Shown here: piece after piece, positions 1-64,000 of the stretch
Layout of the letters: each line of letters begins with the position of its first letter
How positions within the stretch are numbered: the first letter of the stretch is position 1
Assembly: GCA_938035945.1 (NCBI GenBank)
Contig: CALHOU010000002.1
Span: 1-64,000 of the forward strand
Direction of reading: 5' to 3'
DNA: 64,000 nt
Source of the DNA: an uncultured Granulosicoccaceae bacterium
GTDB taxonomy: Bacteria > Pseudomonadota > Gammaproteobacteria > Granulosicoccales > Granulosicoccaceae
Notes under the pieces: model-generated
Seen by the model: only the letters and a program-made list of their open reading frames with translations
What the model was told of the DNA's origin: nothing
Databases searched by the model: none
Translations under genes and position numbers: made by a program

Positions 1-1
1 A

Positions 2-463
2 TTTGCCGATGCAGTGAGTGGCAAGGCGTCTTCAAAGGGTATGCAAAAGGCCATTACCAAAACCTGCGATTCAATTAAAGAGGCGATAACGCAAAAGGCG
101 GCCGAAGTGGATGCAAATAATGCCACGCTGGATAAACTACCTGGCAATCATCAAGCGTTGTTTCAAGATCGTACGCAGTTGATTGTAATGTCACCAGATG
201 ATTTAAATAAAACGATTGACGAACGAGTACAAAACTTCAAGCCCGAAGTTGCGCAAGTAGAAGAGCCCGAACTTGCAGAACCTGAGGCCGAAGCCGTTGA
301 AGAAGCGGATGAAGGCGAAGCGTCAGAGGTGGATAAATCAGATTACTTAATCACGATTGAAGTTAGCGCATCCGAAGAAGAAGCTGATGCTATAAGGACA
401 AAAGTGGTTGAGGCTCTCGCATCGAACAATGCGGTTGGGAATATTACGTTGTCGGCAGCCTAG
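2..463 (+). CDS. Hypothetical acidic protein, 5' end probably cut by window edge
   Basis: The reading frame is open to the left edge of the window, so the gene probably starts outside it; the first internal candidate is a GTG at 14. The visible 150 or so residues have a basic, helical N-terminal part, a strongly acidic Glu/Ala-rich linker (roughly residues 80-110 of the part seen) and a short C-terminal segment of about 35 residues with an alternating hydrophobic pattern. No signal peptide or membrane segment is visible. I do not recognise the family. It converges on erpA with only 35 bases between the stops. Confidence 0.5.
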   Translation, partial: FADAVSGKASSKGMQKAITKTCDSIKEAITQKAAEVDANNATLDKLPGNHQALFQDRTQLIVMSPDDLNKTIDERVQNFKPEVAQVEEPELAEPEAEAVEEADEGEASEVDKSDYLITIEVSASEEEADAIRTKVVEALASNNAVGNITLSAA

Positions 464-474
464 GTTAGGCTGCC
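452..474. terminator. Hairpin between convergent genes
   Basis: A perfect 7-bp inverted repeat (GGCAGCC ... GGCTGCC, 7-base loop) overlaps the stop of the first gene. An A-rich run follows it on the plus strand, and a T-rich run lies before it on the minus strand, so it is not a canonical intrinsic terminator in either direction. It may still separate the two converging transcripts. Confidence 0.35.
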
Positions 475-498
475 AACAAAAAACTAAAACGCGAGCAA

Positions 499-876
499 CT
501 AAACGCTGAACGAACTACCACAGCCACAAGTCGTGGTTGCATTCGGGTTACGAATCACAAACTGCGACCCTTCCAAACCTTCGGTGTAATCTATCTCCGC
601 ACCGGTCAGGTATTGAAAGCTCATTGGATCAATCAGCAACTTCACGCCTTCTTTGGCCACTTCGGTATCGCCCTCATTAATAACCTCATCGAATGTGAAG
701 CCGTATTGAAAGCCTGAACAGCCGCCGCCAGAGACGAATACGCGCAGCATAAGATCAGGATTTTCTTCTTCCTCGATCAGCTCTTTTACTTTCAGCGCCG
801 CCGCTTCAGTAAAGACCAGCGGGTCAGGCATGACAAAATCATCCATATCGATATTGACCTCGATTTCAGCACTCAT
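499..876 (-). CDS. erpA: Iron-sulfur cluster insertion protein ErpA
   Basis: A-type carrier that passes Fe-S clusters to apo-proteins, including those of isoprenoid synthesis and respiration; cytosolic. The 125-residue product has the three cluster-binding cysteines of the A-type family: Cys53 in the [11 protein letters not shown] segment and Cys117 and Cys119 in the C-terminal CGCGSSF motif. The extended, acidic N-terminus (about 18 residues before the core) is typical of ErpA rather than IscA. It lies downstream of the argC/DUF6776 pair on the same strand, an arrangement also known from Pseudomonas, though there a bactofilin gene lies between. Confidence 0.95.
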
Positions 877-942
877 TTAAGAATTCCTCTCATTCGCATC
901 TGCACAGTTTACTTTACCAAGTAATTTAGTCAAGTATTGGGG

Positions 943-1599
943 TCATTCTTCCACAATGCTAGACCAGTCCACTTCCGAGGTGAACGGTTTATGGGTTTTT
1001 CCGTCAGGCTTCACAGAGATTTCCACAAAATCTATATGGATATCTTCCTCTGGTATGGGTACAACGACCGTTTGAAAAAAGCGCATATCGAATCGCGGAG
1101 CAGACTTCGCGTCGGCTTGCACAATCACCTCTCGCCAATTACTGTCGTTTTTCTCGCCAACCAGTGCCAAACCGATTCGACCTTTTACACGATTTCGACC
1201 ACGTGCCTGAACCACGGTTACATGCAGCTCAACCACATCACCTTCGTCATTATTAACGCGTGTGATCGTGTCAACGCCTAAACCAGAACTGGTGTTGGTG
1301 CCTTCAATCTTGTCGTATAAAGTTTGGGCTGATTTTTGTTCGAGCGACTGCGACTGCAGTTGCTTTAGCTTTTCTTGCAAGCTTTGGTTGCTGGCATCAG
1401 CGATATCGCGTTGGGTGCGTAATTGCGTGACTTGAGCCTGATAATCTTGCTCAATCGCGTTCAAGCTATCTTTATGACTGGCCAGTTCTGTTGCCAGTTG
1501 ATCGCGCTCTCCCCTAGCGCCTAAGTGGCTGCCAAGAAGAAAAGCGGCAATCGCGGCAACAACGGCCAAAGCCCAGCGCATGGCGTGCATTGATGGCAT
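943..1599 (-). CDS. DUF6776-like membrane-anchored coiled-coil protein
   Basis: A 218-residue protein with one N-terminal membrane segment (about residues 7-26), a coiled coil rich in Gln, Leu and Lys (about 30-95), and a C-terminal beta-rich domain ending in an acidic tail. The topology suggests a periplasmic protein anchored in the inner membrane. The family has no assigned function that I know of; I place it by architecture and by its position between argC and erpA. Two further in-frame ATGs lie within the first seven codons and no clear ribosome site separates them. Confidence 0.7.
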   Translation of the reverse strand: MPSMHAMRWALAVVAAIAAFLLGSHLGARGERDQLATELASHKDSLNAIEQDYQAQVTQLRTQRDIADASNQSLQEKLKQLQSQSLEQKSAQTLYDKIEGTNTSSGLGVDTITRVNNDEGDVVELHVTVVQARGRNRVKGRIGLALVGEKNDSNWREVIVQADAKSAPRFDMRFFQTVVVPIPEEDIHIDFVEISVKPDGKTHKPFTSEVDWSSIVEE

Positions 1600-1623
1600 T
1601 CGGTAAAACTCAGTGTGTATTCA

Positions 1624-2652
1624 TTAGGGCAGCATCGCTGGTAAAGCCAGCCCTGCTGTTTCATCAAGCCCTAACATTAAATTCATATTTTGTACGGCTT
1701 GTCCCGCTGCGCCTTTAACCAGGTTGTCTTCTACCGACATAACAACCACGGTGTCTCGATCTTGCGGTTGGCATACGGACAAGCGGCACATATTCGTACC
1801 GCGCACGGAGCGAGTTTCAGGAAACACACCCGCCGGCAATACATCGACGAAAAATTCATCCTTATAACGCTCTTCGAACAAAGCCTGAAGATCGGTCGGC
1901 TTTTTTAGACGAGCATATAAAGTGGAATGGATGCCGCGAATCATCGGCAACAAGTGCGGCGCAAACGTCAAACTCACATCCTGCGATGTCATCTGGTTTA
2001 AACCCTGTTCTATTTCTGGCAAATGCCGATGTCCTGCAACACCATAAGCCTTAAAATTGTCGCCAGCCTCGGCAAGCAGAGTGGCCACATTAGCGCCACG
2101 ACCTGCACCGGTAACACCTGACTTGGCATCGGCAATTAGCGAACCTGCATCGACCAGATCGTTTTCCAGCAATGGCATAAACCCAAGTTGAACGGTGGTT
2201 GGGTAGCAACCAGGATTGGCAACCAAATTGGCGGACGCGACCTGGGCTCGATGAATTTCTGGCAAACCATAAACAGCCTGATCAATGAGCTCCGGGCTGG
2301 TGTGCGTCATGCCGTACCACTTTTCCCACACTGCTACATCTTTGATTCTGTAGTCGGCGGACAAATCCACCACCTTGACACCTTGTTTCAACAACGCAGG
2401 CGCTTGATTCATGGCCGTGCCATTTGGCGTTGCAAAGAACACCAAATCACAATCACTGGCAACAATATTTTCTGGGTCAGAGAAGCTAAGATCAGTAAAT
2501 CCACGTAGGCTCGAAAACATCGCATCGACTCGCGTATCCGCGTTTGCCCGTGAACTGATAAAGCTGACGTGCACATCGTTGCGCGGGAGTAATAGACGCA
2601 GCAGCTCAACGCCGGTGTAGCCCGATCCACCAATGATGCCCACGTTGATCAT
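1624..2652 (-). CDS. argC: N-acetyl-gamma-glutamyl-phosphate reductase
   Basis: Third step of arginine synthesis: NADPH-dependent reduction of N-acetylglutamyl phosphate to the semialdehyde, in the cytosol. The 342-residue length is right for the family. The dinucleotide-binding motif GGSGYTG is at residues 8-14, and the catalytic cysteine is Cys149 in ANPGCYPT. The rest of the chain, including the conserved HRHLPEIEQ segment, is complete. No other arginine genes are adjacent; it stands with the DUF6776 gene and erpA on the minus strand. Confidence 0.96.
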
Positions 2653-2790
2653 AATTTCTACCTGTTGCGCGAAAGAACCCGTTCCGCGTCTAGATTGTAC
2701 ATCGCCACGCAGATTTGCAAGTTATATTGGGTCAAAGGTCTATGTCCAACAAACTCACATTCCAATCTGAATATCGATTTGACGATAAGT

Positions 2791-3978
2791 TCACAAGGAT
2801 TGAGCACAGGCATAGGCTGAAGACCAAGCCCATTGGAAATTGAATCCGCCTAAATGTCCGGTTACGTCCACCACTTCCCCAACAAAATACAAGCCGGGTT
2901 GTTTTTTTGATTCCATCGTTTTAGAAGAAAGCTCATCAGTATCCACACCACCGAGCGTGACTTCGGCAGTGCGGTAGCCTTCGGTACCTGAGGGCACAAT
3001 TTGCCACTGGTTAAACGATTTTCCGAGCGCTTCAATTTTTGCATTGGGCCAATCGCTCAAAGCACGATCTTTCATATCGGCCCACCACAGTTGCTCAAAT
3101 TCAAGCACCACATTTTTCGGTAGCAAACGCGTCAACACTGTACGAGCCAGACTTTTCGGTTGCGAGGTTTTTGCGTCGAGCAAATACCTCGCTACGTTTG
3201 CATCGGGAATCAAGTCGATATTAATCGCATCGCTAGGCATCCAATAGTTGGATATTTGTAATACAACCGGTCCACTGAGCCCGCGATGGGTAAACAGCAT
3301 AGCCTCTCGAAAGCGATGTCGCCCAGCTTCTATAACGGCAGGGATAGCGTTACCCGACAGGCGTTCAAACATCTCTTTTAATGCACCGGTAAACGTATAT
3401 GGAACCAAGCTTGCGCGTATGGGTAACACGTTTAAACCAAATTGCCTTGCCAGTTCATAACCATACGGGGTGGGTTGCATGTGCGGAATGGACAAGCCAC
3501 CCGTTGCCACCACTAGCGATGCAGCAGTAAAGCGTCCTTTGTTGGTGCTGAGCTCAAAAGGCTGTGCTTTGTCGACAGAAACAATTTCGCACTGCAAAAC
3601 AATATCAACCGATACGGATTCACATTCTTGTATCAGCATGTTGACGATATCTTTCGCTTTGTCATCGCAGAACAATTGACCATGCTCACGTTCGTGATAA
3701 GCAATGTCATGCTCTATTACGCTGCCAATGAAGTCCCACGCGCTGTATTGGCTTAACGCAGACTTTACAAAATGCGGGTTAGCAGAAACAAAGTTATCGT
3801 GTTCAACATACAGGTTAGTAAAATTACAGCGCCCGCCTCCAGACATCAAAATCTTACGGCCAATCTTTTTACTGCGCTCAAGAACGGCGATGCGTTTACC
3901 GCGCAAACCTGCTTGCCAGGCGCACATCATGCCAGCAGCCCCACCACCAATAATGATGGCATCGTAGGTTTTGTTCAT
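2791..3978 (-). CDS. HI0933/YhiN-family FAD-dependent oxidoreductase
   Basis: A 395-residue flavoprotein with an N-terminal Rossmann FAD motif (GGGAAG, residues 11-16), the family signature SGGGRCNFTN (46-55) and the C-terminal FAD-contact region GHLGGFNFQWAWSS. These define the HI0933/YhiN group, annotated as NAD(P)/FAD-dependent oxidoreductases or aminoacetone-oxidase-like; the physiological substrate is not known. It follows the beta-propeller lipoprotein gene on the same strand with a 7-bp-stem hairpin in the 89-base gap, so it may be transcribed separately. Confidence 0.88.
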   Translation of the reverse strand: MNKTYDAIIIGGGAAGMMCAWQAGLRGKRIAVLERSKKIGRKILMSGGGRCNFTNLYVEHDNFVSANPHFVKSALSQYSAWDFIGSVIEHDIAYHEREHGQLFCDDKAKDIVNMLIQECESVSVDIVLQCEIVSVDKAQPFELSTNKGRFTAASLVVATGGLSIPHMQPTPYGYELARQFGLNVLPIRASLVPYTFTGALKEMFERLSGNAIPAVIEAGRHRFREAMLFTHRGLSGPVVLQISNYWMPSDAINIDLIPDANVARYLLDAKTSQPKSLARTVLTRLLPKNVVLEFEQLWWADMKDRALSDWPNAKIEALGKSFNQWQIVPSGTEGYRTAEVTLGGVDTDELSSKTMESKKQPGLYFVGEVVDVTGHLGGFNFQWAWSSAYACAQSL

Positions 3979-4041
3979 GTTTGAAGGGATGTGTGGTTGG
4001 GAGAATTAGCATCGGGCATACACCACAAATATACACGAAGC

Positions 4042-4059
4042 GAGCGCATCCATGCGCTC
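4042..4059 (-). terminator. Hairpin after the beta-propeller gene
   Basis: Perfect 7-bp stem GAGCGCA/TGCGCTC with a four-base loop, 8 bases after the stop of the minus-strand lipoprotein gene. No T-run follows on that strand, so it is a weak terminator or an mRNA-end stabilising hairpin. Confidence 0.4.
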
Positions 4060-4067
4060 TTGTTCAT

Positions 4068-6404
4068 TTACCTCGGGCCAGAAAAGTTTCCAAGGTCAGA
4101 CCAATCAGCCGCATACACATCAGAACCATGGATGTAGTAAACCGAATCTCCAACGATAACTGAGCGATCATCGCCATAATAACCAAAGGCGGACGGATTT
4201 GGATTGGAAGCCGAATTCACCACCATCGCACCGCGACGTTCGATGCTGGCACCGTCGCCAACGTTTATATCAAACCCATGCAGGCCGGTAAAATTCCAGG
4301 GATACCAAAACGATGGATCACTAACTTGGCGTGGCTCAGACAAGCCTGCCACATCAATCCCAAACGCCACACGGGTCGGGTGAGTATCAGTTGCTGCTTG
4401 CACTGTAATGGCTCTATGGTTTCGCAAAGCAACGGCTTCAGTACCGCGCTCACCGATGACCAAGGACTGCACTTCAATCGGGTTGCTGGCATCAGCGACA
4501 TTAAACAAGGATAGTTTTATACCTTGTTGCCAAGCGCCATCACGATCGCCGCCACCGTTACCTGCAGGTACTGCGTCTTTACCAATACCCAATAGAAAAT
4601 CTTCACCAATCGGATGTAGATAGTCGCTATAGCCATCTATTTCCAATTCGCCGGCAAGCTTAGGGTCGGTCGGGTTTGAAAAATCGATAACATAAAGTGG
4701 ATCGGTTTGTCTGAAGGTGACCAAATACCCTTTATTACCTAGAAAACGCGATGCGTATAGCTGTTCACCAGGCTTGCCAATGTGCTCGGGGTTGTTCGCG
4801 TTTGGCAACTCGGCGGCCGTTTTGAGTTCACCGTCACCTGAAACATCCAACACAGTCACATTGATCGGGCTTACCGATTCATTTTGTGCTTCTGAAAAAG
4901 TGGCCACACGCAGGTAGTTGTCTTTTTCGCTCATGCGGAACGGTTTGCGATCAGGGTTCCAGCCAAGATGTCCAGACACAACACCCGAACCACTGTAGTT
5001 AAGTTCTGTGCCGTTAATCGTGAATTGGTGGATGTCTGTATCAACGCGCGGATCAATATAAGCGACCGGCGACGTTTGATCATCTAAATCAATTGCCGGG
5101 TAAGCACCATAATCCCAACGTGTTGTTGCTAGGTATACAGCATTTTTAGTTGCGTACAAGGTTTCAGTAGCACCAAGAAAACACTCACTGTCTTTTAGTT
5201 CAAAGCTGTTCAAATCAAACACGGAAAGCGTAACAATATCTGGCGTATAGTAGTAATCTTGGGCTTGCCCACGTGCCGCAACAAAACATTCACCCGGATT
5301 AATCAACGGTACAGGTGCGCGATCACTTTGTGTAACGGATGGCAACACCGTGCTCAAATCAAGCTCCTCTACAGCTGCTTGATACTGTTCCGGGGTAGCT
5401 AAATAGGGGTCGATGCCTGGGATGCTTGGATAGAATCGGCTTGCCACAAATAAGGTGTCGCCTATGCGGCGGCTGGAAATAATACTGCCATCAATCCTGA
5501 TCGCATCGACCATATTACTTTGCATAGGGTCGGTAACATCAAGCTTTGAAATCAAACTGGTGTTGTTAGTAAACGAGTAAGAGTCGTTCCACGTATCGTA
5601 AAAATTTCGGTAGCTGGTGCTCGTAATAATGATGTTACGTTTTTGGTCAGCCTTATAAAGGTACATGCCATCGGCTGCAGCACCCCCAAGATCGAGCGTT
5701 AGGTCAATGATTGACTGTGCATCTGGCGCTTCATTCTGTAATGCCAAAATGCGCAGTTTGGTTTTAAGATCGGGGAAGTTAGGAACGGCAATCAAACTAT
5801 CGGTTGACGGCGTTACCGGCAACAGGTCAATAGCGAATTCATCATTAGCAGGGTCGACTGGTTCTGCTTGGTCAACCACAGCCGGTTCTTGAACCAGATC
5901 AACCGGCAAGCTCACAATCGGTTCAGGGCCGTCGACTTCAACCGGGTAATAGTTGCCGTATTGGTTTTCTAGAATATATAAAAACTCACCATCAGATTTC
6001 ATGCGATCTTGTTCATCAACACCAATTTCCTGAACATTAGTCGTGGTGACATCGGCTGGTGCAGAGCCTGCTTGTTCATCACCGGCGGCTAAGTCCTGCG
6101 CGCTATCCGTGGTCGGTGCGGCGACTCCCAGTTCTAGAACCGGCGCAATTGAATCATCAGTACCAAAGCGGCCTGTATTGGCATTTTGTTTTATCAAACC
6201 ATCGCGCAAGGCGGTGAAAAAGGCATCGCTGTTCTCTAACTGCTGTAGTTCTCGTTGCTGCGCCTGAGGATTTGGGTCGACAGGGTTAATGTTGCCGCCG
6301 TCGCTTGTGCCTTCACCGGTTTGCACCGCATTCATATTGTTATCACTACAAGCACTGAGCATGACCAGCGAAATGGCGCTGGCAATCAGGGTTTTCTGAA
6401 TCAT
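4068..6404 (-). CDS. Secreted beta-propeller-domain lipoprotein
   Basis: A 778-residue protein with a lipoprotein signal: charged start, hydrophobic stretch and lipobox LSAC with Cys19. Next come a low-complexity Asn/Gly/Gln linker and an N-terminal module with the segment NVQEIGVDEQD, and then repeated blade-like units (LYVIDFSNPTDPKLAGEL, YLHPIGEDFLLGIG) of the secreted C-terminal beta-propeller family (Pfam Beta_propel type). An acidic Pro/Val/Asp-rich insertion lies near residues 155-200. It is likely on the periplasmic or outer face. Function is unknown; such proteins occur mostly as isolated genes. Its promoter carries a palindromic operator pair (6455-6536), so expression is probably conditional. 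Confidence 0.8.
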   Translation of the reverse strand: MIQKTLIASAISLVMLSACSDNNMNAVQTGEGTSDGGNINPVDPNPQAQQRELQQLENSDAFFTALRDGLIKQNANTGRFGTDDSIAPVLELGVAAPTTDSAQDLAAGDEQAGSAPADVTTTNVQEIGVDEQDRMKSDGEFLYILENQYGNYYPVEVDGPEPIVSLPVDLVQEPAVVDQAEPVDPANDEFAIDLLPVTPSTDSLIAVPNFPDLKTKLRILALQNEAPDAQSIIDLTLDLGGAAADGMYLYKADQKRNIIITSTSYRNFYDTWNDSYSFTNNTSLISKLDVTDPMQSNMVDAIRIDGSIISSRRIGDTLFVASRFYPSIPGIDPYLATPEQYQAAVEELDLSTVLPSVTQSDRAPVPLINPGECFVAARGQAQDYYYTPDIVTLSVFDLNSFELKDSECFLGATETLYATKNAVYLATTRWDYGAYPAIDLDDQTSPVAYIDPRVDTDIHQFTINGTELNYSGSGVVSGHLGWNPDRKPFRMSEKDNYLRVATFSEAQNESVSPINVTVLDVSGDGELKTAAELPNANNPEHIGKPGEQLYASRFLGNKGYLVTFRQTDPLYVIDFSNPTDPKLAGELEIDGYSDYLHPIGEDFLLGIGKDAVPAGNGGGDRDGAWQQGIKLSLFNVADASNPIEVQSLVIGERGTEAVALRNHRAITVQAATDTHPTRVAFGIDVAGLSEPRQVSDPSFWYPWNFTGLHGFDINVGDGASIERRGAMVVNSASNPNPSAFGYYGDDRSVIVGDSVYYIHGSDVYAADWSDLGNFSGPR

Positions 6405-6454
6405 GACTACACTCCTTTTATTACCGAGGTCGGCAATTCAACCAATATATTTAT

Positions 6455-6472
6455 TTGGGATATTTGTCCCAA
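6455..6472. promoter_or_regulatory. Palindromic operator 1 (TTGGGA-N6-TCCCAA)
   Basis: A perfect 18-base inverted repeat with a six-base centre. It begins at the end of the predicted -10 box of the lipoprotein promoter and extends toward the gene, covering the expected transcription start. That placement fits a repressor site. A near copy with one mismatch lies at 6519-6536. Confidence 0.6.
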
Positions 6473-6499
6473 CTATACTCTTTTATCGACAGGGTGCAA
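6472..6499 (-). promoter_or_regulatory. Sigma70-type promoter of the beta-propeller gene
   Basis: Reading on the minus strand, TTGCAC (6499-6494) and TATAGT (6477-6472) are 16 bases apart, a good housekeeping promoter. It lies about 70 bases before the lipoprotein start codon at 6404. The -10 box overlaps operator 1 by one base, and operator 2 lies upstream of the -35 box. Confidence 0.55.
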
Positions 6500-6518
6500 G
6501 TGCAAGCTGAATTTTTTA

Positions 6519-6536
6519 TTGGGAATATATTACCAA
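6519..6536. promoter_or_regulatory. Palindromic operator 2 (TTGGGA-N6-TACCAA)
   Basis: Second copy of the operator, with one mismatch in its right half. Its centre is 64 bases from the centre of operator 1, and it lies upstream of the -35 box. Two copies flanking one promoter suggest cooperative or looping control of the divergent pair (lipoprotein on minus, rhodanese on plus). Confidence 0.5.
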
Positions 6537-6641
6537 TCTATCGAATTTGTGCACTCCTGCACAGCAGCAATACCTCATTCCCCAGTTAGGCTATTATTCC
6601 CAGCCCAACAACAGATATCCCTACCCATCTAAGGAGCATTT

Positions 6642-7016
6642 ATGAAATCCGCAAAAGACTACCTGGAAAGCGCCAATGCAACCGTGCCTAAGCTCGACGC
6701 AGAAGAGGCCATTGCCAGAGTGAAGGCTGGAAAGTCAATCGTCGTTGACGTGCGTGACTCTGCAGCAATCGCCGAAAGCGGCACAATCGCAGGCGCACTG
6801 CGTATTCCACGTGGCTTTATTGAATTCGCAGCCGATGACGCCACACCGTTTCATAATGAAGCGATGAAAAAAGATGCGGATATCTTATTAGTGTGCGCGG
6901 CTGGCGGCCAGGCAGCACTGGCCGGCAAGACATTGCAAGACATGGGTTACACATCGGTTAGCAACATCGGTGGCATTGGTGATTGGAAAGACGCCGGTGG
7001 AGATATGGAAGACTAA
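6642..7016 (+). CDS. Single-domain rhodanese-like sulfurtransferase
   Basis: A 124-residue cytosolic single-domain rhodanese. The probable catalytic residue is Cys85, at the start of the active-site loop CAAGGQA, after the family pattern VVDVRDSAAIAESGTI (CH2A-like) near residues 34-49. The start is supported by a strong AAGGAG site at 6631-6636. It shares an operon with the next gene, whose ATG begins immediately after its TAA. The sulfur acceptor cannot be told from the sequence. Confidence 0.88.
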   Translation: MKSAKDYLESANATVPKLDAEEAIARVKAGKSIVVDVRDSAAIAESGTIAGALRIPRGFIEFAADDATPFHNEAMKKDADILLVCAAGGQAALAGKTLQDMGYTSVSNIGGIGDWKDAGGDMED

Positions 7017-7487
7017 ATGTCGGACAACCGCGTTTTATCGATTTACCACAAAGCACTGCGCTGGCCACTGGGTCGGCGTATGTTTTCTGTGTATGGTGCA
7101 CGACAAGCACCCTACTTCTCTACAATCTCCCCATTGGTCACTGTACTCGAACCCAATACCTGCGAAATTTTTATAAAGAAACGCAAGCGCGTGCAAAACC
7201 ACATTGGCACAATGCACGTTATCGCAATTGCCAACGGCTTGGAAATGGCGATGGGTTTCATGGCCGAAGCATCGATACCAAAGCACCTTCGCTGGATACC
7301 AAAAGGTATGGAATTAGCCTATCCAAACAAAGCCGATACTGACATTGTTTGTAGAGCAACTGTCCCGGCCGATGGTTGGACGCCAGGTGATTTGATCGTG
7401 ACAGTTGAGGCAACGGATACCGCGAACACGGTTGTGGTAGACGGTACTATAAAGCTTTGGATTAGCGAGAAGCCACCGCGCAGCTAA
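7017..7487 (+). CDS. Hot-dog-fold thioesterase-like protein (DUF4442 type)
   Basis: 156 residues with the hot-dog pattern of the PaaI/DUF4442 group: a pocket segment around IGTMHVIAIANGLEMAMG and a following beta-strand stretch. Such proteins hydrolyse acyl-CoA esters, but this branch has few characterised members, so the substrate is open. The ATG abuts the rhodanese stop codon, so the two are co-transcribed. It converges on chpA with about 100 bases between, where I see no convincing terminator. Confidence 0.7.
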   Translation: MSDNRVLSIYHKALRWPLGRRMFSVYGARQAPYFSTISPLVTVLEPNTCEIFIKKRKRVQNHIGTMHVIAIANGLEMAMGFMAEASIPKHLRWIPKGMELAYPNKADTDIVCRATVPADGWTPGDLIVTVEATDTANTVVVDGTIKLWISEKPPRS

Positions 7488-7586
7488 GCAAGCGTGCACG
7501 CAATTAGTCATTGGGTTCGGCCCAGGATTGTGTTTAAAGGCGCAGCACTATCCGACAAAGGATAAGACTGACCCCTAGCGCAATTT

Positions 7587-10500
7587 TTACAAGATACCCA
7601 CTTTTTCTAAAGCCATTTGCATTTGCTGTTGCGAATAAGGTTTAACAACATACTCCAATGCGCCAAGCTCTTTGGCCTGTTTGCGATCTTCATCGGTATC
7701 TCGGGTGCTGATCATGATGACTGGGGTATCGTGCTCGGGGTAAAGCACACGCAGGTGACGAAGAAAATCAAACCCGTTCATGCGTGGCATATCAATATCG
7801 ACCAATAGTAAATCTGGTAGGGCATCTGCAACTAGTTCAATCGCTTCAGCGCCATCTCGCGCCATGTTCGGTTCTATGTTCAAATTTTGCAGCATTTGTT
7901 CAGCCGCGATGCGCATCGTGATGGAGTCATCAACAATTAAGGCTGTGCGCGAAAGAATGGCTGTATTTGCAGCCCCCCAATTAGATTGCGGCAATACTTT
8001 TTCGGGGCTAAGCAGTCGATTGAAATCTGGAATGAGCACCACACGGCCATCGGCAAGAATAGAGCCACCCAAGTAACGCTTTAAGCCAGATAACTGTGCG
8101 CCCAAGGGTTGTGCGATAACTTCACGATAGCCAATCACTTTGTCAACCAGCAGCGCAATGTGCTTGCCTTGCACACCAATTAACACGACACGACCTGCAT
8201 TAGCCGCTGCCTCGTAGGCAATATCGCCATTGATAATGGCATCCAATGCACAGCAACCGTAGTCCACATTGTTGAATTGAATATCAGCTTGCGACAGATC
8301 ATGCTGTTCATCAACAACGGTGTGAATAAAGTTGACCGGTATCGCGTACAGACGCGACCGGTGCTCAACCAACACAACCTGATTAATGCGAATTTTTTGT
8401 GGCACTCGTAACGAGAATACGCTGCCGCCTGTTTCGGGTTGACCCAGGTGCAAGCTACCATCGAGTTCCTCGACGAGCGCTTTAACGGTCGACAATCCTA
8501 AGCCACGGCCACCAAGTTGGTCGGCATCGGTATGCGTTGTATAGCCGGGCTCACACAATTGCTCGAGAAGTTTATCGCTCGACACACCCGGTAAACGTTT
8601 GATTCCCGCACCATCATCGCTAACTTCGATAAGCAAGTCAGTGCCGTCGATTTTGGCGTCGACCGCAACCACACCACGTGCCGACTTACCCGATGCACTG
8701 CGCTCGGCTTCGGCTTCTATACCGTGTACCACCGCGTTGCGAATTAAATGTTCCAACGGAGTCATCAATTTTCTAAACGTTGATTTATCCAGATTGAGCT
8801 CACAGCCCGTTAGCACAAAATCAACCGCTTTATTAGTCTCTTTCGCTGCATCGTTAAGCGTATGTTGCAAACGAATCTGACTTTCAGAGAAGCTAACCAT
8901 TTGTGCGCGAATAAGCGTTTGGTGCAAGGATGCGTCGGCGCGAGAACCTTGTGTGTGTTCAGCTTCCGCATCGAGTAACGCATCCGCCAACATGCGTTGC
9001 GCACTTTCCAGATCTTTAAGCATTTCCGCCACAGCCGGCGAATTCAAATCGGTGTGGTCGTGTGGCAGGCGCTGTAAACGCAAAGAAGTGGTTTCGATAT
9101 CTCGACAGGCATCACGTAGTCGTAGCATGGACTCACCCAGCTTAGCCTGGCTCACGGTGGCCCGCGTTGCCAGCGACAACATATTCTCAAAAGTGGCTTC
9201 GGTTAAGCCCATTGGTTCTGCACGTGCAGGCGCTGGCACTGTTGGTTCTGATGGCTCAGTCACTTCGACCAACATTAAGGTCTGCAACTCGCCTAAGCCT
9301 AGCTGTACAACTGAATCGAGCACAGCACCGTCGGCTAAACGCATTTCATCTTCAAGTTCATGTGCTCGATCGGCCAGTGCGCTTTGACCTGCCATGCGCG
9401 CGCTGCCCTTAATGGTATGCAAACAACTCAGTATGCGATCAATCGCATCAGTTCGCTCAGCATCATCACCCAGTCTTTCCGCATCTAACCGAAGCGCTTC
9501 GAGTAATTCCCGCGCTTCTTCCTGAAACACGTTTTCGATGCTGCTGGCGTCATTGCTTAATTGCAAACCCGCTTTACGCTCAGGCACCCAAGGTTCACTG
9601 CGCGCCACAAACTCATTGAGCCGGGCCATGAGTGCATCATTATCTTCACTCAATGGTGTATCGGTTTCCATAGCCTCTAACCGCGCTTGCAGCACATCAA
9701 GCAATTCACCAATGTATTCGGTTTCAGAGCGATCGAACATTTCACCGCTGCGTTGTTTTAACAGTGCGGCTTTCTGCAGTGGTTGCGCAATCGCAATGAT
9801 ATTTTGCGCATCAACCGTTTGCGCACTGCCAGTTAGCGTATGCAGTGCCCGCAACATGTCACGATTGGGTAGTGCTTGCGCCGGTGCGATATCGGGGATA
9901 TCAACGCCGGCTTTTTGAGTTGATAAATTAAGCGCAGCACGTTGAGCATCGTTTTCCCAGTTATTCGAAGCTAAGGCATCAGCAACTGACTTACGCAAAA
10001 TGAGCATGTGCTGATCACATTCCCGGAAAAACACCTGCTCCAAGGTGTTGTCTAAAGTCATGACCGGCGAATCATCATCGATGGTGGCATCGAGCAATTC
10101 TTCGCGCGGCACCTGCATAGAGCTATCAAGCAAATGCGTGCTTTCAAATGCAATGGTTTTCTCCATTGCGGTGGTGGCTTGCAAGCTAACGGTTTCGTCT
10201 GTCAGCGTTCCATCCAGAAAGGTCAAATCTTCAGATAATGTGTTCTGCGCCAAAATGTTTTGCACATCCATTGCAAGTGTCAGATCCTCACCTGCTGCAT
10301 CGGTCAACCGGTCCAGCAAGGCTTGTAGTCCGTACACTCTATCGCTCGTGCTGTGCAATTGATTGATCAGCTGTGGCAATACGGCCACCGACTCATCGAG
10401 CAGCGTTTGTGTGTTCGCAGAATCGCTGCCAGACTCAAGCATACGTACATTCGCAAGTGAGAGCGCTTCGAGTTCGCGCGATTCGAATTTTATCGCTTCA

Positions 10501-12533
10501 TCACCCAAGGTTTGATAAGCCGAAATTATTTCGCTTCTTAAAGCCGCGGCAACATCGAGTTGATTTTCAAGATTCGCTTGTTCGTACTCAAACACTGCAC
10601 TACTGATCGTATTCATTTGTTGCAAGGAAATGTCGATAAACCTTTCAACTTGCGTATCCGATGCTTGATCAACGATGGTTGCATCATATTCATCATCATC
10701 GAATTCATCATCGAAGCCTGCACCCGACCGCGCGCTTAATCCGTCACTCGGTTGCGCACCCAGCGCACGAGTGACATCAAACGCGTCGACATTCAATGTG
10801 TCATCGTTTGTTTCGAGACCTTCAATATCTAATTGTAGAAGTGCCTCTTCGGCTTCTAACAATAATTGACCTGCCGCACCGTTAGGTTGCAACACACTAT
10901 TGAGGTAGTACCCCAAGGACACCATGACTGTGGCAAGGTCTCTATGCGCACCGCGGCTCAAGCTTTGATTCTCATGACGAGATATAAATGACTGAACACC
11001 CGTGATTAACGGCGTCACTTCAGGCATGGGCAGCACTTGCAAGGCTGAATTGATAAGACCAAGTTTGGCATTCGTTGCAGCAACACTGGCTTGTGCACCA
11101 GGTTCCGACTCACCAAATAAACCAATCAAATCCTCTTCAACGGCCAGCAGGCGCAATTGCGCTTCCGATAAACACGCAGCAATTATCGACTCCAGATCAC
11201 TTTGTGCAGCTGGCTCGGTTCGCGCCCGCACGGCATTAATTTCGGTGTCCAATGCGCGTTCCAACCGTACCAGTGCATCAGCGATACGCTCGGTGTTCGC
11301 CACATCCAAAGCCGATTTTTTTCCATCAACAAGTTCGAGCTTCGCGAAGGCCTGATTAATCAAAACCATTTGTCGCATAGACTCTTGCGCACCCAATAAC
11401 ATGATCGCAGGCTCTAACTGCGTCAGGCGATTACGAACGCGATCAAGATCATCAACCGGATGGCGTGTATCGATCAGCCAGGCTCGCGCACTTTCGGTTT
11501 CTAGTTCGATAGCATCTCGGATGGAGTCGGCTAAGCGATCACCAACACCTTCAAACACAACTTGAGAACGATCAGATGCGATACCACGAGGTATAAAACG
11601 ATCAAGCCTAAAGCGGCGTCTCAGCGCTACTGCTTTGGATGAGGTTTCGCTCGATAAAGCAACGTAGTAAAGCATGTTTAAAAATAAACGCTCCGGCACC
11701 GGTTGCGAATACTGGGCAGCATCATTTTTATCCAACTTACTGTATGCATCCAACAAACGCTCTATTTGCGCAAACAGTGTTTGAATGGCGGCACTATTAT
11801 CCAAGGCACCTTGGCGAACAGAATCACAAATAAATTCAGCGCTGTCGAACAGCGGAACCAAAGGTTGCAGCGAGGTAGGTGCATCACAACTTTTCGACAG
11901 ATTTGCAAACACCGCGCTTAATTCCTTTAATGACACCTGACGCTTTTCATCGTCGGTAAACCAGCCAACCAGGCTGTTCATCAAGCTTGCCCGCGATGCG
12001 GCAATGCACTCAGTGAAAGCGTTTATTTCCTCGACGCTAGGTTCGGGCAAACTCGATGCAGACGGCAAGTCGATGCCACTGGCAACAACCAGCATTTCTG
12101 ATAACAACTCTTCGCCTCGACACGCGCGGCAATTGTTGATCACTGGCAATAACGGCAACGCACTATCAACAGCACCTGGTCGTTGCAAGTGCGCAACGTA
12201 ATCAGCCAATCGTTCACCCGCAAATACCAAAGTGTGTGCACACGCATCACGATCATCAACCTTATTCGCTGACATCGCCTCTAACAATAAAGACAATTCG
12301 GTGGTGACTAAAATTGCACCTTGGCGATCGAGCAATTGCAGTGTTTGATGAATATCTCTAACAGCCGTGATTAATGACCCAAGCTGAACTTTCGAAGGTG
12401 CAGATAAGTATTGCTTGATCAGTTGGCGCACAGCCAACGCACTCGTGTGCAAGTGTGCTAGTGCAAGCGGAGAAAAATCCGGCGCTTGTCTTGGCCTACC
12501 TTGTAGGCTTGCTTGTAATGCCTCGTCAGGCAT
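7587..12533 (-). CDS. chpA: ChpA-type hybrid chemosensory histidine kinase
   Basis: A 1648-residue CheA-like kinase of the pilus chemosensory pathway. Visible in order: a long helical N-terminal region of the ChpA kind; an Hpt-like segment near residue 897 (LHTLTGSA, lysine of the usual motif replaced by Thr); a canonical Hpt near 1038 (LHTIKGSAR); a CheA HATPase with N-box LIRNAVVHG near 1261, DDGAGI and GRGLGLST; a CheW-like domain (about 1378-1510); and a C-terminal receiver with the phospho-acceptor in LLVDIDMPRMNG near 1578. It is shorter than Pseudomonas ChpA (about 2,480 residues), with fewer recognisable Hpt units. It overlaps pilJ by 8 bases. Confidence 0.93.
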   Translation of the reverse strand: MPDEALQASLQGRPRQAPDFSPLALAHLHTSALAVRQLIKQYLSAPSKVQLGSLITAVRDIHQTLQLLDRQGAILVTTELSLLLEAMSANKVDDRDACAHTLVFAGERLADYVAHLQRPGAVDSALPLLPVINNCRACRGEELLSEMLVVASGIDLPSASSLPEPSVEEINAFTECIAASRASLMNSLVGWFTDDEKRQVSLKELSAVFANLSKSCDAPTSLQPLVPLFDSAEFICDSVRQGALDNSAAIQTLFAQIERLLDAYSKLDKNDAAQYSQPVPERLFLNMLYYVALSSETSSKAVALRRRFRLDRFIPRGIASDRSQVVFEGVGDRLADSIRDAIELETESARAWLIDTRHPVDDLDRVRNRLTQLEPAIMLLGAQESMRQMVLINQAFAKLELVDGKKSALDVANTERIADALVRLERALDTEINAVRARTEPAAQSDLESIIAACLSEAQLRLLAVEEDLIGLFGESEPGAQASVAATNAKLGLINSALQVLPMPEVTPLITGVQSFISRHENQSLSRGAHRDLATVMVSLGYYLNSVLQPNGAAGQLLLEAEEALLQLDIEGLETNDDTLNVDAFDVTRALGAQPSDGLSARSGAGFDDEFDDDEYDATIVDQASDTQVERFIDISLQQMNTISSAVFEYEQANLENQLDVAAALRSEIISAYQTLGDEAIKFESRELEALSLANVRMLESGSDSANTQTLLDESVAVLPQLINQLHSTSDRVYGLQALLDRLTDAAGEDLTLAMDVQNILAQNTLSEDLTFLDGTLTDETVSLQATTAMEKTIAFESTHLLDSSMQVPREELLDATIDDDSPVMTLDNTLEQVFFRECDQHMLILRKSVADALASNNWENDAQRAALNLSTQKAGVDIPDIAPAQALPNRDMLRALHTLTGSAQTVDAQNIIAIAQPLQKAALLKQRSGEMFDRSETEYIGELLDVLQARLEAMETDTPLSEDNDALMARLNEFVARSEPWVPERKAGLQLSNDASSIENVFQEEARELLEALRLDAERLGDDAERTDAIDRILSCLHTIKGSARMAGQSALADRAHELEDEMRLADGAVLDSVVQLGLGELQTLMLVEVTEPSEPTVPAPARAEPMGLTEATFENMLSLATRATVSQAKLGESMLRLRDACRDIETTSLRLQRLPHDHTDLNSPAVAEMLKDLESAQRMLADALLDAEAEHTQGSRADASLHQTLIRAQMVSFSESQIRLQHTLNDAAKETNKAVDFVLTGCELNLDKSTFRKLMTPLEHLIRNAVVHGIEAEAERSASGKSARGVVAVDAKIDGTDLLIEVSDDGAGIKRLPGVSSDKLLEQLCEPGYTTHTDADQLGGRGLGLSTVKALVEELDGSLHLGQPETGGSVFSLRVPQKIRINQVVLVEHRSRLYAIPVNFIHTVVDEQHDLSQADIQFNNVDYGCCALDAIINGDIAYEAAANAGRVVLIGVQGKHIALLVDKVIGYREVIAQPLGAQLSGLKRYLGGSILADGRVVLIPDFNRLLSPEKVLPQSNWGAANTAILSRTALIVDDSITMRIAAEQMLQNLNIEPNMARDGAEAIELVADALPDLLLVDIDMPRMNGFDFLRHLRVLYPEHDTPVIMISTRDTDEDRKQAKELGALEYVVKPYSQQQMQMALEKVGIL

Positions 12534-14415
12534 GCTTCACCGTACTGCGCGCAACTTTTGAGTTCACGCGTGATTGGTTAGTGCCTGTAGAATCAAGGCT
12601 GAGGCGCTGCGTTGAATCACGATTGATTGAATTGCGCGGCAATTTAAAATCACTGACACTGTCACGCAATTCTGCCGTTATGAGTTCCAGGGTTTCAAGC
12701 GCTTTGGCCGAGTCTTGTAACTGCAATGTTGAGTCACGCGTAATGTTATTGATCACACCCATATTGCCAGAGAGTTGTTTCACGACACCTGCTTGGCGTA
12801 AGGACTTGGATGCGATATCGCTGATTAATCCATTGAGTTCATTAGACACTCGTTCAATTTCATCAAGGCTTAATTTAGCCAGATTAGCCGTGTGTTGCCC
12901 TTCATCCAACTCTTCGACTGTTTTCGCCATCGACTTCAAAGTGATGGTAGCGTCTTGTTGAATCAGATCACTCAGATTAGTGATATCTCGGCTAGCACGC
13001 CCCAAGGTATCGGCCAAATGTGCAATCTCGTCACTGAGCATGGATACATTTTCACTTCCGCCGTTGCTGATTTGTGCAGACGATTTTATCGTTGCATTCA
13101 ATGCTAATAAATCGGTTCGTTTGGCAACGGCTTGGATATCACTCACCCGTTCGTTAATCGTGGTTGAGGTTTCAACCAAACGTTGCATCAAACGCGATGT
13201 CATTTGCGCTTGTTCTTTTATGCGCAGCAAACTATCCACATTGGCTTGCACAGATTGATTGCCGGCACGTGCTTGCTGTACGGACAAATCGGCTATGCGT
13301 GATGACTCTACCGCATGCGCCGACAACTGCGCCATGGTATCGCTCATGACACTAAGATAGTTTGAGGAGCGGTGTATCTCTCTTGCTTGAACCGAACTGG
13401 CTTTGGCTAATAGATGTGCTGACTCTCGCGTTTCATGCACGGACGTTTTAACCATATCGGCAGATTCAGTGACCGCCTGAACTAAGCGCCGTAATTCGTC
13501 AACCGCAAAGTTAAATGCATCAGCGACCGCACCTGTCGACGCTTCGCTCACTGTGGCTTTTACACGTAGATCACCTTGTGCCAATGGCGTGATCTCATCG
13601 AGTAAGCGCAAAATCGCACCCTGCTCATTTCGATGCCGACCAAGCACTGCATTTTGTCGTCGTTGAGCACTTCGCCACAATCCCCATAACAACAAGCCAA
13701 ACAAAGCAGTGCTCAAGGCAGCCAATACCAAGGCACCATTATGAAATTTAGTTATCGACGCTCTTTGTTCACCCGAACGAGCCAATACACCACGGATTTG
13801 CTGCGTGCGCTCTGCTTGTGCTTGGACTATATCCACGGGGACAACGTCCACGGTGTTTTGCGTCGGTACGGATTCAATCGTGCGTAGCTGCGCATATTGC
13901 GTACGCAAATCACTGATTAAACCACGTGCTTCGGGCGTTTTGATTTCGCCTTCGATAACCGCGTTTTCCAAAATCGATAACACATCAGAAAAGCCGTTCC
14001 AAAAATCAACCTCGGGTAGACCGGCGTTATTACTGCGCTCAGTTGTGACTATATCAACCAATGCCGCGGCATGCTCCGCTGAGGATTGTAAGTTTCGGCC
14101 CTGTAAAAGCCATTTTTGTAAAAGCTGGGAATCACTCTCTAACTTGGCGACGCCCGAATCAAACTGCGCCAAAGCATTTGCACCAGTGTTCGCAGAATCA
14201 ATTGCTGCAGACGACACCGCTGCGTTGGATTGGAAGAGCTTTTGTAACTGCAACATGGATTGCGCATGCACACCACTGAGTTGGTTAGCGCGCAGCAGCA
14301 AGTAGACAAGTGCTATTAACAAAAAAGGCAATAGTATGACCGGCCAACGCAAACGCCAATCAGTGTGACTGAGGTCAACGCTCGCAATCCAATCCTTGAT
14401 TGACGAAAAACTCAT
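12526..14415 (-). CDS. pilJ: PilJ-type methyl-accepting chemoreceptor
   Basis: 629 residues: two membrane helices (about 24-45 and 226-248) bracket a periplasmic helical sensor region, followed by HAMP-like and long coiled-coil signalling regions. It is the receptor that feeds the Chp kinase and ultimately pilus extension and retraction. The hairpin tip near residues 437-465 begins with the canonical DLLALNATIKSS but continues SNGGSENVSM in place of the usual Glu-Ala-Gly-rich turn, so the kinase-contact tip has diverged. It overlaps pilI by four bases. No CheR/PilK gene is present. Confidence 0.92.
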   Translation of the reverse strand: MSFSSIKDWIASVDLSHTDWRLRWPVILLPFLLIALVYLLLRANQLSGVHAQSMLQLQKLFQSNAAVSSAAIDSANTGANALAQFDSGVAKLESDSQLLQKWLLQGRNLQSSAEHAAALVDIVTTERSNNAGLPEVDFWNGFSDVLSILENAVIEGEIKTPEARGLISDLRTQYAQLRTIESVPTQNTVDVVPVDIVQAQAERTQQIRGVLARSGEQRASITKFHNGALVLAALSTALFGLLLWGLWRSAQRRQNAVLGRHRNEQGAILRLLDEITPLAQGDLRVKATVSEASTGAVADAFNFAVDELRRLVQAVTESADMVKTSVHETRESAHLLAKASSVQAREIHRSSNYLSVMSDTMAQLSAHAVESSRIADLSVQQARAGNQSVQANVDSLLRIKEQAQMTSRLMQRLVETSTTINERVSDIQAVAKRTDLLALNATIKSSAQISNGGSENVSMLSDEIAHLADTLGRASRDITNLSDLIQQDATITLKSMAKTVEELDEGQHTANLAKLSLDEIERVSNELNGLISDIASKSLRQAGVVKQLSGNMGVINNITRDSTLQLQDSAKALETLELITAELRDSVSDFKLPRNSINRDSTQRLSLDSTGTNQSRVNSKVARSTVKHA

Positions 14416-14858
14416 GCGCTTTCAAGTTCAATGTTAAGAAAACGGCTGGATTGCATTAAGCTTGCAAGATCGATCAACCGATATTGTGTACCTTGCTCTG
14501 TTAACACCATTGGCTGCAAGGCCTGATCACCACTAGTGTCGCTACCCGTGGTTTGAACATCGACAGGTGAGAGAGGATTGCGTGAAACGCCATGTATGAC
14601 ATCGATTTTCAATCCAGCAATTCCCAATTCCTTCGCCACTTCAATAACACGACCTGTGGCAGAGCTTCCTTGTAGATAAACACCCAGGTCGGTGATGGGT
14701 ATCAGTCGCTCATCAGCGACCGCCACACCCAGAAACCAATCTGGCGTGCCATCTTCTGACTGAGCACTCAAGCTGTCGTGAACGCAATGAATTGATGCTG
14801 AATCAACCGCCAAATTAATTCCACCAGCACTAAACACAATGTGATCGTTTTCGTTCAT
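14412..14858 (-). CDS. pilI: PilI, CheW-like coupling protein
   Basis: A CheW-domain protein of 148 residues that couples PilJ to ChpA. The start at 14858 is chosen because its ATG overlaps the pilH stop in an ATGA arrangement; a longer frame from 14885 would overlap pilH more. The sequence has the CheW pattern (FLGVAVADERLIPITDLGVYL and a C-terminal YRLIDLASLM). It lies in a tightly packed pilG-H-I-J-chpA operon. Confidence 0.88.
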   Translation of the reverse strand: MNENDHIVFSAGGINLAVDSASIHCVHDSLSAQSEDGTPDWFLGVAVADERLIPITDLGVYLQGSSATGRVIEVAKELGIAGLKIDVIHGVSRNPLSPVDVQTTGSDTSGDQALQPMVLTEQGTQYRLIDLASLMQSSRFLNIELESA

Positions 14859-15223
14859 ACGCTTGCTAGCGCCGAATTTACGCATTTAAGCAAGGCACTT
14901 TTTTTTACAGGTTTAACCAGGTAGTCGAACGCGCCCTGTCGCAATCCCCAAATTCGATCAATTTCCTGATCTTTGGTCGACATCATGATAATTGGGATGC
15001 CAGCGGTATCATCGCTGCGACGAAGCTCTCTCGTTGCCTCAAAACCATTCACTCCAGGCATGACTATATCCATAATGATCAGATTCGGCGCATGCTGTTG
15101 TGCTAACTCCATGCCCTCCTCGCCGCTACTGGCGGTGCGTACGTCATGTCCATCGGCACGCAACACTGACCCATACGCATGCGCATCGGTTGCTGAATCT
15201 TCTATGAGGAGTATGTCTGCCAC
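14855..15223 (-). CDS. pilH: PilH, CheY-like response regulator
   Basis: A 122-residue stand-alone receiver domain. The acidic pocket (IED), the phospho-acceptor in LIIMDIVMPGVNG, the switch residues (IIMMSTK) and the C-terminal YLVKPVKK lysine are all present. In Pseudomonas the two receivers of this system act oppositely, PilH being associated with PilT-driven retraction. The start is GTG. It stands between pilG and pilI. Confidence 0.88.
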   Translation of the reverse strand: MADILLIEDSATDAHAYGSVLRADGHDVRTASSGEEGMELAQQHAPNLIIMDIVMPGVNGFEATRELRRSDDTAGIPIIMMSTKDQEIDRIWGLRQGAFDYLVKPVKKSALLKCVNSALASV

Positions 15224-15247
15224 GAAAGCTGTTTGCCGGATATTAGT

Positions 15248-15688
15248 TTAAGCGTCGAGCGAGATGTCCGCTGCGCGGCCATTGCCCTGCTTGGCGTCAG
15301 TGCGTAAATGTTTTGCCACCGCCTCAGTTAACTGAGTCGCATCAAACGGTTTAGCCAGATGATCATCCGCACCTGCCACCCGACCACGGGCACGATCAAA
15401 CAGGCCATCTTTACTCGACAACATGACGACCGGAATGTCACGGAATTCGGCATTGTTCTTAATGAGTGCACAGGTTTGATACCCATCGAGTCGCGGCATC
15501 ATGATATCAATGAAAACCATGGCAGGCTTGCTATCAACGACTTTTGCCAGTGCTTCAAAACCATCGGTAGCGGTGACCACGGACAAACCGATGTCGGTGA
15601 GAAAACCACTGGCTGAACGGCGCACCGTTTTGCTGTCATCGACCACCAACACGACGGGCCGCGTGGCTTGAGCAGAATCGTCAGACAT
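15248..15688 (-). CDS. pilG: PilG, CheY-like response regulator
   Basis: First gene of the chemosensory operon; a 146-residue receiver with the acidic pair in VVDDSKTVR, the phospho-acceptor in FIDIMMPRLDGY, the VMLSSKD switch and the conserved lysine in LAKPFD. An Ala/Asp-rich tail of about 20 residues follows the domain. PilG is the receiver tied to pilus extension (PilB, FimL) in Pseudomonas. It is divergent from gshB, with 82 bases between the start codons. Confidence 0.9.
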   Translation of the reverse strand: MSDDSAQATRPVVLVVDDSKTVRRSASGFLTDIGLSVVTATDGFEALAKVVDSKPAMVFIDIMMPRLDGYQTCALIKNNAEFRDIPVVMLSSKDGLFDRARGRVAGADDHLAKPFDATQLTEAVAKHLRTDAKQGNGRAADISLDA

Positions 15689-15770
15689 GTCCGCATTTTC
15701 CGAGTATGAAGTTAAAAGTCAGCGCACTCATGAGATACTACAGGCTGTTCCCACAGAGTCGAACCAGATA

Positions 15771-16757
15771 ATGAGTGTGTCGATTGGCATTGTAATGGAT
15801 CCTATCGAATCCATCGTACCTTATAAAGATACAACACTTGCGATGATGCTTGCAGCCCAGCACCGTGGTTGGACTGTGCACATTATCATGCAAGAAGATA
15901 TGTACCTGCATTCGGGTCGCGTGTATGCTGCCCAGCGCGCCGTGAAAGTCTACGATGACAACGATCATTGGTTCGATGCCGAACCCACGCGCGATGCCCT
16001 GCTGAGCGAGCATGACATCATCCTAATGCGCAAAGATCCACCGTTCAACATGGACTACATCTATACAACTTATCTGCTTGAACGTGCTGCGGCAGAAGGT
16101 GTGTTGGTCAGTAATCGACCATCTTCTTTGCGTGACGTAAACGAGAAGTTGTATACGGCTTGGTTCAGTGAGCATTGTCCGACCACATTGGTCACAGCAA
16201 ACTCAGAACGATTGAAACAATTTGTGCTCGAGCACGAGGATGCGATCGTCAAGCCGCTCGACGGCATGGGCGGTGAATCCATCTACCGCCTCACACCAAA
16301 TGACCCCAACATCAATGTTGTGCTAGAGCACATGACCTTGCGCAATAAGCGACAAATCATGGCCCAGCGCTATATTCCCGAGATTGTTGACGGCGATAAA
16401 CGCGTATTGGTTGTCAATGGAAAACCTGTGTCGCATGCCCTGGCGCGCGTGCCGGCACAAGGTGAAACGCGAGGTAACCTGGCCGCCGGTGGCCGTGGTG
16501 TGCCGCAGCCCTTAAACGAGCACGATCGTAAACTCGCCGAAACACTGGGACCACACTTAGTGGAAAAAGGCTTACTGTTCGTTGGCTTGGATATCATTGG
16601 CACATCGCTGACAGAAATTAACGTGACCAGCCCGACCTGCGTGCGCGAACTTGATGCCCATGTGAATGCCGAAAATGGAAACCCATCAGGCTATCAACCC
16701 GGTATCGCCGATGTGTATTTGGATGCGTTACAGGATCAGCGAGACTCGATTTCCTGA
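15771..16757 (+). CDS. gshB: Glutathione synthetase
   Basis: ATP-dependent ligation of gamma-glutamylcysteine and glycine, second step of glutathione synthesis. The start at 15771 gives MSVSIGIVMDPIESI, which aligns with the known N-terminus of the enzyme; a longer frame from 15687 would run into the pilG start and is rejected. 328 residues with ATP-grasp motifs (IVKPLDGMGGESIYRL, INVTSPTCVRELD). Its place between pilG and a tonB-like gene matches Pseudomonas. Confidence 0.96.
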   Translation: MSVSIGIVMDPIESIVPYKDTTLAMMLAAQHRGWTVHIIMQEDMYLHSGRVYAAQRAVKVYDDNDHWFDAEPTRDALLSEHDIILMRKDPPFNMDYIYTTYLLERAAAEGVLVSNRPSSLRDVNEKLYTAWFSEHCPTTLVTANSERLKQFVLEHEDAIVKPLDGMGGESIYRLTPNDPNINVVLEHMTLRNKRQIMAQRYIPEIVDGDKRVLVVNGKPVSHALARVPAQGETRGNLAAGGRGVPQPLNEHDRKLAETLGPHLVEKGLLFVGLDIIGTSLTEINVTSPTCVRELDAHVNAENGNPSGYQPGIADVYLDALQDQRDSIS

Positions 16758-16802
16758 TCTACAATCCTGTATGACCATGCGCCAAATAGAAGCAACGTAA
16801 TT

Positions 16803-17666
16803 GTGTCTCTAGACACCAAACAACCCGATGTCTTAACGATCGCTTTGTTCGCGGCTGCGGCTGCGCACGCCATATTCATATTGGGCGTAAGCTTCGAACC
16901 ATTTTTAAACGAAATGCGTACACCACCACCGTTGGAAGTGGTATTGGTGCAGAAAAGTGACAGTGAGCGCCCAGAAGAGGCAGATTACTTGGCTGAATCT
17001 GCTCAAGATGGTGGTGGCGAGAGCGACGAGCAGCTTCGCCCGTCCAGTCCGTTCACCAGTGATCAAGATTTGGACACTGACGGCATCGCCCCAACACCCA
17101 TGATCGCCAGCGAACCCACCCCGTCAGACGCTGCCGACGATGCGGTGTTGACCACGCTGTTTTCAGACCGGGAAGTCAAATCAGATACAGAGGAACAAGA
17201 GGTTAGCGAAGAGGCCAAATTAGAAGCCGATGTGAAGATCGACAATTCCTTTGAAATTGCTCGTCTGCAAGCCGAAATCGATCGCCAACAAGAACAAACG
17301 GCAAAGCGGCCGAAGAAAAAGTGGCTCACCGCAAGAACCCATGAATCGACCGCGGCAAAGTATATGTATCGCTGGGTAGAAAAAGTGGAACGCATTGGTA
17401 ACCTGAACTACCCCGACGCGGTGCGCCGAAACAAGCTCGCTGGTGCCGTGGTCATGACCGTCGGCATTTTGAAAAACGGCGCAATCGAAAGCATCTTGGT
17501 TGAAGAATCGTCTGGGCAGCGCATTTTAGACGACGCCGCCAAGCGTATTGTGCAACTTGCCAGCCCGTTCGAGCCCCTGGTTGGACAACTTGGCGAGGAA
17601 ACCGATATCTTGTATATCACCCGAACCTGGGATTTCCAGAGCTCTAACTCGGTAATAAGTTACTAA
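16803..17666 (+). CDS. TonB-family energy-transducing protein
   Basis: 287 residues from a GTG start: one N-terminal membrane helix (about 9-30), an acidic linker of about 150 residues with little proline, and a C-terminal TonB domain (about 195-285, YPDAVRRNKLAGAVVMTVGI and the KNGAIESILVEESSG strand). It spans the periplasm and transduces proton-motive force to outer-membrane receptors or a related machine. No exbB/exbD is adjacent. The position matches Pseudomonas tonB3, which has been linked to twitching motility, so a role in pilus function is possible. Confidence 0.88.
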   Translation: MSLDTKQPDVLTIALFAAAAAHAIFILGVSFEPFLNEMRTPPPLEVVLVQKSDSERPEEADYLAESAQDGGGESDEQLRPSSPFTSDQDLDTDGIAPTPMIASEPTPSDAADDAVLTTLFSDREVKSDTEEQEVSEEAKLEADVKIDNSFEIARLQAEIDRQQEQTAKRPKKKWLTARTHESTAAKYMYRWVEKVERIGNLNYPDAVRRNKLAGAVVMTVGILKNGAIESILVEESSGQRILDDAAKRIVQLASPFEPLVGQLGEETDILYITRTWDFQSSNSVISY

Positions 17667-17727
17667 ACACCCGCACTTGCGGGCTAAAGCCCTTGCCGTT
17701 CGACGCATTTTAAGTGACACTTCCAGT

Positions 17728-18279
17728 GTGAATCTTACCCACCACTTCTTATTGTCGATGCCTCAGATGCAAGACAGCCGGTTCGAGCAATCGCTGATCT
17801 ACATCTTGGAACATGATGCCGATGGCGCATGGGGTGTGGTGATCAATCAAACCCTGGACATGACGCTACGCGAAGTGTTCGAACAGCTCGATATATCCCC
17901 TGTCGATGACGTGCTCGCCGTGGAAGCGGTTCGTAGTGGTGGGCCTGTCGATGCACAACATGGCCTGGTATTACATCGACCAAAAGTCAGTTTTGAATCC
18001 ACCCGCCATTTTGATGGTGGTGTATCGCTTTCCAGTTCGCGTGATGTGCTAGAGGCACTGGCTGCTGGCGAAGAACCAGAAGAACATTTAGTGTTGCTCG
18101 GCCATGCAGGCTGGGGCCCGGGACAGCTCGAAGACGAAATCACCGACAACGCTTGGCTGACTTGCGAAGCCAACGCCGACATCATCTTCACCACGCCAAT
18201 AAGCCAAATGCGCACAGCCGTTGCTGGATTATTAGGCGTTGATTTGAATATGGTTGTAGGTCAGTCAGGGCACGCTTAA
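17728..18279 (+). CDS. algH: AlgH/YqgE family protein
   Basis: 183 residues from a GTG start at 17728. This start gives VNLTHHFLLSMPQMQDSRF, matching the conserved N-terminus of the UPF0301 family; the longer frame from a TTG at 17677 is not supported. Further family motifs: GAWGVVINQ, GGPV and LLGHAGWGPGQLE. The protein is cytosolic and was named for an effect on alginate; its biochemical role is not settled. It sits between the tonB-like gene and ruvX. Confidence 0.92.
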   Translation: MNLTHHFLLSMPQMQDSRFEQSLIYILEHDADGAWGVVINQTLDMTLREVFEQLDISPVDDVLAVEAVRSGGPVDAQHGLVLHRPKVSFESTRHFDGGVSLSSSRDVLEALAAGEEPEEHLVLLGHAGWGPGQLEDEITDNAWLTCEANADIIFTTPISQMRTAVAGLLGVDLNMVVGQSGHA

Positions 18280-18286
18280 AGTCGCT

Positions 18287-18742
18287 TTGTCCGAGCAGAA
18301 TCAAAACCCCGCTGGCGATTATCTGTGTTTCGATTACGGCACAGTACGTATCGGCTTGGCCGTCGGTAACTCCCTGCTCGGCACGGCCCGCCCGTTAAAG
18401 GTTGTGGCGAACAACAGCGGCACCCCCAACTGGTCCGACATTGATAAAGCCTTGGAACAATGGCAGCCGTCGGCATTGGTGGTTGGAATTCCACTGAACT
18501 TGGATGGCGAAGAACAAGACATTACAAAGCACGCGCGCGGATTCTTACGGCGGTTAAAAAAACGTTATGCAGTGCCCGTTTTTGCAGCGGACGAACAATT
18601 TAGTTCGATGCAGGCTCAACAAGAACTGCAAAAGATGCGTGCCAGAGGCCAACGTGGCAAGACACAGCATGCCGATGTCGATACACTAGCGGCCGCGCTG
18701 ATACTGGAACGCTGGTTTGCCAGCGGTGGCGAGGATCAATGA
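18287..18742 (+). CDS. ruvX: Holliday-junction resolvase-like RuvX (YqgF)
   Basis: 151 residues from a TTG start. RNase H-fold protein with the first catalytic aspartate in FDYGTVRIGLA, a central glycine-rich strand (ALVVGIPLNLDGEEQD), the glutamate in ADEQFSS and the C-terminal aspartate in HADVDTLAAALILE. The family (RuvX/YqgF) takes part in pre-16S rRNA 5' maturation. Its stop overlaps the pyrR start (ATGA). Confidence 0.93.
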   Translation: MSEQNQNPAGDYLCFDYGTVRIGLAVGNSLLGTARPLKVVANNSGTPNWSDIDKALEQWQPSALVVGIPLNLDGEEQDITKHARGFLRRLKKRYAVPVFAADEQFSSMQAQQELQKMRARGQRGKTQHADVDTLAAALILERWFASGGEDQ

Positions 18743-19245
18743 AGCAATTTGATGCAACAGAGGTGACGGCCTGGCTCGATAGCATGCAAAAAGACCTGCA
18801 AGCTATTAGCACGGTCGACGATCCCTTCTTTATGATTGGAATTCGCACCGGCGGTGTCGATGTCGGTCGTCATTTGCATACCGCACTTGGCCTGTCTGAG
18901 CCATTAGGCGAACTCAACATCTCTTTTTACCGTGACGATTTCAGCACCGTGGGGCTGCACCCGGTGGTGGGGCCTTCGCAGGTGCCAATAAGCGTGGAAG
19001 GTCGGCACATTGTTTTGGTTGATGATGTATTGAGCACCGGTCGTACCGTACGTGCAGCGATGAATGAAATTTTTGATTTTGGCAGGCCTGCACGAATCAC
19101 ATTGGCAACCTTGGTCCAACGCACCGGTCACGAATTACCCATTCGAGCTGACATCATTGGCCACTGCATCGATATCCCGGACGAGCAACATGTATCGCTA
19201 GATGCCAGTACGATGAGCGTGACTGTCGGACACAAAAGCCAATGA
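18739..19245 (+). CDS. pyrR: PyrR-type phosphoribosyltransferase/regulator
   Basis: 168 residues with the PRPP-binding loop [16 protein letters not shown] and the flexible-loop region found in PyrR (uracil phosphoribosyltransferase and, in some bacteria, RNA-binding attenuator). It overlaps ruvX by four bases and pyrB by four bases, leaving no leader between pyrR and pyrB for the classical attenuation control. In this setting the enzyme role or another target is more likely. Confidence 0.93.
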
Positions 19246-20231
19246 AAAAGTCTGACCCGCAGTTTAATCAATTCGATAAGCTGCACCATTTTTTAAGTAT
19301 TGACGGCTTGGATAAAGCCACGCTTACGCATATCCTTGATACCGCTGAAGGCTTTACCAGCGTTAACGATAAGTCGATTAAAAACGTACCCTTACTGCGC
19401 GGTAAAACCGTTGCCAATTTGTTTTTTGAAAACAGCACACGCACGCGTACAGCCTTCGAGCTCGCAGCCAAACGTTTGTCGGCTGATATTTTAAATATCG
19501 ACCTTGTTAGTTCATCCACGAAGAAAGGCGAATCCCTGCTCGACACATTGCGCGTGTTGGAATCCTTACAAAGCGATATGTTCGTGGTGCGTCATAGCGA
19601 TTCAGGTGCGGCAGATTTTATTGCACGTCACGTGGCACCAAGTATCAACGTGATCAATGGTGGTGATGGCCAACACGCTCATCCTACCCAAGCCATGCTT
19701 GACATGTTCACCATTCGACGCCACAAAGGTGAGTTCGATAAACTTTGCGTTGTGATTATTGGCGATATAAAACACTCACGTGTTGCCAGATCTGGAATCG
19801 CTGCGCTGGTTACTTTGGGTGCGGCAGAAATTCGAGTGGTCGGTCCACAAACCTTGATGCCTGCCGATGTTGAAAGCCTTGGTGTGACTGTTTTTCAAGA
19901 CATTAACAAGGCCTTGGCCGATGCTGATGTTGTCATGGGTTTGCGCTTGCAAAACGAGCGCATGACGAGTGCGACTATTCCAAGCACCGGTGAATTTTAT
20001 CAAGCCTACGGTTTAACCCCAGAGCGGCTTACGCTCGCCAAGCCTGACGCCATCGTTATGCATCCAGGCCCAACCAACCGCGGTGTTGAAATTGCTGGCA
20101 GTGTTGCGGATGGCAAGCAGTCGGTTATCTTGCAACAAGTCACTTACGGCATTGCCGTTCGCATGGCGGTAATGTCAATAATTATGGGTCACGGTGAGGA
20201 AGTGCGCGAAGCGGAGATGAACAAAGCATGA
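19242..20231 (+). CDS. pyrB: Aspartate carbamoyltransferase catalytic subunit
   Basis: Second step of pyrimidine synthesis: carbamoyl phosphate plus aspartate to carbamoyl aspartate. 329 residues with the carbamoyl-phosphate motif STRTRT (65-70), the KKGESLLDT loop and the [11 protein letters not shown] aspartate-domain motif. No pyrI regulatory gene follows. Instead pyrC' overlaps by four bases, the arrangement in which PyrB and a catalytically dead PyrC' form a large class A complex in Pseudomonas. Confidence 0.97.
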
Positions 20232-21568
20232 CACATCTACGCATAGACAATGCTCGTGTTATCGACCCTGCGAACGTATTCGACGACAATCGCACTCTCT
20301 ACATTTGCGATGGCAAACTCACCGACACTTGCGATCACGATGCGCACGTCATCGATGCGACTGGACTTATCGCCTGCCCAGGCTTTATTGACCTATATGC
20401 ACGCTTGCGCGAACCCGGATTTAGCCGTAAAGGCACGATCGAATCAGAAAGTCGTGCTGCACTGAAAGCCGGTTTCACCACCGTATTCTGCGCACCCGAC
20501 ACACAACCGGTTATTGACTCAACCGCTACGGCTGAACTCATTAAACAAAAAGCACTGGCGGCAAATGGCGCGCGGGTTGTGCCAATGTCTGCATTAACGG
20601 CAGGCTTAGAAGGCACTCGTTTAAGTGAGATGGCAACGCTGTATAAATCGGGCTGCCTTATTGCCAGCCACGCCGATCAACCCATTGATGATACTGGCGT
20701 ATTGCTTAGCGCGATGGAATATGCGTCGAGCTTTAACATACCGATTATGATTCGTCCAATCGACCCGGCCATTGCCGGTAACGGCTGCGCGCATGCAGGC
20801 AGTATCGCCACACGGCTTGGACTACCTGGCATTCCAGTGGCGGCAGAAGCGGTTGCCTTAGCGCGTTTAATCGAGTTGTGTAAAAGCACGGGTTGTCGCT
20901 TACACTTATCACGATTGAGCTCAGCACGCTCGATCGAACTTGTGCGTAACGCAAAACAGCTTGGCCTGCCAATCACCGCCGACGTAGGCATTCATCATTT
21001 GTATTTTACTCACGAACAAATCGATGGCTTTGATGTTAACTATCATTCAGCCGTGCCGTTTCGATCTATAGAAGATAGAGAAGCATTGCGCGAAGGGGTT
21101 CGTGATGGCACCATCGATTCCATATGCTCCGACCATGCGCCGCACGATACAGATTCAAAACTCGCACCATTCCCAAGCAGTGGCGCCGGCTTATCGGCGT
21201 TTGATGCGTTTACTCCTTTATTGATGAGCTTGCCCGACCTATTGAATATGTCGCTGATTGACGTGATAGCGAAAGTAACTACAGGTCCTGCGCGCATCAT
21301 TGCAACGCAAGCAAAGCTGATCACCGCGAAAAACGATGCATTCAATACCGAGCACTACTCACTCGATATTGGCACCAACGCCGATCTTATCTTAATTGAC
21401 CCGAGCGCCGCACCCTTATTAGATGCGCCAGATTTTATTAGCCAAGGGCACAACTCACCACTTATCGGATTGAATTCCCTCGAGGCATGTACCGGCGAAG
21501 ACGTGCCTTTGCAGGGTCAAGTCAGGCACAGCATCGTATCGGGCACTGTGAAATCAGTTGATGCGTAG
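20228..21568 (+). CDS. pyrC': Dihydroorotase-like PyrC' (zinc ligands lost)
   Basis: 446 residues with a type I dihydroorotase fold. The HxH metal motif reads Y57-A-R59 ([13 protein letters not shown]), the later histidine positions carry Arg near 176 (IMIRPIDP) and Arg229 (LHLSRLS), and only the SDHAPH segment at 301-306 is intact. It therefore probably cannot bind the catalytic metals. By analogy with Pseudomonas PyrC' it is a structural partner of PyrB, and an active dihydroorotase should be encoded elsewhere. It overlaps pyrB by four bases. Confidence 0.93.
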
Positions 21569-21769
21569 CGACAACTAGTCGCAAAACGCTCCCTAACGAG
21601 CTTCCAGCCGCTTTGCTGCCCATAGCCTTTGGGCAAATCCATTTCTCGATAATCAGCATCAAATTGCTTATACTGTGAAAAATCAGACGAGCACTTGTGC
21701 CCCATCCGGAATTAGCAGATGGTTGGATGACGAAGTTTGCATGTTGAATAGAATAAGTTTGAATAAATT

Positions 21770-22846
21770 ATGAATAATGATGAGATAACGACGCGTTCGC
21801 CCGCACTCATAATGCGGATTTTTGGCTGGACGATGTTAGCCACTCTATTAACCTATCTCATCAATAACTATCTGGTTGTAGAGAAAGGCTATCCCGGCGT
21901 TATGTCGCTATTCAATAGCGAGATAAGCACAAACGGTTTACTTCAAGGCGCACTTTATCTTGCCGGTTTTTTATTCGCCATCATTTACGTTATGGGCTCG
22001 CGCAGCAAACCCCTGCGCACCGACGCCGCACTAATCACGCGTTTCAACACCTATTTAATTCGCGGTTGTTTCTGGGCTGTATTATTTGTTGGCCTTGCCG
22101 ACATGGCGATATCTTTTCTGCGCGTTGAAGGTTTATTGGGCGATGTGGTAAGTGCCGAGATGGTCAAACAACTGGGGCGTTCGAGTTATCGCGGCTTATA
22201 CATTCACTATCCCCTTATTGCCTTCGGCTTTGTACTTGCACTGTTTACCCGTACCTTAGGCTTTCACTGGCTAGCACTACTGATTGTTATAGCCGAGCTT
22301 ACGATTGTTATCACGCGATTTGTTTTTTCTTATGAACAGGCATTCATGGGTGATCTTGTACGTTTTTGGTATGCGGCTTTATTTTTATTCGCCAGTGCTT
22401 ACACCCTGTTAGAAGAAGGCCATGTTCGCGTGGATGTTTTTTATGCCGGTCTATCGAAAAGGGCAAAGGGTTCGGTTAATGCCTTTGGCGCTATCTTCCT
22501 GGGTATGAGCTTGTGTTGGACCATTATCATTTTAGGTTTTAAAGGCAAAGCATCCGTTATTTACGGTCCTCTATCTAACTTCGAAGTGTCGCAATCCGGG
22601 TTTGGCATGTACACCAAATACCTGATGGCAGGCTTTTTGGCGGTGTTTGCCGTCACCATGTTGATTCAATTTGTCAGTCAAATGTTCGATGCTCAGGCTG
22701 ATCGGCGAGGTGACCCCGGTGGCCGCGTTGACCCCATGAGCGAAGAAATGGACATGGGCGAAAATAAAGCACCCGACCCCATCATCGAAGAGCATGCCCA
22801 AGCCGTGAACGACGATCACGTAAACGGCCCAGCCCCCTCCCACTAG
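21770..22846 (+). CDS. TRAP transporter small permease (long DctQ form)
   Basis: 358 residues, about twice the usual DctQ length. About eight hydrophobic helices are visible (near 12-36, 55-75, 95-117, 145-160, 163-185, 195-213, 236-256, 283-305). The C-terminal half carries the DctQ signature EEGHVRVDVFY (215-225); the N-terminal half adds about four extra helices. A polar acidic tail of about 45 residues follows. It pairs with the large permease 18 bases downstream. No periplasmic binding-protein gene (dctP) is nearby, so the substrate cannot be read from context. Confidence 0.85.
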   Translation: MNNDEITTRSPALIMRIFGWTMLATLLTYLINNYLVVEKGYPGVMSLFNSEISTNGLLQGALYLAGFLFAIIYVMGSRSKPLRTDAALITRFNTYLIRGCFWAVLFVGLADMAISFLRVEGLLGDVVSAEMVKQLGRSSYRGLYIHYPLIAFGFVLALFTRTLGFHWLALLIVIAELTIVITRFVFSYEQAFMGDLVRFWYAALFLFASAYTLLEEGHVRVDVFYAGLSKRAKGSVNAFGAIFLGMSLCWTIIILGFKGKASVIYGPLSNFEVSQSGFGMYTKYLMAGFLAVFAVTMLIQFVSQMFDAQADRRGDPGGRVDPMSEEMDMGENKAPDPIIEEHAQAVNDDHVNGPAPSH

Positions 22847-22864
22847 CAGCACGGATTCAAACAC

Positions 22865-25519
22865 ATGGAACTGGTCTTCCTAGCATTACTGTTAATTCTT
22901 CTGGCTTTTGCGCTCGGCTCTGGTTACCCAGTGGCGTTTGCGCTACCAGGCGCTGCCATCATCAGCATATCGCTGGCTGCTGTGTGCGGGTACTTTTTTG
23001 GCGGCAGCGTTGACGCCTATTTTGCTCACGGGGGACCCAGCCAATGGCTTAGCGCGGGGGTAACAAACTTGCGCGGTATTTACTGGGAAGTTGAACGCGA
23101 CACGCTTATCGCCATTCCCTTGTTTATCTTTATGGGCATCATGCTGCAACGCTCCAAGATTGCAGAAGACCTACTCATCACCATGTCGCAGTTATTCGGC
23201 CCAGTGCCAGGTGGCTTAGGCATCTCGGTCGTATTCGTTGGTGCCTTGTTAGCCGCAACCACGGGTATCGTGGGTGCAACTGTTGTGGCGATGGGCTTAA
23301 TATCGTTACCGGTGATGTTGCGCAATGGGTATTCACAATCCTTAGCCACCGGCACCATCGCAGCATCGGGTACGCTAGGTCAGATCATCCCGCCGTCGAT
23401 TGTATTAATCATTCTGGCCGACCAACTTGCCAGTGCAACTGACCAGGCAGGCACGGCACGTAAAGCGCTGCACAAAGCCGCCACCGGTGAAATTAGCATG
23501 CCGTCGGAGTTTGCCGTCACATCCACCAGTGCAGGTGAAATGTTTCTAGGCGCTATGTTGCCAGGCCTTGTATTGGTTGGTTTGTACATGTTGTACATAT
23601 TGCTTTACGCAATGTTCCGCCCATCCAAAGCACCAGCGGTTCGGTTTGAAGGTGGGTATAACAAACACTTCTTACTGAAAGTTGTTGGCACGCTGGTACC
23701 GCCACTGACCTTAATTTTTCTGGTTCTCGGCTCCATCATCACAGGTATCGCAACCGTAAACCAAGCCGGTGCGATCGGTGCAGCTGGTGCGTTGTTGATG
23801 GCAAGTTACCGCCTGAAAGAAGGCCCACGGCGTTACTGGCCAGCCATACTGGCCGTGATTGGGTTGATCGGATTAGCGATTGCACTTGCCCTATTTGATA
23901 GCAATGTCAAAAACATAAAAACCGATCGTGACATGATCGGCATCATCTTCTCTATCGGTGTTGTGAGCCTATTGCTGATTGCACTGCTCTGGAGTGGCGT
24001 GCGCGTGAATCGCGAAAACAATACGCTGCATGAAGTGATGATCGAAACCGCAAAAGCCACGTCATTGGTATTCATCATCCTGCTTGGCGCTGCCATGTTA
24101 ACCGCAGCTTTCCGTGCGTTCGGTGGTGAAGAATTGGTCCGCGATTACCTTAACGCGCTGCCCGGTGGCTTTTGGACCAAGTTCATTATTGTTATGGCGG
24201 TTATTTTTATCCTTGGCTTTTTTCTAGATTTCATAGAGATCGCTGTTGTTGTTGTACCTATCGTTGCACCTATATTGCTCGCCGACCCATCGGCAAACAT
24301 CACCGCCGTTTGGCTTGGCGTTATGATCGGCTTGAACATTCAAACATCGTTCTTAACACCGCCTTTTGGTTTTGCGCTGTTTTATCTTCGCGGCGTGGCG
24401 CCGGCGATTGTTAAAACCGTCAATATGTATAAAGGTGTAATAGCGTTTATTTGTTTACAGCTGATCGCGCTTGGTATTGTCGGTTACTTCCCACCATTGG
24501 TTAACTATCTGCCTAACCGGATGTCCTTACTATCAGAAACCGCACCACCACCGCGTAATCCGAAATTACAATACTGCATTGAGGAATACACGCTTGAGCA
24601 ATTTTCCGATACCAACAGCGGATTTGATGATGCGCTGGCAAAGGCGCGCGGCCTTGATGTTTCATTGTTACCAAAGAAAATGGCTAAAGCGCTGACAGCT
24701 AGCTTTGATAGTGCCGAAGATGCCAAGACATTATTGAGCGACGCTAAAGCCGCCGAACTAGCAGCACAAGCCAATGCCGACAACTACCGCGTGTACCACA
24801 CCCAAGTGCGTGCACTGGAATTAAAAATTCGCGAGCTCGAAGCTACCGCCATAGAGTTGGATACGGCGCGCGAGAGAATCAGCGGTGAAAATGCGGAAAA
24901 ACGCATCAGTGCTATTGACGAACGGCTGGCGAATATCGAGACAGCCAAGAACGATCTTCTGGCTCAATTTCCAGCTGAGTGGGAAGCCGAAAACGAAAAA
25001 CATGTTGGCCTGCAAGATACCGAGAATAAAGCGCGCTTGGCCTACCGAAAAGCGGCCGACAACGGCTATAAAAACGTACTCGAAATTTCTGCCGCCCTAG
25101 GTGCAACCTCAGCATTACGCAAGCTCGAATCCACGCTGCCAGAAATGCGCGCACGCATTGAAAACGAAGAACCTGCAGACTTAATAGATCCAATCAAAGC
25201 ACTGGCTGATCAATTTGGTGATATTGAAGGCGCTTCCAAGATAAAAAGTGCTGTATCTAAAGCACGATCTAGCTTAAAGAAGAAAAAGCCAAACCAAGAT
25301 GCAGCACTTAAATCTATCGACAAAGCGATGAAAATCTACGCCGAAGAGATGCAATGGCGCAGCGAAGCAGAAGTCGCGCTTGGGCCTCAGTTAAAAGAGT
25401 TTGAACAGGCCATGAGCGGAACCATCGGCATACGCCAACAAGAACGCTTGACACGCGAGCAGTCTTTATTTGTTGCAGCCTGTAACTCGCACCACAGAGA
25501 TTTATCTTTGAATTTTTAG
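22865..25519 (+). CDS. TRAP large permease (DctM) with coiled-coil C-terminal extension
   Basis: 884 residues. Residues 1 to about 550 are a DctM-type multi-helix permease with the conserved ASGTLGQIIPPSIVLIIL segment and a duplicated second half (LNIQTSFLTPPFGFALFYLRG). Like the mannitol/chloroaromatic subgroup it has long inter-helix insertions. From about 552 to 884 the chain is soluble, rich in Ala, Glu, Lys and Leu, with heptad-like coiled coil (about 645-705 and 780-850). DctM proteins normally end after the last helix, so this tail is unusual. It is followed by the methyltransferase 21 bases downstream, probably in one operon. Confidence 0.88.
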   Translation: MELVFLALLLILLAFALGSGYPVAFALPGAAIISISLAAVCGYFFGGSVDAYFAHGGPSQWLSAGVTNLRGIYWEVERDTLIAIPLFIFMGIMLQRSKIAEDLLITMSQLFGPVPGGLGISVVFVGALLAATTGIVGATVVAMGLISLPVMLRNGYSQSLATGTIAASGTLGQIIPPSIVLIILADQLASATDQAGTARKALHKAATGEISMPSEFAVTSTSAGEMFLGAMLPGLVLVGLYMLYILLYAMFRPSKAPAVRFEGGYNKHFLLKVVGTLVPPLTLIFLVLGSIITGIATVNQAGAIGAAGALLMASYRLKEGPRRYWPAILAVIGLIGLAIALALFDSNVKNIKTDRDMIGIIFSIGVVSLLLIALLWSGVRVNRENNTLHEVMIETAKATSLVFIILLGAAMLTAAFRAFGGEELVRDYLNALPGGFWTKFIIVMAVIFILGFFLDFIEIAVVVVPIVAPILLADPSANITAVWLGVMIGLNIQTSFLTPPFGFALFYLRGVAPAIVKTVNMYKGVIAFICLQLIALGIVGYFPPLVNYLPNRMSLLSETAPPPRNPKLQYCIEEYTLEQFSDTNSGFDDALAKARGLDVSLLPKKMAKALTASFDSAEDAKTLLSDAKAAELAAQANADNYRVYHTQVRALELKIRELEATAIELDTARERISGENAEKRISAIDERLANIETAKNDLLAQFPAEWEAENEKHVGLQDTENKARLAYRKAADNGYKNVLEISAALGATSALRKLESTLPEMRARIENEEPADLIDPIKALADQFGDIEGASKIKSAVSKARSSLKKKKPNQDAALKSIDKAMKIYAEEMQWRSEAEVALGPQLKEFEQAMSGTIGIRQQERLTREQSLFVAACNSHHRDLSLNF

Positions 25520-25540
25520 TTGCACGCATAAGCGATCCGT

Positions 25541-26638
25541 ATGAGTAAACCAACAGCACATGCCGATAACATCACGATGTCTGGTGATGGACTTTATTCG
25601 CTTGCCACCATTGGAGCGAAAGATGTCATCGATAAAGCCACACCACGGGTCATTGCCGCGATAAACAGCATGCCTGATCACCAAGGCACTTGGCACTTTA
25701 GTGACATGGGCTGCGCTGACGGCGGTACCTCTTTAGATTTGTGGCGCTCTGTGGTTAAGCACATTCGCGCGAACGAAGCGTCAGACATACAAATCGTCTA
25801 CGCAGACCAGGCCCGTAATGATTTCAATGCGCTGGTAAAGATTCTGCATGGGCTGACCCAGTTCGATTCCTATCTTGATGAGCACAGCAATGTGTTCGCA
25901 CTTGAATCAGGGGCTTCTTTTTATACACCGATCTTGCCGTCCAATTCCTTAAACTTGGGGTTCTCCGCAACTGCCATGCATTGGCTCAGCCAAAAGCCTT
26001 GTGATATCAAGGGCCATGTGCACATGGTTGGCGCGAACGGAGAGGATAGACGCGCATTTGCAGCGCAAGCGGCTAAAGACTGGGAAACCATCCTGTTGCA
26101 GCGCGCTCGCGAGATGAAATCGGGAGCAAAGCTTGTGTTAATCAATTTTTGTATTGATGAAAATGGCAACTACCTGGGTAACACCGGCGGCGTGAACATG
26201 TTCGATAACTTCAACAATAACTGGCAAGACTTTGTTGATCAAAATACAATTACTGCCGGTGAGTACGAGGCCATGACCTTACCTCAGTACTACAACACCG
26301 CCGAAGAATTTTCACAGCCCTTGCTGGATACAAACTCAGCTGTACACAAAGCTGGGTTACGTTTGGTTGACATTGAAACAGCGGTTGTACCCTGCCCGTT
26401 TGCCGAGGATTTTAAAGTACATGGCAATGCGCAGCAATTTGCAAAAGCCTATATTCCAACCATCCGCTCCTGGAATGAAAGTACGTTCATCGGCGCACTA
26501 TCCGCTGATCGGCCAACACAAGAGCGTGAAGATATTATCGAAGCTTACTATGCCAGCTATGAATCCCAAGTGGCGCAAAATCCACAAGACCATGGAATGG
26601 GATACGTACACGCTTATATGACCATCGAAAAGCTGTGA
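25541..26638 (+). CDS. SABATH-type carboxyl methyltransferase
   Basis: 365 residues resembling the plant SABATH family (Pfam Methyltransf_7), which methylates small carboxylic acids or purine nitrogens with S-adenosylmethionine. Visible motifs: the N-terminal MSGDGLYSLAT, the SAM loop DMGCADGGTSLDLW (55-68), YADQARNDFNALVKIL (87-102) and SFYTPILPSNSLNLGF with AMHWLSQKP (126-153). The substrate is unknown. Its position 21 bases after the TRAP permeases suggests a transported carboxylate. It converges on the CoA-transferase gene with 12 bases between. Confidence 0.85.
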   Translation: MSKPTAHADNITMSGDGLYSLATIGAKDVIDKATPRVIAAINSMPDHQGTWHFSDMGCADGGTSLDLWRSVVKHIRANEASDIQIVYADQARNDFNALVKILHGLTQFDSYLDEHSNVFALESGASFYTPILPSNSLNLGFSATAMHWLSQKPCDIKGHVHMVGANGEDRRAFAAQAAKDWETILLQRAREMKSGAKLVLINFCIDENGNYLGNTGGVNMFDNFNNNWQDFVDQNTITAGEYEAMTLPQYYNTAEEFSQPLLDTNSAVHKAGLRLVDIETAVVPCPFAEDFKVHGNAQQFAKAYIPTIRSWNESTFIGALSADRPTQEREDIIEAYYASYESQVAQNPQDHGMGYVHAYMTIEKL

Positions 26639-26650
26639 GCTAAGCTGCTG

Positions 26651-28021
26651 CTACCAATGCGCAGGGTAAGATCGAAGTTCGCACGCAGGTAAATCCCACA
26701 CAGCCTTAACCGGGTCCGTCGTTAACGGAAAGTGAACTCGCTTGGCTAAACCCCAAGCGCTCTTTTCAATGTTGTCGTTTAAATCAGCATCACATCTTTG
26801 TGGAAACGCTGGTGTTGTAATGATTTGTTTATACTGCATGAGCAAGTCGGCCGATTTAGCCAGAGATAATTTTGCACTTAACACTTGCCCGGATTTTTTT
26901 CTAACCGAAAGGGCATGCATCGCGACAGCTGCCATTAGATATCCCGTTGCATGATCTAAAGCCTGCACCGGTAATGGTCTGGGCTTATCGCTTTCGAACT
27001 GCCTCATGCCTTCATCTGCAATGCCTGCGCTCATTTGTACCAAACTATCAAAGCCACGTCTTTGCGACCATGGCCCTGTCCAACCATAGGCACAAAGTGA
27101 CACATTAATTATGCTTGGATTCACGGCTGAGATTTCTTCATCGCTCAGACCCAAGCCACGCATTGCTCCAGGTCGATAACCATGTATGAGTAAATCAGCG
27201 GACTTTAAAAGTTCAATTAACTGGTTACGCCCCGTCTCTGTTTTCAAATCAAGGTGAGCACAGCGCTTACCCAAGGTGACTTCCGGCACAACACTCGGTT
27301 CGTTCCAGCTGATGGGGTCGATACGTAAAACATCGGCGCCGTAAGCAGCTAAACAGCGCGTCGATACCGGACCTGCCAGCACACGAGTCAAATCCAGCAC
27401 CCGTATTCCAGCTAACGGCCGATCAACACTAACAGGGTGGGTATCTTTATCCGCGACATTAAGCTCCTTCCAATGCACTAATGGTTCAGCCGCGACTGCT
27501 CGACCCTGCGGATGTTGTTGCCATTGTGTGAGTGTACGCATGCTTGCAGCACATGCGCCAGCCTCAACCATGGCCTGCTCAAGCTTGTCGACCTGCCATT
27601 CACCCACGGCTTTGGCAACACGATCTTGACTAGCTTCGCACTGCAGTACGCTTAAGGCTGCGCTTTTATGATGAGGTGCGTTGGTGTGTAATCGTATCCA
27701 CCCATCAACACCTTGATAATTACCTGCAATAGGATCCCAAACGCTACCGCGTTCCCAATCGATTGGCGATAAGCTAGCACTAAACCATAATGATGCTAAG
27801 CGATTGTCAACATGGATACGCGCAACAGAATTGTCGTGAGCTGAACGGCAATACTCAGCCAATGCACAACCCACGGCTAAATAACTACTCGCAGCAAAAT
27901 CGGTGGTTTTAAAACACGATTGCAGGACATCATCACAGGAGCTGCTTAAGCGTAATTGCTCGACGACAGATTGATCTACGCCAATCCCGTCAAGCATGGT
28001 ATTTAGCATATTCTTATTCAA
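26651..28021 (-). CDS. Family III CoA-transferase (CaiB/BaiF), domain-permuted
   Basis: 456 residues. The motif that normally begins these proteins (LAGIRVLDLTRVLAGP) occurs near residue 203 instead of at the N-terminus. It is followed by the CoA-binding region and the catalytic aspartate in QALDHATGYLMAA. The first 200 residues resemble the usual C-terminal small domain (GWIRLHTNAPHH, HPQGRAV). The order of halves is therefore swapped. The acyl substrate is unknown. It ends the minus-strand operon behind tdk, 3 bases downstream. Confidence 0.8.
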   Translation of the reverse strand: MNKNMLNTMLDGIGVDQSVVEQLRLSSSCDDVLQSCFKTTDFAASSYLAVGCALAEYCRSAHDNSVARIHVDNRLASLWFSASLSPIDWERGSVWDPIAGNYQGVDGWIRLHTNAPHHKSAALSVLQCEASQDRVAKAVGEWQVDKLEQAMVEAGACAASMRTLTQWQQHPQGRAVAAEPLVHWKELNVADKDTHPVSVDRPLAGIRVLDLTRVLAGPVSTRCLAAYGADVLRIDPISWNEPSVVPEVTLGKRCAHLDLKTETGRNQLIELLKSADLLIHGYRPGAMRGLGLSDEEISAVNPSIINVSLCAYGWTGPWSQRRGFDSLVQMSAGIADEGMRQFESDKPRPLPVQALDHATGYLMAAVAMHALSVRKKSGQVLSAKLSLAKSADLLMQYKQIITTPAFPQRCDADLNDNIEKSAWGLAKRVHFPLTTDPVKAVWDLPACELRSYPAHW

Positions 28022-28024
28022 TAC

Positions 28025-28630
28025 TCAGGCCTGCGCGCCGCGCATGAGTTCGCGGTGATGACGACGGCATTTTGATTCGTATCGTTCATTGCCACCAATC
28101 TCAACCTGATTGCCTGCAGCGATAGCTTGCCCGTTTTCATCAAGCCGAACCGTCATCGTCGCCTTGCGCCCACAGGCGCAAACGGTTTTAAGCTCAAATA
28201 ATTTATCGGCAATGGCCAACAAACGCGAGGAGCCTGCAAACAACTCACCTTGGAAGTCGGTGCGAATTCCATAGCAAAGCACGGGCAAATCGTGCTCATC
28301 GACTATGAGGGCAAGTTGATCCACCTGTTTCTGGGACAGAAACTGTGCTTCATCGACAAGCACACAGGCAAGTTTGGGTTTTTTGTTTTCACTTATAACG
28401 CTAACAAAATCGGTTTGCGCGTCAAATACGATGGCATCGGATGAAAGACCTATGCGTGATTTGATAACACCTTGCCCGTAGCGATCATCAATCGCGGCGG
28501 TGAACAGCAACACATCCATGCCCTGTTCCTGATAGTTATGCGCAGACTGCAACAGCGATGTTGACTTACCTGCGTTCATCGCAGAATAGTAAAAATAGAG
28601 TTGGGCCACGTGCGACTCTTGAATGGTCAA
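28025..28630 (-). CDS. tdk: Thymidine kinase
   Basis: Type II thymidine kinase for deoxythymidine salvage. 201 residues with the P-loop SAMNAGKST (16-24), the Walker B-like [10 protein letters not shown], the lasso region and zinc ligands (CACGRK and the C-terminal CRRHH). The E. coli enzyme starts at the position of codon 8 here (a GTG at 28609), so the annotated ATG may be seven codons too far upstream. It lies between the nucleotidyltransferase and CoA-transferase genes in a minus-strand operon. Confidence 0.95.
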
Positions 28631-28648
28631 AACAGAATCGTAACATCA

Positions 28649-29374
28649 TCAGCGCATATCTGGATGCCACTCCGACGGCACCGGCTGCTCCAGAGAGCAG
28701 CCCGGGCCATGATTTTTCAAATACGTATTCACAGCCGTTTGTATTTCACGCTCACCTCGTGGTGATAGCGGTACGGCCCGAATGTGTTCAACTATGTCAC
28801 TCGGTAAAACATACACAAGATTCGCACTCAGTGCGCTAGGCGCTGAACCCGGTGCAGGTTTTTCCACCACTTCCAATACATCACCGTGCTCATCAAAACG
28901 CACGCTACTGCGCATGGCCATTTCAGCAGTGGCAATGCGTTTCAGACTAACGGCTATGGTTTTGTCATGCTCGATATAGCGCTGCAATAGATCTTTGTAG
29001 AAGGATTGCGGTACCAGATAATCGCTGGCGGTCAGTAAAAAGGCACTATCGAACCACTCAGGCTTTGCATCTAAGGCTGCAAGGGCCGCATCAGCTGTAC
29101 CGGATAAGGCATTCTGCGCAACACAAACAACTTGCTCGGTGGCGAAAAAAGTTTGCGCCTTTGCGTATGCCTCGATCTGATCGGCCAAATAGTGAGTAAC
29201 CAACACGATCTTTTCAATACCGGCGGATTCAAGTGCCGTAAAAATAAAGTCGAGCGTGGGTTTTTGCCCAACACGCAGAAGTGGTTTTGGTGTTGTATCC
29301 GTATGCGGCGATAGCCTCTTTCCACGACCAGCGCAAAGCACGATCGCTGTTTTTACCGGCGCCATGTTAGTCAC
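28649..29374 (-). CDS. Sugar-1-phosphate nucleotidyltransferase
   Basis: 241 residues with the nucleotidyltransferase signature LCAGRGKRLSPHTDTTPKP (13-31), the LVTHYLADQIEAYA segment, an ASDYLVP metal-binding motif and VVEKPAPG. It belongs to the NTP-transferase family that makes NDP-sugars. The ATG overlaps the stop of the kinase gene by four bases, so the two enzymes are translationally coupled. That points to a kinase/pyrophosphorylase salvage pair in which the sugar 1-phosphate made upstream is activated to an NDP-sugar. The nucleotide used cannot be told from sequence. Confidence 0.88.
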   Translation of the reverse strand: MTNMAPVKTAIVLCAGRGKRLSPHTDTTPKPLLRVGQKPTLDFIFTALESAGIEKIVLVTHYLADQIEAYAKAQTFFATEQVVCVAQNALSGTADAALAALDAKPEWFDSAFLLTASDYLVPQSFYKDLLQRYIEHDKTIAVSLKRIATAEMAMRSSVRFDEHGDVLEVVEKPAPGSAPSALSANLVYVLPSDIVEHIRAVPLSPRGEREIQTAVNTYLKNHGPGCSLEQPVPSEWHPDMR

Positions 29375-30633
29375 GATATAATCAGTCGTGCATTGTTTTC
29401 CGCATTCGCGATAAACGCCTTGGCCACACCTTGTTTTTCCGGAAAGCGCTTTAAGTACTGGGAGAGCACCGCCTCACGCACCGGTTCAGCTTGAGCTCGA
29501 TTCACCAACATCAGCAAACACCCACCGTACCCCCCGCCACTAAAGCGGCTACCAAATACATGGGCTTGATTGCGTGCGATGTCATGCAACTCGATCATAG
29601 CCTCGCTACCGCATTCGTAGTTTGCAATGGAGCTATGACAAGACTGATTCATTAGCTCACCAAAGCGCGCCCAATCACCCGTGCGCCAGGCATCACAACC
29701 TTCTTCAACACGCGCCATTTCAGTATAAACATGGATTGCGCGACGACCCAAATGCGCTGGTAGGTGCGCGATATGCGCATCGCTACGTTTATCCAAGGCG
29801 ACATCACCGAGCCGCGAAGCATCGGGGTCTAAGGCTCTCGCCGCTTCACGGCATTCCCGCACACGATCATTAAATCCAGAAGACACTAATTCACGCGAGA
29901 AGCCCGAATAGCAAAGCACCCAGCACACTTCATCAACAATAGGCGGGTCAGCTATATAAGATGCCGTTGCTGACTCCATATGCAGCAAGGACAATGCATT
30001 TGATCGTCCGAACACGACTGACATCTGATCTTGCAGGCCGTTGTTTAAACCCATGTGCTCATTTTCAACTTGCCTGACAAGCTCTACCAACTCAGCGTTG
30101 GTTAACGTCATATCATTTGCGAAAGCCAGAGCGCCTAAATACGCAAGAATCACAGATGCCGAAGAGCTTAAACCCGCCCCAACCAAAGAACCGTATATCA
30201 AACCCGAAAAGCCATTCGCATCCGGGTTAAGCCCGGTAAAACTTTTGGCACTGGCCATCGCATAGCGTATCCAGTTTTCCTCTGTTGCTATGCTGCCTAT
30301 TTCGAACGCAGCGGCTTTATCACTGCTATCGCCAGTATCACTATGCAGTAGTATTCTAGGCGTGGATAAGGGGTAGAACGCGAGAATAGAGTATTGATCG
30401 ATTGTACGCGCTATCACAGATCCGCCTTGATGATCGATATGCGAACCGAGAGGGTTCATTCGATAGGGCGATACAATTATTGATGGTTTGTCAGTACGTC
30501 CAAAGAGTGTTTTTACTTTTTCGGACACATACTCGATTAGCTCTGGCAAATCTGAGCCATCGGGACTTGAAGGTGTGGCAACCATTTCTTTCGTGACGCT
30601 CTTTTTTTCGGACGTATGAAAAATTCTAGCCAA
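29371..30633 (-). CDS. Galacturonokinase-like GHMP kinase
   Basis: 420 residues in the galactokinase branch of GHMP kinases. The substrate motif reads SPYRMNPLGSHIDHQGG (55-71) rather than the galactokinase GRVNLIGEHTDY; this form matches plant galacturonokinase as I remember it. Also present: the ATP loop GAGLSSSA (152-159), GLNNGLQDQMSVVFG (196-209) and the C-terminal SRFSGGGYGG. Anomeric phosphorylation of D-galacturonate is the best guess; another uronic acid or hexose is possible. The first start is a TTG at 30633; an ATG at 30585 (codon 17) is the alternative. Confidence 0.82.
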   Translation of the reverse strand: MARIFHTSEKKSVTKEMVATPSSPDGSDLPELIEYVSEKVKTLFGRTDKPSIIVSPYRMNPLGSHIDHQGGSVIARTIDQYSILAFYPLSTPRILLHSDTGDSSDKAAAFEIGSIATEENWIRYAMASAKSFTGLNPDANGFSGLIYGSLVGAGLSSSASVILAYLGALAFANDMTLTNAELVELVRQVENEHMGLNNGLQDQMSVVFGRSNALSLLHMESATASYIADPPIVDEVCWVLCYSGFSRELVSSGFNDRVRECREAARALDPDASRLGDVALDKRSDAHIAHLPAHLGRRAIHVYTEMARVEEGCDAWRTGDWARFGELMNQSCHSSIANYECGSEAMIELHDIARNQAHVFGSRFSGGGYGGCLLMLVNRAQAEPVREAVLSQYLKRFPEKQGVAKAFIANAENNARLIIS

Positions 30634-30759
30634 CTATTCCATAGTGGCTTTAGTTATAGAACTACTATTTTATTTCATCTCGCCAGCCTTCACTTGCTGG
30701 TCTCCCTGTCATCGTGCTCCGCAGCATTATGTAAATAAACACTACGCAAGATACTCGCT

Positions 30760-31272
30760 CTACGCATCTCTCTTTTTGCCAGTTTTCTTCTTAATCTGTT
30801 TACTGACTTTTTTCTTGCTCACCTTTGTCGCAGCTGCTTTCTTCTTACCGGCCTGCTTCTTACTCACTTGCTTCTTACTCACCAGCCCAGTATTAAGCTT
30901 CTTTTTAGCTAATTTTTTCTTAGCCTTTTTCTTGGCAAGCACTTTTTTATTTTTCGCACGCCGTGCAGCTTCCCAGGAATGGCTTGCCCATGCCGCCGCC
31001 TCTTCCTGATCTTCGTAGATCGACTCAGGCGCCATTCGATAGCTCATGGCCATCACGCGCCCATTAGACTTCTCGTACTCGAATGCCTGCAATTCTAATT
31101 CTGCAAAGAAGTGCTGGTTGTACTCGTCTACTTTTAAATACAAGGTATCGTCGGCAACGAGACCGAACATACAATCGTCAAAATAGATGCCATGCCCACC
31201 AAACATTCGTCGTATGCTGATCACACCGAATTGCGAAAAAACATCGCGAAGATAATCAGTAAATTCACTCAC
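30760..31272 (-). CDS. TfoX N-terminal-domain protein with lysine-rich H1-like tail
   Basis: Residues 1 to about 90 form a TfoX/Sxy N-terminal domain (VSEFTDYLRDVFSQFG, SIRRMFGGHGIYFDD, MFGLVADDTLYLKVD). The GTG start at 31272 matches how this family begins; an upstream ATG at 31311 would add 13 residues. The last 65 or so residues are almost entirely Lys, Ala, Ser and Val in KKxxxKK repeats, like histone H1 or AlgP tails, and would bind DNA or RNA. TfoX relatives regulate competence. It is not the full TfoX (no C-terminal domain). It lies 126 bases before the kinase gene. Confidence 0.8.
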   Translation of the reverse strand: MSEFTDYLRDVFSQFGVISIRRMFGGHGIYFDDCMFGLVADDTLYLKVDEYNQHFFAELELQAFEYEKSNGRVMAMSYRMAPESIYEDQEEAAAWASHSWEAARRAKNKKVLAKKKAKKKLAKKKLNTGLVSKKQVSKKQAGKKKAAATKVSKKKVSKQIKKKTGKKRDA

Positions 31273-31340
31273 GCTGGCGCACCACTTACTGCACGTTTTA
31301 TAGTATGCCACGAAAGTGAGGCAGTTTCCCCGTTACAACG

Positions 31341-31377
31341 CAAAACGCCCGCGAAGTCTACTGACTAAGCGGGCGTC
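31341..31377 (-). terminator. Rho-independent terminator of pilU
   Basis: On the minus strand an 8-bp stem ACGCCCGC/GCGGGCGT is followed by a TTTTG run, about 45 bases after the pilU stop. It ends the pilT-pilU transcript and separates it from the TfoX-domain gene. Confidence 0.75.
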
Positions 31378-31421
31378 TTGGTACTGATCGGCCTTAACCA
31401 GCGCCAATTGTAAAAGATGCG

Positions 31422-32591
31422 TTAGAGTTGCATGGAATGCTTATCGTCGTCATCATCTTCTTCGAGCGACATAGAATCGGCGATCATGTCATCAACAGCA
31501 CCAGAACCGCCACCTTCAAGCTTAATACGTAAGCGTAGATCGTTAACAGAGTCAGCATTACGCATGGCTTCTTCTATAGTAATCGCATTCTCGTTCAATA
31601 GATCGAACAAGGCATGATCAAATGTCTGCATACCTTGGTCGCGACCTTTGCTCATGAGTGCTTTGATTTCATGCACTTCACCTTTGAGTATCAAGTCTGA
31701 CATTAATGGTGTATTAAGTAAAACTTCAATAGCCGCACGACGCCCCTTGCCGCTGGGCGTTGGCAATAGTCGTTGCGAGATCAGTGCTTTCACATTCAAC
31801 GACAAATCAAGCAATAACTGCTTATGCCGAGCTTCCGGGAAGAAGTTGATGATTCGATCAAGTGCCTGGTTGGTATTGTTCGCGTGCAAAGTGGCTAAAC
31901 ATAAGTGACCAGTTTCTGCGAACGCAATAGCGTGTTCCATTGTTTTCTGGTCACGTATCTCACCAATGAGAATAACGTCTGGCGCTTGTCGCAGTGTATT
32001 CTTCAGTGCAATCTCAAAGGAGTCTGTGTCCGTACCAACTTCGCGTTGCGTTACGATACAACCTTTGTGGTGATGAACAAATTCCACCGGGTCTTCTATG
32101 GTAATGATATGACCATTGGTATTCTCGTTTCGATAGTCAATCATGGACGCAAGACTGGTCGACTTACCAGAACCTGTACCACCCACAAATATTACCAAAC
32201 CACGCTTAGTCATCGCAATTTGATTCATAATTTCTGGCAAATGCAGATCTTCGAAACTAGGGATTTCATTCGGGATGATACGAACAACTAGTCCCGCACT
32301 ACCGCGTTGTACCAATGCGTTAACACGAAAACGTGAAATATCAGGTAACGCTATTGCAAAGTTACACTCTTTGGTTTTGGCAAATTCTTCACGCTCAGCC
32401 TCAGTCATCAGTGACTGAGTCAATGCTAACGTGTGATCGGCGCTCAGCTTTTTATCCATCACGGGCGTTATTTTGCCGTGTATTCTCATCGCAGGCGCAG
32501 CACCCGCAATAATGAATAAATCAGAACCGCCTTTCTTAAATAAGCTTACCAGCAGTTCGTCCATGAAACGCTTTGCGACTTTTAAGTCCAT
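31422..32591 (-). CDS. pilU: PilU, PilT-paralogue retraction ATPase
   Basis: 389-residue secretion ATPase of the PilT/PilU group: N-terminal PAS-like domain, Walker A FVGGTGSGKSTSLASM, Walker B LIGEIRDQKT and the His box HLCLATLHANN. PilU works with PilT in pilus retraction against load. It ends in a highly acidic tail (EEDDDDDK), which is usual for PilU rather than PilT. It follows pilT with an 83-base gap that contains a strong hairpin. Confidence 0.95.
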   Translation of the reverse strand: MDLKVAKRFMDELLVSLFKKGGSDLFIIAGAAPAMRIHGKITPVMDKKLSADHTLALTQSLMTEAEREEFAKTKECNFAIALPDISRFRVNALVQRGSAGLVVRIIPNEIPSFEDLHLPEIMNQIAMTKRGLVIFVGGTGSGKSTSLASMIDYRNENTNGHIITIEDPVEFVHHHKGCIVTQREVGTDTDSFEIALKNTLRQAPDVILIGEIRDQKTMEHAIAFAETGHLCLATLHANNTNQALDRIINFFPEARHKQLLLDLSLNVKALISQRLLPTPSGKGRRAAIEVLLNTPLMSDLILKGEVHEIKALMSKGRDQGMQTFDHALFDLLNENAITIEEAMRNADSVNDLRLRIKLEGGGSGAVDDMIADSMSLEEDDDDDKHSMQL

Positions 32592-32634
32592 AGCTACCTA
32601 TCCTGTGATCAATATAAATTAAACTGTTGAATTT

Positions 32635-32656
32635 GGGCCGACGCAAAAGTCGGCCC
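32635..32656 (-). terminator. Strong hairpin between pilT and pilU
   Basis: A perfect 8-bp GC-rich stem GGGCCGAC/GTCGGCCC with a six-base loop, 19 bases after the pilT stop on the minus strand. It is followed by AAATTC, not a T-run, so full termination is doubtful. It may be a partial terminator or an RNA-processing and stabilising element that sets the pilT:pilU ratio. Confidence 0.45.
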
Positions 32657-32674
32657 GACACGATCACTCTTGAT

Positions 32675-33709
32675 TTATAAAGTGTCTGGGTTTTGCGCCT
32701 TCTTACGCGCTTCAGCCAAATCAACAACACCACGGTTAACCAACTCTTTCAAGTTTTGATCAAGTGTTTGCATACCTTGGCCTTGGCCGGTTTGAATCGC
32801 TGAATACATTTGTGCAACTTTATCTTCACGGATTAAGTTACGAATCGCTGGGGTACCGATCATGATTTCGTGAGCAGCAACTCGGCCACCACCGGTTTTT
32901 TTCAATAGCGTTTGCGAGATAACCGCTTTCAATGATTCAGATAACATAGAGCGAATCATTGGCTTCTCACCCGCTGGAAATACATCGACAATACGGTCAA
33001 CGGTTTTTGCAGCGGAACTGGTGTGCAATGTACCGAAGACTAAGTGACCTGTTTCAGCCGCGGTTAGCGCAAGAGATATGGTTTCCATATCACGCATCTC
33101 ACCAACCAGAATAACGTCTGGGTCTTCACGAAGAGCTGATCGCAGCGCATTCGAGAATCCGTAGGTGTCGCGATGCACTTCGCGCTGATTGATCAGACAC
33201 TTTTTACTCTCGTGTACAAATTCTATCGGGTCTTCAATGGTTAGAATGTGGCCCAACTCAGTATCGTTTTTATAATCCATCATCGCTGCAAGCGTTGTAG
33301 ATTTACCAGAACCCGTCGGGCCGGTTACCAACACGATGCCACGAGGCATTTCTGAAATTTCTTGAAATATACGTGGGCAGCCCAATTGCTCAAGCGTCAG
33401 GATCTCGGTCGGGATGGTTCGAAATACAGCACCGCAACCACGGTTTTGGTTAAACGCATTTACACGAAAGCGAGCAGTGTCAGGGATTTCAAACGAAAAG
33501 TCAGTCTCGAGGTGTTCCTCAAAATCCTTACGCTGCTTATCGTTCATGATGTCGTACACCATGGCCTGAACTGCCGCATGGTCTAGCGCTGGGATATTCA
33601 CACGACGCATATCACCGTCCACTCGAATCATAGGAGGCAGTCCTGCAGACAGGTGCATATCCGAGGCGCCGTTTTTAACGCCAAATGTTAGTAGTTGTGC
33701 GATATCCAT
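32675..33709 (-). CDS. pilT: PilT, type IV pilus retraction ATPase
   Basis: 344 residues, the normal PilT length. Walker A VTGPTGSGKSTTLAAMM, Asp box, Walker B ILVGEMRDMET, His box HLVFGTLHTSS and the C-terminal AIRNLIRE retraction motif are all present. A hexameric motor at the inner-membrane base of the pilus that depolymerises pilin. It is the first gene of a pilT-pilU unit and is divergent from yggS, with 161 bases between. Confidence 0.97.
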   Translation of the reverse strand: MDIAQLLTFGVKNGASDMHLSAGLPPMIRVDGDMRRVNIPALDHAAVQAMVYDIMNDKQRKDFEEHLETDFSFEIPDTARFRVNAFNQNRGCGAVFRTIPTEILTLEQLGCPRIFQEISEMPRGIVLVTGPTGSGKSTTLAAMMDYKNDTELGHILTIEDPIEFVHESKKCLINQREVHRDTYGFSNALRSALREDPDVILVGEMRDMETISLALTAAETGHLVFGTLHTSSAAKTVDRIVDVFPAGEKPMIRSMLSESLKAVISQTLLKKTGGGRVAAHEIMIGTPAIRNLIREDKVAQMYSAIQTGQGQGMQTLDQNLKELVNRGVVDLAEARKKAQNPDTL

Positions 33710-33870
33710 TGTTGAACCCTTTAATTAATGTATGCAGTCGAAAAGCTGTGTAGAGTGCCCATACACAACTGGTATTTGAGAGAGTTGTCGGCCATATTTG
33801 TGGATTGCTTAGTGCTTGGAACCACTGGGTATGAAGCAGCCGACATTTACTGAATCGAAGGCACAAAACT

Positions 33871-34566
33871 GTGAGCAGCTCCACAAACAATATCGCCGCC
33901 GCCCTCAAGACGGTACAAAACGACATCCGTAACATGGCTGAAAAGCACGGCCGCAACCCGGATAACATACAACTGTTAGCGGTCAGCAAGACCAAACCCA
34001 CAGCGCTAATCGAGGCTGCGATCGAAGCTGGCCAGCGCGCTTTTGGTGAAAACTACCCCGATGAGGGATTTGAGAAAGTGGCAAAACTGGGCCATAAACA
34101 ATGCGAATGGCACTTTATTGGCTCAATTCAATCGCGAAAAGCGGCTGGTATTGCAAAATCATTTGATTGGGTGCACAGCGTTGAACGTTTAAAAGTGGCC
34201 ACCAAGCTTGCGCAAAATCGCCCCGATAATCGCCCTGCTTTGCAAATATGTCTGCAAGTGAATATCGACAACGAAGCGAGTAAGTCTGGTGTGAGCGCCG
34301 ATCAAGTACACGAGCTGGCCGAGCAATGCGCGCAACTCCCGCAACTTTGCCTGCGCGGGCTCATGGCCATCCCTACCCCGCAAACTGAATTCGACAAACA
34401 ACGCGATGCGTTCGCTCGGGTTAGAGAACTACACAGCAAGCTCAAACTTACACACCCCACATTGGATACCTTGTCGATGGGTATGAGTGGTGACTTGGAA
34501 GCTGCGATAGCCGAGGGTGCAACTATTGTTCGCGTTGGCACAGCTATATTTGGCGCGCGCACTTAA
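33871..34566 (+). CDS. yggS: YggS-family PLP homeostasis protein
   Basis: 231 residues from a GTG start. PLP-binding single-domain protein (PROSC/YggS family) with the cofactor lysine in LLAVSKTKP, the GENYPDEGFEK segment, WHFIGSIQSRK and the C-terminal phosphate-binding SMGMSGDLEAAI. It buffers pyridoxal phosphate and is not an enzyme of a defined reaction. It is divergent from pilT, as in Pseudomonas and many other gammaproteobacteria, and is followed by transaldolase and proC. Confidence 0.96.
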   Translation: MSSSTNNIAAALKTVQNDIRNMAEKHGRNPDNIQLLAVSKTKPTALIEAAIEAGQRAFGENYPDEGFEKVAKLGHKQCEWHFIGSIQSRKAAGIAKSFDWVHSVERLKVATKLAQNRPDNRPALQICLQVNIDNEASKSGVSADQVHELAEQCAQLPQLCLRGLMAIPTPQTEFDKQRDAFARVRELHSKLKLTHPTLDTLSMGMSGDLEAAIAEGATIVRVGTAIFGART

Positions 34567-34633
34567 ATAGCGCGAACACTTATCAATGGTAGAATCCAAA
34601 CTAAGCCAAACATAAAATTAAGGGTAGAAATAG

Positions 34634-35746
34634 ATGTCAAACAGCAATCCAATGGTAGACGCGTATGCAGCAGGACAAAGCCTGTGGCTGGACTATATCC
34701 AACGCAGCCTGCTTGATGGAGACCTGCAAGCCCTTATCAAAAACGATCAGGTCATGGGTCTAACATCCAACCCTGCCATCTTCGAACAAGCCATAGCCAA
34801 AACCGATGAGTACGATAACACCATCGCAGCGATCGGCAACGACGCAAGTATCGATAATCTGGAGGTGTTCAATCAGCTTGCCATCGAAGATATCCAAGGT
34901 GCCGCTGATGCGTTCGCCGACACTTATAAACAGACGAATGGCGTTGATGGTTACGTTAGCTTGGAAGTGACCCCTGACTTGGCACACGATACCGCTGGTA
35001 CGGTTGCCATGGGTTTGTATCTGAATAAGCGTGTTGACAGACCTAACCTCATGATAAAAGTCCCAGGCACTAAAGCCGGCGTTACTGCGTTCGAAGAATT
35101 AACCGCACAAGGTGTGAACGTGAATGTCACGCTGCTGTTCAGTGTGCAACGCTATCTGGAAATCGCCAAGGCCTATATCACTGGTTTGGAAAGACGCCAT
35201 GCTGCTGGCCATAAGGTAGATAATATTTCCTCGGTAGCAAGCTTCTTCGTTAGCCGCGTCGATACCGAAGTTGATAAAGCGCTCGATGGCATCGGCAGTG
35301 ATGCCGCAAAATCGCTAAAAGGCAAAATCGCCATCGCCAACGCAAAAGTCGCCTACGGTCACTTCGCGAATTTATTCGGCAGCGATCAATTTGCCAAATT
35401 GCGCGCCGAAGGGGCACGGCCACAGCGATTGCTCTGGGCCAGCACCGGCACAAAAAATCCAGACTATTCAGACGTCATGTATGTTGAAGAATTAATCGGA
35501 CCTGACACCGTTAACACCCTGCCGCCAAAAACCATGGACGCGTTTCGCGATCACGGCGTGGGCTCGGCAAAATTGGCTAACGGTTTAAACCTTGCGCACC
35601 AACAGCTCTCAGAACTCAGCGATCTGGGCGTATCACTGACGAACATCACCAATGATCTCGAAACCGCGGGCATCGCATCGTTTGCTGAAGCTTTTGATCG
35701 CTTATTGCAATCGATCGACGACAAACGCAAACGTTTAGCGAGTTAA
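34634..35746 (+). CDS. tal: Transaldolase
   Basis: 370 residues of the longer (mycobacterial/cyanobacterial-type) transaldolase group. N-terminal QSLWLDYIQRSLL and VMGLTSNPAIFEQAI; Schiff-base lysine in LMIKVPGTKAG; NVNVTLLFSVQRY and VASFFVSRVD follow. It transfers dihydroxyacetone units in the pentose phosphate pathway. It lies between yggS and proC, where most relatives have no gene; only five bases separate it from proC, so the three are probably co-transcribed. Confidence 0.95.
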   Translation: MSNSNPMVDAYAAGQSLWLDYIQRSLLDGDLQALIKNDQVMGLTSNPAIFEQAIAKTDEYDNTIAAIGNDASIDNLEVFNQLAIEDIQGAADAFADTYKQTNGVDGYVSLEVTPDLAHDTAGTVAMGLYLNKRVDRPNLMIKVPGTKAGVTAFEELTAQGVNVNVTLLFSVQRYLEIAKAYITGLERRHAAGHKVDNISSVASFFVSRVDTEVDKALDGIGSDAAKSLKGKIAIANAKVAYGHFANLFGSDQFAKLRAEGARPQRLLWASTGTKNPDYSDVMYVEELIGPDTVNTLPPKTMDAFRDHGVGSAKLANGLNLAHQQLSELSDLGVSLTNITNDLETAGIASFAEAFDRLLQSIDDKRKRLAS

Positions 35747-35751
35747 GCACG

Positions 35752-36570
35752 ATGTCGGGCGCAAAGTGGACCTTTATCGGCGCTGGCAACATGGCCAGCA
35801 GTTTGATTGGCGGATTGGTAGGTAGTGGCGTAAGCGGTAACGACATTACCGTTGTTGATATCAGTGCAGACGCATGCGCCAAGCTAGAAAAACTATTTGG
35901 CGTACAAAGCGCCGACAGCATCGATAACATTAGCGAAGGATCATCGGTGGTCATTGCCGTCAAGCCGCACATTGTTGAAACCGTCTGCCAATCACTTGCT
36001 CCACGAAAACCGAGTCTGGTAATCTCCGTGGCAGCCGGTGTTCGCGGCGACTCCATGAGTCAGTGGCTGCCAACGGCAACACCGATTGTTCGCTGCATGC
36101 CAAACACGCCTGCACTGCTGGGCTTAGGCGCCACGGCGTTGTTCGCGAATGAGAGCTGTTCTGAACAACAGCGCTCGGCAGCGCAAAGCCTGCTCAACAC
36201 TGCTGGCAAAACGCAATGGGTTAACGAAGAGTCTCAACTCGACGCAATTACCGCTCTCTCTGGCAGCGGACCAGCTTACTTTTTTTACCTTATTGAGCAC
36301 ATGGCAAAAGCGGCTGAAAACCTCGGCCTCGACCCTGAGCTTAGCCGCGATTTTGCTATCGAGACCGCGTTTGGTGCCGCCAGCATGGCACGCGCAAAAG
36401 AGCACCCACCGCACGTGTTGCGCGAAAACGTGACTTCGAAAGGTGGAACCACCGCCGCCGCTTTGGCCGTGTTCAACGAACAAGACCTGCCAAACATTGT
36501 TGCCAAGGCGATGCAAGCAGCGGCAGATAGAGCGGTTGAACTCGGCGATGAATTCGGCGCCTCAAGCTGA
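35752..36570 (+). CDS. proC: Pyrroline-5-carboxylate reductase
   Basis: Last step of proline synthesis. 272 residues with the N-terminal dinucleotide motif FIGAGNMASSLIGGL, IRCMPNTPALLGLGAT-like core sequence and the C-terminal signature TSKGGTTAAAL. It forms a decamer in the cytosol. It sits downstream of tal and upstream of yggT, the latter pairing common in gammaproteobacteria. Confidence 0.97.
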   Translation: MSGAKWTFIGAGNMASSLIGGLVGSGVSGNDITVVDISADACAKLEKLFGVQSADSIDNISEGSSVVIAVKPHIVETVCQSLAPRKPSLVISVAAGVRGDSMSQWLPTATPIVRCMPNTPALLGLGATALFANESCSEQQRSAAQSLLNTAGKTQWVNEESQLDAITALSGSGPAYFFYLIEHMAKAAENLGLDPELSRDFAIETAFGAASMARAKEHPPHVLRENVTSKGGTTAAALAVFNEQDLPNIVAKAMQAAADRAVELGDEFGASS

Positions 36571-36631
36571 GTAAACGGCGCTACACTTATCGGTTGATAC
36601 ATCGACGAATTGTCATAGGAACACAGTCACC

Positions 36632-37237
36632 ATGGTCAACGCACTAACCAATGCCCTCGGCTTTCTGATTGGCGCAGCGTTTAACATCTACGCTTTAATG
36701 CTGGCATTTCGCTTCATAATGCAGCTGTTTCGCGCCGACTACTACAACCCGCTAGCCGTGTTTATCGTCAAGATGACTGACCCGGTGCTCAAACCATTGC
36801 GCAGGATTGTGCCCAGCATAAAAAGCTACGACACCTCCAGCTTGCTGATGATATTCGTGGTTTTATTGTTGAAATTACTGCTGCTAAAAACCATCCAAAC
36901 TGACCACGTGGCGGTAGCAGGCCGCCTGGTCGGGCTTGGCCTGTTCTCCTACTGGACTACCTCAATGATCGCTATCGCGGATGTGGTGCACACGCTGTTT
37001 AACGTGTTCATTTACTCCATGTTTGTGCAAGCGATACTTAGCTGGTTTCCAAACCCGCAAACCGATTCAGTTCGCAACTTGCTTAGCGGCATAACCGAAC
37101 CGATCGTGCGCCCCATCCGAAAATATGTACCGCCAATCGGTGGTTTCGACATTACCTTACTCATTGGCATTCTCGGCATGTTTGCATTGCAAATGGTTGT
37201 TTCTGGAACGCTCATAGCACCGTTTGTGGCTAACTGA
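36632..37237 (+). CDS. yggT: YggT-family membrane protein
   Basis: 201-residue inner-membrane protein made of two YGGT repeats, each with a pair of helices and the pattern NPLAVFIVKMTDPVLKPLRR (first) and ILSWFPNPQT...TEPIVRPIRKYVPPIGG (second). The family has been linked to osmotic tolerance and cell-division or turgor functions, without a defined mechanism. It follows proC by 61 bases. Confidence 0.93.
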   Translation: MVNALTNALGFLIGAAFNIYALMLAFRFIMQLFRADYYNPLAVFIVKMTDPVLKPLRRIVPSIKSYDTSSLLMIFVVLLLKLLLLKTIQTDHVAVAGRLVGLGLFSYWTTSMIAIADVVHTLFNVFIYSMFVQAILSWFPNPQTDSVRNLLSGITEPIVRPIRKYVPPIGGFDITLLIGILGMFALQMVVSGTLIAPFVAN

Positions 37238-37313
37238 CCAAACAATTATTTGTACAAATATTCATCAAAAACACCTTAAATTAGGCAGTTTTAACGCTCC
37301 CTTATCGCGATTT

Positions 37314-37327
37314 ACTGTAAATACAGT
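37314..37327. promoter_or_regulatory. Palindrome ACTGTAAATACAGT (copy 1)
   Basis: Perfect six-base arms with a two-base centre (CTG-N6-CAG core) upstream of the HU-family gene. A second copy lies at 37422-37435, and related TACAGT half-sites recur to 37494. The spacing (N6) rules out a standard LexA box. Confidence 0.45.
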
Positions 37328-37421
37328 GTTTTTTACAAATTTTGTTCTATAAACTTTGTACGCGATCAGTAAAGTGTGTTAACTTTCGCGCGCTCTAACC
37401 GATTGCTGAATTGCAAATAAC

Positions 37422-37435
37422 ACTGCATATACAGT
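37422..37435. promoter_or_regulatory. Palindrome ACTGCATATACAGT (copy 2)
   Basis: Same CTG-N6-CAG core as copy 1, 108 bases downstream, in the AT-rich region before the HU-family gene. The half-site TACAGTCAA seen here recurs at 37486-37494, close to the start codon at 37514. Confidence 0.45.
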
Positions 37436-37450
37436 CAATCACACGCTTGT

Positions 37451-37473
37451 ACAGTTAGTTTTTTTCTAACTGT
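37451..37473. promoter_or_regulatory. Hairpin in HU-gene leader
   Basis: Perfect 8-bp inverted repeat ACAGTTAG/CTAACTGT around seven Ts, about 40 bases before the HU-family start codon. It shares the ACAGT half-site with the neighbouring palindromes. It could be an operator or a 5'-leader structure. Confidence 0.45.
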
Positions 37474-37513
37474 CACTAATCCGTTTACAGTCAAGTTATG
37501 CGAGGGATACATC

Positions 37514-37882
37514 ATGGCGGCGAAAAAAAAAGCCACCAAGAAAAAAGCGAGTGCTAAGAAAAAAGCATCTGCAGCAGTAAAGAAGCCACCAACTAAGTCA
37601 GAAATCCTGACCTCTATTGCTGATACAACTGAACTCAGCCGTAAAGAAGTTGCATCAGTGTTCGAAGCACTTGAAGGCATTATTCAAGACAACCTAAAGC
37701 CACGCGGACCTGGCATGTTCAGCATCCCCGGTTTGATGAAAATTCGTGTTATCAAGAAGCCTGCTACTAAGGCTCGGAAGGGTATCAACCCGTTCACGAA
37801 AGAACCCACCATTTTCAAAGCCAAGCCTGCACGCAAAGTCGTTAAGGTATTGCCATTGAAGGGTTTGAAAGACATGGTTTGA
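37514..37882 (+). CDS. HU-family DNA-binding protein with lysine-rich N-terminal tail
   Basis: 122 residues. Residues 1-24 are a lysine/alanine tail (AAKKKATKKKASAKKKAS pattern). From about 27 there is a divergent HU/IHF fold (SEILTSIADTTELSRKEVASV, GPGMFSIPGLMKIRV) with a basic DNA-binding arm (KPATKARKGINPFTKE). This architecture suggests a nucleoid protein with extra non-specific DNA affinity. It has a long AT-rich upstream region (37238-37513) full of TACAGT-type repeats, and a hairpin terminator follows. Confidence 0.9.
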   Translation: MAAKKKATKKKASAKKKASAAVKKPPTKSEILTSIADTTELSRKEVASVFEALEGIIQDNLKPRGPGMFSIPGLMKIRVIKKPATKARKGINPFTKEPTIFKAKPARKVVKVLPLKGLKDMV

Positions 37883-37908
37883 TCGGATACGATCACATCA
37901 GCGTTAAC

Positions 37909-37943
37909 AATAAGCCGGTTGACGATGTCGTCACCGGCTTATT
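37909..37943 (+). terminator. Terminator of the HU-family gene
   Basis: Perfect 11-bp stem AATAAGCCGGT/ACCGGCTTATT with a 13-base loop, 27 bases after the stop codon. The T-rich part is within the stem's 3' arm and only a short TT follows. Confidence 0.7.
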
Positions 37944-38338
37944 TGCCGAAAATGTCAAATTATTGACCAACGAATTCGCCCACAGAATTCAAGCATTGGA
38001 TATAACCATCCTGCAATAAAATGCAATATCATGATTAAATAGCGGCAATCACGACCTGAACCGATCAATTGTCACTTTGTTATACAAGCAGTAATCCGAT
38101 TTAACACCTACATCAACTAACGTTCGTTGTAGCGATGAACGCCACTAAATTCGAGTGTCGATCACGCTTTGCCGAACTTCTCTCTACCTACTGTGCTCAA
38201 AGAGCGCAACTGGCGTCAATATTGAACCGTTGACTCTAGGTCCCCATGTGCAGGAAACTGTGCGACCGCGTGCGTTAAGCAATGCGAGTCAGTGTGGGTT
38301 TCATTGAAGATTACTGACGAATTTAAGGTTATATAGAC
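37944..38338. other. 395-base non-coding stretch before gspC
   Basis: No open frame with coding character and no recognisable RNA gene. The region should hold the gspCDEF promoter, but I could not pick a convincing -35/-10 pair. A short purine-rich site (TTAAGGTTA) precedes the gspC start. Confidence 0.4.
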
Positions 38339-39280
38339 ATGAGTGCAACTGCAGGCTCCATGGGTTTTACTGACAAACCGGCACGGCTGCCTAGATGGGT
38401 AAACACCCTACTTGTAATCGCATTGGGATGGGCGTTAGCTGTACTGTCGATGAAGCTACTGCCCATGTTTTTGCCGATGCCCGAAACCGACTACAGAACC
38501 AACCCGGTTGTAGCACCGGTCGGTGCGCAAAACAAAGCAGCAGACCCGCTCAAGCAAGCGCAAATAACCGCAGGCTTACACCTGTTTGGTGACGCCAGTA
38601 AAGCGCCTGTTGCAGTAGCAGTTGTCGACGAAGAACCAAAAATAGCCGGTGAAACCAAGCTACAACTGGTTTTATCGGGCGTTTTCGCGTACACACCGGC
38701 CGAACGCGCTATAGCGATTATCAGCGAAGGCTCTAACGAGCAATCCGCGTTTGGTATTGGCGACAAGATTGTTGGTGAAGTAACACTCGAAGAAGTACAC
38801 AAAGATTACGTGGTTCTGAACAACCGTGGCGTGTTTGAAAAACTGAGTTTGCCAGAGAATGTTCAGCCGATTGCTATGCGACCACTCCCACAAGCAACCA
38901 GCAATCAATCCCAAGGACAAGCCAGTAACGGTGGTGGGAGTGCGAATCAAGCGCCAATTGAATTGCCATCGAACCCGGGCGCGTTGCGCGATGTACTGGC
39001 ACGCAACCCATCAATGTTGGGTCGTATTGTGTCTGCAGAGCCCTATCAGGAAAACGGTAAGTTGGTCGGCTACCGAATAACGCCGAAACAAAATCCAGAG
39101 ATTCTGGAAGCCCAAGGCATTGTTGCTGGTGATGTCATCACGCGGGTAAATAACATTCAGCTAAACAGCCAGAAACAAGGCATACGCGCGTTGCGTAACG
39201 CGGTGAAGGCACAAGCATTAGAAGTGACAGTATTGCGCGATGGCGCTGAGATTCCACTGTCTATTTCACTTGCGCAATAA
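38339..39280 (+). CDS. gspC: Type II secretion protein GspC
   Basis: 313-residue inner-membrane clamp protein. Short cytosolic N-terminus, one membrane helix (about 20-45), a homology region (about 105-180: KLQLVLSGVFAYTPAERAIAII, FGIGDKI) that contacts the secretin, a Gln/Ser/Asn-rich linker (about 187-210), and a C-terminal PDZ domain (about 225-313, AQGIVAGDVITRVNNIQL). It begins a gspC-D-E-F cluster. Confidence 0.93.
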   Translation: MSATAGSMGFTDKPARLPRWVNTLLVIALGWALAVLSMKLLPMFLPMPETDYRTNPVVAPVGAQNKAADPLKQAQITAGLHLFGDASKAPVAVAVVDEEPKIAGETKLQLVLSGVFAYTPAERAIAIISEGSNEQSAFGIGDKIVGEVTLEEVHKDYVVLNNRGVFEKLSLPENVQPIAMRPLPQATSNQSQGQASNGGGSANQAPIELPSNPGALRDVLARNPSMLGRIVSAEPYQENGKLVGYRITPKQNPEILEAQGIVAGDVITRVNNIQLNSQKQGIRALRNAVKAQALEVTVLRDGAEIPLSISLAQ

Positions 39281-39319
39281 ACCGATGTTTGGGCCGTAAC
39301 GGGCTACACTTTAATCAAG

Positions 39320-41521
39320 GTGAAATTGCTCCAAAAAAATATGAATAACAGGCTAACTACGAATATTCTTTTCGCCCTCTTGGGTTTGGCCCTGCTGTTT
39401 AGCGGGCCGTTGCGTGCGCAGGAAGATACCTTCACGCTGAACTTGAAAAACGCGGATATTCACTCGCTCATTCAGACGGTCTCACGCCAGTCGGGTAAGA
39501 ACTTTGTGGTCGACCCTCGGGTTAAAGCACGAGTAACCGTTATTTCGGCAAAACCACTGAGCGCTGACGAACTCTACGAGACGTTTTTATCGGTTCTGCA
39601 GGTCCACGGCTACTCAGCCGTGCCCGGTAAGGACTTGATTAAAATCGTACCCGATGTGAACGCAAAACAAGGCCCCGTACCTCAGTTCGACGGCAGTGGC
39701 GGCGACCAGTTGGTCACACAAGTGATTAAGGTTGAAAACGTACCAGCCGCGCAGTTAGTACCTATCCTACGCCCCCTCGTGCCACAGCAAGGACACCTGG
39801 CCGCCTACGCTGCAACTAATACGCTAATTGTGACCGACCGCGCCAGCAACATTCAGCGATTGATTTCAATCATCGACGGCATCGACCGCCCGGACAACGA
39901 AGAAGTGGAGGTGATTCGGTTGAACCACGCCTCTGCCAGTGAAGTCATCCGAATTTTAGGGTCTCTGCAATCGCGAGCTGGCCAAGCAGCCGGTGCTCCA
40001 GGGGCTGTTCGATTTGCTGCAGACGAACGAACCAACAGCATATTACTCAGCGGAGACCAACCCGCGCGCGTGCGTATGCGCGGCCTGATTGCTAACCTCG
40101 ACACGCCGGTTGAATCCGGTGGGAACACACGGGTTGTGTACCTTCGCTACGCCAATGCGGTTGATCTATTAGCCATATTGACAGGCGTATCCGCAGGACA
40201 AGCGAAAATCGGCACCAGCTCATCGGGTGACGATGGCGGTACATCAGGCGGAGCAACACCTGCGACTAATGCGGCGGCACCTACGGTTAATGCGAATGGT
40301 GTGGTCGTGCAACAAGCACCAACTGCCTCTATTGTGCGTCGTGCAACGAATCAACAAAGTGAACGACCAAACGTTGATATCCAAGCCGATGAAGACACCA
40401 ACGCACTTATCATTACTGCGCCACCTGATGAGATGCGCAGCATTCTGGCGGTTATCGAACAGCTCGACATACGTCGCGCGCAAGTGTTAGTGGAAGCTAT
40501 TATTGCTGAACTATCTGAGAACAACAGTGCGCAATTGGGTGTGAATTTCGCAGTCGATGGCACAGATAACAATCGCCCAGCGGCCTACACCAACCTTGGC
40601 GGCGCAACCCAAGCGTTGGCAGGCACGATCGCCAGTGGCGGTGCCAGCTTGAGCAACGGCTTGTCATTAGCGCTGGGCCGCTTCGGTAGTGGTGGCGTGG
40701 ATTTTGGCTTCTTGCTCTCGGCAATTGCCTCCGATTCAGACAACAACATTCTGTCTACGCCCACGCTTGTAACTATGGACAACCAGGAAGCAGAGATTGT
40801 GGTCGGTCAAAACGTACCGTTCGTGACAGGTACACAGCTCTCATCGGCTAACAACAACCCGTTCCAGACCATTGAACGGCAAGATATTGGTATCAGCCTG
40901 AAAGTGAAGCCACAGATAAACGAAGGCAACAATATCAAAATGGATATCGAGCAAGAAGTGTCTGACGTCAGCAGCACCTCGGTCACCGGTGCATCCGATA
41001 TCACCACCAACAAGCGCGCGATCAAAACCACTGTTTTAATCGAAGACGGACAAACCTTAGTACTCGGCGGCCTGATCGACGACAAAATCAGCGACACCCA
41101 CGATAAAGTGCCTTTATTGGGCGATATTCCGCTATTGGGTAGCCTGTTTCGTTACCGCACAAGCACCAAAAGCAAGCGCAACCTGATGGTATTCATGCAC
41201 CCAACTATCTTGCGCGACATCGAAACGGCCGATTACTACAGCCGCAGCAAATACGACGATTTACGTAGCGCACAGCTCGGTTTGTTTGAAAATGATGAAT
41301 TAAACAACCGCCAGGCGCCAAAATTACCTGAAATACACCTTTTCTTTGAGGGTGAGCGTGTCAATAATGTAAAAGACGGATTGAACACAATTGTGCCAAC
41401 CTCTAGTTCCGATCTGGACCCGAAGGAACAAAGGCTGAATACTGGATTACCGCGTATTGAGAGCTTGGAACGCCAAGCTGGCGCGAAAGATGCGATTGGG
41501 CCTTTTGACACAGCAAATTGA
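39320..41521 (+). CDS. gspD: Type II secretion secretin GspD
   Basis: 733-residue outer-membrane secretin. Signal peptide ending near GPLRAQ; N0 domain (TFTLNLKNADIHSLIQTVS), N1-N3 repeats (ANTLIVTDRASNIQRL, VVYLRYANAVDLLAIL) with a Gly/Ser/Thr/Ala-rich insertion in N3 (about 300-330), and the secretin domain with VPLLGDIPLLGSLFRY. A C-terminal extension of about 100 residues follows the barrel and may be where a pilotin binds. The GTG at 39320 is used; the ATG at 39341 is an alternative. It overlaps gspE by four bases. Confidence 0.95.
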   Translation: MKLLQKNMNNRLTTNILFALLGLALLFSGPLRAQEDTFTLNLKNADIHSLIQTVSRQSGKNFVVDPRVKARVTVISAKPLSADELYETFLSVLQVHGYSAVPGKDLIKIVPDVNAKQGPVPQFDGSGGDQLVTQVIKVENVPAAQLVPILRPLVPQQGHLAAYAATNTLIVTDRASNIQRLISIIDGIDRPDNEEVEVIRLNHASASEVIRILGSLQSRAGQAAGAPGAVRFAADERTNSILLSGDQPARVRMRGLIANLDTPVESGGNTRVVYLRYANAVDLLAILTGVSAGQAKIGTSSSGDDGGTSGGATPATNAAAPTVNANGVVVQQAPTASIVRRATNQQSERPNVDIQADEDTNALIITAPPDEMRSILAVIEQLDIRRAQVLVEAIIAELSENNSAQLGVNFAVDGTDNNRPAAYTNLGGATQALAGTIASGGASLSNGLSLALGRFGSGGVDFGFLLSAIASDSDNNILSTPTLVTMDNQEAEIVVGQNVPFVTGTQLSSANNNPFQTIERQDIGISLKVKPQINEGNNIKMDIEQEVSDVSSTSVTGASDITTNKRAIKTTVLIEDGQTLVLGGLIDDKISDTHDKVPLLGDIPLLGSLFRYRTSTKSKRNLMVFMHPTILRDIETADYYSRSKYDDLRSAQLGLFENDELNNRQAPKLPEIHLFFEGERVNNVKDGLNTIVPTSSSDLDPKEQRLNTGLPRIESLERQAGAKDAIGPFDTAN

Positions 41522-43128
41522 TTGAGAAAATGGTTGTATCACCCGCAGACTTTATAGATGTTGGCGACCCCGAAGAATCGGGTGCGGCCAACGATGAAAC
41601 GGATATCACGGCCGATAATTCGGCAGTACCCGCGCCCTTAGGTGCTGCGGCACAGCGTCCGCATTCCGACCTGCCCTACGCCTTCGCCAAACGTCACGGC
41701 GTTTTGCTTGAAAAGATCGACGGTGAATTGCGCTTAGTTCACAAACCGGGTGTGACTATGATGGCGATGACCGAGGCAAGGCGTAAAGCTGGCCAGGCCA
41801 TGACCATGGAGCAAATCAGCAAGGACGATTTCGATGCACGCCTGACCCAACACTACGAAGGTGAGACCGGACAAGCGATCGACATCATGGGTGACTTCGG
41901 TGACGACGTCGACCTAAACATGTTGGCCGACGCCTTACCAGAACCAGAAGACCTGCTCGAATCAAAGGACGATGCGCCGGTTATAAAACTAATCAATGCG
42001 ATTTTGATTCAAGCTGTTAGGCAACAAGCATCAGACATTCACATCGAACCATTCGAATCGCGCTTGTCGGTTCGTTATCGTGTCGATGGCGTTATGCAGA
42101 AGATGATTGACCCTCCGCGCGAAATCGCGCCGCTAATCATCTCGCGTTTAAAAGTTATGGCTAAGCTCGACATTGCCGAGCGTCGTAAACCACTTGATGG
42201 TCGCATTTCTCTGCACCTTGCTGGTCGCGCAGTCGATGTGCGTGTTTCAACATTGCCATCGGGTGAAAACGGCGAGCGTGTTGTGTTGCGTTTACTGGAT
42301 AAGCAAGCTGGACGACTCGACCTTGAAAGCTTAGGTATGCCAGAAGTAGCTCACAAAAGCTTATCCCGTTCCTTATCCTTATCGCACGGCATCGTGCTGG
42401 TTACTGGCCCAACCGGTTCTGGTAAAACAACCACGTTGTATGCAGCGCTTTCACGATTAAACACATCGCGCTATTCGATTCTTACTATTGAAGACCCAAT
42501 CGAATACTACATCGACGGTATCGGACAAACTCAGGTTAACAACCAGGTAGAGCTCGATTTTGCTGCAGGTCTTCGCGCCATCCTAAGACAAGATCCCGAT
42601 ATCGTGATGGTTGGTGAAATACGTGATGTGGAAACGGCCGACATTGCAGTACAGGCCAGTTTGACCGGGCACTTGGTGTTATCAACGCTGCACACCAACA
42701 CGGCAATTGGTGCTGTCACTCGATTGCGCGATATGGGTGTTGAACCGTTTCTACTTGCCTCGTCGCTGGTGGCTTTAGTCGCCCAACGATTGGTGCGAGT
42801 GCTTTGCCCACATTGCAAACGCCAAACTACACCAACACACTCTGAATTAAAAACCTTGCGCGCAACCGTGAGTCAAACAACCAATGTATGCGCAGCCCAC
42901 GGTTGTGATCGTTGCAATCACACAGGTTATATCGGTCGTACCGGTATTTATGAAGTTGTTGAAGTTGACGAAACCCTGCGTACGATGATTCACGACGAAG
43001 CATCTGAACACGACCTGGAAAAAGCAGCCCGTACGCGCCACCCTGGTATTCAAGATGATGGCGCACGCTTGGTATTGGAAGGCAAGACCTCTATTGAAGA
43101 AGTCCTACGCGTCACACGAGAGGGCTAA
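41518..43128 (+). CDS. gspE: Type II secretion ATPase GspE
   Basis: 536-residue cytosolic secretion ATPase. N-terminal N1E/N2E region (about 20-150), Walker A VTGPTGSGKTTTLYAAL, Walker B IVMVGEIRDVETADI, His box HLVLSTLHTNTA, and the zinc motif of the GspE/PilB group (CPHC, then CAAHGCDRC). The start is a TTG overlapping the gspD stop; an ATG four codons later (41530) is possible. It overlaps gspF by one base. Confidence 0.95.
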   Translation: MIEKMVVSPADFIDVGDPEESGAANDETDITADNSAVPAPLGAAAQRPHSDLPYAFAKRHGVLLEKIDGELRLVHKPGVTMMAMTEARRKAGQAMTMEQISKDDFDARLTQHYEGETGQAIDIMGDFGDDVDLNMLADALPEPEDLLESKDDAPVIKLINAILIQAVRQQASDIHIEPFESRLSVRYRVDGVMQKMIDPPREIAPLIISRLKVMAKLDIAERRKPLDGRISLHLAGRAVDVRVSTLPSGENGERVVLRLLDKQAGRLDLESLGMPEVAHKSLSRSLSLSHGIVLVTGPTGSGKTTTLYAALSRLNTSRYSILTIEDPIEYYIDGIGQTQVNNQVELDFAAGLRAILRQDPDIVMVGEIRDVETADIAVQASLTGHLVLSTLHTNTAIGAVTRLRDMGVEPFLLASSLVALVAQRLVRVLCPHCKRQTTPTHSELKTLRATVSQTTNVCAAHGCDRCNHTGYIGRTGIYEVVEVDETLRTMIHDEASEHDLEKAARTRHPGIQDDGARLVLEGKTSIEEVLRVTREG

Positions 43129-44357
43129 TGGCGGCCTTTGAGTATGTTGCGTTAGATGTACGTGGCAAAGAGAAAAAAGGTGTACTAGAGGCTGACACGG
43201 CAAGACTTGCTCGCGCACAGCTACGCCAAAAAGAACTCACCCCTCTACAAGTTGATGAAACCTCTATTCGCTCAAAGGCCGCAGGCGGCAAGGCTGGAGC
43301 GAAAAAGGTAAGCTTTCGCGGCGGCATAAAAACCAACGACCTGGCTTTAATGACTCGCCAAATCGCCACGCTTGTTGGTGCCGGCACTCCGTTGGATGAA
43401 ACACTGGCGGCCGTTAGCCGGCAAACCGAAAAACCAAAAATTCAAGCCTTGTTGTTGTCGGTTCGTTCCAAAGTGGTGGAAGGCCATACGTTTGCATCCG
43501 CGCTAAAAGATTATCCCAAAGTATTCCCAGAGATTTACCAAGCTACCGTTTCTGCCGGTGAACAATCAGGTCATCTTGATGCCGTGCTTGAACGACTCGC
43601 CGATTACACCGAAGAACGGCAAGTAGCCAGCGCAACGGTCAAGAAAGCATTGATTTACCCAAGCATGTTGGTTGTGGCTTCCATTCTTATTGTTGCCTTC
43701 CTACTGGCCTATGTCGTACCGCAAGTGGTACAAGTATTTGAAGGCATGAGTCAGGCATTGCCACCGTTAACCATCGGCCTGCTGGCCACCAGTGCATTTG
43801 TGCGCGAATGGGGATTGCTGCTCGCGGCGATTATTATCGCGGGCATAGTGGCATTTCGGTATGCGATGAAAGGCGAAGCCTTTAAAACGCGGGTGCACGC
43901 GATCATGCTTAGAATACCGGTGCTAAAACGACTTATTCGAAGCCATAACACAGCACAATTCGCCAGAACCTTAAGTATTTTGTCGGCCAGTGGTGTGCCC
44001 ATTCTCGAAGCACTCGATATATCATCGCAAGTTATTAGCAGCCGACCGATGCGTGCTGCGGTTAATCGTGCTGCAGCAGAAGTGCGTGAAGGGTCAACCA
44101 TGGGTAGCGCCTTAGAGAGAACCGGTTATTTCCCACCAATGATGCTGCACCTGGTTGCTAGTGGTGAAGCGTCAGGAAAATTGGACAGTATGTTAGAGAA
44201 GTCGGCAACGCACCAAGAGCGTGAACTGAGCTCTGCAATGGCCGTGTTCTTAGGCTTGTTCGAACCTGTGGTTATTTTGATAATGGGTGGCGTGGTTCTG
44301 GCAATCGTACTTGGCATACTCTTGCCAATCTTCGAAATGAATGAGTTGGTCGGCTAG
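43128..44357 (+). CDS. gspF: Type II secretion inner-membrane protein GspF
   Basis: 409 residues with two GspF repeats. The first begins with LALMTRQIATLVGAGTPLDE and the second with TAQFARTLSILSASGVPILEAL; three membrane helices are visible, the last at the C-terminus (VILIMGGVVLAIVLGILLPI). It forms the platform with GspE. It is the last gsp gene here: the pseudopilin genes gspG-K and gspL-N do not follow. Confidence 0.95.
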   Translation: MAAFEYVALDVRGKEKKGVLEADTARLARAQLRQKELTPLQVDETSIRSKAAGGKAGAKKVSFRGGIKTNDLALMTRQIATLVGAGTPLDETLAAVSRQTEKPKIQALLLSVRSKVVEGHTFASALKDYPKVFPEIYQATVSAGEQSGHLDAVLERLADYTEERQVASATVKKALIYPSMLVVASILIVAFLLAYVVPQVVQVFEGMSQALPPLTIGLLATSAFVREWGLLLAAIIIAGIVAFRYAMKGEAFKTRVHAIMLRIPVLKRLIRSHNTAQFARTLSILSASGVPILEALDISSQVISSRPMRAAVNRAAAEVREGSTMGSALERTGYFPPMMLHLVASGEASGKLDSMLEKSATHQERELSSAMAVFLGLFEPVVILIMGGVVLAIVLGILLPIFEMNELVG

Positions 44358-44376
44358 TTGCAAAAGCAACTAAGCC
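44354..44376 (+). terminator. Hairpin at the end of gspF
   Basis: AGTTGC-AAAA-GCAACT, extended by GGCT/AGCC outside a one-base bulge, overlapping the gspF stop codon. There is no T-run, so it is a weak terminator candidate. Confidence 0.35.
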
Positions 44377-44432
44377 GCGACTACATTACCAAAGTTTGAA
44401 AAACATACCCTTGGTGAGCTCAACGTTACTGA

Positions 44433-44636
44433 TTAGCCTCGACGCTGCTTAGGTTTACGACCGCAGAACGGAAACTGTTGCTGCGAATCCATCTCTTCAC
44501 ATGCACGCCGAATCATAAAGTCGGTAATTTCCTGTTCGACATTGCGGATGTCGACAGTTGCCGCATAGGTCAGTTCTGCCGGTAGCGGACGAAGTGCCTT
44601 TCCTTCAGGTAGTTCTATTCGTTTCATTGACTGCAT
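44433..44636 (-). CDS. Small uncharacterised protein, 67 residues
   Basis: The start at 44636 is chosen because TTGGAG lies seven bases before it; a longer frame to 44717 would overlap the ppk2 stop. The 67-residue product is soluble and charged, with a helical, acidic centre (VEQEITDFMIRRACEEM) and a basic C-terminal end (FCGRKPKQRRG). I do not recognise the family. It sits 77 bases after ppk2 on the same strand, so it may be transcribed with msrA-ppk2. Confidence 0.65.
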   Translation of the reverse strand: MQSMKRIELPEGKALRPLPAELTYAATVDIRNVEQEITDFMIRRACEEMDSQQQFPFCGRKPKQRRG

Positions 44637-44713
44637 AGTTAGCTCCAAGTTCGAATCTGCTGTGGCTCTAGACGGTGTCGCTGTTATAGAAGGACACGCA
44701 AAAGTCTGACCAA

Positions 44714-45586
44714 TCAACCTGATTCTTGCTCTAAATGGCTGATATGTTGTTCAAATAAGGCCAACTCTTCGGCTGACTTCTCCGGATATGCAAGCGGCAG
44801 TGACGCCAATTTCTCTGCAATAATCTGCGCTACGCATAGACGCATATAAGGCTTGTTGTCTGCAGGTATGGCATACCATGGCGCACTTTCGCGCGAGGTC
44901 TCGTTAAAGATCTCTTGATAGGCAGCCATGTAGTCAGACCACTTGCTTCGTTCTGATAAATCTGTTTTTGAAAACTTCCAATAACGTTCGGGTGTAGTTA
45001 ATCGACTCATGAACCGCGCTTTTTGTTCCTCAGGCGAGACGTTTAACCAAAACTTTAAAATGATCGTGCCATTACGCGCCAAGTGATTTTCGTGTTCACG
45101 AATGGAAGCAAAACGCTCGTCCCAAATCGTTGAATCGTTTATATGGGGTAAACGTTGCTTGGCTAAATATTCTGGTCGTACGCGAACCGCAAGCACTTCT
45201 TCGTAGTAACTGCGATTAAAAATGCCAATGCGGCCGCGCTCTGGCAAGCTCTTGGCTGTACGCCATAAAAAATCATGATCAAGCTCCTCTGACGAAGGTG
45301 CTTTGAATGAATGTACCTGACAGCCCGCGGGGTTTACCCCGCTCATGACAGCACGAATGGTCCCGTCCTTCCCCGCCGCATCCATTGCCTGAAAAACCAG
45401 CAATACAGAATAACGATCATCTGCATACAACTTACGTTGTAGCTTAGCGATTTGCTCCACACGCTTTTTTAATGATTTTTGTAGCGCTTTTTTACCTGAT
45501 ATTTCGCCCGGCACCGTTTCGTAGTCGGCGACCCTAAAGCTACCGTCATAGGGTACGAGCATGGCATCAGTCGGCAGATGAATCAC
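44714..45586 (-). CDS. ppk2: Polyphosphate kinase 2 family phosphotransferase
   Basis: 290 residues. The Walker A-like loop [17 protein letters not shown], the lid ([22 protein letters not shown]) and Walker [15 protein letters not shown] define the PPK2 polyphosphate:nucleotide phosphotransferases (TIGR03709-like group), which phosphorylate AMP/ADP or GDP using polyphosphate. The start is the GTG at 45586, which overlaps the msrA stop (GTGA) and has an AGGTGG site; the longer frame to 45643 lies inside msrA. Confidence 0.93.
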
Positions 45587-46239
45587 AACGCCACCTGGTT
45601 TGGGGCCACCGCACAAACAGCGCCAGTCCCACGCATGCTGCAATACCCACCTGGATTTTTATGTAAATACTGTTGATGCTCATCTTCGGCAAAATAAAAG
45701 GTGGGTGCATCCACTATTTCCGTGGTAATTGCCCCAAAACCTTTTTCTTTTAACGCCGACTGATAGTGCTTTTGACTTTGTTGTGCCAACGCAAGTTGTT
45801 CAACGCTGTAGGTGTAAATGCCTGAGCGGTATTGCGTGCCGCGATCTGGCCCCTGTTGCATACCCTGCGTGGGGTCATGAGACTCCCAAAACAAATTAAG
45901 CAGTTGCTGATAGGAAATAACTTTTGGGTCGAAGACAACGCGAACCACCTCGTTGTGCCCCGTCATACCGGTGCACACTTCAGAATAATGCGGATGGGGT
46001 GTTACACCGCCGGCATAACCGACCGCGGTTGAGAACACACCTTCTTGTTGCCAGAACAATCGTTCGACACCCCAAAAGCAGCCCATTCCAAACATGGCAA
46101 ATTCCATATCGTCAGGAAACGGTTCCGCCATTGGGTTGTTCAACACCAAATGTGTTTGCGCAACCCGCAACGCTACGTCGCGACCCGGTAAGGCCTCTTT
46201 CTCGGTTGGTAAATCTGTTTTTTTAAACAATCCAAACAC
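45583..46239 (-). CDS. msrA: Peptide methionine sulfoxide reductase MsrA
   Basis: 218 residues from a GTG at 46239, preceded by AGGATT and giving [20 protein letters not shown], which matches the N-terminus of E. coli MsrA. The frame could extend to 46293 but without support. Catalytic cysteine in [13 protein letters not shown]; resolving cysteines in the C-terminal [13 protein letters not shown]. It reduces methionine-S-sulfoxide in proteins after oxidative damage. It overlaps ppk2 by four bases. Confidence 0.95.
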
Positions 46240-46530
46240 CGTAGCAATCCTGATTAAGCGGCAGCAGCATTGTTCGCGAAAAATTAACGACAACGTGCAA
46301 AAAACTAATCTTGTGCTACGACATTACCTAAGCTTGCTTAAATGAAACTGAATGCGGAAATCCGACCACGCCAAATCACGCACATTGTTTAGCGGATATC
46401 GGTAATCTGCCAATAAATCAACGGCTAATGCGTTGTTTTTGATAGAAAGAATGGGGGTTTTAGGCGCTTTGGCCCAATTGTCTCAAAGTGGACACATTGA
46501 ATAAAATGCGAACTGGCAAAACGCGCAATT

Positions 46531-46992
46531 CTAAGTCCCTACCCGCTGCCAGGCCGCAACTAATACGAGCAAGGTCATACCGAGCACAAGGTTTAACAGA
46601 ACGATGTGCCGAATTCGGTTTAAATGCCGCCCAGCCGTCGGCCAGTCTTGACCATTCACCGCTGCAACAAAGTGCGGATAGATTCGGTAGTAGAGATAAA
46701 TAAATAATAATGTCATCACCCACCCAAGCAAATGCATCATGTGCACGTGCTTAGGCAGTGTGGAAAAACCATCAAACCATCCAAAAATCAGCCAATACCC
46801 GCTTAGCATGATCAGAACGATGGCCATCCATACCCACGGAAAAAAACGTTTGAATATACCGGCCCACAATGTGAGCCGCGGCCCAGGCTCGAGTGCTACA
46901 GCGGTTGGTCTGAGAATGACATAAGCGAAGAACAAGCCGCCGACCCAAATTACGGCGGCGACTAGGTGGACAGCAATAGCGATGGCATTCAT
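46531..46992 (-). CDS. CopD-like four-helix membrane protein
   Basis: 153 residues with four hydrophobic helices (about 3-28, 48-70, 82-103, 127-148). Conserved histidine near the first helix (AVHLVAAVIWVGGLFFAYV), and HxxMHLLGW in the third. It fits the CopD family of copper-associated or haem-containing inner-membrane proteins, but a specific role is not evident. The ATG is only two bases from the left end of the insertion sequence, so its native ribosome-binding site appears to have been replaced by the element. Confidence 0.8.
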   Translation of the reverse strand: MNAIAIAVHLVAAVIWVGGLFFAYVILRPTAVALEPGPRLTLWAGIFKRFFPWVWMAIVLIMLSGYWLIFGWFDGFSTLPKHVHMMHLLGWVMTLLFIYLYYRIYPHFVAAVNGQDWPTAGRHLNRIRHIVLLNLVLGMTLLVLVAAWQRVGT

Positions 46993-46994
46993 AA

Positions 46995-47998
46995 CTAACT
47001 GGTGTACTTGGGTGTTGATAGAAATTTTACGTTATAGTAAAAAGCGTAATTCAACAACCCAAAGGTTCAAGGATGAACCCACACTGCCCCCGCTGCGGAG
47101 CCGGATGCTCTGTAAAATATGGTCGTTATCTTCGTGCAGAAGATGCGCAGTCGATTCAACGCTATCGCTGTAAGGCCTGTAAAACATGCCATTCAAGTGC
47201 CACCCACTCACCGACCTACCGGCAAAAGCGACGCCGTCTTAATCGGCTTGTTAGAGCCGATATTGTTAGCAGTACCTCGCAGCGGCGCATTGCGCTTAAC
47301 CAAGGCTGTGCACGTAAAACAGTGGCCAGAAAGATCATTTTCCTGGCCGAACAAGCACGAATTAAACATGCGCAGTGGTTAGAATCGCAACAAGAACTAT
47401 TCAACAACGTGCAATGGGATGAATTAGAAACCTTCGAACACTCTCGCCTAAAACCGTTATCGGTCGCGGTCATGTGTTGTACAAAAACACGCAGCATCGT
47501 TGGCTTTGGTATCGCGCAAATACCGGCCAGTGGCAAGATCGCTAAGCGCTCAAGAGAAAAATACGGCCACAGAGCCGACCGCAGCAGTGCCATGCGACGA
47601 AAAGTGTTGAGGGAGTTGAAGCCTTATGTGGCTGCGGACGTGACTTTCACCAGTGATCAACATAAACGCTATGCCAAGGAAATTAAGACATTCTATCCAG
47701 AGTCGATTCACATCCAACATGAATCGATACGAGGCTCGTTAACCGGACAAGGAGAGCTTAAACGCACCGGGTTTGACCCCTTGTTTTGGATAAATCATAC
47801 GCTGGCCATGTTACGAGACAACGTAAAACGGCTGGCCAGAAAGACTTGGTGCACGACCAAGAAGGCGGATTCATTGAATGACATCCTCGCCATTTACATC
47901 CATTACCACAACACAAAGCTGATTCCGCAGCCGACTAAAAACGCAAAATTTGATTTTGAAGGGTGATGTGATTACCAACAGCCAAGTACACCAGTTAG
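46995..47998 (+). mobile_element. Insertion sequence, about 1.0 kb, with 23-bp inverted ends
   Basis: Matching ends: 46995-47017 on the plus strand (CTAACTGGTGTACTTGG then GTGTTG) and 47976-47998 on the minus strand (CTAACTGGTGTACTTGG then CTGTTG), with one mismatch in 23. The single transposase gene lies between. I see no flanking target duplication. It sits exactly between sdaA and the CopD-like gene, both on the minus strand: sdaA's stop codon begins one base outside the right end. Confidence 0.85.
47073..47966 (+). CDS. IS1-superfamily-like transposase with zinc ribbon
   Basis: 297 residues. An N-terminal zinc ribbon (CPRC at 5-8, CKAC at 33-36) is followed by a helix-turn-helix region (about 58-90, TSQRRIALNQGCARKTVARK) and a catalytic core with WDELETF (115-121, first acid) and TSDQHKRY (193-200, second acid). 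The C-terminal end is INHTLAMLRDNVKRLARKTWC. This is the COG3677/IS1-related layout; I cannot place the third catalytic residue with confidence. A ribosome site AAGG precedes the ATG. The frame is intact, so the element may be active. Confidence 0.82.
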   Translation: MNPHCPRCGAGCSVKYGRYLRAEDAQSIQRYRCKACKTCHSSATHSPTYRQKRRRLNRLVRADIVSSTSQRRIALNQGCARKTVARKIIFLAEQARIKHAQWLESQQELFNNVQWDELETFEHSRLKPLSVAVMCCTKTRSIVGFGIAQIPASGKIAKRSREKYGHRADRSSAMRRKVLRELKPYVAADVTFTSDQHKRYAKEIKTFYPESIHIQHESIRGSLTGQGELKRTGFDPLFWINHTLAMLRDNVKRLARKTWCTTKKADSLNDILAIYIHYHNTKLIPQPTKNAKFDFEG

Positions 47999-49402
47999 CT
48001 AACAGTCGGGAAAACTTACAGGCACTTCAATCACATTTATCGCCAGACCACCGCGCGCGGTTTCTTTGTATTTTGTTTTCATGTCCGCACCCGTGTCTCG
48101 CATTGTTTTTATGACTTTATCAAGCGACACGCAATGCGTCCCATCACCGCGCAATGCAATGCGCGACGCATTAATGGCTTTTACCGAAGCCATCGCATTT
48201 CGTTCGATACAAGGCACTTGAACCAGACCACCCACTGGATCACAAGTCAACCCTAAGTTATGTTCCATGCCAATTTCAGCAGCGTTTTCAACCTGCTCAG
48301 GCGTGCCATTCATCACCGCCGCCAATGCACCTGCGGCCATCGAACACGCTGAGCCTACTTCACCTTGGCAACCAACTTCTGCACCTGATATAGATGCGTT
48401 TTCTTTGTAAAGAATACCTATGGCGCCAGCGGTGAGTAAGAATTTGATAACGCCATCTAGGTTGCTATCGGGAGTAAAGTTTACGTAGTAGTGCAACACG
48501 GCTGGGATAATTCCGGCAGCGCCATTGGTGGGGGCGGTCACCACACGACCACCTGCTGCATTTTCTTCGTTAACGGCCAAGGCATATAAATTAACCCAAT
48601 CCATAACCGTTAATGGATCGCTATAACCACGCTCAGGGTTAGCGCTGAGCTTTTCATATAGATCAGCCGCACGTCGTTTTACTTTCATACCACCCGGCAA
48701 AATACCGTGTTCACGACAACCTCGTTTGACACAGGCTTGCATCGCTTCCCACAGTTCGGTTAAACCTGCGCGAACCTCATCTTCACTGCGCGTAACGGTT
48801 TCGTTTGCCATCATCACGTCGCTAATCGACATGCTTTGCTCTTTGCATATTTCTAACAATCGATCACCGGTAGTGAACGGATAGGGCACCTCAATAACAT
48901 CGGCTTTTATTGGACTCTCATCCTCAGCGGCTGATTCATCAACAACAAACCCACCGCCAACAGAATAGTAAGTAGAAGCATGCACAATATTGGCTTGTTC
49001 ATCGAAGGCGCTAAAGACCATGCCATTTGGGTGAAACGGCAAAGTCTTGCGTTTATGCATAACTAGGTCAGTCGACTCTTTAAATTTTATTGTGCACAGC
49101 TTTGGGATGGTTAAGCTTGATGATTCACGAATTTTCGCAAGCTTAGGTTCAATAGAATCAACATCAACTGTACGTGGGTGTTCTCCTTGCAAACCCAATA
49201 GCACGGCTTTATCACTACCGTGACCTTTTCCGGTAGCTCCAAGCGAACCCAGCAGTTCAACCTTAACGCGAACAACATGTTTAGCATCGGTGTTTTGGGC
49301 TAACGAGTCTACGAACTGATTGGCCGCAACCATAGGCCCCACCGTGTGAGAACTCGATGGCCCTATACCAATTTTGAATAGGTCGAAAACACTGATTGTC
49401 AT
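47999..49402 (-). CDS. sdaA: L-serine ammonia-lyase (serine dehydratase)
   Basis: 467-residue single-chain enzyme that deaminates L-serine to pyruvate using a [4Fe-4S] cluster. N-terminal [13 protein letters not shown] (12-24), cluster cysteines in [11 protein letters not shown] and [19 protein letters not shown]. The chain ends ...[11 protein letters not shown], a few residues longer than usual, and the stop codon starts one base outside the insertion sequence, so the last codons may be of mixed origin. Transcription would run into the element. Confidence 0.95.
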
Positions 49403-49555
49403 GTGGTTACACCATAATGCTGCAATGAGCGTAGGCTAGCCAAACGAGCCCATGCCAGTAAGATCAGAACGGTATCAAACGGACCAGAAACGACATGAAG
49501 ACGATGAATGTCGTGCACAGTGCAAAGCAATCGACATTATGCTGAAGTGATCATG

Positions 49556-49577
49556 TGGCGAATTAAGTTATTCGCCA
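49556..49577 (-). terminator. Hairpin after the protease gene
   Basis: Perfect 8-bp stem TGGCGAAT/ATTCGCCA with a six-base loop, 15 bases after the protease stop on the minus strand. No T-run follows. Confidence 0.4.
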
Positions 49578-49591
49578 ACACAAAGCGCAAG

Positions 49592-50227
49592 TTACTGGTA
49601 ACTACCGATAAAGCGCTGAATTGTTGCCGCAGCAACCGACACTGAATGATTCTGCAATTTTACGTAGCGATCACCGCTAAGATAAGCGCCGTAACCTCGC
49701 AACATACCCAGTAATTGATAGGTGCCATGATCACAGGTGAGGAGCCCGCCACCAGATTGACCCGAGTCGATTGGTGCGCTTGTGTGTAATGCACCAGCAC
49801 GGTTCCGTTGGAATACACCACTAGAGGTTGTCTTACCTTGTGCCTTTGGGAAGCCAACGGCCCATACCATTTGACTTTGACTTGGTTGTGATGCTGCTAA
49901 TGGCACCGGAGTAATATCGTGGGTGTCTACAGCCAAAACGGCCAGATCGTTGGCACGATCAATCAACACAAGTGTTGCACTGCGAAAGCCCTCATCGACA
50001 CGCACAAAAAACTTTTCAGCACCTTCAATTGCATGAGCTGCAGTGAGTACGCGATTGGGCGCAAACACGACGCCGCTGGCATGACTACCATGGTCGGTGG
50101 CAACCGGTAGGATAGCTTCCAGCGTTTTATCGTCTGGCCAAACACATTCTGGCGCTGCCGCTGCTTGTCCGGCCCATAAGCCGGTGCAAACGAGAAGCGC
50201 ACCTATTATTTTAGTGGTGCTTCGCAT
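49592..50227 (-). CDS. Secreted trypsin-like serine protease (S1 type)
   Basis: 211 residues. The start at 50227 is chosen because it gives a typical signal peptide (MRSTTKIIGALLVCTG... ending AAAA) and has a GGAAGAG site; the longer frame to 50395 has neither. Catalytic triad: His65 (TAAHA), Asp94 (RANDLAVL), Ser158 (DSGQSGGGLL). No PDZ domain, so it is not DegP-like. Probably periplasmic or exported; target unknown. It stands alone behind sdaA. Confidence 0.85.
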   Translation of the reverse strand: MRSTTKIIGALLVCTGLWAGQAAAAPECVWPDDKTLEAILPVATDHGSHASGVVFAPNRVLTAAHAIEGAEKFFVRVDEGFRSATLVLIDRANDLAVLAVDTHDITPVPLAASQPSQSQMVWAVGFPKAQGKTTSSGVFQRNRAGALHTSAPIDSGQSGGGLLTCDHGTYQLLGMLRGYGAYLSGDRYVKLQNHSVSVAAATIQRFIGSYQ

Positions 50228-50450
50228 GTCTCTTCCCCCACGACAAAGTCTTGTCGTGCATGCGTGTTTGTAGCGACTGACTAACCATGCGTGTGAAGCA
50301 CCAAAAACGTCGGATGCGACACGATGTGGATTGGTTACCAATGCTATTTCACGTTTCGGCAGGATCGCTCCCGCCCCCAAAAAAACTCTACCCACTACAG
50401 TTTGATCTACGTCAATGTACTGCGTGCAAGCGGAATCAGTTTCGTTAGAA

Positions 50451-50480
50451 GAAAAAACAAACCCGCCGAGTAGCAGGTTT
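50451..50480 (-). terminator. Rho-independent terminator of the Slp-type gene
   Basis: On the minus strand an 8-bp stem AAACCTGC/GCGGGTTT (one G-T pair, six-base loop) is followed by GTTTTTTC. About 140 bases after the lipoprotein stop. Confidence 0.75.
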
Positions 50481-50584
50481 TCAGTTTATAGCAAGGAGGC
50501 GATTGATGATATATGGAAGAGAGCCGAGTTTATGACGCCTAAGTCACTGAAAATACTAAGTTCTTTGATGAGAAAATAAACGCA

Positions 50585-50608
50585 ATTAGTTGATTTATAT
50601 CAACTAAT
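50585..50608. repeat. 24-base palindrome ATTAGTTGA-N6-TCAACTAAT
   Basis: Perfect nine-base arms with a six-base centre, 12 bases after the lipoprotein stop. AT-rich. On the minus strand a moderately T-rich stretch follows. It is either a first weak terminator for the lipoprotein gene or a protein-binding site. Confidence 0.5.
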
Positions 50609-50619
50609 CAAAGCGATTT

Positions 50620-51138
50620 CTATCCGCCCACATTTAAACCGATACCAAAAATAAATCGAGTTTTTTCGTGACTATTGTCTCGGTGCCAAAGATGGACGTC
50701 GCTCAAGGTCACCGTTGGATATTCGTAGACGGCCTCACCGACCTCACCTTTGGTTACACCTTGCAAGGTACCAATCGCGGTCAACTCACGACCAGGCGCG
50801 TAGTGTTGGGTTTCGATGTAATCAGGCGATTGCAGTAAAAAACGACCCAGAGATTTCTTGTCTGTGGCGGGTCTCTGATACTGATCCAACGGATAAGCCA
50901 GCACCTCGAATTGGGTCCGATCTACCAAGTTCACACTGCTCACAATCACACCACCCCAGATAACCGTACCCTTCGCTGTTTCCGGTGCAGATTGAACTTC
51001 TGCAGGCGTCAATTTAACACTCAATGAGTCTGTTTTAAACGGCGGCGTAGCGCACCCAATGAGCAATATCGTCGCTGCACAAACGGCCACAATTTGCATG
51101 AACGATTGCCGCTCTGATTTCAATACTTGTACTTTCAC
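50620..51138 (-). CDS. Slp-family outer-membrane lipoprotein
   Basis: 172 residues from a GTG at 51138 with a GGAG site five bases before. Lipoprotein signal: basic n-region, hydrophobic stretch and lipobox LIGC. The mature part matches the Slp (starvation lipoprotein) family: GTVIWGGVIVSSVNLVDRTQFEVLAYPLDQ-like start and EYPTVTLSDVHLW near the end. Outer-membrane, periplasm-facing; function in the family is poorly defined, with links to stationary phase. It is a single-gene unit. Confidence 0.85.
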   Translation of the reverse strand: MKVQVLKSERQSFMQIVAVCAATILLIGCATPPFKTDSLSVKLTPAEVQSAPETAKGTVIWGGVIVSSVNLVDRTQFEVLAYPLDQYQRPATDKKSLGRFLLQSPDYIETQHYAPGRELTAIGTLQGVTKGEVGEAVYEYPTVTLSDVHLWHRDNSHEKTRFIFGIGLNVGG

Positions 51139-51206
51139 ATTATTCTCCGAGCATCCTGTACCGCGGTTTGAGGCCCTGTCGTTCAAGTTGCTGGCAACTC
51201 TACATG

Positions 51207-51235
51207 TTATTAATTGAGGTTCGAATAAACACCAA
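51207..51235 (-). promoter_or_regulatory. Possible promoter of the Slp-type gene
   Basis: On the minus strand TTGGTG and TAATAA are 17 bases apart, about 70 bases before the GTG start. The match is moderate. Confidence 0.35.
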
Positions 51236-51687
51236 TTTCTATAAATTCAAAGATCTATTGCACCCAGATACGGGTCCAAGAGATCCACCCAGAAAGCTCG
51301 TATAACTACCTATCTCACAACAAATTTTCAAACCCACAGGCCTTCTGCCATAGGGTCAATTTCGCCATTATGGGCACGGTTCTATGATCGAAATATTGCC
51401 ATGCCACATGCGTTTGCATTGTTTTACGCACAGAGCGTCAATACAGCGCCCAAGTGTGTCTTTCAGCAGGTGAAATCTCGGGTTGCGTGACCTCGATCGC
51501 GTCCTGATCGTCTATGTTCAAAAGTCAGCATAAATGTGACTGAGCACCATAAGGAGTCCGGCGCTCGGGCCGTTATCTTAAGAATTGAAAATGTAGTCGA
51601 ACCTAACGGTGCGGCTAGCATCCAAGCAACAAGCCGGTCGGATAGGCGCATTAGGTCTGACCATCACAATTAGAAGGGATAAAAGAC
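51236..51687. other. 450-base non-coding stretch
   Basis: No frame with coding character and no recognisable RNA gene between the lipoprotein promoter and the 98-codon gene. An imperfect inverted repeat of about 56 bases ends at TTAGGT near 51655, faintly like an integron attC site, but with poor internal symmetry. An AGAAGGGAT site precedes the next start codon. Confidence 0.4.
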
Positions 51688-51984
51688 GTGCAGACTATAA
51701 GCAAAGCAGCAAGCCTTCTCAACATCAGCGAGTACCGGTTGTTCAGCGAAGCCTACCTAAACTGGTTTGGCGATCGAGCGAGTGAGAACGACATCACATC
51801 TGTGTTCGCTCAATTCAAAATGTTCGGTGAAGTGCCAGTCTGGGCCGATCAATTCGCCCGCAGCATACTTGACGACTTGGAAGCCAACCGTCAGGTTAAT
51901 CTGAACTCGTATTGCTTATTGAATTTGTCACCTCGCGTCGGCGGCAAACCAGAAATCAGCTTCACCCTGATCAACAACGACTGA
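51688..51984 (+). CDS. Hypothetical protein, 98 residues
   Basis: Starts at a GTG with a good site (AAGGGAT) before it. Soluble, mixed-charge protein; the first 40 residues look helical (ISKAASLLNISEYRLFSEAY), followed by a WADQFARSILDDLEA helix and a short beta-like end. I do not recognise the family. It lies 62 bases ahead of puuE on the same strand and could be in its transcript. Confidence 0.6.
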   Translation: MQTISKAASLLNISEYRLFSEAYLNWFGDRASENDITSVFAQFKMFGEVPVWADQFARSILDDLEANRQVNLNSYCLLNLSPRVGGKPEISFTLINND

Positions 51985-52052
51985 ACCCCTTAAACCCAAC
52001 CGCGGGCACAATCACTGTTGGGTGCGCACCAGTGTTCGGCTAGAATGTGGGT

Positions 52053-52967
52053 ATGACAAATTCCTACACCCGCGACATGATTGGCTACGGCCAAAACCCA
52101 CCTCATCCGGCATGGCCAGACGATGCAGCCATAGCAGTGCAGTTTGTCGTTAATTACGAGGAAGGTGGCGAGAACAACATTCTGCACGGTGATGCCGCAT
52201 CAGAAGCGTTTTTATCAGAGATCGTTGGCGCCGATGCCTGGCCCGGCCAACGCCACATGAACATGGAGTCAATCTACGAGTTTGGTTCGCGCTCGGGTTT
52301 TTGGCGTTTGCATCGATTATTCACCGAACGAGATATTCCAGCCACCGTGTTTGGTGTTGCCATGGCGTTGCAACGAGTACCAGATATAGTCGCAGCCATG
52401 CGCTCGAGTCAATGGGAAATCGCCACGCACGGATTGCGCTGGATAGACTATCGACACTTCTCCATCGAAGAAGAACGTGCGCACTTAGTCGAAGCCATCG
52501 AGATACATCAGGCTTGTACCGGCGAGCTGCCTGCGGGTGTTTATATCGGCCGAACGTCTGAACATTCCCAGGACCTAAGTGCCGAGCAATCACATTTTGA
52601 ATACTGCGCCGATACCTATGCCGATGAATTACCGTATTGGCGTAACAGTCATTATGGCCCACAACTGATGGTGCCCTATACCTTGGATGCAAACGATATG
52701 CGTTTTGCCACACCACAAGGATTTAATTCGGGTGAACAGTTTTATCAATACCTAAAAGATTCGTTTGACCTTTTATATGCCGAAGGTATAGCTGGGTCAC
52801 CTAAAATGATGTCGGTGGGCTTGCATTGTCGATTGGCCGGGCGACCAGGTCGCGCCGCAGCCGTTGCGCGGTTTTTGGATTACGTGCAATCGAAACAGCG
52901 AGTATGGCTTGCGACACGATTGGACATTGCCAGACATTGGAAAAAAACATTCCCAGCGCCGAGCTAG
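52053..52967 (+). CDS. puuE: Allantoinase PuuE (polysaccharide-deacetylase fold)
   Basis: 304 residues from the ATG at 52053 (a GTG lies two codons earlier). Matches the PuuE family, a metal-independent allantoinase unrelated to the amidohydrolase type: TRDMIGYGQNPPHPAWPDDA, FVVNYEEGGENNILHGDAAS and the HGLRWIDYR segment. It hydrolyses allantoin to allantoate in urate breakdown. It converges on the amidohydrolase gene with 17 bases between. Confidence 0.93.
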   Translation: MTNSYTRDMIGYGQNPPHPAWPDDAAIAVQFVVNYEEGGENNILHGDAASEAFLSEIVGADAWPGQRHMNMESIYEFGSRSGFWRLHRLFTERDIPATVFGVAMALQRVPDIVAAMRSSQWEIATHGLRWIDYRHFSIEEERAHLVEAIEIHQACTGELPAGVYIGRTSEHSQDLSAEQSHFEYCADTYADELPYWRNSHYGPQLMVPYTLDANDMRFATPQGFNSGEQFYQYLKDSFDLLYAEGIAGSPKMMSVGLHCRLAGRPGRAAAVARFLDYVQSKQRVWLATRLDIARHWKKTFPAPS

Positions 52968-52984
52968 CGCGAAGTTACTTTGAC

Positions 52985-53887
52985 TTATGCAAGCCGATAA
53001 AAACGCTTTGCATTGTTCACGAACACCGATTCGACCACGGCATTTCCTTGCGGTGCAATACAGGCCAAGACGCGACCGACAGTGTCATCGAATTGTGCCA
53101 TTAGCTTGTCGACAGGAAAGTTAGAGCCAAACATAATGCGTTCTGGCCCAAACGTGGTGAATAGGTAATCGATCAAAGGCGCTATGCTGATTGCGCTCCA
53201 TTGCTTATCGAACATACCAAAGCCGGATAACTTTATTGACACATTAGACAATTGACTCAAGGTCGATATTCCAGAGCGCCATTGTTCAATACCCTTAGTG
53301 GACTGATCGTATGGACTACCAGCATGATCAATCACAATCGGTACACTGGGATGTTCGGCTAAGAACGTTGCTGCCTCATGCATTTGTTCTGGGTATAGCT
53401 GTAGGTCGAAACTCAGCGCGTGCTCTGCAAGTAAAGCAAACTGATCACACCATTGAGCATTGCGTAGCAGGTGTTCGGCCGAAAAGCAGAGCTGTGGATT
53501 ATCATCCAGATAACTTATGATTTGCCGAACACCTTTAAACGATGCAAATCGCGCTTGTTGCTCGATGTGTGCCTGCGCCTTGTCGCCAGTTAAATTCACT
53601 AACCCAACAATGCCAAATTGATCGGCAGGTCGGTTAATCACGGATTGAACCCAGGACGTTTCTGCCACCGGATCAGCAATGGCGCCATCGACTTGAACGT
53701 ACACACTGGCGGCAACCGTATGCTGACTTGATTCGGTAATGTATTCATCCCATGTGTAATCACGTTGAATGGGGGTGGGGTCGCCAAACGGTTTTATCGC
53801 ACCAATATCTCGTAACCAACCATAGCCAAGCTCTGGATCATTTTGCTGGGGAATCCAAATGTGGTGGTGTGCGTCAACGATGTGCAT
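52985..53887 (-). CDS. Amidohydrolase-family hydrolase (COG3618 type)
   Basis: 300-residue TIM-barrel hydrolase. N-terminal metal-type motif VDAHHHIW, a VIDHAGSP strand (usual HxxK/HxG position) and the C-terminal MFGSNFPVDKL. Relatives hydrolyse lactones such as 2-pyrone-4,6-dicarboxylate or L-fuconolactone. Here it lies 11 bases downstream of uraH, in a purine-degradation cluster that lacks an OHCU decarboxylase, so it may act on a urate-pathway intermediate; this is inference from position only. Confidence 0.85.
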   Translation of the reverse strand: MHIVDAHHHIWIPQQNDPELGYGWLRDIGAIKPFGDPTPIQRDYTWDEYITESSQHTVAASVYVQVDGAIADPVAETSWVQSVINRPADQFGIVGLVNLTGDKAQAHIEQQARFASFKGVRQIISYLDDNPQLCFSAEHLLRNAQWCDQFALLAEHALSFDLQLYPEQMHEAATFLAEHPSVPIVIDHAGSPYDQSTKGIEQWRSGISTLSQLSNVSIKLSGFGMFDKQWSAISIAPLIDYLFTTFGPERIMFGSNFPVDKLMAQFDDTVGRVLACIAPQGNAVVESVFVNNAKRFYRLA

Positions 53888-53898
53888 AGGAGCTACCC

Positions 53899-54240
53899 CT
53901 ACGATCCGCGGTAGGTTGAATACCCAAACGGATTGAGCAATAAAGGCACATGGTAATGCTGGCCGTCACCGCTTATTTGAAACACTACTTCTGCATAGGG
54001 ATAAAAAGAATCGGTATTCAATTTCTTATAGTAGTCGCTGAGCATAAAGTTCAGCTTGTAAACGCCAGCAGCTAAAACCGTATCGCTTCCAATAAAATCA
54101 CCCACACGACCATCATCGTTGGTCACGCCCTTTCCAAGTTCAAGCCAGGCATCACCGTTTTGCTGCATTAAACTTATAGCAACACCTGCAGCTGGCTTGC
54201 CTATGGAGGTATCTAAAATATGCGAAGTTATTTGTGTCAT
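53899..54240 (-). CDS. uraH: 5-Hydroxyisourate hydrolase
   Basis: 113-residue transthyretin-like protein. N-terminal TSHILDTSIGKPAAGV with the conserved His7, a central YPYAEVVF segment, and the diagnostic C-terminal YRGS. It hydrolyses 5-hydroxyisourate to OHCU. There is no signal peptide. It is co-transcribed with the amidohydrolase gene and separated from the porin gene by a terminator. Confidence 0.96.
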   Translation of the reverse strand: MTQITSHILDTSIGKPAAGVAISLMQQNGDAWLELGKGVTNDDGRVGDFIGSDTVLAAGVYKLNFMLSDYYKKLNTDSFYPYAEVVFQISGDGQHYHVPLLLNPFGYSTYRGS

Positions 54241-54302
54241 GGTTTTTTTAGTCGATTGTTCAACCTGAGTAATGCTACGTTACAACCGACAGATAGTCTA
54301 AC

Positions 54303-54329
54303 GAAAAATGGACCGCACTAGCGGTCCAT
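54303..54329 (-). terminator. Rho-independent terminator of the porin gene
   Basis: On the minus strand a 9-bp stem ATGGACCGC/GCGGTCCAT with a four-base loop is followed by TTTTTCG, 50 bases after the porin stop. Confidence 0.85.
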
Positions 54330-54378
54330 AGTCTTGTCGATTTAGCGCTTATAAAGAGCGAAAAATACTTGCCACCTT

Positions 54379-55311
54379 TTAAATTACGCCAAAATCATAT
54401 TTGTATGTTGCGCGTAAAATGGTTTCTTCATCAGCAGGCGTATCGTCATCAACAAATTGGTATTCAAAATACATCAACGAGCCAGCGCCAATATTTAGCG
54501 TGTATCCCAAGGTACCGTACTGCGGATTATTACTGCCATCGTCTCCTAGATTATAAACAGCATAGGCGTTACCGAACTTACCGGTTAAGGTTAAGTTACT
54601 GACATCGTCTGCCGCATTGGCAAAATCCTCATCCGCAATTTGATACGTTAAACCCAAACCAACAGGGCCAGCCTTACCTTTTACAACACCACCCAATAAG
54701 GTACCACCATCGTTGTCCCCAGAATCTGCATGGACAGAGGTTGCAAAACCGACAACAAAATCACCATAGTTGTAGTTGACGCCAAACTCAAACTGATCGG
54801 CATCGTCATCGCCTTCCACATCCGGATTGGCTTGCGCTGATGCAGAGTAGCTTAATCCACCAGCAGAACCGCTGTACTTTAATACGCGTGTTTCACGCGA
54901 ACACTCGAATTGAGTCCAACAACTTCCCCACCACGCAATGTCGGTATGTCCCGATACCATGTCGTAGAAGCTTGCGTACTGTGCACCCACTTTAACGCTA
55001 CCAAAGCCACCTTTTATACCAGCCCAGGCGTGACGGGTTCGATCAATGCCTGATGATCCGCGCGAATTGTTATCCGGATTAAAACCAAATTCCAAATAGC
55101 CAATACCGGTCAAACCATTTTCAAAATCTTTCTCACCCGACCACTTAATGCGCGAACCAAAATTGCGGAATGAAAAATCACTGTCTACTGTTTCACTGTC
55201 GACGTAGGTTGCACCGATTCGTACACTGGCAGTCAAACTATTACCATCTGCCATGGCGAAAGGTGAAATAAAAGTTGCCAGAGCCGCGCCTAGCAGAAGT
55301 TTCTTGTACAT
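54379..55311 (-). CDS. Outer-membrane porin
   Basis: 310 residues from the ATG at 55311, which has a GGGAGA site and begins a signal peptide (MYKKLLLGAALATFISPFAMA). The mature part is a Gram-negative porin barrel: repeated aromatic-ending beta strands, FRNFGSRIKWSGEKDFENGL near the N-terminus and an NLGDDGSNNPQYGTLGYTLN region near the end. The last residue is Ile rather than the common Phe. Flanked by purine-degradation genes, so purines or allantoin are plausible solutes. It has its own promoter and terminator. Confidence 0.9.
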   Translation of the reverse strand: MYKKLLLGAALATFISPFAMADGNSLTASVRIGATYVDSETVDSDFSFRNFGSRIKWSGEKDFENGLTGIGYLEFGFNPDNNSRGSSGIDRTRHAWAGIKGGFGSVKVGAQYASFYDMVSGHTDIAWWGSCWTQFECSRETRVLKYSGSAGGLSYSASAQANPDVEGDDDADQFEFGVNYNYGDFVVGFATSVHADSGDNDGGTLLGGVVKGKAGPVGLGLTYQIADEDFANAADDVSNLTLTGKFGNAYAVYNLGDDGSNNPQYGTLGYTLNIGAGSLMYFEYQFVDDDTPADEETILRATYKYDFGVI

Positions 55312-55412
55312 AGTCTTTCTCCCATTATTGATTAAAAGAGATGCACAAAAAACTAATAAGTTATTGCGCGTTTCTCTGTTCAATCAGAAGAAAGTTGTCG
55401 AGATAAGTTTGG

Positions 55413-55441
55413 TTTTATACGATTAAGTATAGTTGCGGCAA
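55413..55441 (-). promoter_or_regulatory. Sigma70-type promoter of the porin gene
   Basis: On the minus strand TTGCCG and TATAAA are 17 bases apart, about 100 bases before the porin start at 55311. Confidence 0.55.
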
Positions 55442-55546
55442 AACAATTAGAGCTAATAGATAACAACTAATCTGATCACGCCAAGTAAATAATAATTTGC
55501 GACTATGACAACGAGCACTGTGTCAGCCAACGATGGCTGGTAGGCT

Positions 55547-56398
55547 TTAGTCGGTATTAAATGGTAAGGTTTGAATTAATTGAGATGCGGAACTTTTGTC
55601 CTTTTCTGCCATCGTTTTTTTAAGCTGTAGCATTTCGCTTAAGGCCGCAATCGCCACTTCCATGGGCAAATTCCCCACATGGAATCGCTCGCCAATCGGA
55701 GCTGTTAGCTTATTGAGCTCATGTTCCGTAAAACCTTTACGCGTAAGCCGTGTACGAAATCGTTTCGCTTTAGACCTGGACGCGATAAGCCCACAATAAG
55801 TGCTGTCTCCACGCGACAATATGGCTTCAACTAGATCAAAATCGAGTTCGTGGCTGTGCGTCATTACTAGAAAATAAGCCTTGTCGGGGCATTGTTCGAC
55901 ACTTAAAAATGGATTATCACCTAGTTCAACCGCACGAATATCACCAGCACACGGCTGGTTAATCGGTAATTTTTTTAGCCATTGAGGCCGTGAATCAATA
56001 AACCGTGCGCGGCAGGGCAACTGTTGCAGTATCGTGGCCAAACACTGCGCTACATGGCCTGCACCAAACACAACGATATTAAACGCAACGGCTGGATGAA
56101 ATTCATAGCTTAGCGTGACTTTACCACCACAACATTGAGATAAATCAGAACCTAAAATGCTGGTGTGCGATTCAATTATCGCCGCACTGGAATCAGTTTG
56201 AAGTAAGCGCCGACTGTGCTCGATGGCTAGTTGTTCAAGTGCGCCACCACCAATCGTATCGCTGCACGACTCATTACCCACCAACATGCGCGCACCGACT
56301 GTCCTTGGTGCAGAACCCTCCACCGCGCTAACCGTGACCAGCACACAGGCCTTACCTTGATTTAAATGCGCAGTTAATGCATCGAGCCAAATCATCAC
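55547..56398 (-). CDS. xdhC: XdhC, molybdenum-cofactor insertion protein
   Basis: 283-residue accessory protein of xanthine dehydrogenase. N-terminal domain with GSAPRTVGARMLV and the cysteine pair in SQCCGGKVTLSYE; C-terminal Rossmann part with VVFGAGHVAQCLA and FLVMTHSHELDFDL. It protects and inserts the sulfurated cofactor into XdhB. It overlaps xdhB by four bases, the last gene of the ade-xdhA-xdhB-xdhC operon. Confidence 0.95.
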   Translation of the reverse strand: MMIWLDALTAHLNQGKACVLVTVSAVEGSAPRTVGARMLVGNESCSDTIGGGALEQLAIEHSRRLLQTDSSAAIIESHTSILGSDLSQCCGGKVTLSYEFHPAVAFNIVVFGAGHVAQCLATILQQLPCRARFIDSRPQWLKKLPINQPCAGDIRAVELGDNPFLSVEQCPDKAYFLVMTHSHELDFDLVEAILSRGDSTYCGLIASRSKAKRFRTRLTRKGFTEHELNKLTAPIGERFHVGNLPMEVAIAALSEMLQLKKTMAEKDKSSASQLIQTLPFNTD

Positions 56399-58725
56399 GA
56401 TTCTTCATTGCGAGTCAGCGCACGCATAGCACGCACTTCATCGCAAACACGCAAGATTTCTTCGGGTGTTGCCGGTGAGTTCAGGTTCGGAAAAATCGTG
56501 TGGTCTGCAACCGAACCAATCGCATCTCGAATAGCATTGAACGCCGATATCGCCAACATCAATGGTGGCTCGCCAACGGCTTTAGATCGGAACACAGTCG
56601 CCTCTTCATTTGGAGTGTCTTGCAGTAGCGCAACATTGAATTGCGCAGGTGCATCTCCAATGGCCGGTACCTTATAGGTGGCAGGCCCGTCGGTGGTTAG
56701 CCGCCCTTTGTCATTCCATTGCAACTCTTCACTTGTTAGCCAACCAAGCCCTTGAATAAACCCACCTTCGATTTGCCCAATATCTATACTTGGATTAATT
56801 GACTGACCAACATCGTGCAGAATGTCGCAACGTAGTAACTTGTATTCACCGGTGAGTGTATCGATGATGACTTCGCTTACCGCCGCCCCATTAGCGTAAT
56901 ATAAAAACGGACGCCCAGCGGCCTTGTCACGATCGTAGTGAATTTTAGGTGTTTTATAAAACCCTGTTGCACTGAGTTGCACACGAGCCATATAGGCAGC
57001 CTTTGCAAGTTCGGGCCAGGTGTAGTTATGCGTGTTGTTCGCTGCATTCACCGAGACCGTATCGTTCGCGAACACAATATCTTCTTCGCCTACCTCATGC
57101 AGCTGAGTTAAAAAACTGATCAATCGGCGCTTGATGGTATTCGCCGCATCTTGCGCCGCCATACCGTTAATGTCACTGCCTGAAGATGCCGCTGTTGCCG
57201 ATGTATTCGGAACTTTATCTGTTCTGGTTGCGGTTATATGGATACGGTTAATATCCATCCCTAAAGTAGTCGCCGTTACTTGCGCGACTTTAACCATCAA
57301 GCCTTGGCCCATTTCGGTACCGCCATGATTTAACTGCACACTGCCATCAGAGTACAAATGCACCAAGGCACCGCCTTGGTTCAAATGCGTAACGGTAAAC
57401 GAGATTCCAAATTTTACCGGCGTAAGCGCAATACCTTTTTTTAGTATTGGGCTTGTGCGATTGAATTGGCGAATCGCAGAACGTCTGTTAGCGTAGTCTG
57501 AGCTAGCTTCCAATTGCTCAATAATTTTTGGCACCGTAAACGTGGTCACAGCTTGATGATAGGGCGTTATGTTACGTGGCGACTCACCATAAAAATTTGT
57601 TTTGCGAACGCTTAGTGGGTCTTTATTGAGGGCATAAGCAATTTGATCAATGGCCGCTTCTATGGCCATCATGCCTTGTGGCCCGCCAAAGCCTCGAAAG
57701 GCGGTGTTGGACACTGTATTTGACTTACAACGCAGCCCATTGATTTTTACATCGCCCAGGTAATAAGCGTTGTCGCAATGAAACATAGCGCGATCAACTA
57801 TGGCGTCGGACAAATCGGGAGAATTGCCGCACTGGCCGGCCAATTGATGTTCTATGCCATGAATACGACCTTCATCGTCAAAACCAACCGAGTAGTGATT
57901 TAAAAATGGATGCCGCTTTCCGGTAAAGCACATATCATCACGTCGAGACAGTCTGCAGCTAACACTGACTCTATTGCGCACCGCGAACAAACTTGCCAAC
58001 GCGGCCACTTGCGCCGCCTGTGTTTCCTTGCCACCAAATCCGCCACCCATACGCCGCGTGACAAGTGTGACTTTGTTCATCGGTAATCCCAAGACCCCAG
58101 CAATGAGATGCTGTGTTTCAGTCGGATTTTGATTCGACGAATAGACACAGACACCACCATCGTCATCCGGCACGCACTTGGCCACTTGACCTTCAAGGTA
58201 AAAGTGTTCTTGACCACCGACCACGATTGAACCAATGAGCTTATGAGGTGCCGCGGCGATAGCCTTGGCGGCGTCTCCTCGTTGCATGGTATGCGGAGGC
58301 CGCACATAAGTTTGATTGTCGATGGCTTGGTTCAGCTCGAGCAAGGGGGTGGATTCGTTATATGTAATTTGCGCAAGTAATACGGCTTGTTGAGCAGCCC
58401 TGATCGAGCTGGCCGCAACCGCGAATATCGCCTGCCCCATAAACTCAATGTTTTTTTCAACCAGTAGTGGGTCGCCCGGGAATACCGGACCAATATCGGT
58501 TAGCGCTGGCAAGTCATTAAAGCTAATCACATCAACAACGCCAGGCGCTTTGCTCACAGCAGACAGATCGATCGATGCGATCTCACCGCAAGCGATTGCG
58601 GCACCACCAATAGCCACATGCAGCTGCCCGGCTTGTGGCGTTAAGTCGTCAACGTAGTGCGCAAGTCCGGTTACATGACCTCGCGCACTGTCATGCTCTA
58701 GGGGTTTACCCGCCGACATAGTCAC
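56395..58725 (-). CDS. xdhB: Xanthine dehydrogenase molybdopterin subunit XdhB
   Basis: 776 residues, the usual size for the large subunit. Aldehyde oxidase/xanthine dehydrogenase a/b hammerhead near the N-terminus (GLAHYVDDLTP), Moco-binding parts with RRMGGGFGGKETQ, AFRGFGGPQGM and the late glycine-rich GEPPLMLAISAF with the catalytic glutamate region. It converts hypoxanthine to xanthine and urate. It overlaps xdhA by 20 bases and xdhC by four. Confidence 0.96.
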   Translation of the reverse strand: MTMSAGKPLEHDSARGHVTGLAHYVDDLTPQAGQLHVAIGGAAIACGEIASIDLSAVSKAPGVVDVISFNDLPALTDIGPVFPGDPLLVEKNIEFMGQAIFAVAASSIRAAQQAVLLAQITYNESTPLLELNQAIDNQTYVRPPHTMQRGDAAKAIAAAPHKLIGSIVVGGQEHFYLEGQVAKCVPDDDGGVCVYSSNQNPTETQHLIAGVLGLPMNKVTLVTRRMGGGFGGKETQAAQVAALASLFAVRNRVSVSCRLSRRDDMCFTGKRHPFLNHYSVGFDDEGRIHGIEHQLAGQCGNSPDLSDAIVDRAMFHCDNAYYLGDVKINGLRCKSNTVSNTAFRGFGGPQGMMAIEAAIDQIAYALNKDPLSVRKTNFYGESPRNITPYHQAVTTFTVPKIIEQLEASSDYANRRSAIRQFNRTSPILKKGIALTPVKFGISFTVTHLNQGGALVHLYSDGSVQLNHGGTEMGQGLMVKVAQVTATTLGMDINRIHITATRTDKVPNTSATAASSGSDINGMAAQDAANTIKRRLISFLTQLHEVGEEDIVFANDTVSVNAANNTHNYTWPELAKAAYMARVQLSATGFYKTPKIHYDRDKAAGRPFLYYANGAAVSEVIIDTLTGEYKLLRCDILHDVGQSINPSIDIGQIEGGFIQGLGWLTSEELQWNDKGRLTTDGPATYKVPAIGDAPAQFNVALLQDTPNEEATVFRSKAVGEPPLMLAISAFNAIRDAIGSVADHTIFPNLNSPATPEEILRVCDEVRAMRALTRNEES

Positions 58726-60172
58726 CTACCTGCAAACACGCATCCGCCTTACTCAATTGCAACCAGCAACGCTTCAACAGGTTAGCGGCCACGTTTTGTC
58801 GATAATGCGCACTCGCCCGTGCGTCGCTGATAGGTGCAAAATCGCTGGCCAAAGCAGCAATTCCTTTCGCAACAAGCGACTCATTAAAAATTTGGCCACA
58901 CAAAACTTTTTCTAAGGCTAGGGCGCGGGCAGGCGTTGCAGCCATTCCACCAAAGGCCACTGATGCATCCACAAGGGTGTTGTCTTCAAGCTGCAATCGA
59001 AACACACCCAACACAGCGGAAATATCATCATCGATACGTTTACTTATTTTGTATGCAAACACTTGTGTGTTGGCAGCCGGCAACGGCACCCGTACGCTGC
59101 GCAAAAATTCGTCGCCACGCATGGCGGTTTGCTTATAGCCTAGATAAAAATCGTTGATGGGCACGGTGCGCACTTGATCACCGCATTGCAATTCTAATTG
59201 TGCATTAAGTGCCAATAACAACGGTGGCAGGTCGCCCACGGGCGACGCATTAACAATGTTGCCACCAATGGTCCCCTGATTGCGCACCTGCTCCGAGCCA
59301 AAACGTAGCATCATGTTTTCTGTATTCGGGTAAGCCACGATCAAGTTTTGCATACAACGCGTTAATGACACAGCTGCACCAAATTGAATATGCGTATCGT
59401 TTGTATTTATGCTCAGTAGCTCTGGCACCTGTTTAACATAGATGATACTGCCAATATCTTTTAACTGTTGCGTCACCTCCAAGCTTAAGTCGGTGCCACC
59501 GGCCAACAGTCGTGCATCGGGATATTGAATGCGCATGCCACCCAGTTCTGCAGCACTCATGGGGTGCATAAAGCGAGGATGCATCGGTACTTGTCGTTGA
59601 ATCTCTTGCAAGGCTTCTATGGTGGATTGCGACACAGTATCGAAGTGATCGCCAGCATGATTCTGCATCGCCTTTATGGCTGCTCGTTTTATGGGCGCAT
59701 ATCCTGTGCAGCGACACAAATTACCACCCAGGTAACGCTCAATCTTTTGTTCTAACGCATGGGTGTCTTCCCAAAGCGTGTGGGCATCCTGATGATGGTA
59801 GAGCGCAAACATAGACATAATAAATCCAGGTGTGCAAAAACCACATTGCGACCCGTGTTCGTCAACCATGGCTTGCTGTACCGGGTGCAGCTGAGCGTTA
59901 CGCTCGAGATCTTCGACCGTAATGAGTTGCTTACCGTGCAATGCACCAACAAACGTTATGCAGCTATTGATCGATTCGTATTCCAGTTGAACCTTACCGC
60001 CATCTTCTTGCAAAGATGCCAATACAACCGTGCAAGCGCCGCAATCACCAGAACCACAACCCTCTTTGGTACCGGTTTTTAGCTGATGTTCGCGCAACCA
60101 TTGCAACACCGTGACATCAGCACGAGTGATATCCAAAACAATTGGTGTGCTATTGAGTAAAAATCGAATCAT
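58706..60172 (-). CDS. xdhA: Xanthine dehydrogenase small subunit XdhA
   Basis: 488 residues with two [2Fe-2S] domains ([13 protein letters not shown] at 38-50; [11 protein letters not shown] and [10 protein letters not shown] near 111-158) and a C-terminal FAD domain ([27 protein letters not shown]). Electron-transfer subunit for XdhB. It overlaps the adenine deaminase gene by four bases upstream. Confidence 0.96.
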
Positions 60173-61974
60173 GTAGTGGGCGCGACAAACAAATCTGTTT
60201 TTGAAAACCTGGTGACATCAACCAAACCAATATCAGATATACGCAGTTCAGGTATCACCACCAATGCCAACAACGAGTGCTGCATGTAAGCGTTATTTAA
60301 TGTACATCCACATTGTGCCATAGCATCGACCATCGCTTGCGCCTTCACAGCGACCACTTCTGATCGTTCATCCGACATAAGCCCAGCTATCGGTAATTCG
60401 ACCAAGGCGAGCTCCTCGCCGTTTGAAAAGACGGTAATGCCCCCTCCGACTTCTGCCAATCGATTTGCAGCCAAAGCCATATCGGTATGATTTGTACCAA
60501 CCACTATCATGTGATGCGCATCGTGCGCGACCGTGGATGCCACAGCACAAGCTTGTGTATAGCCAAAACCGGACACAAACGCATTTGTCACGCCACCGGT
60601 TGCACGATGCCGCTCCACCAAGGCGATCTGACACACATCACTAGCCACATCCATATTCACCACGCCATCGCTAACGTTGAGCGTGGCTTCCAAGGCTTGA
60701 GTAGGCGCCTGGTTTTCAATCACCCCAATGACGCGCGCTTTTACCTGCTGTGTATTTGCAGGGGCCTGAATAAGAAAATCACTTGCCTGTAGTTGCTTGC
60801 CCAAATGCACCGTATCGCGCGCACTTGCTGGATAACTCGCAGCCGGTATGTCCGCGGTTAATACGCCATCTTGTGCCAACAAAACACCTCGAGCGATCAC
60901 TTGCTCAACGGGTAAGTTAACCAGGTCGCTACTGAGTATCACGTCGGCTCGTCGACCTGGTGTTATCGAACCTAAATCACGCTCTAAGCCAAAATGCTCA
61001 GCTGTGTTGATGGTCGCCATTTGGATGGCTGTGATAGGCGCTAAGCCCTGCTCTATGGCATGCCGGACCACGCGATTCATATGCCCTTCATTGACCAAGG
61101 TGCCTGAATGCGAATCATCGGTACATAAAATAAAATGCCTCGAATCCAAACCTTTTTCAGTAATGGCTTTTATTTGTGGCGCAACGTCATACCATGCAGA
61201 ACCTAATCGCAGCATAGCCTTCATGCCTTGCCGGACACGCGCCATAGCATCTTCCATGCGAGTCCCTTCATGATCATCAGACGGCCCACCGGCAACATAA
61301 GCATGAAACGCTATACCTAAATCCGGTGACGCATAATGCCCTCCCACCGTTTTACCAGCTAATTGAGTTGCCGCTATTTCTCCAAGCATTTTCTCATCGC
61401 CTGCAGCGACTCCTGGAAAATTCATCACCTCCCCCAAACCAATAATGTTTGGCCACTGCAATGCTTCTTGAACTTCGGCCACACCGAGCTCGGCACCGGC
61501 GTTCTCCAGACCAGGTGCAGATGGCACACAACTGGGCATTTGTACAAACACATTGATCGGTAAATCCATTGCTTCATCGTGCATTAAGCGCACACCATCA
61601 AGGCCAAGCACGTTGGCAATTTCATGTGGGTCGATAAACATGGACGTGGTGCCATGCGGAATAACGGCGCGGGCAAATTCCGTCACCGTGACCATGCCGC
61701 TTTCGACATGCATGTGCGCGTCACACAATCCTGGAACCAGATAACGTCCATCGGCCTCGATGATTTGTGTGTCTTGCCCGATGGTATGACTTGCGTCTGG
61801 TCCGACGTAGGCGAATCGACCGGCGCTGATGGCAATACTGGTATCTGGAATTATTTCACCGGAATGCACATTGACCCATCTACCGCTGCGAATAACGGTA
61901 TCCGCGGGTTTCCGGCCCATTGCCACATCGACCAATGTTTTGGCGCTTTGCGCCCAGGAATCGAGATTATTCAT
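60169..61974 (-). CDS. ade: Adenine deaminase
   Basis: 601-residue amidohydrolase-superfamily enzyme turning adenine into hypoxanthine. N-terminal metal motif GLCDAHMHVESGMVT, FIDPHEIANVLG, and TDDSHSGTLVNEGHMN; the long C-terminal half with QCGCTLNNAYMQHSLLAL is typical of the Ade type. It is the first gene of the ade-xdhA-B-C operon, which starts near 61974 and is divergent from bipA. Confidence 0.96.
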   Translation of the reverse strand: MNNLDSWAQSAKTLVDVAMGRKPADTVIRSGRWVNVHSGEIIPDTSIAISAGRFAYVGPDASHTIGQDTQIIEADGRYLVPGLCDAHMHVESGMVTVTEFARAVIPHGTTSMFIDPHEIANVLGLDGVRLMHDEAMDLPINVFVQMPSCVPSAPGLENAGAELGVAEVQEALQWPNIIGLGEVMNFPGVAAGDEKMLGEIAATQLAGKTVGGHYASPDLGIAFHAYVAGGPSDDHEGTRMEDAMARVRQGMKAMLRLGSAWYDVAPQIKAITEKGLDSRHFILCTDDSHSGTLVNEGHMNRVVRHAIEQGLAPITAIQMATINTAEHFGLERDLGSITPGRRADVILSSDLVNLPVEQVIARGVLLAQDGVLTADIPAASYPASARDTVHLGKQLQASDFLIQAPANTQQVKARVIGVIENQAPTQALEATLNVSDGVVNMDVASDVCQIALVERHRATGGVTNAFVSGFGYTQACAVASTVAHDAHHMIVVGTNHTDMALAANRLAEVGGGITVFSNGEELALVELPIAGLMSDERSEVVAVKAQAMVDAMAQCGCTLNNAYMQHSLLALVVIPELRISDIGLVDVTRFSKTDLFVAPTT

Positions 61975-62202
61975 GTGCTCAGCCTTCTATTTTCAACGTT
62001 CGGGCTTAGGAGTTGTGGAGAATGGTGCCCATTTACGCTCGGCAGTACGACATATTCACAATATGGCCAGATTTGTGCAGCCAGCCTTAGCCTTTAGGCC
62101 GCTTTAGTCCGGTATAATTGCGCGTTTTACATCGCCCGCTCGGATACAACAACCCAGCCTCGATCTTCATCGCGCCTAACGCTTGCGCACCAGGAATTTC
62201 CC
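61975..62202. promoter_or_regulatory. Divergent promoter region of ade and bipA
   Basis: 228 bases between the two starts. For bipA a good -10 box TATAAT lies at 62113-62118, with no clear -35. An AGGAA ribosome site precedes the bipA TTG. No inverted repeat strong enough to call an operator was found for the ade side. Confidence 0.45.
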
Positions 62203-64000
62203 TTGATTCAGAAATTACGCAATATTGCCATCATAGCCCATGTTGACCACGGCAAAACAACATTGGTTGACAAGCTTCTGCAGCAGTCCGGCACGCTGGA
62301 TTCGCGATTGGCGCCGACCGAAAGATTAATGGATTCAAACGCGATCGAAAAGGAACGCGGCATCACCATATTGGCTAAGAACACGGCCATTAAATACAAC
62401 GACTATCGTATCAACATCGTTGACACACCAGGACACGCCGATTTCGGTGGTGAAGTGGAACGTGTATTGAGCATGGTCGATTCTGTGCTGCTTTTAGTGG
62501 ATGCTGCCGAAGGCCCGATGCCACAAACACGCTTTGTGACACAAAAAGCTTTTGCCATGGGTTTTCGCCCTATCGTTGTCATTAACAAAATCGATCGCGA
62601 AGGCGCACGTCCGGATTGGGCTTTAGATCAAACCTTTGAGTTGTTCGACAATTTAGGTGCAACAGACGAACAATTAGACTTCCCCGTTATTTATGCATCG
62701 GCTATCAATGGCTTTGCCGGCACCGATGCGTCGGTCTCTGAAGGTGATATGACGCCGTTGTTTGAAACCATCATCGATGAAGTACCCGCACCCGATGTGG
62801 ATACTGATGGTCCGTTTCAAATGCAGATCTCATCACTAGACTACAACAGCTATGTGGGCGTTATTGGTATAGCGCGCATTAAGCGCGGCCAACTAAAGCC
62901 CAATCAACAAGTCAAGATTGTTGATGTAGAAGGCAAACAACGTTCGGGCAAAGTATTGCAAGTGCTTGGCTTCCATGGTTTAGAGCGCATTGAAACCGAC
63001 TTGGCACAAGCGGGTGATATCGTCTGCATTACTGGTATCGACAAATTGCATATCTCCGATACGCTGTGTGATCCGAATGCAATTGAAACCTTGCCACCGC
63101 TGAGTGTTGATGAGCCAACCATCAGTATGTTGTTTCAACCGAACTCATCACCATTCGCTGGTAAAGAAGGTAAGTACGTTACCAGCCGAAACATCTGGGA
63201 CCGTTTGCAAACCGAACTACTGCATAACGTGGCTCTGCGCGTCGAACGTACTGAGATGAGTGAAACATTCAAGGTATCAGGTCGTGGTGAATTGCATCTA
63301 TCCGTATTGATCGAAAACATGCGACGCGAAGGCTACGAGGTAGGTGTTGGTCGACCTATTGTTATTACACGCGAAGTAGATGGTCAAATCCACGAACCTT
63401 TTGAACAAATCACCATTGATGTTGAAGAGCAACACCAAGGCACCATCATGGAAAAGATGGGTGAACGCCGCGCTGAACTAAAAGATATGGTGCCAGACGG
63501 TAAAGGTCGAGTACGCCTCGACTACATTGCGCCTGCGCGTGGCATGATTGGCTTTAGAACCGAATTCTTAACCGCCACCTCTGGCTCTGGGCTGATCTAC
63601 AGTGTATTTGATCACTATGGCCCTAAGCTTAACTTTAGCGTTGGTCAACGCCGTAACGGCGTATTGATTTCTAACGGCACAGGCAAAGCCCTTGGGTTTG
63701 CATTGTGGAACTTACAAGAACGCGGTCGACTCATCACATCGGCTAACGATATTGTCTATGAAGGACAAATCATTGGCATTCACTCACGTGATAACGACCT
63801 AACCGTTAATTGCCTTAAAGGAAAGCAGCTAACCAACGTACGTGCATCGGGCACCGATGAGAATATTCAATTAACACCGCCGATCAAAATGACCTTGGAA
63901 CAAGCCTTGGAATTTATCGATGATGATGAATTGGTGGAAGTGACGCCAAAGAATATTCGTGTGCGTAAGAAGCACTTAACTGAAAATGAACGCAAGCGTC
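62203..64000 (+). CDS. bipA: GTP-binding ribosome-assembly factor BipA/TypA, runs off window
   Basis: Starts at a TTG (62203) with AGGAA before it; the product then begins (M)[20 protein letters not shown], matching the known BipA N-terminus, so the non-ATG start is well supported. G-motifs: [36 protein letters not shown]. Translation-factor domains follow, with [19 protein letters not shown] and the C-terminal [10 protein letters not shown]. 599 codons are in the window; relatives are about 605-615, so only a few codons and the stop lie beyond the right edge. It acts in large-subunit assembly, especially in the cold. Confidence 0.96.

Follow-up and report, generated by a model that had tools for sequence, protein, structure and literature searches.

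A TRAP transporter with an extended DctM subunit beside a SABATH methyltransferase gene: a candidate 2-oxo acid uptake-and-methylation module

The window analysed here is a stretch of 64,000 nucleotides from the genome of an uncultured marine Granulosicoccaceae bacterium. On its forward strand, the genes for the two membrane subunits of a TRAP transporter are followed by a gene for a SABATH-family methyltransferase, with 18 nt between dctQ and dctM and 21 nt between dctM and the SABATH gene. An earlier note on this DNA had read three same-strand genes with the methyltransferase starting 21 nt past dctM, and the open reading frames lie exactly as it claimed. The features of the locus are as follows:

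21569-21769, plus strand: intergenic gap between pyrC and dctQ, without dctP; the site of a TakP-like dctP in the relative G004.
21770-22846, plus strand: dctQ, TRAP small permease subunit, 358 aa (Pfam DctQ, 1e-9; long-match orthologues in 19 relatives).
22865-25519, plus strand: dctM, TRAP large permease subunit, 884 aa (Pfam DctM, 5.8e-62).
22865-24523, plus strand: dctM core, about residues 1-553 (Pfam DctM; alignment of 21 sequences).
24524-25519, plus strand: C-terminal extension of DctM, about 331 aa (alignment, AlphaFold2).
25541-26638, plus strand: gene for a SABATH-family SAM-dependent methyltransferase, 365 aa (Pfam PF03492; profile matches).

On the 5' side of dctQ lies a pyrimidine block, the last gene of which is pyrC (a name given from the sequence; Pfam reports an amidohydrolase), and on the 3' side of the SABATH gene lies a convergent CoA-transferase III gene. 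Terminator-like sites outnumber those in shuffled sequences, but none falls within the dctQ-dctM or dctM-SABATH gaps; a promoter scan of the locus returned nothing exceeding shuffles. The TRAP and SABATH genes are probably co-transcribed.

Both TRAP subunits pass their Pfam cut-offs. The DctQ match covers only residues 178-306 of the 358, leaving about 150 N-terminal residues outside it, and the DctM core is followed by an extension that is kept across 17 diverse relatives at 27-79% identity in the alignment; the earlier description of these permeases as modified is thus borne out in both subunits. Compared with the TakPQM-type TRAP transporter, known from Rhodobacter sphaeroides TakP, the window DctQ has an additional N-terminal part, DctM carries a C-terminal helical extension of about 330 residues, a methyltransferase gene is attached, and the locus lacks dctP. 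The AlphaFold2 model of the DctM extension is all-helical with a mean pLDDT of 89; the model of full-length DctM reaches a pLDDT of 60, which is too low for use. A Foldseek search of the extension model against the PDB gave no convincing match (best E 0.09), and VIA-align scores stayed at the background expected for helical models. Since both methods returned only helical-bundle background matches, a fold assignment for the extension was rejected. The helical domain is divergent except for an invariant pair of cysteines, C571 and C873 in DctM numbering, which likely form a disulfide if the extension is periplasmic.

The methyltransferase matches the SABATH profile (PF03492, Methyltransf_7) with 126.3 bits against a cut-off of 29.8 (1.9e-36) over profile positions 14-332 of 335, and profile searches matched 11 distinct solved SABATH sequences. 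The best of these is the fatty acid O-methyltransferase 5f2k (8e-26), which we take to be a mycobacterial enzyme; it scores ahead of every plant enzyme and is followed by the plant LAMT and SAMT, so the label "plant-type" in the earlier note is misleading. A recent transfer from plant to bacterium is also unsupported, the nearest solved enzyme being non-plant and the clade broad in bacteria. Set beside the known SABATH enzymes (5f2k and the plant LAMT, SAMT, IAMT and caffeine synthases), the protein shows a nearly whole-length family match, a conserved SAM-site region and a Trp or Tyr at the carboxylate site, whereas the bacterial clade differs from them in the Ala or Pro that replaces SAMT Gln25, in a clade-specific motif at about residues 213-225, and in its link to a transporter. 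Across 81 SABATH proteins, the position of SAMT W151 (Trp148) holds Trp in 67 and Tyr in 14, and His147 at the acceptor site is invariant. The position of SAMT Gln25 holds Ala in 79 of the 81, Pro in two and Gln in none; this Gln is presumably the carboxylate-contacting residue of the carboxyl-methylating plant enzymes and not a family-wide feature. Members of the clade in Acidimicrobiales and Alphaproteobacteria (L191, L188, L192, L179, L181) stand without TRAP genes and have a conserved upstream gene resembling 2-oxoglutarate/Fe(II) oxygenases, which is possibly a second context for this SABATH clade.

A genome-wide scan of GTDB for SABATH relatives yielded at least 341 loci, the best 80 of which were retained. 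Among these 80 named loci, 29 have the extended TRAP beside the SABATH gene, and the two share a strand in every case; the 29 come from Granulosicoccaceae and other Gammaproteobacteria as well as from SAR324. Two gene orders are found in this set. The order dctPQM-SABATH accounts for 17 of the 29, with about 21-128 nt between dctM and the SABATH gene, and occurs in Granulosicoccaceae and their kin, in SAR324 and in one other gammaproteobacterium. The order SABATH-dctPQM accounts for the other 12, in other Gammaproteobacteria, among them the Olavius algarvensis Gamma 3 endosymbiont, and most of these loci have 1-2.6 kb with other genes in between. When the neighbours in the same best 80 of at least 341 loci were clustered, DctM was found at 34 loci, DctQ at 32 and DctP at 32, and the next commonest neighbour at 15. 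Within Granulosicoccaceae, the TRAP genes adjoin the SABATH gene in 10 of the 19 SABATH-bearing genomes (10 of the 17 that hold both); the 19 include G065, where the SABATH gene is a fragment at a contig end. Transhydrogenase-like genes (PntA/PntB-like, by eye) lie near TRAP-SABATH at six loci (L173, L154, L161, L180, L086, L145); their occurrence in SAR324 and one Granulosicoccaceae genus suggests a shared or transferred block.

The two components also co-occur without regard to linkage. Among 369 evenly sampled gammaproteobacterial genomes, the extended TRAP was found in 12 and the SABATH type in four, and all four SABATH genomes hold the extended TRAP (hypergeometric p 6.5e-7; 1.5e-5 outside Granulosicoccaceae), in two of them on a different contig. 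Among 48 Granulosicoccaceae genomes, 19 have the SABATH gene and 29 the DctM extension; 17 have both, two SABATH alone and 12 TRAP alone, so that 17 of the 19 SABATH genomes also carry the TRAP (Fisher p 8e-4, without a correction for kinship). Unlinked, short-contig or distant SABATH loci are present in 44 genomes, and 20 of them, including 12 Gammaproteobacteria, hold an extended TRAP somewhere. SABATH is present without the extended TRAP in G021 (94% completeness), in Acidimicrobiales and in most Alphaproteobacteria. The association is one-sided: TRAP is often found without SABATH, and SABATH is also found without TRAP. In Gammaproteobacteria, SABATH usually comes with TRAP and not the reverse, as would be expected if the enzyme acts on the compound that the TRAP imports. 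The earlier note had named co-conservation in other genomes as a test beforehand, and the recurrence in Granulosicoccaceae, SAR324 and other Gammaproteobacteria, together with a co-occurrence far above chance even when unlinked, agrees with what it expected.

A TRAP system requires a periplasmic binding protein. In most relatives, a TakP-like dctP lies immediately 5' of dctQ, and it precedes dctQ wherever the upstream side has been assembled, except in three Granulosicoccus-related genomes (the window genome and its two closest relatives, G022 and G014), in which dctQM adjoins pyrC and dctP is absent from that place; the SABATH gene is still attached to dctQM in two of these three. Since dctP is situated between pyrC and dctQ in G004, the simplest reading is that it was lost or relocated in the lineage of the window. 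In both G014 and G022, an orphan dctP about 76% identical to that of G004 lies on another contig:

L221:3420-4610 and L222:1739-2839: positions of these two orphan dctP genes, apart from dctQM.

A cognate dctP was not found in the window's own genome, the assembly of which is 86% complete; the closest candidate is 33% identical.

The binding proteins of the relatives point to the ligand. Their best solved match is TakP (2hzk/2hzl; 4.5e-69 for 2hzk), followed by other ketoacid binders. TakP binds pyruvate together with a cation via Tyr100, Gln156, Arg177, Glu214, Trp215 and Glu240 (PMC1839085). In 41 aligned DctP sequences, the linked or orthologous proteins of relatives and not the window's own, Y100, Q156, E214, W215 and E240 are kept in all 41 and R177 in 40, the sole exception being one Arg-to-His change. 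The linked systems thus use a binding protein of the TakP class, in which the ligands of the 2-oxo acid and the cation are conserved, and a 2-oxo acid is the best-supported ligand class. Uptake of a small 2-oxo acid is a well-supported prediction, which sustains the organic-acid uptake proposed in the earlier note and narrows it to 2-oxo acids. In Alphaproteobacteria, the divergent dctP products of L199 and L205 have a matched pair of exchanges among the cation ligands: E stands in place of TakP Q156, and Q in place of E240.

We propose, at slightly less than an even chance, that these genes specify the membrane subunits of a secondary uptake system for small 2-oxo (alpha-keto) monocarboxylic acids together with a cytoplasmic SABATH enzyme that methylates the imported acid or its direct product. 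In this process, a TakP-like periplasmic protein, either encoded elsewhere or missing from the incomplete assembly, would bind the 2-oxo acid and a cation; DctQM would carry the acid inward using an ion gradient; and the SABATH enzyme would use SAM to methylate it, most probably on the carboxylate, giving a neutral ester. The imported acid would then be the methyl acceptor and the carboxylate the methylated position, and the benefit to the cell may be trapping, detoxification or signal release. Formation of a methyl ester from the imported acid is plausible. Several points count against the proposal. SABATH is dispensable to the TRAP, with 12 genomes of the family having TRAP alone, and it is found without TRAP as well; the window genome, at 86% completeness, has no identified cognate dctP; SAMT Q25 is replaced by Ala or Pro; and no esterase or other methyl-ester consumer is conserved nearby, as judged by eye and by neighbour clusters in the best 80 of at least 341 loci. 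In addition, the usual acceptors of SABATH enzymes are aromatic, terpenoid or fatty acids and not acids of pyruvate size.

It is quite possible that the pairing is functional but indirect, the SABATH enzyme methylating another compound (aromatic, terpenoid or fatty acid) from the same pathway or niche and the importer merely feeding that pathway. The closest solved enzyme, a fatty acid O-methyltransferase, is consistent with this, as is the fact that SABATH genes without TRAP adjoin other genes, such as the oxygenase-like gene of Acidimicrobiales and Alphaproteobacteria. On the other hand, SABATH has been paired again with TRAP systems of other kinds. At L186, it follows a short TakP-class TRAP of different architecture, the binding protein of which keeps all six TakP residues; at L199, it stands opposite a divergent TRAP with dctP and permease genes (5374-8581); and at L205, it stands opposite at least a related, divergent dctP (971-2050). 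This re-pairing points to the transported compound.

Two further explanations appear improbable to us. The block may have been passed on as a unit, by descent or by transfer, with no function shared between its genes, and shared descent could indeed explain much of the linkage within Granulosicoccaceae, many of which have the genes unlinked or lack one partner. The correlation of SABATH and DctM distances at 23 linked loci (Mantel r 0.77, p 1e-4) counts in favour of the proposed module, but it reflects both shared descent and co-transfer and would be expected from descent only as well. Against descent only, opposite gene orders with a constant same strand are found in SAR324 and several gammaproteobacterial groups, and TRAP and SABATH co-occur even when unlinked. 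In the tree of the 81 SABATH proteins, the label "linked" changes 16 times, a count inflated by contig ends, and linkage has thus been repeatedly gained or lost. It is similarly improbable that methylation takes place off the carboxylate, for example at C-3 or the enol oxygen of a 2-oxo acid, or at a nitrogen. The uniform replacement of the plant carboxylate-contacting Gln would fit such a reaction, and some SABATH enzymes are N-methyltransferases (PMC9822479); against it, the site still has Trp or Tyr in the position of the plant Trp, His147 is invariant, and SABATH enzymes most commonly catalyse O-methylation (PMC9822479). Chance linkage is ruled out by the recurrence in distant groups and the two gene orders.

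In a literature search, from which most subscription journals were outside the coverage, no paper named SABATH together with TRAP transporters and no described system had such a form. The pairing of TRAP and SABATH in distant marine lineages points to an undescribed uptake-and-methylation module. A more far-reaching version, which we consider unlikely, is that of a dedicated module in which a 2-oxo acid enters through an architecturally new TRAP and is methylated by a bacterial SABATH clade whose binding mode differs from that of the plant carboxyl methyltransferases, giving a small methylated product for marine microbial interactions. Plants use small methyl esters of organic acids as signals and scents. 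A bacterial gene set that joins organic-acid uptake to a SABATH enzyme and is conserved across SAR324, Granulosicoccaceae and marine symbionts would point to a source of such compounds in the sea that can be tested, and for this uncharacterised bacterial SABATH clade, the substrate search would narrow to 2-oxo acids. It would also extend the known TRAP types by an architecture whose helical domain is unexplained.
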